From NCBI GenBank assembly GCA_017625675.1, contig JAGAKK010000052.1, positions 1-50,224 on the forward strand: a stretch of 50,224 bases of DNA, read 5' to 3'. The notes under the pieces were generated by a model. That model saw only the letters and a program-made list of their open reading frames with translations, had not been told where the DNA came from and searched no databases. The stretch's first letter is position 1. Each line of letters begins with the position of its first letter. Below are positions 1-50,224 of the stretch, piece by piece. The DNA comes from Clostridia bacterium (GTDB lineage Bacteria; Bacillota; Clostridia; UBA1212). The translations under genes and the position numbers were made by a program.

Positions 1-34
1 CATCCTGAGCCAGGATCAAACTCTCAGATAATAT
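1..34 (-). rRNA. rrs: 16S ribosomal RNA, 5' end only (partial)
   Basis: The minus strand reads the universal 16S start (AGAGTTTGATCCTGGCTCAG), and the window edge cuts the gene a few bases further on. Only about 30 bases of the mature RNA are present; the mature 5' end is placed by analogy with other Firmicutes and is uncertain by several bases. Transcription runs leftward out of the window, so the rest of the rRNA operon lies outside. Confidence 0.95.
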
Positions 35-272
35 TCTTAACTGATTCCTCAGTTTTAAATCATCTTTGAATCTTTTGATTCTTGCTCCAAATTCACCACA
101 GATATTTCACTGTGTGTTTCTCTGGCTTGTATCACTAATGTGATTAACTCAAATTTTTTAAATTAACGAGTTACATGAATGTCATTGCAAATTTAATTTA
201 CAATTCTTATTCGCTGTTCAATTTTCAATGTCCGTCTGCGACCTCAAGAAGCACCGCTTCGCAAAGGCGCTC
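35..272 (-). other. 16S rRNA leader transcript region
   Basis: About 240 nt separate the predicted transcription start from the 16S gene and contain no coding frame with a ribosome binding site. The minus strand carries CATTGAAAATTGAACAG near 214-230, which resembles the boxA-like antitermination motif in Firmicute rRNA leaders. The rest is AT-rich and likely forms the 16S processing stem with sequence beyond the 16S gene. The boxA assignment is by resemblance only. Confidence 0.55.
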
Positions 273-276
273 CGCT

Positions 277-340
277 ATTGTAACACTTTGAATTTCCTAT
301 GTCAACCCCTTTTTTCAAAAATTTTTAAAAAATTTTTTGA
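277..340 (-). promoter_or_regulatory. rRNA operon promoter with UP-like element
   Basis: The minus strand has TTGACA (300-305), a 17-nt spacer and TACAAT (277-282), a near-perfect sigmaA promoter pointing at the 16S gene. Immediately upstream (about 306-340) lie phased runs of A and T, typical of the UP element that contacts the RNA polymerase alpha subunit at rRNA promoters. The predicted start is near 270. Confidence 0.8.
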
Positions 341-353
341 GGCTCCAATGGGT

Positions 354-457
354 GTGACAGGGGTCAGACCCCTGTCACGTTTTGGGGAACATGACAGGGG
401 ACATGGCACCCGACAAAAGATACAAAAACCGAGTCAGGGGCAGGTCCCTGACTCGGT
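354..457. repeat. REP-like palindromic element (two hairpins)
   Basis: Positions 354-378 form a perfect odd-length palindrome with 12-bp arms (GTGACAGGGGTC / GACCCCTGTCAC) around one A. A second perfect hairpin lies at 429-456, with 11-bp arms (CCGAGTCAGGG / CCCTGACTCGG) and a 6-nt loop. Both share a CAGGGG/CCCTG core, and GACAGGGG occurs again near 392. On the minus strand the second hairpin is followed by TTTTTGTA, so it could also act as a leftward terminator insulating the rRNA promoter. The GGGGTCAGACCCC core is, from memory, a motif seen in dispersed bacterial repeats mobilised by REP-associated Y1 transposases; no transposase gene is present here. Confidence 0.6.
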
Positions 458-482
458 TTAACAACTCGTTCAGATGCATCGA

Positions 483-511
483 TTGTCACTTCTGCTAAAT
501 TATTGTATCAG
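483..511 (+). promoter_or_regulatory. Possible comEA promoter
   Basis: TTGTCA (483-488), a 17-nt spacer and TATCAG (506-511) lie about 85 bases before the comEA start. The -35 box matches consensus in five of six bases, the -10 box in only four. It is the best candidate in this gap. Confidence 0.4.
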
Positions 512-596
512 ATTCCGAACATGTATTTCCCAAGCCTTGACGCAACCCGGGAAATACACTACACTGATTTTACATTGAACACCAGGAGGCTGAAAG

Positions 597-1310
597 ATGA
601 AAATCAGATTCTTAAAAAAAGAAATTTACTTGCCGTCTTTTTTCAAATTTGTTTTCGCATTTCTTCCTATTGTATCGTTGATTCTTCTGGGCCTTTTCAT
701 TTCCGGCACACGAAACAGAGAATCATTGTCGCCGTTCTCTGATAGCAGCACCGCTACATTGCCTATTGATGATTCAAGCTCTACTGCAGAAGAATTCACC
801 GCATCATCGTCCTCCGACGTCCCTTCCCCGATGTCGCAGATAAGCATATATATAGTAGGAGAAGTTAACGCTCCGGATGTTTACACACTATCTATAGGAA
901 GTTTGCTCGTAGATGCCATTGAAGCTGCCGGTGGCGCAACAGACACCGCAGATCTTAAAAGCATTAATTTAGCATATCCTTTAAATAATAATATGATGAT
1001 AAAGATTCCTTCTGTCAACGATAGTGACAAGAATTGGATCATTGATGAAGGAAATTTGTTTTCCGAACCGGACAAGGCTCCAAGCGCTGCTCAGACAGAC
1101 CCATCAGCTGATGAAAAAGTCAATATCAACAAGGCCACAGTTTCACAGCTTTGTTCTCTCCCCGGCATCGGCGAAAGCACCGCCCAAAAAATCGTTGACT
1201 ACCGGGACAAAAACGGCCCTTTTGAAAGCATATATGACATAACCAACATTAATGGAATAAAGGATGCAAAATACGAACAGATAAAAGACTATATTACAGT
1301 AGATGATTAG
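597..1310 (+). CDS. comEA: ComEA-like DNA-binding competence protein
   Basis: This 237-residue protein has the ComEA plan: a single membrane anchor (about residues 17-37), a Ser/Thr-rich linker, an SLBB domain (about 82-140, beginning IYIVGEVNAPDVYTL) and a C-terminal helix-hairpin-helix pair (about 175-235, with VNINKA, LPGIGESTAQKIV and NGPFESIYDI). In naturally competent Gram-positives ComEA sits outside the membrane and binds incoming double-stranded DNA for delivery to the ComEC channel; no comEC is visible in the window. The ATG at 597 follows AGGAGG at good spacing. It is the only plus-strand gene in the first 13 kb, and its stop overlaps the stop of the convergent VWA gene by four bases. 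Family assignment is firm; an actual role in competence is inferred. Confidence 0.88.
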   Translation: MKIRFLKKEIYLPSFFKFVFAFLPIVSLILLGLFISGTRNRESLSPFSDSSTATLPIDDSSSTAEEFTASSSSDVPSPMSQISIYIVGEVNAPDVYTLSIGSLLVDAIEAAGGATDTADLKSINLAYPLNNNMMIKIPSVNDSDKNWIIDEGNLFSEPDKAPSAAQTDPSADEKVNINKATVSQLCSLPGIGESTAQKIVDYRDKNGPFESIYDITNINGIKDAKYEQIKDYITVDD

Positions 1311-2806
1311 CCTGCTTTTATCTCTGAATATTTAGTAACAAGCTCAATGAATTCAGTTCTGTATCCTCTTTCATCAATGCCGAGATTTGACTCTGCCAAT
1401 TCTAATATATCTTCTGCTGTAGCCTCGCCGATATAGTCGGACTCCCTCAGAAGTTCCGCAAAAGATGCTACGGAATAAGCAAACAGGAAATCACTGCTCG
1501 CCGCTTCAGTTACGCCTTCCACAGTACTCACATATTCCTTTGAAACGTTTCCTTCAACCGTTTTATATCTTATGCAGACGTCCAGCAATTTTTCTTCTTC
1601 ATAATCTTCATCTAAAACAAGTTCAGCAAGAACTACCACGTCAGACCCTACGCCTATCTCTCCTGCATCTTTCGAAGCATCATCAAAATCCTCTGCTGAC
1701 ATTTTTCTGTTCTCATACCCCACCAAACGGAATTCTTTTACTGAATCAGGGTTGAATTGAAATTCTGCTTTTACATCATTTGCCACGACAAAAAGATTAC
1801 TGCCCATTTCATCCACTAAAACTTTTTTTGCGGTGTTGATATTGTCAATATAAGAATAATTTCCATTACCGTTTGCCGCCAGCGTTTCCATTGTTTCATC
1901 CTTCAGGTTTCCTGTACCAAAACCAAGCGCACTAAAATACACTCCGCTGTTCCTCTTTGTGGAAATATACTCTTTCAGTTCTTCTACAGAAGATATTCCT
2001 ACGTTAAAGTCACCGTCAGTTGCCAGAATAACACGATTATTCGCACCCTCTCTGAAATTCTTTTCAGCTAATTGATATGCCGTCTGAATTCCTTTCTGCC
2101 CCGCCGTAGAGCCTCCTGCAGAAAGACCGTTTATCGCCTCAAGAATCTTTTCCTTTTCATTACCCTCTGCGCTATCCAGCACCACTTCGGCCTCTCCGCA
2201 ATACGTCACAATACTCACAACGTCATTTTCATTTAAATTCTCAACCAGAAGTTCAAACGCCCTCTGCAACAAATCCAATTTATTATAAGAAGCCATTGAA
2301 CCTGACGTATCAATTAAAAACGTAAGATTGCTGGGCGGAAGTTCGGAGCGATCCATATCAGGAGTTCTCACGCGCACGTACGCCATATATTTCCCCTGAG
2401 CAAATGGTGACGGATACACCTGTGCTTTTACGCCAAAGGGATGTTCCTCATTAACGTCAAGCTTTTCGTCATAATTAAAATAATTTATCAACTCTTCCGT
2501 TCTTACGGCATCCACCGGGGGCAATATACCATTATTGATATATCTGGCAACGTTTGAATACGCCGCTGTATCTACTTTTAAAGAAAATGCCTGAGAAGAT
2601 ACCTCATTTGTAGGCAAAAAAGTATTTTGTATTATCTCGGAATAAGCTTCGTTTTGGGTTCCACCCCCAAGCATGCTTTCCTCATCAGATATGGAAAAAT
2701 CATAGAAAGGAGCCCCGCCAAGGGCCTCTTTCATCGCAGATTTACTGCAAGAGGCAAATACTAAACCAAAACAGGCACTCATAAACACACACAACATTTT
2801 TTTCAT
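1307..2806 (-). CDS. VWA-domain lipoprotein (YfbK-like)
   Basis: A 499-residue secreted protein. The N-terminus is a lipoprotein signal with the lipidated cysteine at about residue 20. The region around 77-150 (VDTAAYSNVARYI, PVDAVRTEELINYF) is the conserved block preceding the VWA domain in YfbK-type proteins, followed by a von Willebrand A domain with the MIDAS motif DTSGSM (166-171) and a C-terminal extension. The MIDAS fold binds a divalent metal and protein ligands; the ligand is unknown. The start has GGTGGAG six bases upstream. It lies 77 bases downstream of the sigma/anti-sigma pair, with its own copy of the sigma operon's promoter motif, so it is probably a target of that ECF factor and a surface sensor or stress protein. 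Confidence 0.82.
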   Translation of the reverse strand: MKKMLCVFMSACFGLVFASCSKSAMKEALGGAPFYDFSISDEESMLGGGTQNEAYSEIIQNTFLPTNEVSSQAFSLKVDTAAYSNVARYINNGILPPVDAVRTEELINYFNYDEKLDVNEEHPFGVKAQVYPSPFAQGKYMAYVRVRTPDMDRSELPPSNLTFLIDTSGSMASYNKLDLLQRAFELLVENLNENDVVSIVTYCGEAEVVLDSAEGNEKEKILEAINGLSAGGSTAGQKGIQTAYQLAEKNFREGANNRVILATDGDFNVGISSVEELKEYISTKRNSGVYFSALGFGTGNLKDETMETLAANGNGNYSYIDNINTAKKVLVDEMGSNLFVVANDVKAEFQFNPDSVKEFRLVGYENRKMSAEDFDDASKDAGEIGVGSDVVVLAELVLDEDYEEEKLLDVCIRYKTVEGNVSKEYVSTVEGVTEAASSDFLFAYSVASFAELLRESDYIGEATAEDILELAESNLGIDERGYRTEFIELVTKYSEIKAG

Positions 2807-2839
2807 TTAAAACTCCACCTTTCGTATGTCTTTACTTAT

Positions 2840-2869
2840 TAAACCTCTCATACAAGCAAAACATTACAA
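2840..2869 (-). promoter_or_regulatory. Predicted ECF-sigma promoter of the VWA lipoprotein gene
   Basis: The minus strand carries TTGTAATGTTTTG (2857-2869) and, 17 bases after the TGTAAT, GGTTTA (2840-2845). The same 13-mer with GGTTAT at the same spacing precedes the ECF sigma gene at 4106-4135. The predicted start is about 27 bases before the gene. Identity of both boxes and of the spacing in two nearby gaps is the evidence; the sigma assignment is inferred. Confidence 0.6.
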
Positions 2870-2883
2870 AATTTTCAAAAATT

Positions 2884-3531
2884 TTAAAAAGTTAATTGAA
2901 TACTACGAAAAAGTTCTTTAAGCGTACTTTTTTCATACACACAAGACATTTCTATTACAGTGTCTCTTTCATCAAATGAAATTAACTTATATGCTACGTC
3001 TTCCTTATAGCGCACCGCTGTTCCATCCAGATATCCGGTTTTCCACGTCTCACTATCAGAAGAAGCTTCCTCCGCGTGTTTCAAAGTCACTACGGCATCA
3101 TCCCCCAACGAATCCGAAATAATATATATCATCTGGCCGTTATCTTCCATTGTTTCCTTAATTTCAAATCGTTTGCTGTAGTTTATGGATAGTTTCGGAG
3201 CCTGCCATTGATACGAAGGCTTTGTGGATTCCGACAAAACACCACCCTCACCACCGGTTTCTTTTTTTATGCCGTTAATAAGAAAACCCACCGATAATCC
3301 GCCAATCAATACAACAAGCGCTGTCAATACAGCGGCAATACTGGTTTCAATAGGCCGATTTCTTTTCTTTTTCTGTACAATTATTTTTGGTTTTTTAGGC
3401 TTGGGCGCCACTTTAATTGCTTCATCTTCTGCCTCAACTTCCAACTTTGCGCCTTGGATTTCTACGTAACGTTCTGCCAACAATTTGAAGCCGTCAGAAT
3501 TTCCTTTATCACTTTTTTCGTTCATAGTCAC
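2884..3531 (-). CDS. Putative anti-sigma factor, single-pass membrane protein
   Basis: A 215-residue protein I cannot place by sequence in a named family. Residues 1-65 are charged and cytoplasmic, with a proline/lysine-rich stretch (APKPKKPKIIVQKKKRNR); one membrane helix follows at about 67-90; the remaining 125 residues would be extracellular. Its ATG overlaps the stop of the ECF sigma gene (ATGA), a translational coupling typical of sigma/anti-sigma pairs. The topology also fits a sensor that holds the sigma factor at the membrane. No zinc-binding HxxxCxxC (ZAS) motif is visible, so it would be a non-ZAS type. The role rests on position and topology. Confidence 0.65.
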   Translation of the reverse strand: MTMNEKSDKGNSDGFKLLAERYVEIQGAKLEVEAEDEAIKVAPKPKKPKIIVQKKKRNRPIETSIAAVLTALVVLIGGLSVGFLINGIKKETGGEGGVLSESTKPSYQWQAPKLSINYSKRFEIKETMEDNGQMIYIISDSLGDDAVVTLKHAEEASSDSETWKTGYLDGTAVRYKEDVAYKLISFDERDTVIEMSCVYEKSTLKELFRSIQLTF

Positions 3532-4085
3532 GCCCTCCCCTCTTTCAATATTTGTTCTGACAACTTTTTTCTCGCTCTATGTAACCTTACAGCTGCAAGG
3601 TTTGCCGTGATGCCCAGACAATCCCCAATTTCCTTTAAACTCATTTCATAGGCATAATAAAGCAAAAACACCTGCTTCAACTCTTCATTCAAGCTATCTA
3701 CAATATTCAATATTTCTTCTGCATTCAGTCCTGCCACTATCTGCATCGCACAGTTACCCTCATCCTGCACATCATAGTTTTCTTCAAAAGAAACAACCTC
3801 AACAGTATTCTTTTTTTGAATCATTGTCAAAGCAACGTTTTTTACTACCGTAACCACGAATGATGCAGTTCTCGCCGAGGGAACTTCATCGTCAAGCTTC
3901 CGAAGATTTTTGAGTATGCGAATAAAGGCCTCACTTACAGCATCCTCTGCCAGATAATGATCTTGCAGAATTTCATAAGCCTTGCTGTACATAAGGCGAC
4001 CATATTGCGCATATATTTTTTCAAACTTGTCCTCGTCTGCTTTTCCTTCGAGAACAAAGACTGTTCCGGCGATATAAATTATCAA
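3528..4085 (-). CDS. ECF RNA polymerase sigma factor
   Basis: A 185-residue sigma-70 family factor with only regions 2 and 4. Region 2 spans about residues 20-85 (FEKIYAQYGRLMYSKAYEIL, then LAEDAVSEAFIRILKNL). Region 4 spans about 125-180 (IVDSLNEELKQVFLLYYAYE, then MSLKEIGDCLGITANLAAVR, a helix-turn-helix for the -35 box). The start is TTG at 4083-4085: GGAGGGG lies seven bases upstream and no ATG fits. It is followed by the overlapping membrane partner and then by the VWA lipoprotein. Its own promoter carries the same unusual 13-mer as the lipoprotein gene, so autoregulation is likely. Confidence 0.88.
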   Translation of the reverse strand: MIIYIAGTVFVLEGKADEDKFEKIYAQYGRLMYSKAYEILQDHYLAEDAVSEAFIRILKNLRKLDDEVPSARTASFVVTVVKNVALTMIQKKNTVEVVSFEENYDVQDEGNCAMQIVAGLNAEEILNIVDSLNEELKQVFLLYYAYEMSLKEIGDCLGITANLAAVRLHRARKKLSEQILKEGRA

Positions 4086-4105
4086 AATTTATCCCCTCCA
4101 CCAAT

Positions 4106-4135
4106 ATAACCACCAAAACAACCAAAACATTACAA
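4106..4135 (-). promoter_or_regulatory. Predicted autoregulated ECF-sigma promoter
   Basis: The minus strand has TTGTAATGTTTTG (4123-4135), overlapping the stop codon of the upstream radical-SAM gene, and GGTTAT (4106-4111) 17 bases after TGTAAT. It is identical in the 13-mer and spacing to the site before the VWA lipoprotein. The implied leader is very short, starting at or next to the ribosome binding site. It matches no sigmaA consensus. Confidence 0.6.
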
Positions 4136-5164
4136 CATCACCGAAATAATTTTATCATTTTTTTCTTTTTCTATGTCAGATCTCTTTTCTTTTACAAAAA
4201 TCCTACGAAACCCATATTGCTCCGTAAGACGTCTGATATTCTCACGCTTTTGTCCTATGCAATCAGAAAGTCTTTCAGCATCAACATACACGTACAAAAA
4301 CTTGTCATTATATTCCTGTATTTCAAGACTTTCAATTTTGCGGCATACCTCAATGTACATTTGTTTTGATTTAACCAACTGTCCGAAAGCAGCGTGATAC
4401 GGGCCTGCCGCTATCTCTCCATCCTCGCTTATATTATCAGAAGATTGTAACCCCATCCTGATAACCGGAATGTTTGCCGCATCGTATATCTCGGATAATT
4501 CCAGACACAATTCTACTGCTTCCTCTAATTTTTGCGGCGAATATCGGCCGGCCAGATAATTCCTATGCAAGGCAGTTCCTTTTACAACCACCGTTGGATA
4601 TATTCTCACAAAATCCGGTTTTATTTCACAAACCCTTCGTGCAGTTTCAACATCGCTTGCGTAATCTGCCATAGGCAATCCGGTCATAGTTTGAATCCCT
4701 AATTCAAAACCTTTTTCTTTTATAAGAGACGACGCTTTTATTGTGTCCTCCGCCGTGTGACCTCTGCCACTTGCCAACAGAACTGCTGCATCCATTGATT
4801 GAGCCCCTAACTCAATAACACCAACACCAAATTTGTGCATTCTTTCAAGAATTTCCACATCTATACAATCCGGTCTTGTAGATAATCTCAACTTATCAAC
4901 AAAGCCGCCATTACTTTTCAAATAGGGTTGTACCGTTTTTAAAAACATCAGTTGCAGGTCAATTTCAATAGCTGTGAAACTACCTCCGTAAAAGGCCAAC
5001 TGAACGTCATCATATCGCGTTGCCGCTGTTTTAAACCTCTCAATTGTTTCTACAATATCATCTTCCGTTGGCATTGACGTCTGTCCGCTGATTATTTTTT
5101 GATTGCAAAAGCAACAATCATGAGGGCAACCTGCATGTGGTACAAAGATTGGTATTATCAACAT
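4130..5164 (-). CDS. Radical SAM protein, Elp3-like
   Basis: A 344-residue radical SAM enzyme of the Elp3-like family found beside rnc in many Clostridia. Cysteines C13, C17 and C20 (GCPHDCCFC) form the CxxxCxxC motif that binds the SAM-cleaving 4Fe-4S cluster; AFYGGSFTAI and ELGAQSMD follow as in Elp3 cores. It lacks the acetyltransferase domain of true Elp3, so tRNA-U34 modification is possible but not shown. The start is ATG at 5162-5164, with AGGAG seven bases upstream and MLIIPIFVPHAGC as N-terminus; a longer TTG-initiated frame has no ribosome binding site. It lies 69 bases after the ThuA-like gene. Confidence 0.8.
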   Translation of the reverse strand: MLIIPIFVPHAGCPHDCCFCNQKIISGQTSMPTEDDIVETIERFKTAATRYDDVQLAFYGGSFTAIEIDLQLMFLKTVQPYLKSNGGFVDKLRLSTRPDCIDVEILERMHKFGVGVIELGAQSMDAAVLLASGRGHTAEDTIKASSLIKEKGFELGIQTMTGLPMADYASDVETARRVCEIKPDFVRIYPTVVVKGTALHRNYLAGRYSPQKLEEAVELCLELSEIYDAANIPVIRMGLQSSDNISEDGEIAAGPYHAAFGQLVKSKQMYIEVCRKIESLEIQEYNDKFLYVYVDAERLSDCIGQKRENIRRLTEQYGFRRIFVKEKRSDIEKEKNDKIISVML

Positions 5165-5233
5165 ATTACTACTCCTAAAAACATAAGGAAGCAATTTCTT
5201 CTGTATTTACTTCGAAAATGCTTCCCATATACT

Positions 5234-5968
5234 TCATAAGTTATTCTTTTCTAAATCAGCCTCAGGCGAAATCGCTCTCGGCGCTTCAATAGTTTTTCTT
5301 CGGTTTTGCGGTGCCGCCCAATGAACAGCATTTTTAATTATTTTTTGCACATACTCATTGTAGTACGTAGGGTATTCCTCATGCCCGGGCTGGAAATAAA
5401 AAATCTTTCCATAACCTCTTTTGAAAGTACATCCCGAACGAAACACTTCTCCACCTTTAAACCACCCCAAAAAGATCAGCTCATCGGGAGCGGGAATGTC
5501 AAAGTGTTCACCATACATTTCTTCGCGTTCCAGCTCAAAATACTCAGGAATACCATTTGCAATCGGATGTCCCGGATCTACACACCAGACACGTTCTCGG
5601 TCATCATCACGCCATCTCAAAGTGCAGGCAGTTCCCATAAGCGCAATAAAAGGCTTGCAAAAATGAGAAGAATGCAAAGGTATGAATCCCATGCCCTTCA
5701 GCACGTGCGTTTTAACCCTCTGGGCAATTTCATCAGGCACTTTATCGTGCAAAAGATGCGACCACCAAATAAGAACGTCAGTATCATCAAGAACATCCTC
5801 TGACAATCCACACTCAGGATTATCAAGGGAAACAGTCCTCACAATCACTTCATCATCCTGACGAAGAAATTCAGCTATGGCATTGTGAATACCACAAGGA
5901 TATAGTTTTGCTACGTTTTCATCAACCTTCTCGTGATAATATTCATTCCAAACAGTCACTTTGATCAT
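5234..5968 (-). CDS. ThuA-like (trehalose utilization) domain protein
   Basis: A 244-residue cytosolic protein matching the ThuA family, whose fold resembles class I glutamine amidotransferases. Visible family features are the N-terminal [11 protein letters not shown], the central [26 protein letters not shown], and the C-terminal [19 protein letters not shown]. In rhizobia ThuA takes part in oxidising trehalose-type disaccharides; in Firmicutes the substrate is usually unknown. ATG at 5966-5968 has GAGGT seven bases upstream. It sits between rnc and the Elp3-like gene, an unusual place. Family firm, function open. Confidence 0.8.
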
Positions 5969-6007
5969 AAAATATACCTCGACTGAAAAAGCAAACACTT
6001 CCGGATG

Positions 6008-6706
6008 CTACATCTGTTCACCAAGCATCTTCAATACAGTCTTTGCGGCAGCTTGTTCAGCTTCTTTTTTTGATCGCCCACAGCCTTCTGCAGACATTCC
6101 GTTTCCAACTGTTACTTTCGCTGTAAACACTCTGTTGTGGTCAGGTCCTTCACTACCGATTATTTCATATCCGGCCTGAACGTGTTTTTTCCCTAAAAGC
6201 TCCTGCAAGCGACTTTTGTAATCAGACAACACTATATTGTCCGCTTTTTCAATAATCTCCGGCACGACAAGAGGGGTCAATACTTTTTTAACCGCATTAA
6301 AGCCACCATCAATAAAAACAGCGCCTAATACACTCTCGAACAAATCAGCCAGCAAAGAAGCTTTTTCCCTGCCACCCGACTGCTCCTCTCCTACGCCAAG
6401 TTTTATGTGTTTGTCCAGTTTTAACTGAACCGCCAACTTCGCTAAAGAAGCCTCACAAACAACACTTGCCCGTAACTTTGACATTCTGCCTTCCGGCATC
6501 GTCGGATAATTTTTATAAATATATTCTGCAGTAATAAGACCTAATACAGCATCTCCAACAAACTCGATACGTTCATTGCTTTTTAAATGACTGTCTTTTT
6601 TAAAATGCTCGTTGGCAAAAGAAGTGTGGGTCAATGCATTTACTAAAACAGCCCTGTCGCTAAAAGTATAGCCTAACAGTTCTTCCAATTCTGCAAAATC
6701 ACTCAC
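6008..6706 (-). CDS. rnc: Ribonuclease III
   Basis: A 232-residue double-strand-specific endoribonuclease that matures rRNA precursors and cleaves structured mRNAs. The RNase III signature NERIEFVGDAVL is at residues 44-55 (catalytic acids E48 and D52), a second acidic patch is DLFESVLGA, and a double-stranded RNA-binding domain fills about residues 160-230 (DYKSRLQELL to KKEAEQAAAK). The likely start is GTG at 6704-6706 with AAGGGG about six bases upstream; a TTG seven codons earlier lacks a ribosome binding site. It follows acpP, the common acpP-rnc order. Confidence 0.95.
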   Translation of the reverse strand: MSDFAELEELLGYTFSDRAVLVNALTHTSFANEHFKKDSHLKSNERIEFVGDAVLGLITAEYIYKNYPTMPEGRMSKLRASVVCEASLAKLAVQLKLDKHIKLGVGEEQSGGREKASLLADLFESVLGAVFIDGGFNAVKKVLTPLVVPEIIEKADNIVLSDYKSRLQELLGKKHVQAGYEIIGSEGPDHNRVFTAKVTVGNGMSAEGCGRSKKEAEQAAAKTVLKMLGEQM

Positions 6707-6772
6707 GGTCTTCCCCTTCCCTGACAAGCATAGTTATTAACCCGGTCAGTCTTACAAACGTCTACTCAGCAA

Positions 6773-6997
6773 TTATTTATTCGCTTCAAGATAACTTACG
6801 ATATCTCCGATAGTAGCAATCTTTTCTGCTGCTTCATCAGGAATCTCAACGCCAAATTCTTCTTCGAAAGCCATAACAAGCTCTACGATATCAAGAGAGT
6901 CTGCTCCCAAATCATCAATGATAGAAGCCTCAAGAGTTACCTCATCAGCTGAAACGCCCAACTGTTCAACAACAATGTTCTTAATTTTTTCAAACAT
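6773..6997 (-). CDS. acpP: Acyl carrier protein
   Basis: A 74-residue acidic carrier protein. Ser34 in [11 protein letters not shown] is the attachment site for 4'-phosphopantetheine, which holds growing acyl chains during fatty acid synthesis. ATG at 6995-6997 has AGGAG seven bases upstream; extending further adds a basic tail unlike any ACP. It lies between plsX and rnc, the classical phospholipid/fatty-acid neighbourhood. Confidence 0.97.
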
Positions 6998-7118
6998 AAA
7001 AAATCTCCTTCTCTTAAGAAAAAATAATATCTTCAATTAGTAGTATACAATATTTGCTATTAATAAAACAAGTACAAAATCTAAACAATGTACTAAAGAC
7101 AACTGCAGGCCTCAATAA

Positions 7119-8141
7119 TTACTCACGTTCAGGCTCCTCTGTCCTTGCGGAAACATCAGCAAAATTATCTGTGAGCGCCTGAATAATGTTGCTCTTCGCA
7201 AGAGCCTTTGCCCTGAGAATAACGTACTTAATAGTTCTGGCCTTTGAGCTTCCGTGACTTTTTACAACCAATCCATCCACACCGAGAACCGGAGCGCCAC
7301 CGAGCACATCAGGGTCCACTTTCTTTTTAAATTCTCCCACACCGCCTTTTATCATTAAATAAGACAGCTTGGAAATAAAATTCTTTTTAAACAGACTTTT
7401 TATTTCACCGAAGAAGAAGTCAGATGCTCCCTCAATGAGCTTCAGCATAACGTTTCCGGTAAAACCGTCAGTTACCAAAACGTCTGCCGCATCATTAAAG
7501 AATTCACGCGACTCAATATTTCCAACGTAATTAAGACCGGATGTTTTCAGAAGCTTATGAGCCTCTTTCACTACATCACTGCCCTTTTCTTCTTCTACAC
7601 CGATATTTACAAGACCTACTCTGGGATTCTCATCACCAAAAGCCGCCTTCAGATATGCTGCGCCCAAAAAACCAAACTGTACGTAGTTGTTAGGTCTGCA
7701 CATGGTATTAAAGCCTGAGTCAAGAAGTAACACGCGGCCTTTTTTCGTAGGCAATACAGAAGCCACCGCAGGCCTGTCAATACCCGGGATTCTCTTTAAA
7801 ATCAAAACCGAGCCTGTCAGCAACGCACCGCTGCTACCCGCAGAAATCAAAACATCCGCTTCCCGCTGTTTTATCATATTGAAACCTACAACCAACGATG
7901 AGTCCTTCTTCTGCTTTATAGCCTTTGTAGGCATATCGTCGTTTGTAATTACCTCTGTCGTATGTCTGATTTTGATACGGCTTTCATCATATTTTTCAGA
8001 AGCCAGAACTTCCTTTATCTGAGCCTCATCACCTAAAAGCAGAATGTCAAATCCATCATCCTCGTTCAGCGCCTGCACGCATCCCCTTACTATCTCACCG
8101 GGAGCATTATCTCCTCCCATAGCATCAACGGCAATTATCAT
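7119..8141 (-). CDS. plsX: Phosphate acyltransferase PlsX
   Basis: A 340-residue enzyme that converts acyl-ACP and phosphate to acyl-phosphate, the acyl donor for PlsY in phosphatidic acid synthesis. The N-terminus IIAVDAMGGDNAPGEIV and the motifs ISAGSSGALL, VLLLDSG and VTDGFTGNVMLK are diagnostic. Start chosen at ATG 8139-8141, where the family N-terminus begins; the ribosome binding site is weak (AAAGGG, long spacing) and translation may be coupled to pgsA, whose stop is about 40 bases upstream. Confidence 0.95.
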   Translation of the reverse strand: MIIAVDAMGGDNAPGEIVRGCVQALNEDDGFDILLLGDEAQIKEVLASEKYDESRIKIRHTTEVITNDDMPTKAIKQKKDSSLVVGFNMIKQREADVLISAGSSGALLTGSVLILKRIPGIDRPAVASVLPTKKGRVLLLDSGFNTMCRPNNYVQFGFLGAAYLKAAFGDENPRVGLVNIGVEEEKGSDVVKEAHKLLKTSGLNYVGNIESREFFNDAADVLVTDGFTGNVMLKLIEGASDFFFGEIKSLFKKNFISKLSYLMIKGGVGEFKKKVDPDVLGGAPVLGVDGLVVKSHGSSKARTIKYVILRAKALAKSNIIQALTDNFADVSARTEEPERE

Positions 8142-8178
8142 AAATGAAACAACCCTTTCTTCTTTGAAACACCGATAA

Positions 8179-8775
8179 TTACTTACTTTCAAGAATAACT
8201 TTACGATTCTTGTAAATATATTCTACACCGGAAACAATTGTCAGGAGCACTGCAATACCCATTAAAATATCACCTATAATATATACGATTTTTTCGCCGC
8301 CTGCAGGAAATACAGGAGCTGCCAACAGCACTGAAAGCGCAGCGGTCTGGAAAACCGTTTTCAACTTGCCCAGCTGCCCTGCCGCAATAACAATACCCTT
8401 TGTGCCTGCAACCAATCTGAGCCCTGTCACAATAAATTCTCTGATAAGAATTATCATAGTAGCCCAGGCATATACTTTGTCTACACACATCAGCGCCAGC
8501 AAAGCCGCAGTTACAAGGAGTTTGTCTGCAATAGGATCAAGAAATTTTCCGAAATCCGTAACCAGATTATATTTTCTCGCAATATGACCGTCCACAGCAT
8601 CTGTGGAAGCAGCAACCACGAAAAGAATCAATGCAATTAAATCACTATACTTTACAAGAAATGAAAGACCCGGAAAAGAAATGCTTTGCATAAATTCAGG
8701 ATAAGGAAATGCAAAAATCATAAATACGGGAATCAATGCAATTCTGAGTAACGTTATTTTATTAGGTAAGTTCAA
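8179..8775 (-). CDS. pgsA: CDP-diacylglycerol-glycerol-3-phosphate 3-phosphatidyltransferase
   Basis: A 198-residue integral membrane enzyme making phosphatidylglycerol phosphate from CDP-diacylglycerol. The CDP-alcohol phosphotransferase motif D-x2-DG-x2-AR-x8-G-x3-D-x3-D runs from D59 to D84. Four or five hydrophobic helices fit the family. The start is TTG at 8773-8775, giving the typical MNLPNKITLLRI, with GAGAGGTG about seven bases upstream. It follows rimO, a common arrangement. Confidence 0.94.
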   Translation of the reverse strand: MNLPNKITLLRIALIPVFMIFAFPYPEFMQSISFPGLSFLVKYSDLIALILFVVAASTDAVDGHIARKYNLVTDFGKFLDPIADKLLVTAALLALMCVDKVYAWATMIILIREFIVTGLRLVAGTKGIVIAAGQLGKLKTVFQTAALSVLLAAPVFPAGGEKIVYIIGDILMGIAVLLTIVSGVEYIYKNRKVILESK

Positions 8776-8821
8776 AATTTACACCTCTCAATATCATTAA
8801 TAATATCTCTATAAATATAAA

Positions 8822-10237
8822 CTAAACCTGCTCTCCTGTCAAATCATATTCATCAGCAACCAATATTTTCACTCTGACGATGTCCCCGAGTTCAAGCTCA
8901 TCCTTGGCCACAAAGTATATCAATCCGTCGGAATCAGGAGCCTCTCCGTAAGACCTTCCTATATAAAACAGTCCGTCCTCAGAAACACCGTCAACAATCA
9001 CATCATACTCTTTTCCAACTCTCTCCCGATTCTTTTCAAGAGAGATTTTTTGTTGTATGAGCATTAATTCACGATAACGTCTTTCTTTCTCTGTCTTTCT
9101 GATCTGTCCCGGCATTTCAGCAGCTGCCGTTCCCTCTTCCTTCGAGTATGTAAAAATTCCAACTCTGTCTAATCTATACGAAGAAAGAAATTCCTTCATC
9201 TTCAGATGGTCGTCTTCCGTCTCGCCGGGAAATCCTGTAATCAATGACGTTCTGATAACACAATCCGGCATAACCTCTCTGAATTTTTTGATTACATTAC
9301 AAATCAATTCTTCAGAGCCACGACGATTCATCCGTTCAAGAACATCGTCACTGATATGCTGCAACGGAATATCTATGTAATGCGCCATTTTCTTGCTGTT
9401 TTTCATAGCACACAACAACTGCTCCGTAACCTCATCAGGATACAGATACAACAACCGTATCCTCTCGATTTCATCTATTTCATCAAGTTTTTTAATTAGT
9501 TCAGGAAGCAAGGAATTACCATCTTCGCTTATGTCAATGCCGTAGCGTGTAGTATCCTGAGCCACCACGATAATTTCTTTTACGCCCATGGTTGCAAATC
9601 CACGGGCCTCTTTCACAAGGTCGTCAATGGCACGACTTCTGAACGGACCTCTTATTCCCGGAATGGCACAGTAGGTACATTTATTGTCACAGCCCTCTGC
9701 CACTTTCAGATATGCATAACTCTTAGGCGTAGTCAGAACTCTTCCGATATTAAGGTATTCAAGCGACTCGTCAGAAATGTTATAAAAGTATTTCAAGGAT
9801 GGACTTTTTTCGGCCAGTGCACGGATTCTTTTACTATCAGGGTCAGCTAATACCACTTTCTCACCTTTAAGAACAGCCTCCACCGCTTCACAGATCCTGT
9901 CATAACCGCTTACCCCAATCACCGCATCCACCTCCGGCAATTGTCTGATAATGTCTTTAGCATATCGCTCTGCAAGGCAACCTGTCACTATAATTCCTTT
10001 GCAATGAGCGGTGTTTTTATACTCAGCCATTTCAAGAATTGCGTCAATAGCCTCTTGTTTCGCACTATCAATAAAACCGCACGTATTTATACAAATAACG
10101 TCTGCCTCCGCAGGGTCAGGGCTTAATACGTACCCTGCCTCCCTTAATTCAAAAAGCATTACCTCTGCATCTACTTGATTTTTAGCGCATCCGAGAGATA
10201 CCATTCCTACAGATATTTCAGATATTTTTCGTGTCAT
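8822..10237 (-). CDS. rimO: Ribosomal protein S12 methylthiotransferase
   Basis: A 471-residue radical SAM enzyme that adds a methylthio group to an aspartate of ribosomal protein S12. The N-terminal UPF0004 domain has cluster cysteines C17, C53 and C87 (LGCAKNQVD, NTCGFID, TGCLAERY). The radical SAM motif is C183, C187 and C190 (CDNKCTYC), and a TRAM domain occupies about the last 65 residues. CAKNQVD and NTCGFI distinguish it from MiaB. It lies 31 bases after recX and before pgsA. Confidence 0.95.
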   Translation of the reverse strand: MTRKISEISVGMVSLGCAKNQVDAEVMLFELREAGYVLSPDPAEADVICINTCGFIDSAKQEAIDAILEMAEYKNTAHCKGIIVTGCLAERYAKDIIRQLPEVDAVIGVSGYDRICEAVEAVLKGEKVVLADPDSKRIRALAEKSPSLKYFYNISDESLEYLNIGRVLTTPKSYAYLKVAEGCDNKCTYCAIPGIRGPFRSRAIDDLVKEARGFATMGVKEIIVVAQDTTRYGIDISEDGNSLLPELIKKLDEIDEIERIRLLYLYPDEVTEQLLCAMKNSKKMAHYIDIPLQHISDDVLERMNRRGSEELICNVIKKFREVMPDCVIRTSLITGFPGETEDDHLKMKEFLSSYRLDRVGIFTYSKEEGTAAAEMPGQIRKTEKERRYRELMLIQQKISLEKNRERVGKEYDVIVDGVSEDGLFYIGRSYGEAPDSDGLIYFVAKDELELGDIVRVKILVADEYDLTGEQV

Positions 10238-10268
10238 TTTCTTTCCGCCTTAAAATTCTTTTATTGAT

Positions 10269-10898
10269 TTAAAATATATCTTGTTCTTCTTCACCATCAG
10301 AAGAATGTTTTTCAAAAACCGAGATTATTGTACTTACAGAAAATCCTTTTCCTGATAAATATCTTTTAATCTTTTCAGCGGAATCTCCGCTTTTTCTTTT
10401 CTTTATATAAATATTCTCCGCCAAGGACTCATCATCAACACCCAGTTCCCCGAGGCATTCTGTCGCTAAGTCTTCAGTTATCCCCTTTTCTCTCAGCTCA
10501 GCAATCAAATATAGCCTGGAGCAATTCCCTGCATCCACTCTTTTTTTAATATGCTTCATACAAAACTTCCGGTCGTCAAGACACATTTCCTCTTCCAGCC
10601 GGGCAAGCACATCCTCAATGACGTCATCAGAAAAGTTCTCTTGCTTTAATTTCTCCCTGACTGACCTGGATGGTTTTAAAGAACCTCTCAAAAACGAAAC
10701 TGCGATCATATATCCGCGTTTTACATATACCTTCTTCATCAACGTATCGTAATCTACGCGCAAGGGTTCTTCAGTATCATAAAGACCGTGTTCAAAAAAC
10801 TCTTCGTCAGAAAAATATTCCTCCGACCCGTTCTCAAACGTCACAAAATACTTTTTTCCATCGTCGGTACAATAAGAAAGCACTTTGGCAAATTCCAT
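10269..10898 (-). CDS. recX: Regulatory protein RecX
   Basis: A 209-residue helical protein with three RecX repeats in the C-terminal two thirds (for example AVSFLRGSLKPSRSVREKL, HIKKRVDAGNCSRLYLIAEL, IKRYLSGKGFSVSTIISVF). RecX binds RecA filaments and modulates recombination. The gene lies about 100 bases downstream of recA, the usual pairing. ATG at 10896-10898 has AGAGGA five bases upstream; the frame stays open further up but without a ribosome binding site. Confidence 0.9.
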   Translation of the reverse strand: MEFAKVLSYCTDDGKKYFVTFENGSEEYFSDEEFFEHGLYDTEEPLRVDYDTLMKKVYVKRGYMIAVSFLRGSLKPSRSVREKLKQENFSDDVIEDVLARLEEEMCLDDRKFCMKHIKKRVDAGNCSRLYLIAELREKGITEDLATECLGELGVDDESLAENIYIKKRKSGDSAEKIKRYLSGKGFSVSTIISVFEKHSSDGEEEQDIF

Positions 10899-10998
10899 AA
10901 TTTTCCTCTTATGCATATTCTGCCTGAAGTCCGTACAGACACCAGGCAGAAACATTTACTACGTATTATTCTACAATTACATTAACTGACAATATCTG

Positions 10999-12051
10999 TT
11001 ATTCAGCATCTGACACAGCAGCAGTGCTTTCATCCTTCGCACCGGGATTGATCTTCTGAACAAAGATATCACGAACTTTCTGATCAACCTCTGCCATGAT
11101 TTCAGGATTCTCAGCAAGGTAGGTCTTCGTATTTTCACGACCCTGACCGATTCTCTGACCGTTATAAGAGAACCATGCTCCGCTCTTGTTAATAATTTCA
11201 TACTCAACGGCCAGATCAAGAAGTGAGCCTTCTTTAGATATACCCTTTCCGTAAATGATATCAAATTCTACGTCACGGAAAGGAGGTGCAACCTTATTTT
11301 TAACGATCTTCGCTTTAGTTCTGTTTCCTATAACCTCAGTGCCGTTCTTAATAGCCTCAACTCTTCTGATATCAATACGTACGGAAGCATAGAATTTAAG
11401 TGCGCGACCACCTGTAGTAGTCTCGGGATTTCCGAACATGATACCTACTTTTTCACGAAGCTGGTTAATAAAGATAGCTGTAGTATTAGACTTATTAATA
11501 ACACCTGAAAGCTTACGGAGTGCCTGGGACATAAGTCTCGCCTGCAGACCTACGTGGGCATCACCCATCTCGCCTGCAATCTCAGCCTTAGGTACAAGCG
11601 CAGCAACAGAGTCAATAACGATTACGTCAATAGCACCGCTTCGTACAAGAGCTTCTGCAATCTCCAGCGCCTGCTCTCCTGTATCCGGCTGTGAAACGAT
11701 AAGATTATCAATATCAACACCCAGATTCTTCGCATATACAGGGTCAAGAGCATGCTCGGCATCTATAAACGCTGCCTCACCGCCTGCCTTCTGAGCCTCA
11801 GCGATAACGTGAAGCGCAACTGTAGTCTTACCGGAAGATTCAGGTCCGTAAATTTCTACAATTCTTCCTCTGGGCAATCCGCCAACGCCTAAAGCCGCAT
11901 CAAGGCCTATCGCTCCCGTGGAAATAACATCTATATTCATGTGGGTATTATCACCCAGCTTCATAACTGATCCCTGGCCGTATGCTTTTTCAATGCTCGC
12001 CATAGCAGCTGCAAGGGCCGCTTTCTTATCCGCTCTCTTTTTCTCGTCCAT
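10999..12051 (-). CDS. recA: Recombinase RecA
   Basis: A 350-residue recombinase that forms filaments on single-stranded DNA, drives strand exchange and triggers LexA cleavage. Walker A GPESSGKT is at 69-76, Walker [11 protein letters not shown] at about 140-150, and loop [22 protein letters not shown] near 200-220. Length is standard. GGAGG lies six bases before the ATG. A consensus sigmaA promoter precedes it; I did not find a Firmicute LexA operator in the upstream gap. Confidence 0.98.
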
Positions 12052-12079
12052 GGTAAACCTCCAATGTTTTTATGTTTCT

Positions 12080-12108
12080 ATAATACACCTTTTTCTCTTG
12101 TTAGTCAA
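12080..12108 (-). promoter_or_regulatory. recA promoter
   Basis: The minus strand has TTGACT (12103-12108), a 17-nt spacer and TATTAT (12080-12085), about 30 bases before the recA start. The rest of the gap between 12052 and 12270 is AT-rich, with no gene and no clear operator. Confidence 0.75.
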
Positions 12109-12270
12109 CTGCTTTTTGAAAACATCAAACATCCTTGCGATTTAACTTTTTTCGTTATTTATCGTTTTTTTTCGCGTTTTTAGTGCTTGAAATATTTTTT
12201 ATTAAAACATATTTTTTGTGTTTGTTATCGGGAAATGTTACAAATCAGTATCATTTATTTCCCCCTTGAA

Positions 12271-13050
12271 TCATAACTTGCTCTGAAAAAACATTACCCA
12301 GCTTGCCGGAATGACTTTTGACGCAAGGTACAAAAGCCTCATTGGAAACGTTGGAAAGCATATTTCCTTGCCCTTTAAGGCCGCCTTTATTGCCTTTTCC
12401 GCTACGTTTACAGGAGAAGTCATAAATCTGCGCTTATATGCAGGGATTTCCTTGCCGCCGTTTGCCAATTTCAGGAACTCTGTTTCGCAAGGGCCGGGAC
12501 AAACTGCTGTAACTGATATTTTCCGTGGTTTCAATTCTCTCCTCAAGGCTCTGGAAAAACTTAACACAAATGCTTTTGATGCAGCATAAACGGCAAAGCC
12601 CGGTTGCGGGAAAAATGCTGCACTGCTTGCCATCTCGATAATATGGCCTCCTTTATTTATATAAGGAAGAAAATGCGCTGTCACTCTGACTGCGGAGGTG
12701 CAATTCAGTTCAGTGCACAGGCAACTCTTTTCGGCAGACACTTTGTCAACGTTTCCGTAAAAGCCGCAGCCTGCCGAATTAATCAGCCAGGACACCTCAA
12801 ATTCACCTTCTGTTCCGGAGGATATTTTTTCCAAAAAATTATTATCGGTTATATCTCCGCAACAAACTGCAGAAAGAGGCCTTCCTGCAATGGAATCCAC
12901 CTTCCTTGCCACGTTTTCCAACAAATCCTTTCTCCTTGCTATCAGAAAAATTTTATCAAGCGTCTCTTTTTCTGCAATATCCGCCAATTTATATGCCGTC
13001 TGTTCCCCGATTCCGGAAGAAGCTCCCACGATAATTGCCGCTTTTTTCAT
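12271..13050 (-). CDS. Short-chain dehydrogenase/reductase
   Basis: A 259-residue classical SDR. The Rossmann cofactor motif GASSGIG is at 9-15, NSAG near 96-99, and the catalytic YxxxK sits in VYAASKAF. It resembles the broad-specificity DltE/YdfG-type oxidoreductases, but the substrate cannot be read from sequence. ATG at 13048-13050 follows GGGAGGG. It has its own promoter and is divergent from the surface protein gene. Confidence 0.85.
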   Translation of the reverse strand: MKKAAIIVGASSGIGEQTAYKLADIAEKETLDKIFLIARRKDLLENVARKVDSIAGRPLSAVCCGDITDNNFLEKISSGTEGEFEVSWLINSAGCGFYGNVDKVSAEKSCLCTELNCTSAVRVTAHFLPYINKGGHIIEMASSAAFFPQPGFAVYAASKAFVLSFSRALRRELKPRKISVTAVCPGPCETEFLKLANGGKEIPAYKRRFMTSPVNVAEKAIKAALKGKEICFPTFPMRLLYLASKVIPASWVMFFQSKL

Positions 13051-13090
13051 TGTCCCTCCCTGATTAAACACCGTTAATGCTTATATAGTT

Positions 13091-13119
13091 ATAATAAACA
13101 AATTAATATTACGGGTCAA
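13091..13119 (-). promoter_or_regulatory. Promoter of the SDR gene
   Basis: The minus strand has TTGACC (13114-13119), a 17-nt spacer and TATTAT (13091-13096), about 40 bases before the SDR start. Confidence 0.65.
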
Positions 13120-13144
13120 TAGTTCTTCATAGCGCATTTTACAC

Positions 13145-13182
13145 AATTCTGCAATTTACATAATTACGCAATCCACACAATT
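13145..13182. repeat. Phased AATT repeats between divergent promoters
   Basis: AATT or AATC recurs five times at spacings of 8, 9, 8 and 9 bases (13145, 13153, 13162, 13170, 13179) within a run of CACAATT/GCAATT units. It lies about 25 bases from both divergent promoters. It may be an operator array or a slipped tandem repeat; no regulator is identified. Confidence 0.4.
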
Positions 13183-13203
13183 GCGAGTTCTACAAAAAAA
13201 CAG

Positions 13204-13232
13204 TTGATAACGCGGAAAAGATGTTGTATAAT
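13204..13232 (+). promoter_or_regulatory. Promoter of the surface protein gene
   Basis: TTGATA (13204-13209), a 17-nt spacer and TATAAT (13227-13232) form a strong sigmaA promoter about 40 bases before the start codon. Confidence 0.75.
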
Positions 13233-13274
13233 TGCATTATCAAATATATCACATTTGAAAGGATGAATATTAAC

Positions 13275-14384
13275 ATGAAAATGAAACAATTGCTTAGCAA
13301 GATCGCTGTATCTGCTTTGACACTTTCTATGCTCGCTTCATTTGCAGTATCTGCAGAAGAGGCAGAGGGTGCAGACGGCGCTGCTACAGAGAATGCTGCT
13401 GCTACATACGTGTATGAGAAGCAGGGGTTCGATCTTATCGACGAAACCTTTATTAATATGCTTAACGAGCCTAAGCTCGACCAGTACCAGTCCATTGCCG
13501 GAAGCGGTCCTATTTTTAACTGGATGGGCGGAAGATCTGTTTTTGCTTTCTACAGCGGCGGAACTATGGTTGCTACAGATCCTGAGAAGGCTATTTTCGA
13601 GGATTCCCCTTCATTGGTATTCTATAAGACTGTAGATACCCGTGCGTGGATGCTTGCTGACTTCGGTCTTTACCCTGACCCTTCCATCGTTGTTGAGCTC
13701 ACTATGAGAGTAGATAACCTCTCCATTAAGGATGACACCACAGGTTTCTTCCAGATGTGTATCACAGAGGATCAGGCTATGTCTCCTGACGAAACAGGAA
13801 ACGAGGCATGGGGCGGAAAGATTTTCATTATCACTCCTACCGCTGACGAGAACGTTTACGAGCTCAAAAATAATAACGATGAAGTTATCACAACTATTAA
13901 CAAAGGCGAAGTTTATAAGCTCTCCATCGTTTTCGTTGATGAGACAGAGCAGTACCATTTCTTCCTTAACGATGAGTACGTTGCGGGCAGCGAGTCCACA
14001 TTCAAAGTTCCTGTTACTTTGATTACAGCCTTCAGATTCGATATGAACTCACCTACCGGTGCAGTTACCGAGGAATTCAGTGAAGTTACTATGGGCAAAA
14101 TCCTTTTCGACACCTGTGATTTCTATGAAGATGACGGTACCGAAAAGCCTGATGAGTCTGACGATCCTGTAGTAGAAACTGATGATCCTGCTGCAGAAAC
14201 AGAGGATCCCACCGCTGAGCCTACAGAAGCTCCTACAGCTACTCCCGCACCCACACAGGCGCCCACTACAGCTCCTACAGAAGCTCCTGTTGATGAAGGC
14301 GGTTGCGGCAGCGTAATCGGCGGCGGCGCAGCTATGGTTGCTCTTATGGGTCTTGCAGTTGTTGCTCTTAAGAAGAGACACTGA
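13275..14384 (+). CDS. Secreted, C-terminally membrane-anchored surface protein
   Basis: A 369-residue protein of unknown function. Residues 1-26 are a Sec signal peptide (basic start, hydrophobic core, likely cleavage after AVSA). The body (about 45-275) is beta-rich by pattern and recalls a concanavalin-like sandwich, but I recognise no family. A Pro/Thr/Glu-rich stalk (about 285-340, repeated PTEAPT-type units) leads to GCGSVIGGGAAMVALMG and a membrane helix ending KKRH. That tail has the logic of a sorting signal but lacks LPXTG. Start ATG 13275 has AAAGG rather far upstream; ATG 13281 is possible. The strong promoter and terminator suggest a well-expressed, monocistronic gene. Confidence 0.7.
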   Translation: MKMKQLLSKIAVSALTLSMLASFAVSAEEAEGADGAATENAAATYVYEKQGFDLIDETFINMLNEPKLDQYQSIAGSGPIFNWMGGRSVFAFYSGGTMVATDPEKAIFEDSPSLVFYKTVDTRAWMLADFGLYPDPSIVVELTMRVDNLSIKDDTTGFFQMCITEDQAMSPDETGNEAWGGKIFIITPTADENVYELKNNNDEVITTINKGEVYKLSIVFVDETEQYHFFLNDEYVAGSESTFKVPVTLITAFRFDMNSPTGAVTEEFSEVTMGKILFDTCDFYEDDGTEKPDESDDPVVETDDPAAETEDPTAEPTEAPTATPAPTQAPTTAPTEAPVDEGGCGSVIGGGAAMVALMGLAVVALKKRH

Positions 14385-14425
14385 GATCTGAAAACTAAAT
14401 TAATCAATAAACTTTGTTAAGTTTA

Positions 14426-14456
14426 CTTCCCGGCGAAGCTCGCCGGGAAGTTTTTT
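14426..14456 (+). terminator. Terminator of the surface protein gene
   Basis: A perfect hairpin with 11-bp arms (CTTCCCGGCGA / TCGCCGGGAAG) and a 3-nt loop at 14426-14450 is followed by TTTTTT. Confidence 0.9.
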
Positions 14457-14510
14457 ATATAAAGGCGTGGCTGCAAATAAGTGTTTTGTAGCCACGCCTT
14501 TATATAAAAA
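14452..14510. repeat. Long inverted repeat between two terminators
   Basis: Arms 14452-14477 and 14485-14510 are 26 bp each with one mismatch (core AAAGGCGTGGCTGCAAA / TTTGTAGCCACGCCTTT) and a 7-nt loop. The outer ends are the T and A runs used by the flanking terminators, so this hairpin could stop transcription from either side. Confidence 0.8.
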
Positions 14511-14537
14511 CCCCTGCAGACCTTGGGTCTGCAGGGG
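14506..14537 (-). terminator. Terminator of proS and the pur operon
   Basis: A perfect hairpin at 14511-14537, with 12-bp arms CCCCTGCAGACC / GGTCTGCAGGGG and a 3-nt loop, is followed on the minus strand by TTTTTATAT. It sits just beyond the proS stop. Confidence 0.9.
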
Positions 14538-14558
14538 TGAAACTTACTTATACAGAAC

Positions 14559-16286
14559 TTATACTCTGCTGTTGATATCTGCTTTGAGCTTTTCAACCAA
14601 CGCCTTGATCTCAGCCGCAGCATCGTCAAGGGAGAATTCAGTTTTAAGAGACTTATCTCTGAGAGATACCTCCACAACGCCCTTCTCGCAATTCTTGGGG
14701 CTTACAACCGCTCTTACAGGCACACCGAAGAGATCCGCATCTGCAAACATTGAACCGGGACGAATGTCACGATTGTCGTAAAGCACCTCAACGCCTGCAT
14801 TCTGAAGATCGTCATAAAGCTTCTCTGCAATTGCCTTTACGTCCTCGTCATCGTTTCTCAGATTGCATATCTCAACTTCCCAGGGAGCAATGGTAATAGG
14901 CCAGATAGGACCGTAATCGTCGTGGCTCTCCTCACAGATAGACGCCGCAAGTCTTCCCACACCGATACCGTAGCAACCCATTATAGGATACTGCGCCTCG
15001 CCGTTCTGGTCAAGGTAAGTCATATCCATTGACTTAGTGTACTTAGTGCCAAGCTGGAAGATATTACCGATCTCAATACCCTTGTTGATAACGATTGCCT
15101 TCTTGTGACAGCAAGGACACTCAGCGCCCTCAAAAATCTTTGCCACGTCTGCAAACTTCACGTTGCCAAGCTCTCTTTCAACAGAGAATCCGCGGTAATG
15201 GTAATCAACCTCACAAGCGCCGCATACAGCATCCTCAAGGCCCTTAATTGACGCATCGTAAACCACGGTAACGTTCTTCGGAAGTCCCATAGGTCCGATA
15301 AAGCCTGCCACAATGCCGCTTTCCTCGGTAACGATTCCGGGGTGAATTTCCTCACCTAAATAGTTGCGGAGCTTCGTTTCATTGACCTCAAGGTCGCCTC
15401 TAATAAATACCACAACGTACTCGTCCGTCATATTTTTCTGATATACCACAGCCTTGGCAAGATCCTTTGCATCAATCTTCAGGAACTGACAAAGCTCCTC
15501 AATAGTCTTAACATCAGGAGTGTGAATCTTCTCAAGGGGCTTCTGCTCCTTAGAAGCGTTCTCGATAATGCACTCTGCCGCCTCCATATTGGCGCTGTAA
15601 CCGCACTCAGGACAGATTGCAAGAGTATCCTCGCCAATGTCAGAGAGAAGCATAAATTCGTGGGAAACGCTTCCGCCCATCATACCGGAGTCTGACTTTA
15701 CGGAAATAAAGTTCTTCGCGCCTGCTCTCTTGAAGATTCTGTTGTACGCCTCGTGGCAACGGTCATAATACTTTTCAAGGTCCTCCTGAGACGTATGGAA
15801 GGAATAAGCATCCTTCATTGTAAACTCACGAACTCTTATAAGGCCGCCTCTTGCTCTGGGCTCATCTCTGAACTTCGTCTGGATCTGGTAGATCATAAAA
15901 GGATACTGAGTGTAAGACTCTGCGGTGTTCTTTGCAAGGTGAACTGCCGCCTCCTCGTGAGTCATACCAAGCACCATTTTGTTGTTGCTTCTGTCGGTAA
16001 AACGAGCCATCTCACTGCCGATGCTCATATATCTGCCGGACTCCTCCCAGAGGGTGGCAGGCATTACAACAGGAAACATTACCTCCTGTCCGTCGATCTT
16101 GTCCATCTCCTCACGGATAATGTTTTCGATCTTTCTTGTAATGCGCTTCGTAGGCATAAACAGTGAATAGATACCGTTGGCCATATATTTCATATAACCG
16201 CCGCGCACCATAAGCTTGTGGCTCTCGATAATACAAGAAGAAGGAGCATCCTTAAATCTTGTTCCCAATAATTCGCTTACTTTCAT
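14559..16286 (-). CDS. proS: Prolyl-tRNA synthetase
   Basis: A 575-residue class II aminoacyl-tRNA synthetase charging tRNA-Pro. It is the bacterial (long) type, with the editing INS domain inserted between the class II motifs. Motif 2 region KFRDEPRARGGLIRVREFTMKDAYSF begins at about residue 137, motif 3 GCYGIGVGRLAASICEE lies around 435, and a C-terminal anticodon-binding domain follows (IAPWEVEIC, then VEVLYDNRDIRPGSMF). It starts 45 bases after purL with no promoter or terminator between, so it is probably read on the pur transcript. Confidence 0.97.
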   Translation of the reverse strand: MKVSELLGTRFKDAPSSCIIESHKLMVRGGYMKYMANGIYSLFMPTKRITRKIENIIREEMDKIDGQEVMFPVVMPATLWEESGRYMSIGSEMARFTDRSNNKMVLGMTHEEAAVHLAKNTAESYTQYPFMIYQIQTKFRDEPRARGGLIRVREFTMKDAYSFHTSQEDLEKYYDRCHEAYNRIFKRAGAKNFISVKSDSGMMGGSVSHEFMLLSDIGEDTLAICPECGYSANMEAAECIIENASKEQKPLEKIHTPDVKTIEELCQFLKIDAKDLAKAVVYQKNMTDEYVVVFIRGDLEVNETKLRNYLGEEIHPGIVTEESGIVAGFIGPMGLPKNVTVVYDASIKGLEDAVCGACEVDYHYRGFSVERELGNVKFADVAKIFEGAECPCCHKKAIVINKGIEIGNIFQLGTKYTKSMDMTYLDQNGEAQYPIMGCYGIGVGRLAASICEESHDDYGPIWPITIAPWEVEICNLRNDDEDVKAIAEKLYDDLQNAGVEVLYDNRDIRPGSMFADADLFGVPVRAVVSPKNCEKGVVEVSLRDKSLKTEFSLDDAAAEIKALVEKLKADINSRV

Positions 16287-16331
16287 AATTTTAACCTCTT
16301 TTTAATAATTTCACATTTTCCACTCAAAGGT

Positions 16332-19300
16332 TTATACCTTAAAATACTTAACCGCAGACTTGAAGATACCCATATCGTAGTTACCCTCAACGTTCTTGTA
16401 AAGGTCTTTACCGATACGCTCGGAGTGGCCCATCTTACCAAGCACGTGGCCGTCTGCAGACATTATACCCTCAATAGCATATACAGAGCCGTTGGGGTTA
16501 AATGCAATATCATAAGTAGGCTTTCCGCAAAGGTCAACGTACTGTGTAGCAACCTGTCCGTTGGCCGCAAGAGCGCCTGCAACTTCTTCGCTGCAATAGA
16601 AACGTCCTTCACCGTGAGAAATCGGCACGTTGTAAATCTCGCCGGGCTTTGTAAGAGTAAGCCAAGGGGAGTTGTTTGAAACGATCTGTGTTCTCACAAT
16701 CTTTGACTGGTGGCGTCCTATGGTATTGAAGGTAAGTGTAGGACTGTTCTCGTCCGTGTCAATAATCTCGCCGTAAGGTACAAGGCCCAGCTTGATAATT
16801 GCCTGGAATCCGTTACAGATACCGCACATAAGACCGTCACGGTTTTTGAGAAGCTCGTTAACGCTTTCCTTAACAGCGCCGTTTCTGAAGAAGGCGGTAA
16901 TGAATTTACCGGAACCGTCAGGCTCGTCACCGCCGGAGAAACCGCCGGGGATAAATACCACCTGTGACTCGGAAATCTTCTTTGCCACGTAATCAACAGA
17001 CTGAGCAATGCCTGCAGGAGTAAGGTTGTTAATAACTATAATCTCAGGCTCCATGCCAGCCGCAATCATTGCCTTTGCAGTGTCGTACTCACAGTTTGTA
17101 CCGGGGAATACAGGGATAACTGCCTTTACCTTCTGTGTCTTTATTGAAGGGGCCTTTACCTCTGCTCCTGCCTTCTTATTAGCATTGATAAGGTCGGGAG
17201 CAGCCTTCATTGTCACTGGAATGTTGCAAGTAAAGATGCTCTCCAGCTTGTCCTCGTATACTCTGCAAAGTTCGTCGCAATTAACGGTAATATCACCCTT
17301 AGAGATGTTGAATGCCTCTGTAGTGTTACCGATAACGACAGCGCCCTCGGGAAGCTCTGCGCCTTCCTTAAGTTCCAATACGAATGCACCGTAATTGTAG
17401 CCGAATATCTCATCGTTTGTAACGTTGTCGTTAAACTTAAAGCCGATGGAGTTACCCATTGACATTTTGAGAACACCCTCTGCAATGCCGCCGCCTGCAG
17501 GAGTCCATGCGCCAAGCACGTCGCCCTTTGAAACAGCCTTGTAAACAATGTCAAAAACTTTAATAAGTGACTCTGCCACGGGGAGCTTCTGCTCGTTGTA
17601 CTCAGGCTTAATAAGGCAAACTCTGCTGCCTGCCTTCTTGAATTCAGGAGAAATAACGTCCTTAATGTTTCCGCAGGTAACAGCGAAGGATACCAACGTA
17701 GGAGGTACGTCAAGTTTCTCAAAGCTTCCGCTCATAGAATCCTTGCCTCCGATAGCCGCGATCTTCAGGTCAAGCTGGGCCTTGAAAGCACCAAGGAGCG
17801 CCGCTAAGGGCTTGCCCCATCGCTTGCCGTCTGCCATAGGCTTCTCAAAATATTCCTGGAAGGTAAGGTATACCTGCTCAAAGGACGCACCGCTGGCAAT
17901 AAGCTTTGAAACGGACTCCACAACTGCAAGGTATGCGCTGTGGTAAGGGCTCTTCTCAGCAATAAAAGGATTGTAGCCCCATGCCATAAAGGAGCAAGTG
18001 GTTGTATCCTGCTTTTCTACGGCAATTTTATGTACCATTGCTTGCGGAGGTGTAAGCTGGTTCTTTCCGCCGAAAGGCATCAGAACTGTGTTTGCGCCGA
18101 TGGTGGAGTCAAATCTCTCAGAAAGACCTCTCTTAGAACAGATGTTAAGGTCACCTGCCATATCTTTAAGACCCTTTGCAAAGTCTGAGGGAATAGCCTT
18201 CGTATATTCAACGGGAGCCGCAGGTGTGATGTCAACATGCTTCTCTGCTCCGTTGGAGTTAAGGAAGTCTCTTGAAATGTCAACGATAGCCTTGCCGTTC
18301 CACTTCATTACAAGTCTTGCCTCTTCCTTAACCACTGCAACAACGGTTGCCTCAAGGTTTTCGGAGTCTGCAAGCTTCTTAAATGCCTCAACGTCCTCTG
18401 CCGCAACTACCACAGCCATTCTCTCCTGAGATTCACTGATAGCAAGCTCCGTGCCGTCAAGTCCGTCATATTTCTTAGGCACTGCGTTAAGGTCAATCTC
18501 AAGACCGTCTGCAAGCTCACCTATTGCAACGGAAACGCCGCCTGCGCCAAAGTCGTTACATCTTTTTATCATAAGAGACGCTTCTTTATTTCTGAAAAGT
18601 CTCTGGAGCTTTCTCTCTTCGGGAGCATTACCCTTCTGAACCTCTGCGCCGCAGTTTTCAAGGGACTGGGCTGTGTGGGACTTGGAAGAACCTGTTGCTC
18701 CGCCGCAACCGTCACGGCCTGTTCTGCCGCCGAGAAGAATAACGATGTCCCCTGCCTCAGGGCGCTCTCTTCTTACGTTCTCCTCAGGAGCCGCCGCAAT
18801 TACCGCGCCGATCTCCATACGCTTTGCCGCATATCCGTCGTGGTAAATTTCATCAACCTGACCTGTAGCAAGACCAATCTGGTTTCCGTAGGAGCTGTAG
18901 CCTGCCGCCGCTGTTGTAACGATCTTTCTCTGGGGAAGCTTTCCGGGGATAGTCTCGGAAACAGGCTTCAAAGGATCTGCCGCGCCTGTTACACGCATTG
19001 CCGCATAAACGTAGGATCTTCCTGACAGAGGGTCTCTGATTGCGCCGCCGATACAAGTAGCCGCGCCACCGAAAGGCTCAATCTCTGTAGGATGGTTATG
19101 TGTCTCGTTCTTGAAAAGGAGCAACCACTTCTGTGTTTCGCCCTCAACGTCCACGTCAATCTTAACGGTACAAGCATTGATTTCCTCAGACTCGTCAAGC
19201 TTTGCAAGGTATCCGTTTGTCTTAAGATACTTGGTAGCGATAGTCGCAATATTCATAAGGTTTACGGGCTTCGTTACGCCAAGCTCCTTGCGGACGTTGA

Positions 19301-20048
19301 TATAGTCCTCGTAAGCTTTCTGAAGAAGCTCGTCCTCAAACTTCACGTTGTCAATTGTGGTAAGGAACGTGGTGTGACGGCAATGGTCGGACCAGTACGT
19401 GTCAATCATCTTGATTTCAGTAATGGTAGGATCTCTGTCCTCTGTCTTAAAATAGTTCTGACAGAAGGTAAGGTCGTCAATATCCATTGCAAGGCCCTGC
19501 TCCTTAAGGAACAGCTCAAGCTGCGCCTTGTCGTATCCGATAAAGCCCTTCAAGGTCTTAACCTCTGTAGGAATATCGTAGTTTGTTGCCAACGTCTCAG
19601 GCTTCTCGAAGGTAGCCTCCCTGCTCTCCACAGGGTTAATGAGATGCTTCTTTATTGCCGCAACGTCTCCGTCGCTGAGCTTTCCGTAAAGCATATACAC
19701 GCGGGCAGTCTTTACAACAGGTCTGTCGCACTGTGACATAAGCTGGATACACTGAGCCGCAGAGTCCGCTCTTTGGTCGAACTGTCCGGGAAGATACTCG
19801 GAAGCAAATACCACGTCAGCCTCGTTAAAGTCAACCTCGTCATAAATATCGTCAAGCTGAGGCTCTGAAAAAACAGTCCTCTTGCTTCTCTCATAAAGCT
19901 CGGGAGCAATATTCTCAACGTCATAGCGGTTAAGAATTCTCACACGCTCCAAACCTTTTATCTGCAAAATACCTGTTGCCTCGTGAAGCAATGAAACCGC
20001 TTCATTATCAAGGCCGCTTTTCTTTTCTACATAGATTCTGTAAACCAT
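16332..20048 (-). CDS. purL: Phosphoribosylformylglycinamidine synthase, single-chain clostridial type
   Basis: A 1238-residue enzyme converting FGAR, glutamine and ATP to FGAM. All domains are in one chain: an N-terminal PurS-like part, two AIRS-like ATPase halves (DTYWSDHCRHTTF near 210-225; FKNETHNHPTEIEPFGGAAT near 310), and a C-terminal class I glutaminase (FPGTNCEYDTAKAM; nucleophile Cys in CGICNGFQAI; HGEGRF). The domain order and length fit the clostridial FGAM synthase type. Its start lies inside the end of purD (22-bp overlap), with GAGGG seven bases before the ATG. Confidence 0.97.
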   Translation of the reverse strand: MVYRIYVEKKSGLDNEAVSLLHEATGILQIKGLERVRILNRYDVENIAPELYERSKRTVFSEPQLDDIYDEVDFNEADVVFASEYLPGQFDQRADSAAQCIQLMSQCDRPVVKTARVYMLYGKLSDGDVAAIKKHLINPVESREATFEKPETLATNYDIPTEVKTLKGFIGYDKAQLELFLKEQGLAMDIDDLTFCQNYFKTEDRDPTITEIKMIDTYWSDHCRHTTFLTTIDNVKFEDELLQKAYEDYINVRKELGVTKPVNLMNIATIATKYLKTNGYLAKLDESEEINACTVKIDVDVEGETQKWLLLFKNETHNHPTEIEPFGGAATCIGGAIRDPLSGRSYVYAAMRVTGAADPLKPVSETIPGKLPQRKIVTTAAAGYSSYGNQIGLATGQVDEIYHDGYAAKRMEIGAVIAAAPEENVRRERPEAGDIVILLGGRTGRDGCGGATGSSKSHTAQSLENCGAEVQKGNAPEERKLQRLFRNKEASLMIKRCNDFGAGGVSVAIGELADGLEIDLNAVPKKYDGLDGTELAISESQERMAVVVAAEDVEAFKKLADSENLEATVVAVVKEEARLVMKWNGKAIVDISRDFLNSNGAEKHVDITPAAPVEYTKAIPSDFAKGLKDMAGDLNICSKRGLSERFDSTIGANTVLMPFGGKNQLTPPQAMVHKIAVEKQDTTTCSFMAWGYNPFIAEKSPYHSAYLAVVESVSKLIASGASFEQVYLTFQEYFEKPMADGKRWGKPLAALLGAFKAQLDLKIAAIGGKDSMSGSFEKLDVPPTLVSFAVTCGNIKDVISPEFKKAGSRVCLIKPEYNEQKLPVAESLIKVFDIVYKAVSKGDVLGAWTPAGGGIAEGVLKMSMGNSIGFKFNDNVTNDEIFGYNYGAFVLELKEGAELPEGAVVIGNTTEAFNISKGDITVNCDELCRVYEDKLESIFTCNIPVTMKAAPDLINANKKAGAEVKAPSIKTQKVKAVIPVFPGTNCEYDTAKAMIAAGMEPEIIVINNLTPAGIAQSVDYVAKKISESQVVFIPGGFSGGDEPDGSGKFITAFFRNGAVKESVNELLKNRDGLMCGICNGFQAIIKLGLVPYGEIIDTDENSPTLTFNTIGRHQSKIVRTQIVSNNSPWLTLTKPGEIYNVPISHGEGRFYCSEEVAGALAANGQVATQYVDLCGKPTYDIAFNPNGSVYAIEGIMSADGHVLGKMGHSERIGKDLYKNVEGNYDMGIFKSAVKYFKV

Positions 20049-21325
20049 TTTTTCGCCCTCGCTCCAATATCTTTTCTGAAATATTCATTGTCAAAATGTA
20101 CAAACTCTGCCGCCTCGTAAGCCTTGTCAATAGCCTCCGTAAGGCTTTCAGCCCTTGCCGTAACGCCAAGAACTCTTCCGCCTGCGGTCACAACCGTCTT
20201 TCCGTCATCTCCGCCAAGCTTTGCGCCTGCCACGAACACCGTAGCATTTCTTTTAGCAAGCTCCGCTTCATTGATTTTGAGTTCAAAGCCTGTGTCATAC
20301 TTCTGGGGATAACCCTTGGAAGCCTTTACGATACAGCAAGCAGAGCCCTTGCTGAATTTTACCATATCCTCTGTAAGAGTTTCGTCTGCTACCGCCTGCA
20401 TTATCGTAAGCAAGTCGCTTTCAAGAAGAGGAAGCACTACCTGAGTTTCAGGATCGCCGAAACGGCAATTGTACTCAATCACCTTCGGTCCCTTGGGGGT
20501 AAGCATAAGTCCGAAGTAAAGACAGCCCTTAAAGGTTCTGCCCTCTTTGTTCATAGCGTCCATTGTGGGGAGGAAAATTTCCTTCATGCACTGAGCGGCC
20601 ATGTCCTCTGTATAACAAGGGTTGGGGGCAATAGTACCCATACCGCCGGTATTAAGGCCGGTATCATTGTCGCCTGCTCTCTTGTGGTCCATTGAGGAAA
20701 CCATAGGCACCATAGTCTTTCCGTCTGTAAATGCCAGAACTGAAACCTCAGGGCCGGTAAGAAATTCTTCAATAACGATATTGCTTCCGCTGGCGCCGAA
20801 GATCTTGTCGCACATAATGGAGCGAATCGCCTCCAATGCTTCATCCTTCGTCATTGCGATAATCACGCCTTTTCCCAAAGCAAGGCCGTCAGCCTTGATT
20901 ACAATGGGGAACGTGTCACTCTTCTGAATGTAGGCCTCTGCCTCCTCAGGGTTTGTGAACACCTCGTATGCCGCTGTGGGGATACCGTATTTCTTCATAA
21001 GGTTCTTTGAAAAAACCTTGCTTCCCTCAATGATTGCCGCCGCCTTATTCGGGCCAAAGCACTTAATGCCCTTTTCGTTAAGAGCATCAACTGCGCCCAG
21101 CACCAAGGGATCGTCAGGAGCAACCACCGCAAAATCAATTTCATTCTTCACCGCAAAATCCACGATGCCCTCAATATCCTTTGCGCCAATGGCTACACAT
21201 TCACAGTCCCCAAGCATTCCTGCATTTCCGGGAAGCGCATATATCTTTTCTGCCGCGGGATTCTTTTTCAGCGATTTAATTATCGCGTGCTCTCTTCCGC
21301 CGCCGCCAACTACCAGTATCTTCAT
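20027..21325 (-). CDS. purD: Phosphoribosylamine-glycine ligase
   Basis: A 432-residue ATP-grasp enzyme joining phosphoribosylamine and glycine to GAR. N-terminal VVGGGGREHAI, the ATP-grasp lid PIVIKADGLALGKGV, and RFGDPETQV are diagnostic. GGAGG precedes the ATG. It overlaps the start of purL and follows the AICAR transformylase gene by 22 bases. Confidence 0.97.
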   Translation of the reverse strand: MKILVVGGGGREHAIIKSLKKNPAAEKIYALPGNAGMLGDCECVAIGAKDIEGIVDFAVKNEIDFAVVAPDDPLVLGAVDALNEKGIKCFGPNKAAAIIEGSKVFSKNLMKKYGIPTAAYEVFTNPEEAEAYIQKSDTFPIVIKADGLALGKGVIIAMTKDEALEAIRSIMCDKIFGASGSNIVIEEFLTGPEVSVLAFTDGKTMVPMVSSMDHKRAGDNDTGLNTGGMGTIAPNPCYTEDMAAQCMKEIFLPTMDAMNKEGRTFKGCLYFGLMLTPKGPKVIEYNCRFGDPETQVVLPLLESDLLTIMQAVADETLTEDMVKFSKGSACCIVKASKGYPQKYDTGFELKINEAELAKRNATVFVAGAKLGGDDGKTVVTAGGRVLGVTARAESLTEAIDKAYEAAEFVHFDNEYFRKDIGARAKKWFTESM

Positions 21326-21347
21326 TGAATTTCCTCCAAAAATTTTA

Positions 21348-22532
21348 TCAGTGATGGAAAAGTCTCATCTTTGTAAATGCCATTGCAATGCCGTGCTTAT
21401 CACAGGTTGCAATAACATTGTCATCTCTTATTGAGCCGCCGGGCTGTGCAATATATGAAACACCGCTCTTTGCCGCACGCTCTACGTTGTCGCCAAAGGG
21501 GAAGAACGCATCGCTGCCCAAGGAAACACCCTTGATCGTAGCAAGGTACGCTTTCTGCTCCTCTCTTGTGAAGGGCTCAGGTCTCTCGCTGAAATATTGC
21601 TGCCATACGTCATCACCGAGAACGTCCTCGGGAGTGTCTGAAAGGTAAATATCGATAATGTTATTCTTGTCAGGTCTGCCCACGTTCTCAGCAAACTTAA
21701 GGCCGAGCACCTTGTCGTGCTGTCTGAGATGCCACAGGTCTGCCTTCTGTGCCGCAAGTCTTGTGCAGTGAATTCTTGACTGCTGTCCTGCGCCTACGCC
21801 GATAGCCTGTCCGTCATAAGCAAAGCAAACTGAGTTTGACTGTGTGTACTTAAGGGTAATAAGGGCGATAACGAGATCCTGCTGTGCCTCAAGGGGCATC
21901 TCCTTGTTCGCTGTTACAACGTCCTTCAGAAGATCGTAATCAATCTTGAAGTTGTTTCTGCCCTGCTCAAAGGTAATTCCGTAAACCTGCTTCGTTTCAA
22001 GCTCTGCGGGAACGTACTCAGGGTCAATCTCAACCACGTTATATGAACCTTTTCTCTTTGTTTTAAGTATTTCAAGTGCCTCGGGAGCATATCCGGGGGC
22101 AATGACACCGTCGGAAACCTCTCTTGCAATAATCTTCGCAGTAGTTACGTCGCAAACGTCACTAAGCGCAATCCAGTCGCCGAAGGAAGACATACGGTCC
22201 GTACCTCTTGCCCTTGCGTAAGCGCAAGCCAGAGGAGACTCGTCAAGTCCCTCAATATCGTCAACGAAACAAGATTTTTTAAGCTTGTCGCTGAGCTTCT
22301 TTCCTATTGCCGCAGCGGTAGGGCTTACGTGCTTAAAGGATGCGGCACAGGGCTCGCCCAAAGCTTCCTTGATTTCCTTTACAAGCTGCCAGCTGTTGAA
22401 GGCATCTAAAAAGTTGATATATCCGGGTCTTCCGCAGAGAACTTTGATAGGAAGCTCTCTTCCGTCGTTCATATAAATTCTTGAAGGCTTCTGATTAGGG
22501 TTACAGCCGTATTTAAGTTCCAATTCAGTCAT
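21348..22532 (-). CDS. Stand-alone AICAR formyltransferase (PurH transformylase domain)
   Basis: A 394-residue enzyme transferring a formyl group from 10-formyl-THF to AICAR, giving FAICAR. It corresponds only to the C-terminal transformylase half of bifunctional PurH: LKYGCNPNQKPS at the N-terminus, the catalytic Lys-His pair in SFKHVSPTAAA, GAGQQSRIHCTRLA, and SDAFFPFGDNVERA. The usual N-terminal IMP cyclohydrolase domain is absent. The next gene upstream, 15 bases away, is a PurO-type cyclohydrolase that supplies the missing step. Confidence 0.93.
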   Translation of the reverse strand: MTELELKYGCNPNQKPSRIYMNDGRELPIKVLCGRPGYINFLDAFNSWQLVKEIKEALGEPCAASFKHVSPTAAAIGKKLSDKLKKSCFVDDIEGLDESPLACAYARARGTDRMSSFGDWIALSDVCDVTTAKIIAREVSDGVIAPGYAPEALEILKTKRKGSYNVVEIDPEYVPAELETKQVYGITFEQGRNNFKIDYDLLKDVVTANKEMPLEAQQDLVIALITLKYTQSNSVCFAYDGQAIGVGAGQQSRIHCTRLAAQKADLWHLRQHDKVLGLKFAENVGRPDKNNIIDIYLSDTPEDVLGDDVWQQYFSERPEPFTREEQKAYLATIKGVSLGSDAFFPFGDNVERAAKSGVSYIAQPGGSIRDDNVIATCDKHGIAMAFTKMRLFHH

Positions 22533-22547
22533 TTTTTTACATTCCTC

Positions 22548-23273
22548 TCATTTATTTTTATTGATGATAATTTCTTTAGCTTCACTTCCGTCAAGGGGAA
22601 TCTCACGAACAAACAAAGAAACCTTGTTGTCCTCGTTAAGGTTGCTCCAAAGGATATCTGCAAGCTCTTCTGCGCTGTCAGGCATTGCAACCTCTTCCGG
22701 CTCTCCGTAGAAAGAAGGGATAGGATTTCCGTCGCATTTATATGTGTGGATAAAGTGACCTACGCCTGCCTCGGGAGTGTAGTTGTAAAAATAGCGGTTA
22801 CAAACGGGTCTTCCGTTAGCGCTCTTAAGAATTGAAAGCTTGTAGGTAAAAGCATTTCTCGGGAAACTGTAATAAAGCGCCGCAGAAATTCTGGGAGTGT
22901 AGTTGGGGAAATCAGGCTCGAATTCTCTTGTAGCAAGAGAGTTTTCAAAGGCATTGAGATCGCCCTTCTCCATAAAGTCAAAGATCGTATTCGTCTGGTC
23001 ACCGTTGGTAACGATGTCAATGTTTCCGCCCTTAGCGCTGAGGTAAGGATTGTAGATAATGAGGCTGGGGTCGGAAAGCTTGCTTTCGTCAAAAGCCTTT
23101 GTTCTCATACCGCCCTCAAATCTCTCGAAAACTCTGTTGCGGCTGTTTTCGCTTCTGCCCATTATAAAGTAACCAATGAGCGCCTTCTTTCCGTCAGCAG
23201 ACGTTCCCACAACGATTCCTCTTCCGGGGTAGGAATTTTCACTGAGCAATTTCTTTATATCAAATAAAGCCAT
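22548..23273 (-). CDS. IMP cyclohydrolase, PurO-like
   Basis: A 241-residue protein of the PurO/IMP-cyclohydrolase-like family first known from archaea. It would close FAICAR to IMP, the last step of purine synthesis. Family marks are YPGRGIVVGTS near the N-terminus, MGRSENSRNRVF, NGDQTNTIFD and PNYTPRISA. It is immediately upstream of an AICAR transformylase that lacks a cyclohydrolase domain, which strongly supports the role. The ATG has AAGGAGAG seven bases upstream. Confidence 0.88.
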   Translation of the reverse strand: MALFDIKKLLSENSYPGRGIVVGTSADGKKALIGYFIMGRSENSRNRVFERFEGGMRTKAFDESKLSDPSLIIYNPYLSAKGGNIDIVTNGDQTNTIFDFMEKGDLNAFENSLATREFEPDFPNYTPRISAALYYSFPRNAFTYKLSILKSANGRPVCNRYFYNYTPEAGVGHFIHTYKCDGNPIPSFYGEPEEVAMPDSAEELADILWSNLNEDNKVSLFVREIPLDGSEAKEIIINKNK

Positions 23274-23324
23274 AATTAATCTCTCCTTGTATTTTCAAAA
23301 CTTGTATCATCAAAATATGTTTAA

Positions 23325-23933
23325 TCAACCGTTATTTTCGCAAATTTGCTTAGAAAGCATTTCCACAGCCTCAGGCAATATCTGCCACTCAGCCTGCTCC
23401 ATTACACGTCTCTGGAGTGTTTCGGGAGTGTCGCCCTCTTCAACGTTTACGGCCTTCTGCATAATTATCCTTCCGCCATCGGGAACTTCATTTACAAAAT
23501 GAACCGTTGCCCCCGTCACCTTAACGCCGTATTTAAGAGCCTCCTCGTGAACTTTAAGTCCGTAATAGCCCTTGCCGCAAAACGACGGAATCAGCGCCGG
23601 GTGCACGTTAACGATCCTTCCGGGAAAACGTGACGTAAACTTTTCACTGAGAATACACATAAATCCTGCCAGCACGATAATGTCAATCTTCTCTTCTTCA
23701 AGCCTCTCAATAAGCTTTTCTTCAAAAGCCTCCTGACCAAGCTCTTTTTTATTAATGACCTCGCCGGGAATACCTGCGTACTTCGCTCTCATTACCGCAA
23801 AAGCATCGGGATTATTGGAAACCACAAGAGCAAGCTCTCCGCTTCTGAGCTTTCCTCGGTTCTGAGCATCAATCAAAGCCTGAAGATTTGTGCCGCCGCC
23901 TGAAACTAATACCGCAATCCGCGCTTTACTCAT
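23325..23933 (-). CDS. purN: Phosphoribosylglycinamide formyltransferase
   Basis: A 202-residue folate-dependent GAR transformylase producing FGAR. It shows [15 protein letters not shown] at the N-terminus and the folate/catalytic region [26 protein letters not shown] (Asn-His) with [14 protein letters not shown]. Its ATG overlaps the purM stop (ATGA), so the two are translationally coupled. Confidence 0.97.
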
Positions 23934-24973
23934 ACGATAGTCACCTTTTCCTCGCCCTTAATGATGCTGCCGATAACGTAAGCGTCCTCGCCCATACCGT
24001 TAAGAATTTCAAGAGCCTTATCAGCCTCAGCGGCAGGAACTGTAACACACATACCCACACCCATGTTGTAAGTATTGAACATATCTCTCTCGGGAATGTT
24101 TCCGACCTTTGCGATAACGTCAAAGATAGGAAGCACTTTAACCTTGCTGCGGTCAATTTTCGCGCAAAGTCCGTCGGGAACAGATCTGGGAACGTTCTCG
24201 TAGAAGCCGCCGCCTGTGATATGTGAAATACCCTTTACGTCAACCTCTTCAAGAAGCTTCAGGATAGACTTTACGTAAATTTTTGTAGGAGTAAGAAGTG
24301 TCTCTCCGATAGTCTTTCCGCCAAGCTCTTCGCAAGGTTCATAGAGCATAGGATCGTTATTGTCAATGTTAAATACCTTACGGCAAAGTGAAAAACCATT
24401 TGAGTGGATACCTGAGGAAGCAAGAGCAATAACAACATCGCCCTCTGCCATTCTCGTATTGTCAATGATTTTCTTCTTGTCTACGATACCAACGGAAAAT
24501 CCTGCAAGGTCGTACTCCTCTACAGGCATCATTCCGGGATGCTCTGCAGTCTCGCCGCCGATAAGAGCCGCGCCGGACTGTACACAGCCCTCTGCAACGC
24601 CGCCTACGATCTCTGCAATCTTTTCGGGAATATTTTTTCCGCATGCAATATAGTCAAGGAAGAACAAGGGCTTTGCGCCGCAGCAGATAATATCGTTTAC
24701 ACACATAGCCACTGCATCAATACCGATAGTGTCGTGCTTGTCCATCAGAATAGCCATTTTAACCTTTGTTCCGCAACCGTCTGTACCGGACACGAGAACA
24801 GGCTCTTCCATCCCTGCAAGGTCAAGGCCGAAGCAACCGCCGAAACCTCCTACGTCATCAAGACAGCCCTCTTTTTTTGTACGGGCAATGTGCTTTTTCA
24901 TAAGCTCTACAGCCTTATATCCTGCGGTAATATCAACACCGGCAGCCTTGTAGCTTTCACTGAAACTTTTCAT
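23930..24973 (-). CDS. purM: Phosphoribosylformylglycinamidine cyclo-ligase
   Basis: A 347-residue AIR synthetase closing FGAM to AIR. Family motifs are [53 protein letters not shown] and [13 protein letters not shown]. It follows purE by about 26 bases in the pur operon and overlaps purN. Confidence 0.97.
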
Positions 24974-24999
24974 AATCTGTTTCCTCTCTTTTTCTATAA

Positions 25000-25482
25000 T
25001 TAACTATTCAACAATTTATCTTTTTCAAGAACTGCCGCAGAGGCATCTTTTCTGGACTTATCAAGCTTCTCAGCAAGCTCGTCATCACTTACCGCAATGA
25101 TCTGCATTGCAAGAAGAGCCGCATTGGCCGCGCCGTCAATGGCAACAGTCGCAACTGGAATTCCCGCAGGCATCTGCACCGTAGAAAGAAGTGCGTCAAG
25201 TCCGTCAAGAACAGAAGCTTTAATAGGAATACCGATAACGGGAAGTGTAGTATTCGCCGCAAGAGCACCTGCAAGGTGGGCCGCCTTTCCTGCCGCCGCA
25301 ATAATTACCCCGAAACCATTCTTCTTCGCATTAACGGCGAAGCTTCTTGCTTCCTCAGGTGTTCTGTGGGCGGAATAAATATGTGCCTCATAAGGAACAT
25401 CAAATTTTTTCAGCTGGTCAATAGCTTTCTGTACTACCGGCAGGTCGCTGTCACTGCCCATAACGATACCGACTTTCTTCAT
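25000..25482 (-). CDS. purE: N5-carboxyaminoimidazole ribonucleotide mutase
   Basis: A 160-residue class I PurE that moves the carboxyl group of N5-CAIR to give CAIR. It shows [28 protein letters not shown] and GMAAHL-like [17 protein letters not shown] at 25480-25482 is preceded by AAGGAGGAG; the frame continues upstream through the leader but lacks family similarity there. It is the first gene of the pur operon. No purK is visible, so the source of N5-CAIR must be elsewhere. Confidence 0.96.
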
Positions 25483-25757
25483 TAGCGGGTACTCCTCCTT
25501 GTTCTTTAAAACGTTGTAAAATAAGAAAACTGCTTGCAAAAAGTATGCAAACAGCCCTTTTAACCTATGATTACACTTTTTCCGCCGATAATGCTCTTTT
25601 TTCTGCACGCAAAGACAAAGGCATCGACTCTTGACAAGCCACCCTGACTCTGTATCAAAAATGCATTACAAAAACACGTTCCTGAAATAGACAAGACCTG
25701 TTCCCCCTCGGCAAGATAAAAGCCCTAAGAAGCCAGCTCAAAAAGCAAACTCCCTAG
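25483..25757 (-). promoter_or_regulatory. Long untranslated leader of the pur operon
   Basis: About 275 nt separate the predicted start from purE and contain no coding frame with a ribosome binding site. An intrinsic terminator lies 25 bases before the purE ribosome binding site, and the roughly 200 nt before it are free to form an alternative fold. I looked for the purine, ykkC/PRPP, ZTP, THF and T-box signatures and recognised none. Conditional termination is inferred from layout only. Confidence 0.5.
25518..25554 (-). terminator. Intrinsic terminator/attenuator in the pur leader
   Basis: On the minus strand CTGTTTGCA and TGCAAGCAG (25546-25554 and 25530-25538) pair over nine positions with one G-U and a 7-nt loop, followed by TTTTCTTATTTT. 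It stands just before the purE ribosome binding site, where it would have to be conditionally bypassed for the operon to be expressed. Confidence 0.65.
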
Positions 25758-25761
25758 GGCT
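25715..25761 (-). terminator. Weak terminator downstream of the lipoprotein gene
   Basis: AGCCCTA (minus strand, 25755-25761) pairs with TAGGGCT (25721-25727), with further imperfect pairing inside, followed by TTTTATC. It overlaps the start region of the pur promoter and most likely ends the lipoprotein transcript. Confidence 0.45.
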
Positions 25762-25763
25762 AT

Positions 25764-25793
25764 AATTTACCACAAAACCACCCTAAAAGTCAA
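25764..25793 (-). promoter_or_regulatory. Candidate pur operon promoter
   Basis: The minus strand has TTGACT (25788-25793), an 18-nt spacer and TAAATT (25764-25769). The -10 box is imperfect, which fits a regulated promoter. It is the best match in the 370-base gap. Confidence 0.5.
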
Positions 25794-25852
25794 TAGAATT
25801 AAGGGGTTTTCTCGCCGTTAACAGCTAAAAATTATCAGCAAATTTACACAGC

Positions 25853-27580
25853 TCACACATTCTCGTTGTAAACGACATCATAATCCTCGTCGTCATCCCA
25901 GGATTCATCCCAAGACGCAGCCCAAGACTCATCATAAGACTCATCGTAATACTCATCGTCATAATCGGGATACTCCTGCGCGCCAAAACCAAAGCCTTCC
26001 AATACGCTCTGGATTTTCTCCATATCAAGTTCTGAAACGTATGACTCAAAAGCATCGTCAGAATCAATCTTAGTAGCGTCAGCAGGCACTGCAGGCATTG
26101 TTACACCGGATTTGATTTCTATGAGGATTTTGGTTTCTGCAGACTCTTCATTCATCAACCACTTATCAACAGTCATCTTGTATGAATTCTCTGTAACTTC
26201 AATAGTACCTTCCAATACGACTGAGAACTCAGTATTATCTTCCTCCAACGTATCCGCGTCTTTAACGGACATAGGCGCTACCTTATTTACCACGGACAGC
26301 ATTCCGCCTTTTGCTTCATACTTATATGCTTTTGTTTTAGCATTGTAAGTACCTGTCAAATCAAAAATTCTCTGTGTCTCGCCGTTAACAGTTGCATCTG
26401 CGTACAAAACTACGGTGAAAACGTCATCTTTAATATTGCTCTCCTTCACAATCTTAACAGTCGTAGGATCAGCTCCATCGTCTGCTTTGATGTCAACCAC
26501 CATTTTAGGACCTGCGGGATTTACAAAGTCCGTGGTAGTAGATGTTAAATCAATATTAAAAGCGTCCTCACATTTTACAACAAGCTTTTCGACAGTGCTG
26601 TCAATGCAGTCTGTTTTATCATTAACGATAATATCAATACTATAGTCAACAACATCCATCTGGCTGATCATTGCAGAAATAAACTTCTTAACGTCAGTAG
26701 CAGTGGGAATCTCGGGTTCATAGGATTCTGTTACCCACTCACCGGTTTCTTCATCATAATATTCATAAGAAGAACCGCCGGCAAACAGACCGATGAATTC
26801 CAGAAGTTCCTCAATATCATCGCTATATTCGTCAAGAAGAGAGCTGATGAGTTTATCAAGAGCATATTTGTCAAGAGAATAAGACAATTTTACAGCGGGA
26901 ACCTTCTCTCCGTTTATGTCAATTTCAATCTCCTCTGCCTTAAATCCGTCTTCTCCGGTAACGATATCCTTAATAGACTTTTCAAATTTTTCTTTCAAGT
27001 CGTCAATTTTAGTCTTAATCTCGCTGAGATCAGGAAGCTTGTTTTCAGTATCTTCGCCGCCGAGAATTACGTTACTGATGAGAGTGTCAACATACTCCTT
27101 TGTAACAGCTGCGTTGACGCCAAGGTCATCTGATGAAACAGTAACGCCGTCTGCTGTAAACCATGCATCTGCAGCTGCTTTTACGCCATCTGCATTAATG
27201 TCAAGGGTCAATGCATTGTCGCCGTTTTTCGCGCCATAAAGAATGAAATCAATGTACTCGCCTGCATACTCTTCCTCTGTAGGCTCAAGCTTTATTTGCA
27301 TAGAATAATCATCGGAGAACCAATCCTTTGAATTCTCTGTAGAAGCCGTATTTTTCATAGCTGCAGAAAAGAATTCCATAGGATCCTTCTGAGCCATCTC
27401 CAGCGTAAGCTCTTCCTTCTGCGCTATACTATCAGAGGGCATCTCAGTGCTTCCGGCAGGATTTTTTTCGCCGCCATTATTGTCCTTGTTCTTATCCTTG
27501 CCGCAACCAACCAATGCAGTAGCCGCCACAAGAACTATTACAAGCACAAAAATCATAACTTTCTTAATATACTTGTTCAT
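25853..27580 (-). CDS. Large lipoprotein of unknown function with acidic-aromatic tail
   Basis: A 575-residue predicted lipoprotein; LVGC places the lipidated cysteine at residue 26. After a charged linker, the body alternates beta strands and helices (LEPTEEEYAGEYIDFILYG, DGVKAAADAWFTADGVTV, KLSYSLDKYALDKLISSLL). This recalls the long substrate-free lipoproteins of Clostridia, but I recognise no family. The last 40 residues are extremely acidic and aromatic, built from degenerate YDES/WDES units. ATG 27578-27580 has AAAGGTGG eight bases upstream. It has its own consensus promoter and no operon partner. Cell-surface location is well supported; function is not. Confidence 0.7.
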   Translation of the reverse strand: MNKYIKKVMIFVLVIVLVAATALVGCGKDKNKDNNGGEKNPAGSTEMPSDSIAQKEELTLEMAQKDPMEFFSAAMKNTASTENSKDWFSDDYSMQIKLEPTEEEYAGEYIDFILYGAKNGDNALTLDINADGVKAAADAWFTADGVTVSSDDLGVNAAVTKEYVDTLISNVILGGEDTENKLPDLSEIKTKIDDLKEKFEKSIKDIVTGEDGFKAEEIEIDINGEKVPAVKLSYSLDKYALDKLISSLLDEYSDDIEELLEFIGLFAGGSSYEYYDEETGEWVTESYEPEIPTATDVKKFISAMISQMDVVDYSIDIIVNDKTDCIDSTVEKLVVKCEDAFNIDLTSTTTDFVNPAGPKMVVDIKADDGADPTTVKIVKESNIKDDVFTVVLYADATVNGETQRIFDLTGTYNAKTKAYKYEAKGGMLSVVNKVAPMSVKDADTLEEDNTEFSVVLEGTIEVTENSYKMTVDKWLMNEESAETKILIEIKSGVTMPAVPADATKIDSDDAFESYVSELDMEKIQSVLEGFGFGAQEYPDYDDEYYDESYDESWAASWDESWDDDEDYDVVYNENV

Positions 27581-27620
27581 AAATTTAACCACCTTTCAAC
27601 GTGATTCATACTTCACCACA

Positions 27621-27649
27621 ATAATACAATAAACCCACAAAAAAGTCAA
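27621..27649 (-). promoter_or_regulatory. Promoter of the lipoprotein gene
   Basis: The minus strand has TTGACT (27644-27649), a 17-nt spacer and TATTAT (27621-27626), about 40 bases before the start codon. Confidence 0.7.
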
Positions 27650-27656
27650 TGTAAAT

Positions 27657-27698
27657 ACAAAAAATGAACCCCGATTGTCAAAAACAACCGAGGTTCAT
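27657..27698 (-). terminator. Terminator of the tRNA transcript
   Basis: On the minus strand AATGAACCTCGGTTGT pairs with AATCGGGGTTCATT (with G-U pairs) around a short loop and is followed by TTTTTTG. It starts immediately after the tRNA-Arg CCA. Confidence 0.85.
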
Positions 27699-27775
27699 TG
27701 GCGCACCCAGCAGAGATCGAATCCACAACCTTTTGGTCCGTAGCCAAACGCTCTATCCAATTGAGCTATGGGTGC
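27699..27775 (-). tRNA. tRNA-Arg (anticodon ACG)
   Basis: A full cloverleaf of 77 nt including encoded CCA. The acceptor stem is GCACCCA/TGGGTGC, the D-arm AGCTCAATTGGATAGAGC, the anticodon stem TTTGG/CCAAA with loop CTACGGA (ACG), and the T-loop TTCGATC. A34 would be deaminated to inosine. Its 5' base directly follows the CCA of the upstream tRNA-Ser. Confidence 0.95.
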
Positions 27776-27866
27776 TGGCGGAAAGAGTGGGATTCGAACC
27801 CACGGATGGCTCACACCATCGCCGGTTTTCAAGACCGGTGCCTTAAACCAACTCGACCATCTTTCC
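27776..27866 (-). tRNA. tRNA-Ser (anticodon UGA)
   Basis: A 91-nt tRNA with encoded CCA. The acceptor is GGAAAGA/TCTTTCC, the anticodon stem CCGGT/ACCGG with loop CTTGAAA (TGA), the long class II variable arm runs GATGGTGTGAGCCATC, and the T-loop is TTCGAAT. It is the first of a two-tRNA transcript with zero spacing to tRNA-Arg. Confidence 0.95.
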
Positions 27867-27905
27867 ATTAGCTTTTTCTTCTGCCGCCTTCAAGCGACAA
27901 CTGCT

Positions 27906-27934
27906 ATTTTAACAATTATCAAAAGTTTTGTCAA
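27906..27934 (-). promoter_or_regulatory. tRNA operon promoter
   Basis: The minus strand has TTGACA (27929-27934), a 17-nt spacer and TAAAAT (27906-27911), about 40 bases upstream of tRNA-Ser. Confidence 0.8.
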
Positions 27935-27966
27935 CAAGAAAAAACAAAAAGCACGCAAAAAATTTT

Positions 27967-28740
27967 TTAATACTCCACCGACATAAGCATTAACCCATAA
28001 GGCGGCGCCGTAAAGCCCGCCATTGCCCTGTCATTGGCCTTGAAAATATCTCCGATACTTTCTGCAGTTCTTTTTCCTTCCCCTATTTCAAGCAAAGTCC
28101 CTGTCATAATCCGCACCTGATTATAAAGAAAACCATTGCCGCAAAACTCCACCGTCACAAGCCCTTTTACCAAATCGCTTTCAGAAATATTTACAGAATA
28201 TATTTTCCTTACCGCCGACTTATTTTTAGGCACTTTTGTACAAAATCCTGAAAAATCGTGAATTCCCACAAGCCTTTCTGCGGCCTGACGCATGGCATCA
28301 AGGTCCAAGGATTTTTCCTTCAGATCCGGAAAATATGCGTATTTACGGAGAAAAACGTTCATTTCCTCTCCCACAAAAATATTGTACCTGTAGGTCTTTT
28401 TCACTGCGCAGAGGCGAGCGTGAAATCTTTCATCCGCCTCTTCCACCGCCACCACACGTATAGCCTCAGGTAAATATTTATTGAAATACTCTTTTACGTA
28501 TGAAGCTTCTGCATATTTTCTTAGTTTAAAATTCGCCGTCTGGCCTACAGCGTGAACCCCTGCATCGGTACGCCCTGCGCCGTTAACGTCAACAGCCTCG
28601 CCGCCGACGCCGAAAGTTTCCGCAAGGCTCCCTGCAATACTCTCCAGCTTCCCCTGAATAGTATTGTCGGTGTTCCCCTGCTTCTGCCAACCCCTGAAAT
28701 TGCTTCCGTCATAGCTGACGGTCATTTTGTAGTTGTACAT
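27967..28740 (-). CDS. truA: tRNA pseudouridine(38-40) synthase
   Basis: A 257-residue enzyme isomerising uridines 38-40 in the anticodon arm of tRNAs. It shows YDGSNFRGWQKQ, the catalytic aspartate in GAGRTDAGVHA, and RMTGTLLEIG-type C-terminal sequence (RIMTGTLLEIGEGK). ATG 28738-28740 follows AAGGAGG. It sits between rubrerythrin and the tRNA pair. Confidence 0.95.
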   Translation of the reverse strand: MYNYKMTVSYDGSNFRGWQKQGNTDNTIQGKLESIAGSLAETFGVGGEAVDVNGAGRTDAGVHAVGQTANFKLRKYAEASYVKEYFNKYLPEAIRVVAVEEADERFHARLCAVKKTYRYNIFVGEEMNVFLRKYAYFPDLKEKSLDLDAMRQAAERLVGIHDFSGFCTKVPKNKSAVRKIYSVNISESDLVKGLVTVEFCGNGFLYNQVRIMTGTLLEIGEGKRTAESIGDIFKANDRAMAGFTAPPYGLMLMSVEY

Positions 28741-28814
28741 CTGAGATAACCTCCTTGCAAGGAAAACACCGACGTTTAGTTTTTTGTGTTTCAAAATTTT
28801 TAAAAACTATTTTA

Positions 28815-29360
28815 TTAATAGTTCTCTTCTCTTACCTCGAAAAAGCTCTGAGGATGAGCGCATACGGGACAAACCTCAGGGGCTTTCTTTCCGATAACCA
28901 AGTGACCGCAATTACGGCACTCCCACATAGTTTCCTCTGCCTTCTCAAAAACTTTTTTCATCTCGACATTGTCAAGAAGCTTCAGGTAGCGCTCTTCGTG
29001 AGACTTTTCGATAGCGGCAACCATTCTGAACTTTGCGGCGAGCGCTGTAAAGCCCTCTTCTTCTGCCTCTTTTGCAAAAGTAGCATACATGTCTGTCCAC
29101 TCGTAGTTCTCGCCTGCAGCCGCAGCCTTAAGGTTCTCCGCAGTGTCAGCAAGAGCGCCAAGCTCTTTAAACCACATCTTCGCATGCTCTTTTTCATTGT
29201 CAGCGGTCTTCTGGAAAAGTGCCGCGATCTGCTCGTAGCCCTCTTTCTTCGCTACGCTTGCAAAATATGTGTACTTATTTCTCGCCTCAGATTCTCCTGA
29301 AAATGCAGCTCTGAGGTTAGCCTCTGTCTTTGTGCCTTTAAGCTTTTCATTAATAGCCAT
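28815..29360 (-). CDS. rbr: Rubrerythrin
   Basis: A 181-residue non-haem iron protein that reduces hydrogen peroxide in anaerobes. The ferritin-like di-iron domain (residues 1-140) carries the Glu/His ligands in [29 protein letters not shown] and EKSHEERY. The C-terminal rubredoxin domain has CRNCGHL and CPVCAHP. ATG 29358-29360 follows AAAGGA. It marks the organism as anaerobic or microaerobic. A consensus promoter overlaps the end of the upstream pdp gene, so it can be expressed alone. Confidence 0.95.
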
Positions 29361-29398
29361 GGGTATCAAATCCTTTCTTTATGAATTAATATATATTG

Positions 29399-29427
29399 AT
29401 TTTACTCAATTTCAATTGCCCCGTCAA
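29399..29427 (-). promoter_or_regulatory. Promoter of rubrerythrin, inside the end of pdp
   Basis: The minus strand has TTGACG (29422-29427), a 17-nt spacer and TAAAAT (29399-29404); the -10 box contains the pdp stop codon. No PerR-like operator was recognised. Confidence 0.55.
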
Positions 29428-30670
29428 GCAGTTCTTCCGCCTCGGAAAAATCATTTTTCACAGAAGAATACAATTTTGCGATGACTTCTCCCTCTTTAAC
29501 ATTGTCTCCCGTCTTCCTGCAAATTATCAGCCCTGCAGAAAAATCTATGGGATCACCCTTGCGAAGCCTGCCGGCGCCGAGAACCACACCGGCTTTTCCG
29601 ATGCTCTCAGTATTCATTTTCGTTATCATACCGCTTTTTTTAGCCTTGTACTCACCGCAGTACTCCGCCTTGCAAAAAGAATCAATGTCCTCAAGGAAGG
29701 ACAAATCTCCGCCCTGGGCCTTTATCCAGCCGCAGAAAGTCTCAAAAGCCTTGCCGTTAATGAGATTTTCCTCGCACCTGCGCCTTGCCTCTTCCAAGGG
29801 CATATCAAAGCACAACGAAACTATATTTTCAGCCAGCTTCAGGCAATTTTCCCTGAGATCCGAAAGCTCCTCACAGCCCTTATCGTTTCTGAGCAGTTTT
29901 ACAGCCTCTTTGACCTCCAAAGCACAGCCGATAGCCTGTCCCAAAGGCACGTCCATATCAGAAATAATCGCAGCGCATTTCTTCCCGCAGCCCTTTCCTA
30001 TAGAAACCATACAATCCGCCAGCGTCCTGGCATCGTCGTAAGTCTTCATAAAAGCACCGCTGCCGCATTTGACGTCAAGGACGATAATATCAGCTCCTGC
30101 CGCCAATTTCTTCGACATAATACTTGACGCAATCAAAGGAACACAGTCCACCGTAGCAGTTACGTCCCGCAGCGCGTACAATTTCTTATCTGCCGGCGCA
30201 AAATTTCCGCTCTGTCCTACAATGGCAATGCCTTGCGATGCCACCACGTCACGAAACTCCTGTTCCGAAAGCTCCGTGCAATAGCCCGGAATCGACTCCA
30301 GCTTGTCAACCGTGCCGCCTGTATGGCCCAGCGCTCTTCCTGACATTTTTGCTCCGATACACCCCAATGAAACCACCAAAGGAAGCACTACCAGAGAGGT
30401 CTTGTCGCCAACGCCGCCTGTGCTGTGCTTATCCACGGCCTTGCCGCCGTAACACGAAAGATCCGCCTTTTCACCGGAGTCACGCATAGCCTCTGTGAGA
30501 ATCACGGTCTCCTCTTCGTTCATGCCGTTAATACATATTGCCATAAGGAGCGCCGCCGACTGATAGTCCGGTATCTCGCCGCTTGTAACGCCTTTTACCC
30601 AGAATTCTATCTCCTCACGGGACAATGCCTCTTTTTGTTTTTTCTTCTCAATAACGTCATACATCAGCAT
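29402..30670 (-). CDS. pdp: Pyrimidine-nucleoside (or thymidine) phosphorylase
   Basis: A 422-residue enzyme cleaving pyrimidine nucleosides with phosphate to a base and (deoxy)ribose 1-phosphate. The phosphate-binding KHSTGGVGD is at 81-89, and GRALGHTGGTVDKLE follows. It lies 19 bases after deoB-cdd in a salvage operon that handles every step from nucleoside to pentose 5-phosphate. The start may be the ATG at 30670 or one two codons in (30664). It is closer to Pdp than to DeoA by length and context; the distinction is not certain. Confidence 0.9.
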   Translation of the reverse strand: MLMYDVIEKKKQKEALSREEIEFWVKGVTSGEIPDYQSAALLMAICINGMNEEETVILTEAMRDSGEKADLSCYGGKAVDKHSTGGVGDKTSLVVLPLVVSLGCIGAKMSGRALGHTGGTVDKLESIPGYCTELSEQEFRDVVASQGIAIVGQSGNFAPADKKLYALRDVTATVDCVPLIASSIMSKKLAAGADIIVLDVKCGSGAFMKTYDDARTLADCMVSIGKGCGKKCAAIISDMDVPLGQAIGCALEVKEAVKLLRNDKGCEELSDLRENCLKLAENIVSLCFDMPLEEARRRCEENLINGKAFETFCGWIKAQGGDLSFLEDIDSFCKAEYCGEYKAKKSGMITKMNTESIGKAGVVLGAGRLRKGDPIDFSAGLIICRKTGDNVKEGEVIAKLYSSVKNDFSEAEELLDGAIEIE

Positions 30671-30689
30671 AGGCCCACCGCCTCTCCCA

Positions 30690-32309
30690 TCAATTCAGAT
30701 TTTTCTTCCCAAAGCCTTTCGGAAGAAGCTCCGAAAGGGAATATCTTTTTATTTCATCATTGCCATCAGAAGAAGTAAGAAGCACCTTCAACTCTTCCGG
30801 TTCTTCGCAAAACTCCGCCAAAAACTGCCGGCAAATTCCGCAAGGCGCACATTCAGACCCAAAATCTCCGTTCTTTCCGCCCACAACTGCTATTGCCTTT
30901 ATTGCACGGCGACCATCGCTCACTGCCTTTGACACAGCCACTCTCTCAGCGCACACGGTAGCCCCGTAGGACGCATTTTCCACGTTGCAGCCTGTATAAA
31001 TCTTTCCGTCTGCTCCCAAAGCCGCCGCTCCTACGTTAAACCCCGAATAAGGTGCGTAGGCATTATCGGCAGCATCCCGCGCCTTCTTAAGCAAGACGCT
31101 TTCTGTCAACGAATTTCCGTCGCAATCATATTTAACATCCAAAAGCTCAGCAACCGTAGCGGCAATATTGTCAAAGCCCTGCTTTGTCCCAAGATCAAGG
31201 ACATAAGGCCTTTTTCCGGAGCAATTTATCTCTCCGCCAAACATAATAAACGGCACGCATTCCCTGGTGTGGTCTGTTCCTGGAAAACCGGGGTCACAAC
31301 CGTGGTCTGCAGTTATCATCACCACGTCCTCGTCGCCAATGGCATCAAACAACTCAGGCAGCCACCTGTCAAATTCCGAAATAGCCTTGGCATATCCGTC
31401 AATGTCATTTCTATGCCCGTAGCTTGAGTCAAAGTCCACAAGGTTTATGAAGCACAGGCCCTCAAAGTCTTTCTTAGCATATTGCAACGCTTTCTCCATT
31501 CCGTCAGCATTTCCGCTTGTAGGAACAGCCTCCGTAATGCCCTTCCCTGCAAATATATCCTTGATTTTTCCCACAGATATAACACTTTTCCCCTGCTCTG
31601 AAATCATATCCAGCACAGTTTTTTCAGGGGGCTCCAAGGAATAATCGTGCCTTCGCGAGGTTCTCTTATAAGGATGCTCTCCCTCAAAAGGTCTTGCAAT
31701 TACTCTGCCCACAGAATTTTCACCCACAAGCATTTCCCTTGCAATTTCACAATACTCGTAAAGCTTTTCAACAGGCACCACGTCCTCATGGGCCGCAATC
31801 TGAAACACACTGTCCGCAGAGGTGTACACTATAAGCGCGCCGGTTTTCACGTGTTCTTCGCCGTAATCCTTGATAACCTCAGTGCCTGAGTAGGGCTTAT
31901 TGCAAAGAACTTTTCTTCCGGTACGGCGGGAAAACTCCTCTATTACATCATCAGAAAAGCCCTCCGGATACACGGGCAACGGCTTTTCCGAAACTATGCC
32001 GGCTATCTCCCAATGGCCTATGGTGGTATCCTTTCCCTTTGATTTTTCAACAAGGCGGCATACCGCTGACCCTTTTAAGCCTTTTTTGCAAAGTTCAGAA
32101 CTAATTTTTTCTGAATTCTCAAAAACGGCGCAGTCTGCCCCTTCTATCAAGGGCAATCCCAGCGCCGTCAGGTTCGGTATATTAAAAAAATCAGATCCGC
32201 TGACAGACCTTAACGTGTCAGCGCCTTTATCTCCGAAAGCCTCCGCATCCGGCGCATTGCCAATGCCGAAACTGTCCAGAACTATCAAAAAAATTCTTTT
32301 TACAGGCAT
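30690..32309 (-). CDS. deoB-cdd: Phosphopentomutase fused to cytidine deaminase
   Basis: One open frame of 539 residues with two complete enzymes. Residues 1-399 are phosphopentomutase: IFLIVLDSFGIG with metal ligand D12, DTTIGHWEIAG around the phosphothreonine, TADHGCDP and GTDHTRE. It interconverts pentose 1- and 5-phosphates. Residues about 400-539 are a full small-type cytidine deaminase: AYAPYSGFNVGAAAL, zinc ligands C453, C490 and C493 (VCAERVA with catalytic E455; PCGICRQ). The linker is only a few residues and no second start or ribosome binding site is needed. ATG 32307-32309 follows GGGGG. It sits between deoD and pdp, so cytidine can be deaminated, phosphorolysed and isomerised by adjacent products. 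Confidence 0.93.
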   Translation of the reverse strand: MPVKRIFLIVLDSFGIGNAPDAEAFGDKGADTLRSVSGSDFFNIPNLTALGLPLIEGADCAVFENSEKISSELCKKGLKGSAVCRLVEKSKGKDTTIGHWEIAGIVSEKPLPVYPEGFSDDVIEEFSRRTGRKVLCNKPYSGTEVIKDYGEEHVKTGALIVYTSADSVFQIAAHEDVVPVEKLYEYCEIAREMLVGENSVGRVIARPFEGEHPYKRTSRRHDYSLEPPEKTVLDMISEQGKSVISVGKIKDIFAGKGITEAVPTSGNADGMEKALQYAKKDFEGLCFINLVDFDSSYGHRNDIDGYAKAISEFDRWLPELFDAIGDEDVVMITADHGCDPGFPGTDHTRECVPFIMFGGEINCSGKRPYVLDLGTKQGFDNIAATVAELLDVKYDCDGNSLTESVLLKKARDAADNAYAPYSGFNVGAAALGADGKIYTGCNVENASYGATVCAERVAVSKAVSDGRRAIKAIAVVGGKNGDFGSECAPCGICRQFLAEFCEEPEELKVLLTSSDGNDEIKRYSLSELLPKGFGKKNLN

Positions 32310-32334
32310 TTTCCATACCCCCGCAACAAAAATT

Positions 32335-33084
32335 TTATTTTCCGTCAATTCTCTTTGCTGTTTCCAGCGCAATTTTCATCATATCAGTAAAAGTATTCTG
32401 TCTGTCCTCTGCGCAAAGTGACTCTCCTGTAACAACGTGGTCCGAAATAGTACATATCGCCAAGGCTCTCTTGCCTGCCCTTGCCGCATTCATATAAAGG
32501 CCTGCGGCCTCCATCTCCACAGCCATAACACCCATTTTGCCCCACAGCGCCGTACCTCTCCTGTTCTCAGGAAGATCACCGTCGTCACCGTAAAAAGCAT
32601 CTGACGAAAGCAAATTGCCCACGTGATATTTTACACCAAGCTCTTCGGAAATATCCGCAGCAGTTTTCAGAAGCTCATAGCTGGCAATAGGCGCAAAAGT
32701 ACCCGGCAGGCCGTAATGATCAGCGTATGCAGACGTAGTGCAAGCGCCTTGCCCCAGAACCACGTCCCTGACCTTTATATCCTTGCTCATAGCCCCTGCA
32801 GAACCGATTCTGATAATATTTTTCACGCCGAAAACGTTGTACAACTCATAGCTGTATATACCAATGGAAGGGATCCCCATTCCGCTGGCCATAACACTTA
32901 CACGGACTCCGTCATAATATCCTGTATATCCCTGAATTCCGCGCACGTTGTTCACCAAAACCGCATTTTCAAGAAAATTTTCCGCAACGAATTTCGCTCT
33001 CAAAGGATCCCCCGGCATAAGCACCGTCTCAGCAAAATCCTCCGGTTTAGCGTTAATGTGCGGTGTAGGATAAGAAATACCCAT
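32335..33084 (-). CDS. deoD: Purine nucleoside phosphorylase, DeoD type
   Basis: A 249-residue hexameric-type phosphorylase cleaving purine nucleosides to base and ribose 1-phosphate. It shows VLMPGDPLRAKFVAE, SGMGIPSIGIYSYEL, RIGSAGAM, VEMEAAGLY and the base-binding SDHVVTGE. ATG 33082-33084 follows AAAGGAG; a GTG three codons upstream is too close to it. It is the first gene of the nucleoside salvage set and lies 40 bases after the DUF4956 gene. Confidence 0.95.
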   Translation of the reverse strand: MGISYPTPHINAKPEDFAETVLMPGDPLRAKFVAENFLENAVLVNNVRGIQGYTGYYDGVRVSVMASGMGIPSIGIYSYELYNVFGVKNIIRIGSAGAMSKDIKVRDVVLGQGACTTSAYADHYGLPGTFAPIASYELLKTAADISEELGVKYHVGNLLSSDAFYGDDGDLPENRRGTALWGKMGVMAVEMEAAGLYMNAARAGKRALAICTISDHVVTGESLCAEDRQNTFTDMMKIALETAKRIDGK

Positions 33085-33123
33085 ATAAGTCACTCCTTTT
33101 TATAGATTGTCAGCATTTTCCGC

Positions 33124-33807
33124 TTATTCCTCTGCGGCATATTCCTTCAGCTGAATTTTAAAATTCGCATTGAGAGTACGAAGCTCGTCAATGAACTCCT
33201 TTACCTCTGCCATATCCTTTATGCGAACTGCATAGGTAAGCTCTGTAACCGTTCCGCCGCTGATAATTCTGATACTTTTAAGATTATAAGCATTGGTATA
33301 CTTTTCAAGCACCTCATCAAAAAGTCCGTCATAATCAATATTTTCAGGCACAGCCACCTTGAGTATCTTCTTCTGATTCTTTTTCTTGCCTGAAGAGCAA
33401 GCAGTATAAACCGCCAGAATAATGCAAGTGATTACCACAAAAACAAGTGCAGAAAGATAATGTCCCACACCTGCCGTAAAGCCTGCCCCCATGCCAAAGA
33501 ATATGCAAACAAGGTCCTTTGGCTTAATAACAACACTCCTGTATCTCACAAGAGCAAGCACACCGGCAATACCAAACGCCGTAGCAACGTTGGTCCCTAT
33601 AACCGAGATCATAAGCGCCACAATAACGGGAATCAGAAACATCACAAGTCCAATATCCTTGTCAAAGGAAAACTCATCTGACGTCAATTTATACGTAAGA
33701 AAAATTATGCCTCCCAGCACTATTGCCACGCCTATCGCCGCAGTAATCGAAAGAATATTTGCAGTGCTGTTAATATTAATAATTTCATTCAAAAAGTTTC
33801 TGAACAT
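33124..33807 (-). CDS. DUF4956 membrane protein
   Basis: A 227-residue protein with about four membrane helices in the first 140 residues (ILSITAAIGVAIVLGGIIFL, IGLVMFLIPVIVALMISVIG, GVLALVRYRSVVIKPKDL between helices, ALVFVVITCIILAVYTACS), then a cytoplasmic ferredoxin-like tail. The FGIAGVLALVRYRS segment is typical of DUF4956 proteins, regularly encoded beside VTC-domain polymerases, as here (23-bp overlap). A role in handling or exporting polyphosphate is inferred from the pairing. AAGGAG precedes the ATG. Confidence 0.8.
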   Translation of the reverse strand: MFRNFLNEIININSTANILSITAAIGVAIVLGGIIFLTYKLTSDEFSFDKDIGLVMFLIPVIVALMISVIGTNVATAFGIAGVLALVRYRSVVIKPKDLVCIFFGMGAGFTAGVGHYLSALVFVVITCIILAVYTACSSGKKKNQKKILKVAVPENIDYDGLFDEVLEKYTNAYNLKSIRIISGGTVTELTYAVRIKDMAEVKEFIDELRTLNANFKIQLKEYAAEE

Positions 33808-34573
33808 TTTTCAAATCTCCTTCGTCATCATTCTTCTGTTTCACATTGACCCTCATAGGCGCATAATGCGAGCAATATTTTGAAAAGGTCTGATTTCTGT
33901 AATTATATTTCCCTAAAATCTTAACCAACCAATAAGGCAGGTCCTTCTCTGTTTTTAATTCAAGTATCGCAACGTTCTTCGGACAAGTTTTCTCTCCGCG
34001 AGTCCCCTTGGTAAGGTCCAATTCATCCCCTCGGGTCCTGAGCAAAAAGTCAAAAGTTATCCTTAGTCCCTTATCCTCCAGCGCCACCAACGGCAACCGC
34101 TCATAACTTACCACGTTTACCGGTTTCAGGTTCTTCGACACAATAACTTGCCGCAGCTCCTTCAATATCTGAGGATTTGTACTCTCATATTTTTCTATAT
34201 CAAAATCATATTTTTTCTCAACGCATTCGTCAATAAATGCCATGGCATCTCCAAGCCGCATTCTCACACGCCTTTTCACTACCAGCCCGTCAATTTTCCC
34301 CTTTATTTCAAGGAACGCAGGTGACTCCGCAGTATTATGCTTTCCGTAAACCCGAAGCCTCACCTTTTGTCTGAAAAAGTCATTGTTTATGGTCTCATAA
34401 TAGCACTGCAGCTGCTCGTTATCAAGGTAAATACTGCTGATAGTATAAATTCCGTATTCATTTACGTGTTCGTCCGCCTTAACGTGTGGCAACAGGTCGT
34501 CAATCATCCTGTCCATATCGTCATAGGACAACGGGAATTTGAACTCATACCTGCTGAAATTATCTTTAAACAT
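33785..34573 (-). CDS. VTC-domain protein, probable polyphosphate polymerase
   Basis: A 262-residue cytosolic protein of the VTC/CYTH-like tunnel fold: SRYEFKFPLSYDD at the N-terminus, YTISSIYLDNEQLQCYYET, the basic KVRLRVYGKHN, FLEIKGKIDGLVVKRRVRM, ITFDFLLRTR and ILELKTEKDLPYWL. Alternating Lys/Arg and Glu residues would line the tunnel where ATP and polyphosphate bind in eukaryotic Vtc4. ATG 34571-34573 has GGAGG about ten bases upstream. It overlaps the DUF4956 gene by 23 bp. Confidence 0.82.
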   Translation of the reverse strand: MFKDNFSRYEFKFPLSYDDMDRMIDDLLPHVKADEHVNEYGIYTISSIYLDNEQLQCYYETINNDFFRQKVRLRVYGKHNTAESPAFLEIKGKIDGLVVKRRVRMRLGDAMAFIDECVEKKYDFDIEKYESTNPQILKELRQVIVSKNLKPVNVVSYERLPLVALEDKGLRITFDFLLRTRGDELDLTKGTRGEKTCPKNVAILELKTEKDLPYWLVKILGKYNYRNQTFSKYCSHYAPMRVNVKQKNDDEGDLKNVQKLFE

Positions 34574-34640
34574 AAACTTAAATCCTCCGGGAATCGCTCC
34601 CAGTTTATCATCTGTTACTGAAATAATCCTGAATAAACCG

Positions 34641-34669
34641 TTGACAAAGCACTGCAATCAAACTAAAAT
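34641..34669 (+). promoter_or_regulatory. Promoter of the antisense RNA antitoxin
   Basis: TTGACA (34641-34646), a 17-nt spacer and TAAAAT (34664-34669) form a near-consensus sigmaA promoter on the plus strand, pointing at the 3' end of the toxin mRNA. No protein-coding gene follows it on this strand. Confidence 0.75.
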
Positions 34670-34675
34670 ATTATT

Positions 34676-34768
34676 AAAGAGTGCTTACCCATAACGGTTA
34701 AGCTCCGTATTATAATTGATTAAAAAATAATCGTCCGCGGCTGGAACCTATGGGGCGATTATTTTTTT
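34676..34768 (+). ncRNA. Predicted antisense RNA antitoxin (about 93 nt)
   Basis: From the consensus promoter, transcription would start near 34676 and stop in the T7 run after the hairpin at 34722-34767. The RNA is complementary to the last codons, stop and 3' end of the toxin mRNA read from the other strand, the tail-to-tail layout of TxpA/RatA-type systems. It carries no coding frame with a ribosome binding site. Predicted only. Confidence 0.65.
34722..34767. terminator. Bidirectional terminator shared by toxin mRNA and antisense RNA
   Basis: Arms AAAAAATAATCG (34722-34733) and CGATTATTTTTT (34756-34767) pair perfectly over 12 bp around a 22-nt loop and end in T runs on both strands. The toxin stop codon lies within the right arm. 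Confidence 0.8.
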
Positions 34769-34839
34769 GGTTGTCCGTACACTACAACAAGTAAAGATAC
34801 AATTGTCAATACAATCATCAATGTTTCGTATGTAGTCAT
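34759..34839 (-). CDS. Small holin-like toxin peptide, type I toxin-antitoxin
   Basis: A 26-codon gene starting MTTYETLMIV, with a hydrophobic helix (about residues 7-21) and ending GQPKK. The MTTYETL start and length match the putative holin-like toxins (Hol_Tox/Fst-like) of Firmicutes, which insert in the membrane when overexpressed. AAAGGAGGG lies ten bases before the ATG, a very strong ribosome binding site. The structured leader upstream carries CTCCTTT (34884-34890 on the complement), the exact complement of AAAGGAG at 34850-34856, so initiation is probably masked until processing. An antisense RNA overlaps the 3' end. The gene is below usual annotation size limits. Confidence 0.8.
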   Translation of the reverse strand: MTTYETLMIVLTIVSLLVVVYGQPKK

Positions 34840-34999
34840 TGGTATCACCCTCCTTTCATTGAAAAGCCAAAGCTCTTCTCCGCAAAGGAGCATAACCGCC
34901 TATTCCGTTACCGTCTCTCGCAGGAAACGGTCGCGGCTTTTACACAGTCGTGGGTAAAGCACCCACTGTAGCCAAGGCATCTCACCTCAGCCGAACATT
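34840..34999 (-). other. Structured 5' leader of the toxin mRNA
   Basis: About 155 nt with several hairpins on the minus strand: GTGGGT/ACCCAC inside a longer stem, ACCGT/ACGGT, and GCTCC/GGAGAAGAGC. The block GGCGGTTATGCTCCTT is shared 15 of 16 with the paralogous element at 37481-37496. It contains the anti-Shine-Dalgarno CTCCTTT. No gene is encoded in it. Confidence 0.6.
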
Positions 35000-35028
35000 A
35001 TTCTAACAAAGCTCTTAACAAAAATCAA
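35000..35028 (-). promoter_or_regulatory. Promoter of the toxin mRNA
   Basis: The minus strand has TTGATT (35023-35028), a 17-nt spacer and TAGAAT (35000-35005). The -35 region (AATTTGATTTTTG) is shared with the paralogous element at 37566-37594. Confidence 0.65.
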
Positions 35029-35052
35029 ATTCACCGGGAAATAAATGTTGCT

Positions 35053-35535
35053 TTACTTGATCACTTCGTCAACAAGCTCACGCACCGCACCACGGCCGCC
35101 GTTTGCCTTGCAAACGTATTTTACGGCCTGTCGCACTTCCTTCACAGCATCTGCAGGACACGCAGTCAGCCCGCAATATCCAATGCAATCAATGTCATTA
35201 ACGTCGTCACCTATGTACGCAATCTCCTCAGCAGAAGCACCGTACTTCACCGCAACCTCTTTCAGAACAGAAAGCTTGTCGGAAACGCCCTGATAACACT
35301 CTTTTATCTTCAGATCCTTTGCCCTGGCAGCCACAATCTCAGAACTGCGACCTGTAATAATCACAGGCGTAACGCCTATCTTGTCAAGGGTCACAATGGC
35401 ATACCCGTCCTTTATATCAAAGGCCTTCATAAGCTCGCCGTTTGCCCCCATATAAATATGTCCGTCGGTAAGAGTTCCGTCAACGTCCATCACCAGAAGC
35501 TTTATATTCTTTTTATTAGTTCCTGAAAAATTCAT
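35053..35535 (-). CDS. kdsC: KDO-8-phosphate phosphatase
   Basis: A 160-residue HAD-superfamily phosphatase without a cap domain, as in tetrameric KdsC. The nucleophile D17 and D19 lie in MDVDGTLTDG, the Thr/Ser motif in VIITGRSSEIV, and the metal-binding aspartates in YIGDDVNDID. It removes phosphate from KDO 8-phosphate. Its ATG overlaps the kdsD stop (ATGA). It is the last gene of the KDO set. Confidence 0.9.
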   Translation of the reverse strand: MNFSGTNKKNIKLLVMDVDGTLTDGHIYMGANGELMKAFDIKDGYAIVTLDKIGVTPVIITGRSSEIVAARAKDLKIKECYQGVSDKLSVLKEVAVKYGASAEEIAYIGDDVNDIDCIGYCGLTACPADAVKEVRQAVKYVCKANGGRGAVRELVDEVIK

Positions 35536-36509
35536 CTTACAATACCCGCCTTTAAAATATCCTGCATAAGCACAGTTCCCGCCACAGCCCCCTGCTCATC
35601 AAGCACGGGCATACAAGTAATATGCATATCATTCATTTTCTGGAGCGCATTTACTGCCATCTCCGCAGAATTTATAAACTTAGGATTCTTCGTCATATAA
35701 TCATCAACAGTAACGTTGTACACATCAACGCTCTTCTCAAGCATTCTCCTGAGATCTCCGTCGGTAATAATGCCCAGAAGCTTTCTATTATCGTCAATAA
35801 TGGTTACCATGCTAAGGCCCTTGGTACTCATCTCCACGATAGCGCTTCTTAGCGTACTGCCTGTCAGAATTTCAGCGTTGTCATCACCTGTATGCATAAT
35901 GTCGCTCACTTTTACAAGAAGCGTCTTTCCCAACGTCCCTGCAGGATGATGCAAGCCGAAGTCTGCCTTGGTATAATTTCTCGCCCTTGAAGAAACCACC
36001 GCCAATGCATCTCCCAACGCCAAAAGCGCCGTAGTGCTACTGGTAGGCGCAAGGTGCATATAGCAAGCCTCCTCCATCTCCGGAAATTCGTAATTATATT
36101 GGCAGCCCTTTGCCAAAGTTGATCTGATGTTTCCTGTAAGGCCAACTGTGACACAACCAATCTCGCGAAGCACAGGCAGAAGCTGTGTAACCTCCGTGCT
36201 CTCACCGCTGTGGCTCATAAGAAAAACAACGTCCTTCTTTTCCACCATTCCCAGGTCACCGTGCATTGCCTCGCCGGGATGCATAAAAAAGGCAGGCGTA
36301 CCAAGGCTTGCAAAGGTAGCAGCAATTTTCGTGCCGATGTGTCCCGGCTTTCCCATGCCGGTAATGACCACCTTACCCTGGCAGTTAAGAACCAATTCCA
36401 GCATAGTCCTGAACTCCTCGCCAAGGCTGTCCCTCACCTTTTCAAGGGCAATTATTTCCTTATCTATAACGCTTTTCGCCTCTTTTACAACGTCAAAATC
36501 AAGTGTCAT
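35532..36509 (-). CDS. kdsD: Arabinose-5-phosphate isomerase
   Basis: A 325-residue protein with an N-terminal SIS sugar-isomerase domain (VVITGMGKPGHIGTKIAATF, MHGDLGMV, MSHSGESTE, HLAPTSSTTA) and two C-terminal CBS domains (about 205-325). It makes D-arabinose 5-phosphate from ribulose 5-phosphate, the first KDO precursor. The kdsA stop and its ATG share one base (TGATG). Its ATG is at 36507-36509. Confidence 0.92.
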   Translation of the reverse strand: MTLDFDVVKEAKSVIDKEIIALEKVRDSLGEEFRTMLELVLNCQGKVVITGMGKPGHIGTKIAATFASLGTPAFFMHPGEAMHGDLGMVEKKDVVFLMSHSGESTEVTQLLPVLREIGCVTVGLTGNIRSTLAKGCQYNYEFPEMEEACYMHLAPTSSTTALLALGDALAVVSSRARNYTKADFGLHHPAGTLGKTLLVKVSDIMHTGDDNAEILTGSTLRSAIVEMSTKGLSMVTIIDDNRKLLGIITDGDLRRMLEKSVDVYNVTVDDYMTKNPKFINSAEMAVNALQKMNDMHITCMPVLDEQGAVAGTVLMQDILKAGIVR

Positions 36510-37279
36510 CACTGCACCGCCTCATAAACTTTTTTAAGCTTTTTAAGAAGCTCCTTCATCTCTCCCAAAGGCACCATATTAGGGCCGTCAGACTTTGCAT
36601 TATCAGGGTCCGGATGGGTCTCCATAAAGAGTCCGTCTGCACCAACTGCAATAGCCGCCTTGGCAAGATACTCAACGTAGCAACGGTTGCCACCTGTGCT
36701 GGTTCCGTTGCCGCCGGGCTTTTGCACACTGTGGGTAGCATCAAATATTACGGGCACACCGAAGTCCTTCATAACCCGCAGACCTGTCATATCCACAACC
36801 AATGTATTATACCCAAAGCTGGTGCCTCGTTCGCAAAGCATAACGTTGTCATTTCCTGACTGACGCACCTTTTCAAGGCAATTCTTCATATCCCAGGCCG
36901 CCAAAAACTGCGCCTTCTTAATATTTATGCACTTGCCGGTCTTCGCCGCAGCCACCAGAAGGTCTGTCTGTCTGCAAAGAAACGCAGGAATCTGCAATAT
37001 ATCTGCAACCTCTGCCGCAGGCGCCGCCTGCCATGCCTCGTGAATATCGGTGCAAACAGGCAACCCATAAGTATCCTTAACTTTCTTCAATATCTCCATG
37101 CCTTTTTCAATGCCGGGACCTCTGAATCCGTTAATGGAAGTACGGTTAGCCTTGTCAAAGGAAGCCTTAAACGTATAGGGAATCCCCAGCTCCTGGGTAA
37201 TGGCCTTCATCTCTGCGGCAATACTCATTACCATCTCTTCCGACTCAATGACACAAGGTCCTGCAATTAATTGAAACAT
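36509..37279 (-). CDS. kdsA: KDO-8-phosphate synthase
   Basis: A 256-residue aldolase joining phosphoenolpyruvate and arabinose 5-phosphate. It shows [70 protein letters not shown] and SDGPNMVPL. The start follows AAAGGAG. Upstream lies the decayed toxin-type element and then a truncated kdsB, so the original order was probably kdsB-kdsA-kdsD-kdsC. Confidence 0.93.
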
Positions 37280-37324
37280 AGTAAAAACTCCTTTAAAATG
37301 TCTAAAAAATCCTTTAATTATACG

Positions 37325-37633
37325 TAAATTCTATTGACAAAAGTACCAACGAAACAACCGTAAATATTAATATTATTTACTCTCTCAAAACCAAGAATGA
37401 CCATTGTCATTCTTGCTACGATAAAGCGACAGCTTTTTCGTATGACCACCTCCCTTCCGGGGACATCACCATCCGAGAACAAGGAGTATAACCGCCTTTC
37501 CGCCGTACCGTTTTTACACGGCAGCGACGACACCTCAACGCCAAGGGTTTCCCCTTAGCAATTACATTTTACCAACCATCTTTTCAAAAATCAAATTTCC
37601 CAAAAAATATTTTATTTAAGGGAAATAAATGTT
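37325..37633 (-). repeat. Decayed paralogue of the toxin/antisense element
   Basis: This gap shares landmarks with the element at 34.64-35.05 kb in the same order: GGGAAATAAATGTT at the right edge (37620-37633 and 35036-35049), the TTGATT promoter, the GGCGGTTATACTCCTT leader block (37481-37496) and a GGGAGGTGGTC ribosome binding site (about 37446-37456). There is no clear toxin: the codon at toxin-start position is ATA, and the open frame of about 43 codons that follows (ending at 37318) does not begin with MTTYETL. A hairpin CAAGAATGAC/GTCATTCTTG lies at 37391-37414. TTGACA at 37334-37339 faces it, but its -10 spacing is poor (21 nt). Confidence 0.55.
37566..37594 (-). promoter_or_regulatory. 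Promoter of the decayed toxin-type element
   Basis: The minus strand has TTGATT (37589-37594), a 17-nt spacer and TAAAAT (37566-37571). With no strong terminator before kdsA it may now drive kdsA-kdsD-kdsC. Confidence 0.6.
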
Positions 37634-37651
37634 CTTCCGGCAGAACATTTA
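37626..37651. terminator. Hairpin after the truncated kdsB
   Basis: Perfect 10-bp arms TAAATGTTCT and AGAACATTTA around a 6-nt loop. On the minus strand it is followed only by TTTCCC, so termination would be weak. Confidence 0.4.
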
Positions 37652-37687
37652 CGCCTGAATCCAGCAAAACCAGTGCGCTAAACCCCC

Positions 37688-37917
37688 TCACTCTGCCAGA
37701 CCGTTCTCAATCATATATCGCTCAACCTGCACCCTGTCCTTAGGCGTATCAACAGACAAGGTCTTGCAGTGTGCATTGATATAATAACAATCCTTGCGGT
37801 TCTCAATAAATCTGAAGGAATCATTCTCCTCAATCTTCTCAATAGGACCTCTGGGTGTCGCATGATAATACTCCAACGCACCGTGTGTAAAAGCGCCGAC
37901 ACCTACAAACTTCTGAA
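37688..37917 (-). pseudogene. kdsB: Truncated 3' end of kdsB
   Basis: The last 75 or so codons of a CMP-KDO synthetase gene, 228 bp matching 41400-41627 with five substitutions. Over the shared frame (EYYHATPRGPIEKIEENDSF to the C-terminus GLAE) the encoded residues are identical, and every difference is silent. It lacks the N-terminal nucleotide-binding half, a start and a ribosome binding site. It ends at a sharp junction near 37917. It is the remnant of the kdsB that once stood before kdsA. Confidence 0.9.
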
Positions 37918-38115
37918 AACGCCTTTATTTACGCATAAATTCTATTGACAACCACTAGTATTTGACTTAAAATAACCACAAGGAGATTACTTGCAGTTTT
38001 TTGTGTTGATGAGTAAAGCAAACTCTTCTTTTCTTATTAATTGTAACACAAAATGTTTTGTTTGTATAGTATATATAATTTGTTTTTTGTGCAGAAGATT
38101 TGTTAGGAGGACAAT
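37918..38115 (+). promoter_or_regulatory. Junction and promoter region before the fucosyltransferase gene
   Basis: The first part, AAATTCTATTGACAA (about 37938-37952), repeats 37327-37341 at the left edge of the decayed toxin-type element. TTGACA (37945-37950), a 17-nt spacer and TAAAAT (37968-37973) then form a consensus plus-strand promoter. Nearer the gene, TTGTAA (38041-38046), an 18-nt spacer and TATAGT (38065-38070) is a second candidate, overlapping ACAAAATGTTTTGT with 6-bp inverted arms. The gap encodes no gene. Confidence 0.55.
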
Positions 38116-39090
38116 ATGAAAACAATAAAATTATTTTTCACAGGTTTTTGGTCAGATTTTAATATCAACGATAATATGTTCACAAAAATTTTACGCAAAA
38201 AATTTAACATCGTTATCGATGGTGAAGATCCTGATTTTCTTATTTGCTCCCCCCTTGGAAAACCCTACGAATACATGAAGTTTGATTGTCCAAGAATTAT
38301 GTATTCTGGCGAATATCTTAGCCCTGATTTTTCTGCCATAGATTATTTTATAGGCTATGATAATATTGATTTTGGAGATCGTTGTTTTAGATTTCCTCTT
38401 TATTTACATAATAGTCAGTGTACCTTCAACAATGGAATTGCGTTGACGAAAGATAAAGCAAAACAAATATTACAAGAAAAAAAATATTTCTGTAATTACA
38501 TTTTTGGTCATGACACCGCTTTAGGAAAGAGAGAAGAAATTCTTGAAAAATTATCTCTTTATAAAAGAGTCGAATGTGCAGGCACACATCGCAACAACAT
38601 GCCCGATGGCCAGGTTTACACCTATCATACAAAAAAAGAACTTATGAAACTATGTAAATTTTCTATTGCGGCAGAAAGCGTATCTTATCCCGGCTTTGTT
38701 TCCGAAAAACTAGCGCACGCCTTCAGGGCACACACAATTCCAATCTATTATGGTGCACCTGATGTTGGTGAAGATTTCAATGAAAACGCATTTATTAATT
38801 GTATGAGCTATAACAACATTGATGATGCTATTGAAGCAATAATAGAAATTGATAACAATGACGATTTGTACATCAATATGTTATGTGAGAACAGTTATAA
38901 TCTTGTCAATTATGAAGAAATTATGATAAATAAACTTGAGTCATTTTTATACAATATTTTTATTCAAGATAAGGGGGCTGCATATAGGAGGCCACGATTC
39001 TATCGTGCAGGACAACACGAATCATATTTGAAGGAATATAATGAATTTATAACAACACTTCCTTATCGTGTTTGGAAAAAGTGCAAGTAA
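38116..39090 (+). CDS. Glycosyltransferase family 10, probable alpha-1,3-fucosyltransferase
   Basis: A 324-residue cytosolic transferase. The GT10 donor-binding signature is clear in the C-terminal half: FSIAAESVSYPGFVSEKLAH followed by IPIYYGAPDV. Members move fucose (or a related deoxysugar) from a GDP-sugar onto a glycan. AGGAGG lies five bases before the ATG. It is the first gene on the plus strand of the inserted cassette and is far more AT-rich than the housekeeping genes, in keeping with transfer. The exact donor is not readable from sequence. Confidence 0.85.
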   Translation: MKTIKLFFTGFWSDFNINDNMFTKILRKKFNIVIDGEDPDFLICSPLGKPYEYMKFDCPRIMYSGEYLSPDFSAIDYFIGYDNIDFGDRCFRFPLYLHNSQCTFNNGIALTKDKAKQILQEKKYFCNYIFGHDTALGKREEILEKLSLYKRVECAGTHRNNMPDGQVYTYHTKKELMKLCKFSIAAESVSYPGFVSEKLAHAFRAHTIPIYYGAPDVGEDFNENAFINCMSYNNIDDAIEAIIEIDNNDDLYINMLCENSYNLVNYEEIMINKLESFLYNIFIQDKGAAYRRPRFYRAGQHESYLKEYNEFITTLPYRVWKKCK

Positions 39091-39145
39091 GTCAGCTATA
39101 ATATTTGTTTCATTGGCAACCATTAAGAATCAGGAGAGTTAGTCT

Positions 39146-40297
39146 ATGAAGAAAAATTTATTATATCTCGATGGTATGAGAGCTTTAATGGCTATAAATG
39201 TTATTCTTTGTCATTTTGTATGTGTCTATTTTCCAGAAATGTACTTTCCTGAAAAGGTGGGGACTTTAAATTTTTTTGCTACAACCCCTTTGAATGTATT
39301 AGTAAATGGAAATGTTGCCGTTGTTTTCTTTTTTGCACTTACCGGATTTCTCGTAGGTCGAAGTGTTTTTATTAAGAAAAACAATGATATCTCCATAATC
39401 GACAAATTAAAAACACGATATATAAGGCTGCTTCCCCTAGTTATTGTCGCAACCCTGTTTACATTTGTTACAATGCAAACAGGATTACAATATCATCTTT
39501 CAATAACGAGCGAATATGTTAATACAAGCTTTTTGCATTCCTATTGTAATTTTGAACCAACTCTTATCAACCTAATTTCACATTCTATATTTTGGCCTTT
39601 TGTGGACTTTAGTGCATATATTGGACCGTTCTGGACAATAAAATATGAACTTTGGGGATATATTATTGTGTTGATTTACGCAACATGTTTAAAAAAGTCC
39701 AGATCCCGTGAATGGATTTATTTAATCGTTATTGTGGTGATGGCAATTTGTTTAGACTCTTATTATTGTATCTTTATAATGGGTTTATTTGTTGCAGATC
39801 TCTGTTTTAATACAAATCCTTCATTTTTAAAGAATGTTTATCAAAAATTATTTAACAAAAAGCCTCTTGTTTTTATTCTCTTCCTGATATCATTGTATTT
39901 CTCATGTTGCCCAATGTATGAAAAGTCTTCCCTTTACTGTTTTTGGTATAAGCTTCCCCTGCTAAATCATATTTTGTTACGCGGCTTTGGAATAGCGTTA
40001 TTTTTATTAGTTACAAATAATTCTATAATTATTCAAAAAATACTATCAGTAAAACCGCTCGTTGCATTAGGGCATATTTCATTTGAAACATATGCTCTGC
40101 ATTGGCCTATCATGCTTTCATTACAAGCAGGTTTATTTTTGCTCTTTGAAAAACAGATGAATTATAGTTCAGCTGCTTTGTTACCTTTTATAATCACTTT
40201 ACCTGTAATATATATTGTTTCATTCTTAACAAGTTTTCTATTAAAACAAACCAATAAACTAGTTAAAAAATGTTGTACTCATACAAAAAAAGCGTGA
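39146..40297 (+). CDS. Acyltransferase family 3 membrane protein (OafA-like)
   Basis: A 383-residue protein with about ten membrane helices. The N-terminal YLDGMRALMAINVILCHF contains the catalytic histidine of acyltransferase-3 proteins; ALTGFLVGRS and KTRYIRLLPLVI follow in family order. It would O-acetylate a sugar of the surface glycan. AGGAG precedes the ATG. It is paired with the fucosyltransferase gene, is very AT-rich, and its last codons and stop are inside the downstream terminator stem. Confidence 0.88.
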   Translation: MKKNLLYLDGMRALMAINVILCHFVCVYFPEMYFPEKVGTLNFFATTPLNVLVNGNVAVVFFFALTGFLVGRSVFIKKNNDISIIDKLKTRYIRLLPLVIVATLFTFVTMQTGLQYHLSITSEYVNTSFLHSYCNFEPTLINLISHSIFWPFVDFSAYIGPFWTIKYELWGYIIVLIYATCLKKSRSREWIYLIVIVVMAICLDSYYCIFIMGLFVADLCFNTNPSFLKNVYQKLFNKKPLVFILFLISLYFSCCPMYEKSSLYCFWYKLPLLNHILLRGFGIALFLLVTNNSIIIQKILSVKPLVALGHISFETYALHWPIMLSLQAGLFLLFEKQMNYSSAALLPFIITLPVIYIVSFLTSFLLKQTNKLVKKCCTHTKKA

Positions 40298-40323
40298 TGA
40301 ATCACGCTTTTTTTGTATGAGTA
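40276..40323. terminator. Bidirectional terminator between convergent genes
   Basis: A perfect 22-bp inverted repeat (core AAAAAAAGCGTGA / TCACGCTTTTTTT) around TGAA, with T7 after the GC stem on both strands. It serves the acyltransferase gene from the left and the dehydratase gene from the right. Confidence 0.9.
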
Positions 40324-40346
40324 TCATATTCTAAAGTCCTTATTTC

Positions 40347-41369
40347 TCACCCTAACTGTTCTCTTACGTAATCTGTTGTCATCAATTTTGCAACAATCCC
40401 GGGCACATCCAAAAGCGTTGTATCGTGGCTTGTATAAGCCTTGTCCTCAAACTCTATTTGTCCTTCCACGACAAATTTATCGTAGTTAAGGTCTCTGTTG
40501 TCCGCAGACACACGATAATAATCCCCCATATCCTCTGAACGAAGTCTTTCTTCTGCAGTCATCAACGTTTCATATAATTTTTCACCGTGACGAGTTCCAA
40601 TCATTCTGGTACCTGTGTCTCCAAAAAGCGACTGAACAGCTTTCGCAAGGTCTCCAATTGTAGATGCATCAGCCTTTTGTATGAACAAATCTCCGGGCTT
40701 AGCATTATGAAACGCAAAATTCACCAATTCCACAGCTTCATCCAAATTCATAAGAAATCTTGTCATGTTCGGATTCGTTATAGTTATAGGCTTTCCTGCT
40801 TTAATCTGGTCGATAAAGAGAGGAATAACGGAGCCTCTGCTACACATTACGTTGCCATATCTTGTACAGCAAATGATAGTTTGACCACGTTCGGCCGCAA
40901 CACGCGCATTTGCGTTAATTACATGCTCCATCATAGCCTTAGAAGTTCCCATTGCGTTTATGGGATATGCCGCCTTGTCAGTGGAAAGGCACACAACTCT
41001 CTTTACACCTTCTTCTATAGCAGCATGTAAAACATTATCGGTTCCTATAATATTAGTTTTTACAGCCTCCATAGGAAAAAACTGACAGGAAGGTACTTGC
41101 TTTAATGCTGCCGCATGAAAAATATAGTCAACACCGTACATAGCATCTCGCACAGAACCGAGATCACGCACATCTCCAATGTAAAATTTGACCTTTCCCG
41201 CAACGTCTGGATGCTCTGCCTGCAAAGAATGTCTCATATCATCTTGCTTTTTTTCATCACGGGAAAAAATACGAATTTCTCCGATATCTGAATTCAAAAA
41301 GTGTTTCAATACGGTGTTGCCAAAGGAGCCTGTTCCTCCGGTTATCATAAGTGTTTTTTGTTTATACAT
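40347..41369 (-). CDS. CapE/FnlA-type UDP-GlcNAc 4,6-dehydratase/epimerase
   Basis: A 340-residue extended SDR of the polysaccharide biosynthesis CapD-like group. It has the Rossmann motif GGTGSFG, FSRDEKKQDDMRHSL, HAAALKQVPSC, and STDKAAYPINAMGTSKAMME with the catalytic region in which a YxxxK is replaced by a methionine-type MGTSK, as in FnlA/CapE. Family members start UDP-N-acetyl-L-fucosamine synthesis; no partner CapF or CapG is visible. AGGAGG precedes the ATG. It follows kdsB by about 28 bases and is probably cotranscribed with it. Confidence 0.85.
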   Translation of the reverse strand: MYKQKTLMITGGTGSFGNTVLKHFLNSDIGEIRIFSRDEKKQDDMRHSLQAEHPDVAGKVKFYIGDVRDLGSVRDAMYGVDYIFHAAALKQVPSCQFFPMEAVKTNIIGTDNVLHAAIEEGVKRVVCLSTDKAAYPINAMGTSKAMMEHVINANARVAAERGQTIICCTRYGNVMCSRGSVIPLFIDQIKAGKPITITNPNMTRFLMNLDEAVELVNFAFHNAKPGDLFIQKADASTIGDLAKAVQSLFGDTGTRMIGTRHGEKLYETLMTAEERLRSEDMGDYYRVSADNRDLNYDKFVVEGQIEFEDKAYTSHDTTLLDVPGIVAKLMTTDYVREQLG

Positions 41370-41397
41370 ATGCAACCTCCTAAAAATAACATTGATA

Positions 41398-42135
41398 CTA
41401 CTCCGCCAGACCGTTCTCAATCATATATCTCTCAACCTGCACCCTGTCCTTAGGAGTATCAACAGACAAGGTCTTGCAGTGTGCATTGATATAATAACAA
41501 TCCTTGCGGTTCTCAATAAATCTGAAGGAATCATTCTCCTCAATCTTCTCAATAGGTCCTCTGGGTGTCGCATGATAATACTCCAGCGCACCGTGTGTAA
41601 AAGCGCCGACACCTACAAACTTCTGATATGCATAGTTCATCTCGCCCTTAGGGAACGGGATAGGCGCACGTGAAATAAACAGGCAGATGCCGTCCTTATT
41701 CGTAACGATCTTAAGGTTCGTAGGATCCACCACCTCAACAGGGTTTGAAAAATCCGTCATAAGGTTTGACACGTAGAACCCATCCTCGGGAAGTTTCTCA
41801 GGAATACACTTCACAATGTCATCAGCCATTACCAAGGGCTCGTCCCCGTTAATCATAACGTAAAGGTCAGCCTCCACCTTGTGAGAAACCTCATACAAAC
41901 GCTCCGTAGCGGTTTCGCAATCCTTGGACGTCATAATAACCTTCGCGCCAAATCCCTCTGCCACCTCTTTAATTTCCTCGCTGTCCGTGGCAACGTAAAC
42001 CTCATCCAGCGCCGCAGCCTCTTTGCTGTGCTTCCAAACCCAATACACCATAGGCTTTCCGCAAATAAGCGCCAAAGGCTTGTTATTAAAACGAGTAGAC
42101 CCGCCTCTCGCAGGAATCATACCGATAATTTTCAT
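41398..42135 (-). CDS. kdsB: CMP-KDO synthetase (3-deoxy-manno-octulosonate cytidylyltransferase)
   Basis: A 245-residue nucleotidyltransferase activating KDO with CTP. The N-terminus GMIPARGGSTRFNNKPLA has the CTP-binding loop; VMINGDEPLV, SRAPIPFPKG and ETATERLYEV-type motifs follow the KdsB pattern. ATG 42133-42135 has GGGAG upstream. The 3' 228 bp is duplicated at 37690-37917. Together with kdsA, kdsD and kdsC it completes CMP-KDO synthesis, but it is now separated from them by a cassette of three genes. Confidence 0.87.
   Translation of the reverse strand: MKIIGMIPARGGSTRFNNKPLALICGKPMVYWVWKHSKEAAALDEVYVATDSEEIKEVAEGFGAKVIMTSKDCETATERLYEVSHKVEADLYVMINGDEPLVMADDIVKCIPEKLPEDGFYVSNLMTDFSNPVEVVDPTNLKIVTNKDGICLFISRAPIPFPKGEMNYAYQKFVGVGAFTHGALEYYHATPRGPIEKIEENDSFRFIENRKDCYYINAHCKTLSVDTPKDRVQVERYMIENGLAE
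41400..41627. repeat. Direct repeat, intact copy inside kdsB
   Basis: This is the partner of 37690-37917, at a constant offset of 3710 bases and in the same orientation, with five substitutions (37694, 37720, 37745, 37847, 37876 against the matching sites). Crossing over between the two would loop out the GT10, acyltransferase and dehydratase genes and restore kdsB next to kdsA. Confidence 0.9.
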
Positions 42136-42477
42136 GATAAACATCTCCCTTTTCCGCGGCTAATACACATCCGCACTAAAACTAATGATACTTATTTAAG
42201 TATATCGCAAAAACAGCACAATAGCAAGAAAAATTCCACATATAACGAATTCCTCTTTGTTTGAACATATCGTAACAAATAAATACAATCAAAGAGGGGG
42301 GAACTGCATCATGATTTAATAATTAAAAATTAATACGTATACTTTATCTCAAAAATTGTTTTACATAAGAATAAACACTGGCAAACATATTCTTTAATAA
42401 TATCTAAAAGATTAGTAAGCATTGTCGGTTCAACACCCCAAAAACTACATTAAGAGAAAGATCCAACCCTCCATTCA
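42136..42477 (-). promoter_or_regulatory. Gap with kdsB promoter
   Basis: The minus strand has TTGCTA (42222-42227), a 17-nt spacer and TATACT (42199-42204), a fair sigmaA promoter for kdsB-capE. CCTCTTTG (42252-42259) and CAAAGAGG (42290-42297) can pair around a 30-nt loop, but no T run follows, so a terminator for the operon on the right is doubtful. The remaining 150 bases are AT-rich with no gene. Confidence 0.5.
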
Positions 42478-43590
42478 TTATAATTCAAACATCGACTTAT
42501 TTGGGAATGTTCTTTGCAAAATTTCATCAAGATTTTTTTTAATATTAGTAAAATTCTGTTCTGTCACATCAATCGAATCATTTAGACAAATCATTTTATA
42601 TTTTGATGAAGCAAAGGCTTTGTCTATTTCGTGTAAATCCTTGCTTAATGTACCAAACTTCCTACCATAGTAATCAACACCAACGGGAACGAAGTCACCC
42701 TGCATAACTTCCCATAATGTAACAACATAGTGAAAAAGATCATAGGAGGTTCTAAACTTATGCAAACATGACTCATCCAGTTCTGTTTGCAAAACAGACC
42801 ACACGACTTCAAAATCAGATTTTCGAAATGGAACCCCTAGATGCGAAAAATACAACCCTGGCAAATAGCCATCTCGGTATGCAAACAAATTATACCTACG
42901 ATCATAACCATAGTTTCTATTAAACCACAATTCAGGATTTTTTTCTACGCTTTCACTAAAATTAAAGCATCCGTTAACCATCCCTACCGCACTCAACTGT
43001 TGATGAACAAAAGGCCCATTGTAACGGTAATTCCTCAAAGGATACGCTATTGCACAATATTTAGGCAAGCCATTGAAAAAAAAATCCTTTGGCAGAACCG
43101 GTTTAGACAAGTACATATCATCATTAAAATAAATAAAGTATTCGCTTAACCCTTCTATCCGATGGAGATTCATCTCTATCACCGTCGAATTATATGTAGG
43201 CAAATATTCCCTAGGGATAAAATCACTATGTTTTACTATATTCAGCTTTGGATGTTCGGTATTCAACCAAGAAGGAAGATGCCCCCAAGTTACCAGGTGA
43301 ATCTTCCTCACCCAAGGAGCATACCGCTCAACAGCACGAAACCAATATAGAAAATGCCCCCATTCCCTGTATCGAGCATTACCATTTCCCTTTTTGTCAA
43401 ATGGTAAATAATTCTCCTTTTCTCTTTTCCACTCTGGATCATTGCCATCAACCCAAGTAACCACAAAATCAACAGGTTCCTCAAATAAATTTTTATTGTT
43501 CTTTTTTTTTAAAAATGATTTTACATAGCCCGACCAGTAAACGCTTTCCGTATGACACCAATACCGAAAAAGCTCCAATAAGCTATTCAT
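42478..43590 (-). CDS. Stealth-family capsular polysaccharide phosphotransferase
   Basis: A 370-residue protein with the Stealth conserved regions in order: CR1 VDFVVTWVDGNDPEW (about 40-54), CR2 GHFLYWFRAVERYAPWVRK and IYFNDDMYLSKPV, then CR3/CR4-like segments. Stealth proteins transfer sugar-1-phosphate units to build phosphodiester-linked glycans, as in meningococcal capsules. The start is ATG 43588-43590 with AAAGGAG nine bases upstream. It is the last gene of the leftward polysaccharide operon. Confidence 0.88.
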   Translation of the reverse strand: MNSLLELFRYWCHTESVYWSGYVKSFLKKKNNKNLFEEPVDFVVTWVDGNDPEWKREKENYLPFDKKGNGNARYREWGHFLYWFRAVERYAPWVRKIHLVTWGHLPSWLNTEHPKLNIVKHSDFIPREYLPTYNSTVIEMNLHRIEGLSEYFIYFNDDMYLSKPVLPKDFFFNGLPKYCAIAYPLRNYRYNGPFVHQQLSAVGMVNGCFNFSESVEKNPELWFNRNYGYDRRYNLFAYRDGYLPGLYFSHLGVPFRKSDFEVVWSVLQTELDESCLHKFRTSYDLFHYVVTLWEVMQGDFVPVGVDYYGRKFGTLSKDLHEIDKAFASSKYKMICLNDSIDVTEQNFTNIKKNLDEILQRTFPNKSMFEL

Positions 43591-43606
43591 AAAGCACATC
43601 TCCTTT

Positions 43607-45169
43607 TTACTCTTGTTGCTTTTTCTTAAAAATCTTATTAAAAATCCCACAAATTAATGCTTTCTCTTCTCTGTTGAAAACAATTTTCCACAAACATATA
43701 CAATACGCAATTACATACACAAAAACACCAACAAAAAAACAACTAATCTCAAAAAAATCAATCCAGTTTGAAATTATCAGCGTTATACAACATAAGAGCC
43801 CACCAATAACAATTATAGGTAACAGATTTTTCCAAAAGCGAGGAATGTCCAAATGAATTTTTTTCCAATAATACCAATTCATTATCAAACCTTGACCGAT
43901 AACATATGATAATCCTGTAGGAATTGCAGCGCCTACTATTCCGTATTGTTTTGTTAACAAAATTGTTCCCACTACATTTAAAAGCGCAATTCCTAAATAA
44001 ACAAGTGCTCTGAAACTATGCTTATTTTTAGCCTGTATAATACTGTTGGCAACGCTTTGTGTTAAGGGAATACAATCTGGAATCATAATAATTATGGCAA
44101 CCCAATACGCCAAATAATATTCCGGGCCGGCATAAAATTCCAAAAATTGCCGTCCAAAAGCTATAAACCCAGAACACACCAATACAACAACAAAACTCTG
44201 AATACGACCAACCTTGATTACCAAATTTGAAAGTTCTTCATCACTACAACCTGAAAAAACCAATTTATTTGCTTTAGGCATAAAAACGCTAGATGAGGCT
44301 TGAGCCAAACTGAACATAATACTAGAAAAGGTATATCCCACACTGTAAACAGCTGCTCCTGTTGTCGCTAACTCCGGAATCGCACCAATAACAATTAGAT
44401 CTGTTGATGTATTAATTCGGCTTACTATGGTCGATACAAAAATCCAAAAAGAAAAAAATAAAACTTCTTTTAAAATCGGGAACGGCATATTTTTATACCT
44501 TGGACGAAGCCCCAATGCTTTTCGGACGTAAACAACATAAAGAATGCGTATAATAACATTAATAACGAGAGAAACAACCGTCATTCCTATAGAGCGGTAT
44601 CCCATAAATAGAATTACCAAATTGATGATAGGGACTACAATCGTAGAAAGAATATTCAACAATTGAATAAAAACAAAGCGTTCATGTGATGTTACTTCTG
44701 AATTATACGCAGTAGCCGAAAAGCCAACAGCAGTATTTACAACCATAATGGCTACCAATATTTTCATTCTAATCATTTCTGTGTTTGTCAAAGATTCGCC
44801 ATATAAAACATCTAAACATAACACAAGAATGCCGCCTACTAGTAGGGTTAAAAAGGTTATTATGCTAAAAATTAAATTAAAAAGGCCAAAGACATTTTCT
44901 TCAGCCGCCTTCCCTCTTTCAACATTTGCTTTAATTAGATAACGACTTACAGCCGCTCCTAAACCAAAAGTCATTAGCGAAAGATAACTTGTAGTACTGG
45001 TGGCAATTTTATATAAACCATATTCGCTTTGCCCTAACAATTTCAACATTATAGGGGTGTAGAACAATGGAATTAAATTTCCTATTCCTATATTGAGATA
45101 GCTAAGGATCATCCCTATCTTAATTTGTTTTGTGCTGTCGCTTTTCAATATCCTCAATTGCCTCCTCAA
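43607..45169 (-). CDS. Polysaccharide flippase (Wzx, MOP superfamily)
   Basis: A protein of about 513-520 residues with roughly 12-14 membrane helices. It starts with KIGMILSYLNIGIGNLIPLF and YTPIMLKLLGQSEYGLYKIA, the standard N-terminus of Wzx/RfbX exporters that flip lipid-linked repeat units across the membrane. No ATG fits before the first helix; TTG codons at 45169, 45157 and 45148 are candidates near AGGAGG, inside the end of the DUF115 gene, so the start is uncertain. It is followed 16 bases later by the Stealth gene. Confidence 0.87.
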   Translation of the reverse strand: MRRQLRILKSDSTKQIKIGMILSYLNIGIGNLIPLFYTPIMLKLLGQSEYGLYKIATSTTSYLSLMTFGLGAAVSRYLIKANVERGKAAEENVFGLFNLIFSIITFLTLLVGGILVLCLDVLYGESLTNTEMIRMKILVAIMVVNTAVGFSATAYNSEVTSHERFVFIQLLNILSTIVVPIINLVILFMGYRSIGMTVVSLVINVIIRILYVVYVRKALGLRPRYKNMPFPILKEVLFFSFWIFVSTIVSRINTSTDLIVIGAIPELATTGAAVYSVGYTFSSIMFSLAQASSSVFMPKANKLVFSGCSDEELSNLVIKVGRIQSFVVVLVCSGFIAFGRQFLEFYAGPEYYLAYWVAIIIMIPDCIPLTQSVANSIIQAKNKHSFRALVYLGIALLNVVGTILLTKQYGIVGAAIPTGLSYVIGQGLIMNWYYWKKIHLDIPRFWKNLLPIIVIGGLLCCITLIISNWIDFFEISCFFVGVFVYVIAYCICLWKIVFNREEKALICGIFNKIFKKKQQE

Positions 45170-45935
45170 AAGTCATTTTATCAAAAACGTTAAGTTTCGT
45201 TGTCCTAGTTGCGTTGATAATCTTTACGTCGGTCTTATCAATAAACCGCCGCACGTCCAAGTAGGCCCTTGTCGTATTGCCGAGGTCGTGAACTACTTCA
45301 TTGGCCACGTCATCGTCATAGCCATCGCAAAAATAATTTTTGACGCTGGGGTCAATAATTACTTCACCGTTTTCAGTTATCACCTTGTCAAAATTGTGAT
45401 CTACACCCAAAAGGTAAATATATTTGTATCCCATGTGCATCGCCAGCTGCATACAAGCAATGGTAACAGTACCACGCATATTGACTTGTTCTGTACAATC
45501 AAGAGAAAACCCTTCCGGCTGATCTTTTTCACGTCTATCATTTCTGAAAAAATGATGTGCTCCTTTTACTTTTATCCCAAGGTAATACTTGTTCTGAAGC
45601 GGAATAAATTTGTGCTTAACAGGAATTTCATTGACCTCATCAAGAATGTCCCTTATGAGCACGTGATCAGTATTGACATAATAGGTAGGACGCCACTTTG
45701 TCTGAGGGAAAATGCGGAACACTCGGTTCACCGCAAAGCTGTCGATATTGTTCTCATGAAGTGTGTCCAGATCCTCTGTTGTGAGACTTGGACCGTTTCC
45801 AATGATAAAACAACTTTCTCCCAGGTGGGAATTATGTATTTTTTTCATATACCTGCCGTAAGGTGTGTGCTTAAAGTGCTTTAGCAAAAACGTCTGCGTG
45901 TGCGCTTGTATTGACAATAACGGATGATGTTTCAT
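45120..45935 (-). CDS. DUF115 protein (MptE-like)
   Basis: A 271-residue cytosolic protein. CFIIGNGPSL at 42-51 is the nucleotide-binding-type loop of DUF115/MptE-like proteins, and MQLAMHMGYKYIYLLGVDHNF is the second conserved block. In archaea MptE is a 6-hydroxymethylpterin diphosphokinase; in bacterial polysaccharide clusters DUF115 proteins are thought to act as glycosyl- or phosphotransferases, so the pterin role is unlikely here. Its 3' end overlaps the flippase start. Confidence 0.75.
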   Translation of the reverse strand: MKHHPLLSIQAHTQTFLLKHFKHTPYGRYMKKIHNSHLGESCFIIGNGPSLTTEDLDTLHENNIDSFAVNRVFRIFPQTKWRPTYYVNTDHVLIRDILDEVNEIPVKHKFIPLQNKYYLGIKVKGAHHFFRNDRREKDQPEGFSLDCTEQVNMRGTVTIACMQLAMHMGYKYIYLLGVDHNFDKVITENGEVIIDPSVKNYFCDGYDDDVANEVVHDLGNTTRAYLDVRRFIDKTDVKIINATRTTKLNVFDKMTFEEAIEDIEKRQHKTN

Positions 45936-46007
45936 ATTAATATCCCCTGAATTTAATCCTAAACTAACAACATTTTTATTATACTAAACTTTTCTTGTAC
46001 AGTCAAA

Positions 46008-47054
46008 TCACTTAAACAAAGCCTCAAAGTCATAAGCATGAACAAACTCCCTCATGCTTTCCACAACTTCATCAGCATTCTCCTTTGTCACCAACCCATG
46101 GCCTTCTGCCATAGACTGAGTCATCCAACTGTTTATTTCCTTGCTGTAGTGAGAGTAGTCCTTGTAGTTATCAAGATTTGTAATGATTTCAGTTTCATTG
46201 TGATAGAAGAAAATCGTTACGTTCTCATATTCAAGAAGGCGATTTATTGCATGCTTAACCGCATCCATTGTAATATCAAAGGTACCATTCTGAACTTCTT
46301 TATCCCAATATAAAACGCTGAAGGGCACAAAAAAGAAAGTAAATTTTGTCCCCGGATTTGCTTCAATCAAAGGAATAATATTGACATCAAGGTTTTCGTC
46401 AACTTTTTCTATTAATTTTGAAGCATCAGTTTGTTGCTTTTGCTTTTCAGACCTTTGGTAGGTTGACAGCATAGCCTCTTTCCCAAAAACTCCGAACAGT
46501 GTTTCTCCCCTGCGCTCAGCGTTCTGTTGCTGACCTTTTAGTGTCCCTAGCAGGTTGTTCATGGTGTAGTGATAAAAAATATCAATATTAAGAAGATATG
46601 ATGCATCTTTTACGCAGTCATCCCTGTACAGATATTCCGGCAACGGATAGCGAGGCTCCGTAGAACTGCCAAGAAGCTGAAACTCGTCAAGCTCCCAATA
46701 TACATTCTTAATATTGTTGTCACTTCTGAAACACACGTCAAGAATCGTTTTCATATTGTAGGTAGTACCTCCCGAGTAGGGAAGACGCACCATATTGCAA
46801 CCGAAAAGCTCATCACATTCGTCCACATCAGTATTTTCTATCATTAACGTACCAACCATCACCGCATCATATTCATAATGCTCTGCGATTCCCGGATTTG
46901 AGTACATTTCGCCGTATTCATAATAAGAAAACAATTTAGACTCTGTTCCGTATTGAAGAAGTGGGTCGGTTACATACATTACAGCAGCAAACGCTGCCAG
47001 ACACAATACCGCTGAAATTACAAAAGACAACGTCCAAAGCATTGATTTTTTCAC
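46008..47054 (-). CDS. SGNH-hydrolase-like partner of the MBOAT protein
   Basis: A 348-residue protein with one N-terminal membrane helix (about 8-28) and an extracytoplasmic domain. The pattern VGTLMIENTDVDECDELFG plus PYSGGTTYN, and DYSHYSKEINSW near residue 300, match the SGNH/DltD-like proteins that accompany MBOAT acyltransferases. The family's nucleophile position (GSS or GTS followed by M) reads GTLM here, with Leu70 in place of serine. The start is GTG 47052-47054 with AGGAGG seven bases upstream. It follows the MBOAT gene by 11 bases. Catalysis is doubtful; a structural role in O-acylation is possible. Confidence 0.68.
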   Translation of the reverse strand: MKKSMLWTLSFVISAVLCLAAFAAVMYVTDPLLQYGTESKLFSYYEYGEMYSNPGIAEHYEYDAVMVGTLMIENTDVDECDELFGCNMVRLPYSGGTTYNMKTILDVCFRSDNNIKNVYWELDEFQLLGSSTEPRYPLPEYLYRDDCVKDASYLLNIDIFYHYTMNNLLGTLKGQQQNAERRGETLFGVFGKEAMLSTYQRSEKQKQQTDASKLIEKVDENLDVNIIPLIEANPGTKFTFFFVPFSVLYWDKEVQNGTFDITMDAVKHAINRLLEYENVTIFFYHNETEIITNLDNYKDYSHYSKEINSWMTQSMAEGHGLVTKENADEVVESMREFVHAYDFEALFK

Positions 47055-47065
47055 AAACCCACCTC

Positions 47066-48511
47066 CTAAAAATTAAAATAAAGAAACGTGCTTATTCCCG
47101 ACAATGAAAGCACACTGTAAACAAACAATATCATTGTAAAGATCCAATTGCTAAATTTAGGATTACAATCAATCACCTTTTCATTGGTGTTTTTACAGAA
47201 TACAGCCACAAACAAAAAGATCAGCGAAAAAGCAATGATTACTGCAACAAAAGGCAAAAACTGTGAAAAGACACTAATTAAGGTAGGCTGAAGCAATGTT
47301 TCCGTAAGTTCTGCATTGATGCCCAAACCGCCGCTAAATACTCTTTTAAACAACGCATTTGCATTGCCTATCGATGTGGCACGAAAATATGTCCAGGAAA
47401 AATTCAGGAACAAGAAAGTTCCTATCCACTTTATTGCTTTAGGAACCTTTGACAAAGGCTTGTCCAGAAGTCTCGTGAGAACGTTGGCAATGCCGTGGAA
47501 CAATCCCCAGAAAATAAAAGTATACCCTGCACCATGCCAAATACCGCTCACCAGAAACACAATAAATATGTTAAGATATTTTCGAATTTCGCCCTTTCTG
47601 TTTCCTCCCAAGGGTATGTAAATATACTTTGTCAAGAAACGAGTAAGTGTCATATGCCAACGTTTCCAAAAATCCACAATATCCGTGGCTTTATACGGAG
47701 AATTAAAGTTTTGCGGAAGCTTAATATTGAACATTAAACCAATACCCGTTGCCATGTCACAGTATCCTGAAAAGTCAAAATAAATCTGCAAAGTATATGC
47801 AAATATTGTCAATATCGCCTCAAAGGAATTTAGCGATGCAATATGAAGATGTCCGTAATCAACAATTTTCCCGAAAGTGTCTGCAACGATAACTTTCTTT
47901 GCCAAGCCTATAGAAAACGCCTGTATTCCGCACACTAGGTTGTCAAAATTAATTTTTTTGTTCTCTATACTTTCAAACTGCGGAAGCATTTCACCGTGCA
48001 AAACAATAGGACCTGCAACCAACTGCGGAAAGAACGTAACAAAAAGTGCGTAATCCGCAAAATGATAGTCAGGAACCTCTTTTTTATACGTATCAATAAG
48101 ATACGACAGTTGCTGGAATGTAAAGAAACTTATTCCAAGTGGCAAAACTATGTTCAGCAAGTTGAACTCTGCAGAAAAAATGGTGTTGATATTAATGATC
48201 AGGAAGTCAAAATATTTAAAGTAAAACAGGAGACCAATATTGGCAACAATACCTATTACGAATACACTTTTTCTGAGACCGTTACTTTTATCTTCAAGAC
48301 GCCTTATAACTTTTCCCAATATGTAATTTAGCAGTATACTTGACACAATAATCAATAGATACCACGGGTTAAAATAGCCGTAGAAAAACAATGAAGCGAC
48401 AATCAGTACGTATTTGCTCAATGTGTACTGCTTGAAGCGATTGAGTCCAAAGTATGCCGCAAATGTAATTGGCAAAAATAATAATATAAAGACATATGAA
48501 TTGAATAGCAT
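47066..48511 (-). CDS. MBOAT-family O-acyltransferase (AlgI/DltB-like)
   Basis: A 481-residue membrane protein with about eleven helices. The MBOAT core WKRWHMTLTRFLTKYIYIPLGG, and SGIWHGAGYTFIFWGLFHG with the invariant histidine, are present, and the N-terminus FNSYVFILLFLPITFAAYF is typical of the AlgI/PatA branch. It would bring acyl groups across the membrane to modify an exported glycan. AAAAGGAG lies six bases before the ATG. It is encoded with an SGNH-like partner, the usual pairing. Confidence 0.92.
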   Translation of the reverse strand: MLFNSYVFILLFLPITFAAYFGLNRFKQYTLSKYVLIVASLFFYGYFNPWYLLIIVSSILLNYILGKVIRRLEDKSNGLRKSVFVIGIVANIGLLFYFKYFDFLIININTIFSAEFNLLNIVLPLGISFFTFQQLSYLIDTYKKEVPDYHFADYALFVTFFPQLVAGPIVLHGEMLPQFESIENKKINFDNLVCGIQAFSIGLAKKVIVADTFGKIVDYGHLHIASLNSFEAILTIFAYTLQIYFDFSGYCDMATGIGLMFNIKLPQNFNSPYKATDIVDFWKRWHMTLTRFLTKYIYIPLGGNRKGEIRKYLNIFIVFLVSGIWHGAGYTFIFWGLFHGIANVLTRLLDKPLSKVPKAIKWIGTFLFLNFSWTYFRATSIGNANALFKRVFSGGLGINAELTETLLQPTLISVFSQFLPFVAVIIAFSLIFLFVAVFCKNTNEKVIDCNPKFSNWIFTMILFVYSVLSLSGISTFLYFNF

Positions 48512-48540
48512 AATTGTCTCCTTTTACTATATAACTTGAC

Positions 48541-49506
48541 TTACACGCCGATTTTAAGCAAATTCCTCACCCAACAAGTAATGTTCGGCATTAACAAATA
48601 AAGCCTCATCCAAAGCTTTTGCTTAGAAGATAAATCCCCTTGTCTTTTCCAATCAACATCGCAGGCTTTTGCAATTGAATGTATTTGCTTGCTGTATATA
48701 CCTTCAGGATCTACGGCCTTATTACTGAGTAACTGTTGTGAATGAAACATACAGGTACCGATTAACTGCGCCTGAGCATGACCTGCAAGAGATGGATATT
48801 TCGCACAGATAAACTCCGTACGTTTTTGAGTTGCCTCAAGACCATCTAAGCGTTTCAAAGAATATGAGGCACCCATTATGCTGCCTTCGCGCTGAAAATA
48901 GCAATAAAGCACATCGGTAATATGTACTAATTTTTTGCAATTAGCAATAATTTGGTATGTCCAGAAAACGTCCTCGTGATACTTGCCCTCTGCAAACTCA
49001 ACAGTGATTATTTCTCGCTTATAGAGTTTGTTCCATACAACCTGCCTGAAGTGTCCGTCCTCAAGATGTGTCTTCATCGCCTGACAATCGTCAACCACGG
49101 AAAAACTATCATTGCGATTAGTTTCCGGAATAACTTCGGATGACACCGCAGCAAAACCACACTCTGCCAAATCACAATCATTCTCAATTATTGCATTATA
49201 CAACTTTTCAATAAATTGAGGCATTACCCAATCATCGCTGTCTACAAAACTGATATAATTACCTTTGGCGACTTCAAAACCTGCATTTCTTGCAGATGAC
49301 AGACCGCCATTCTCCTTATGAATTACGACAATTCTATCATCCTTTTCTGCGTATTCATCACAGATTTTTCCGCTATTATTCGTAGAGCCATCGTCTACAA
49401 GTATTATTTCAAGGTTCTTGTATGTCTGTGCAATCAGCGAATCAACACATCTTGGCAGCCATTGTTCAACGTTGTAAACAGGAACAATTATGCTCACTAA
49501 ATCCAT
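48541..49506 (-). CDS. Family 2 glycosyltransferase
   Basis: A 321-residue inverting GT-A transferase: SIIVPVYNVEQWLPRCVDSL at the N-terminus, nucleotide-binding DDGS (38-41), ENGGLSSARNAG, and the metal-binding DSDDW (89-93). The C-terminal third is helical and likely membrane-associated. The acceptor and sugar are unknown. GAGAGG precedes the ATG. Confidence 0.92.
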   Translation of the reverse strand: MDLVSIIVPVYNVEQWLPRCVDSLIAQTYKNLEIILVDDGSTNNSGKICDEYAEKDDRIVVIHKENGGLSSARNAGFEVAKGNYISFVDSDDWVMPQFIEKLYNAIIENDCDLAECGFAAVSSEVIPETNRNDSFSVVDDCQAMKTHLEDGHFRQVVWNKLYKREIITVEFAEGKYHEDVFWTYQIIANCKKLVHITDVLYCYFQREGSIMGASYSLKRLDGLEATQKRTEFICAKYPSLAGHAQAQLIGTCMFHSQQLLSNKAVDPEGIYSKQIHSIAKACDVDWKRQGDLSSKQKLWMRLYLLMPNITCWVRNLLKIGV

Positions 49507-49522
49507 AGGTATCCTCTCTCTA

Positions 49523-50188
49523 TTATCTTTTTTTTGACAAGAGTTTCTTTCGACATTTATTTAACCACTTAAGAAATTTTGATTTATTCATTATTCGCTG
49601 TAATGGTGTCTGCCATGTTCCGGTATAGTGATGAATCTCAAATTTCCAGATGTCCCAAATGATCAATATATCATCGCCTAAAATCTGATCTTTTTTCAGC
49701 CATTTGTCGCCATAAAATTCAGGATACTCTCTTTTAAATATTGGAGTTTCCATTTCTGTGCTAACTTGAAATCTGCAGTTTTCAGGCAAATTAAAATAAT
49801 GGTCCATCATTGTTTTTATAAATGGATTTCCTTGTTCTCCACCAAAACCCAACCCTGAGCCTATCTCTGTAGCGGTAGCATACCCAAAAAAAGCTTTGTG
49901 TTGCAAATACTCATCTATTGGAGCAATTAACTCGGCATCTGTATCCAAATATACACCGCCATTTTCATATATGATCTTGAAGCGCAGCGGATCAGGAACA
50001 TACCCCCATCTCTTTTCCTTATACGCACGACTGGAATAAGGACAACAATGTACATCAATGTTATCTTCATTCCACTCTATTATTTCGTAATCAGGACAAA
50101 ACTTCTTCCATGATTCTATACACTTGAGAATAATCTCCGGTTTTTCATTATGACCAAACCAACAATAATGAATTTTTTTAGGTATCAT
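49523..50188 (-). CDS. Family 32 glycosyltransferase (DXD sugar-binding type)
   Basis: A 221-residue transferase with IPKKIHYCWFG at the N-terminus, RFKIIYENGGVYLDTDAELI with the DXD motif at 82-84, and a closing WDIWKFEIHHYTGTW. This is the bacterial OCH1/capsular GT32 group. The ATG at 50186-50188 has AAGGAG nine bases upstream, so the gene is complete; the operon probably continues beyond the window edge. Confidence 0.88.
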   Translation of the reverse strand: MIPKKIHYCWFGHNEKPEIILKCIESWKKFCPDYEIIEWNEDNIDVHCCPYSSRAYKEKRWGYVPDPLRFKIIYENGGVYLDTDAELIAPIDEYLQHKAFFGYATATEIGSGLGFGGEQGNPFIKTMMDHYFNLPENCRFQVSTEMETPIFKREYPEFYGDKWLKKDQILGDDILIIWDIWKFEIHHYTGTWQTPLQRIMNKSKFLKWLNKCRKKLLSKKR

Positions 50189-50224
50189 AAATTCACACTC
50201 CTTATTTAAATTCGTACTTCTTAT

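Follow-up and report, generated by a model that had tools for sequence, protein, structure and literature searches.

The closest described relatives of the protein considered here are stand-alone enzymes, namely, the phosphopentomutase (DeoB) of Bacillus cereus (3m8w and its relatives) and the tetrameric cytidine deaminases (Cdd) of Bacillus subtilis and Bacillus anthracis (1jtk and 2d30), the latter being translated from starts of their own. DeoD, DeoB, Cdd and Pdp jointly convert cytidine, uridine, thymidine and purine nucleosides into bases and pentose-5-phosphates, an established pathway (see also PMC13274396). In the tandem arrangement of other Clostridia (e.g. L011, L024, L065 and L078; L with a number denotes a locus and G with a number a genome of the comparison set), deoB and cdd are two distinct genes that frequently overlap by a few bases, with deoD upstream and, in many cases, pdp downstream. 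The window, that is, the whole stretch of 50,224 nucleotides that was analysed, has the same gene order and neighbours, but its deoB and cdd are fused, so that DeoB bears a C-terminal deaminase, whereas Cdd is devoid of a start methionine and a ribosome-binding site. To the initial annotation this fusion was not known as a described enzyme, and we likewise found no description of it in the openly accessible literature; a scan of the 539-aa protein against NCBIfam returned no bifunctional model. Each half is a standard enzyme, and their combination is an undescribed but simple variation.

The fused gene and its two halves

The gene occupies the minus strand of positions 30690-32309, the strand having been left unstated in the initial annotation, and consists of one uninterrupted frame of 539 codons, with the ATG at 32309 and the stop at 30690-30692; a plus-strand reading was ruled out, stops being present throughout. 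The original proposal of a single frame holding a full DeoB and a complete Cdd is thus borne out on the reverse complement, as is the position of the gene, which has deoD upstream and pdp downstream, each on the minus strand as well:

29402..30670, minus strand: pdp, pyrimidine-nucleoside phosphorylase, the middle step (TIGR02644, 542.6 bits, cut-off 409)
30690..32309, minus strand: fused deoB-cdd gene, 539 aa (uninterrupted frame; each domain scoring above its curated NCBIfam cut-off; AF2 model)
30693..31109, minus strand: cytidine deaminase part, residues 401-539 (NF004064/TIGR01354; 1jtk and 2d30 matches; residue map)
31095..31121, minus strand: junction, residues 397-405, DGNSLTESV (comparison with tandem and fused relatives; AF2 model)
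31107..32309, minus strand: phosphopentomutase (DeoB) part, residues about 1-401 (NF003766/TIGR01696; 3m8w alignment; model match; residue map)
32335..33093, minus strand: deoD, purine-nucleoside phosphorylase (NF004489, 342 bits; TIGR00107, 290 bits)

The deoD gene, for which an ATG at 33084 is a more likely start than the listed GTG, lies 25 bases upstream of deoB-cdd in the same operon and on the same strand, and pdp follows 19 bases downstream, also on the same strand. The host genome (G000), of a gut-type Clostridia bacterium, is a MAG that comprises 88 contigs totalling 1.65 Mb; it is 76% complete and known from one assembly. Neither a second deoB or cdd (E <= 0.001) nor DeoC was found in it; an unbinned second cdd is possible. 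A search of nine genomes likewise yielded no second cdd.

The DeoB half (residues 3-403) matches NF003766 at 8.4e-150 (498.9 bits, cut-off 256), in agreement with Pfam, and TIGR01696 over its full length (451.8 bits vs a cut-off of 341.2), and its sequence aligns with that of the B. cereus enzyme 3m8w at 1e-111. In the AF2 model, this half adopts an alkaline-phosphatase-like fold with the phosphopentomutase cap and superposes on 3m8w with a Z of 40.6 (387 residues, 2.5 Å; Foldseek, VIA-align), the identity over the 387 aligned residues being 47%. Residues D12, T95, S164, D294, H299, D335, H336 and H347 are all present when mapped by alignment to 3m8w, and both the two-metal site and the phosphorylatable threonine (T95) are there; the metal-binding and phospho-acceptor residues are shared with the B. 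cereus enzyme. Apart from S164, these residues, whose roles we take to be those they have in the B. cereus enzyme, account for the metal and phosphothreonine motifs named in the initial annotation.

The Cdd half (residues 404-538) matches NF004064 at 2.5e-42 (144 bits, cut-off 74), again in agreement with Pfam, and falls into the tetramer class (TIGR01354, 141.7 bits, cut-off 113.65); assignment to the dimeric, E. coli-type enzymes was rejected (TIGR01355, 77.3 bits vs a cut-off of 275; a single deaminase domain). Matches to 1jtk and 2d30 are at about 1e-28 each, and Foldseek searches with this half of the model retrieved the Cdd of B. subtilis, B. anthracis and mouse, the two bacillar enzymes matching over the full domain with 45-47% identity in the structure match and having the Zn-binding and catalytic residues in common with it. 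Alignment to 1jtk places the Zn and catalytic residues at C453, E455, C490 and C493 (CAE...PCxxC motif), exactly where they had been annotated, and the substrate residues at F424, N442 and E444; R456 and F533 were also mapped.

Taken together, these similarities suggest, with a probability of roughly 0.85, a bifunctional enzyme of nucleoside catabolism with two independent sites, both predicted activities and fixed 1:1 production. The C-terminal Cdd half would deaminate (deoxy)cytidine to (deoxy)uridine, a separate Pdp would then free uracil and (deoxy)ribose-1-phosphate, and the N-terminal DeoB half would turn the latter into (deoxy)ribose-5-phosphate, with the two active sites acting independently. 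As assumed from the Cdd family, the deaminase half would most likely form the usual tetramer and hence carry four DeoB heads. The main effect would be a fixed 1:1 dosage of the cytidine entry enzyme and the common exit enzyme of nucleoside phosphorolysis; we infer both catalytic activities, the tetramer and this dosage effect for DeoB-Cdd. Escherichia coli lines without ribonucleotide reduction repeatedly acquired mutations in both deoB and cdd (PMC10121223), which fits a joint drain for deoxycytidine.

Two further gene sets of the window are of interest in their own right. A Kdo synthesis set (KdsC, a KdsD/KpsF-type protein, KdsA and a KdsB-like cytidylyltransferase) is encoded on the minus strand at 35053-37279 and 41398-42144 and adjoins surface-polysaccharide genes in a Clostridia-like genome, possibly for capsule Kdo. 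At 21348-23273, minus strand, the usually bifunctional PurH looks split into a stand-alone AICAR formyltransferase (NF005492, 677 bits) and an adjoining 241-aa protein without an NCBIfam match, which, at a guess, may be a PurO-like IMP cyclohydrolase.

Occurrence, origin and fusion bias

After removal of identical DeoB sequences, the comparison set contained 29 loci with the fusion, 28 of them without an internal stop, and 60 loci with unfused tandem deoB-cdd genes; uninterrupted fusions are thus present in at least 28 related genomes. In the family of the window, uninterrupted fusions are also present in G004 and G005, and other cases occur in further Clostridia. Its distribution is patchy, with a concentration in certain gut Clostridia families: even sampling recovered 16 full uninterrupted spans and one partial span among 146 genomes of one family, four fusions among 150 genomes of another, three among 391 genomes of the class and, for the phylum under a strict cut-off, the window alone. 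Catalytic motifs are kept in nearly all fused homologues, and silent differences between fused relatives far exceed amino-acid-changing ones (for L167 and L174, e.g., pN 0.17 vs pS 0.50 in Cdd and pN 0.16 vs pS 0.63 in DeoB); therefore, both halves are under selection in the fused relatives.

Several loci depart from the common pattern. The fused gene of L003 (G007:C185), which belongs to the family of the window, carries an in-frame TAG at the deaminase catalytic glutamate (CA-TAG-RT vs CAERT), which is due to decay or a sequencing error, and the Cdd half of the fused gene in L185 (G675) has an insertion of ~48 residues between two conserved blocks. In a tandem clade (L011, L012, L022-L024, L027, L028, L030 and L063), DeoB is short by ~20 C-terminal residues, ending near 372-383 aa, with cdd directly after it. 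Long frames in G560 and G430, candidates for long-linker fusions, were rejected as separate ORFs.

Comparison with the relatives shows that the fusion derives from the tandem deoB-cdd pair of a deoC-deoD-deoB-cdd-pdp operon, a tightly spaced pair that lost the DeoB stop, the cdd start and its ribosome-binding site. On the DeoB tree (179 rows), the fused label amounts to 11 changes, at least seven of which are forced by well-supported branches, and on the combined DeoB and Cdd tree to 11 changes, three of them forced, where changes may be gains or losses. A single origin of all fusions was tried and rejected, the AU test refusing one clade (lnL 248 lower, p 8e-60), and the fusion arose more than once. 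For the window, a quick DeoB tree pointed to a separate origin; the AU test did not reject a grouping of the window with the main fused clade of 13 rows (p 0.72), the constrained tree being even better, and the fusion of the window may share its origin with this largest fused clade.

Operon junctions differ in their propensity to fuse. Fusion was observed in 28 of the 88 adjacent deoB-cdd pairs, a share that is inflated by sampling around a fused query and does not equal the natural frequency, in six of seven deoB-deoC pairs and in one of four deoB-pdp pairs; the zeros, which are not inflated, comprise deoD-deoB (0/75-76), cdd-pdp (0/46-47), deoC-deoD (0/44) and deoC-deoB (0/21). Genes at the deoD-deoB junction are spaced as tightly as in unfused deoB-cdd pairs (median gap of 7 nt vs 6 nt; overlapping genes at 20 of 76 vs 17 of 60 junctions) yet are never fused, and spacing therefore fails to account for the bias. 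All 35 fusions have DeoB at the N-terminus, whether the partner is Cdd, DeoC or Pdp. The in-frame fusions with DeoC (deoxyribose-phosphate aldolase), which measure ~615-636 aa, were found in L066 (4935-6842), L072 (4959-6851), L119, L122, L123 and L136, their label changing twice on the DeoB tree, and that with Pdp, of 838 aa, in one genome only (L124:810-3323, identical to L135). Like the fusion in the window, they join an N-terminal DeoB to an operon neighbour from the same pathway, but the partner differs and, unlike in DeoB-Cdd, the fused steps are consecutive.

These patterns bear on whether the fusion is beneficial at all. It could be neutral rather than favoured for dosage, i.e. a by-product of a tight operon in which stops are occasionally lost and the product is neither favoured nor disfavoured, an account that we regard as plausible, if not the one we prefer, given the repeated origins, the scattered distribution and the tandem sisters to most fused groups. 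Nevertheless, the contrast between 0 fused deoD-deoB and 28 of 88 fused deoB-cdd pairs implies a bias exerted by either selection or structural tolerance, with the caveat that fused deoB-cdd genes are over-represented in the sample. More tentatively, and in our opinion rather doubtfully, DeoB might be a favoured N-terminal fusion platform in Clostridia, which repeatedly captured the next nucleoside-catabolic neighbour (Pdp on one occasion, DeoC on two and Cdd on more than one), since joining a hub to an entry or exit enzyme would be advantageous, for example, in holding a multi-enzyme assembly. A role of the fusion in channelling substrate or in keeping DeoB, Cdd and Pdp together as a complex (metabolon) draws on the common pathway of all partners, the consecutive steps joined in DeoB-Pdp and DeoB-DeoC, the invariable N-terminal position of DeoB and the lack of fusion at the equally tight deoD-deoB junction, but is improbable. 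The initial annotation envisaged a coupling of the first and last steps of cytidine salvage; the first (deamination of C to U) and third (pentose-1-P to pentose-5-P) steps are indeed linked, but direct channelling is not expected, because Cdd and DeoB share no intermediate and Pdp, here a separate protein, acts between them.

The junction between the halves

In tandem relatives, DeoB ends in ...GxSFxxDIL(K)-stop and Cdd starts with MTDxELLxxA...Y(A/S)PYS. The corresponding stretch in the window, GNSLTESVLLKKARDAADNAYAPYS, accommodates the DeoB end and the Cdd start on shared residues: DGNSLTESV fits both the C-terminus of DeoB (GxSFxxxIL) and the N-terminus of Cdd (MTxxELL), and the conserved DeoB end (GNSL..VLL) coincides with the Cdd start (LTESVLLKKA). 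Even the few joining residues allowed for in the initial annotation were generous, the added linker being practically zero. The junction of the main fused clade is ~12-20 residues longer than that of the window (e.g. GKSFLRGILRPTETELALCKAAAEAREASYSPYS), and in L168 the start methionine has been replaced (DITDSKLL vs MTDHQLL or MTHGELM in the tandem sisters L065/L068). The AF2 model of the 539-aa protein is confident throughout (pLDDT 91.1, pTM 0.91), with the final DeoB helix (380-389) followed by an ordered loop and the Cdd helix 401-415, the blocks of this loop and helix having pLDDT values of 96 and 93.

It is quite unlikely that the gene yields two products, with free Cdd arising beside the fusion by internal initiation or proteolysis. 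In-frame TTG codons do occur near the ancestral cdd start, at residue 401 and 12 codons ahead of YAPYS, but without a Shine-Dalgarno-like motif, and a start with such a motif lies in front of Cdd in only four of the 29 fused genes, compared with 49 of the 59 tandem ones; furthermore, the ordered junction of the model is unlike an exposed flexible linker. Because only these TTG codons lacking the motif are available, the fusion is most likely the sole source of Cdd in the genome of the window, as judged from sequence. An assembly or sequencing artefact joining tandem genes through a miscalled stop or indel, i.e. the error near residue 400 envisaged in the initial annotation, can be set aside with considerable assurance: although the species is known from one assembly and in-frame tandem pairs parted by a single stop exist (L017 and L022), 27 other uninterrupted fusions are present in other Clostridia genomes, and the original spacer is lost from the merged junction, which a single wrong base therefore cannot produce.

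Implications

The fusion is a repeated physical link between cytidine deamination and pentose-phosphate release, steps that are also linked genetically in E. coli (PMC10121223). It represents a natural experiment on why the deoB-cdd junction fuses while an equally tight neighbour does not, and offers a natural bifunctional enzyme, with predicted activities, for nucleoside-synthesis cascades. Cytidine deaminase inactivates cytidine-type drugs. Annotation tools that assign a single name to each gene will overlook one of the predicted activities of DeoB-Cdd, and gut Clostridia may be wrongly scored as cytidine deaminase-negative.
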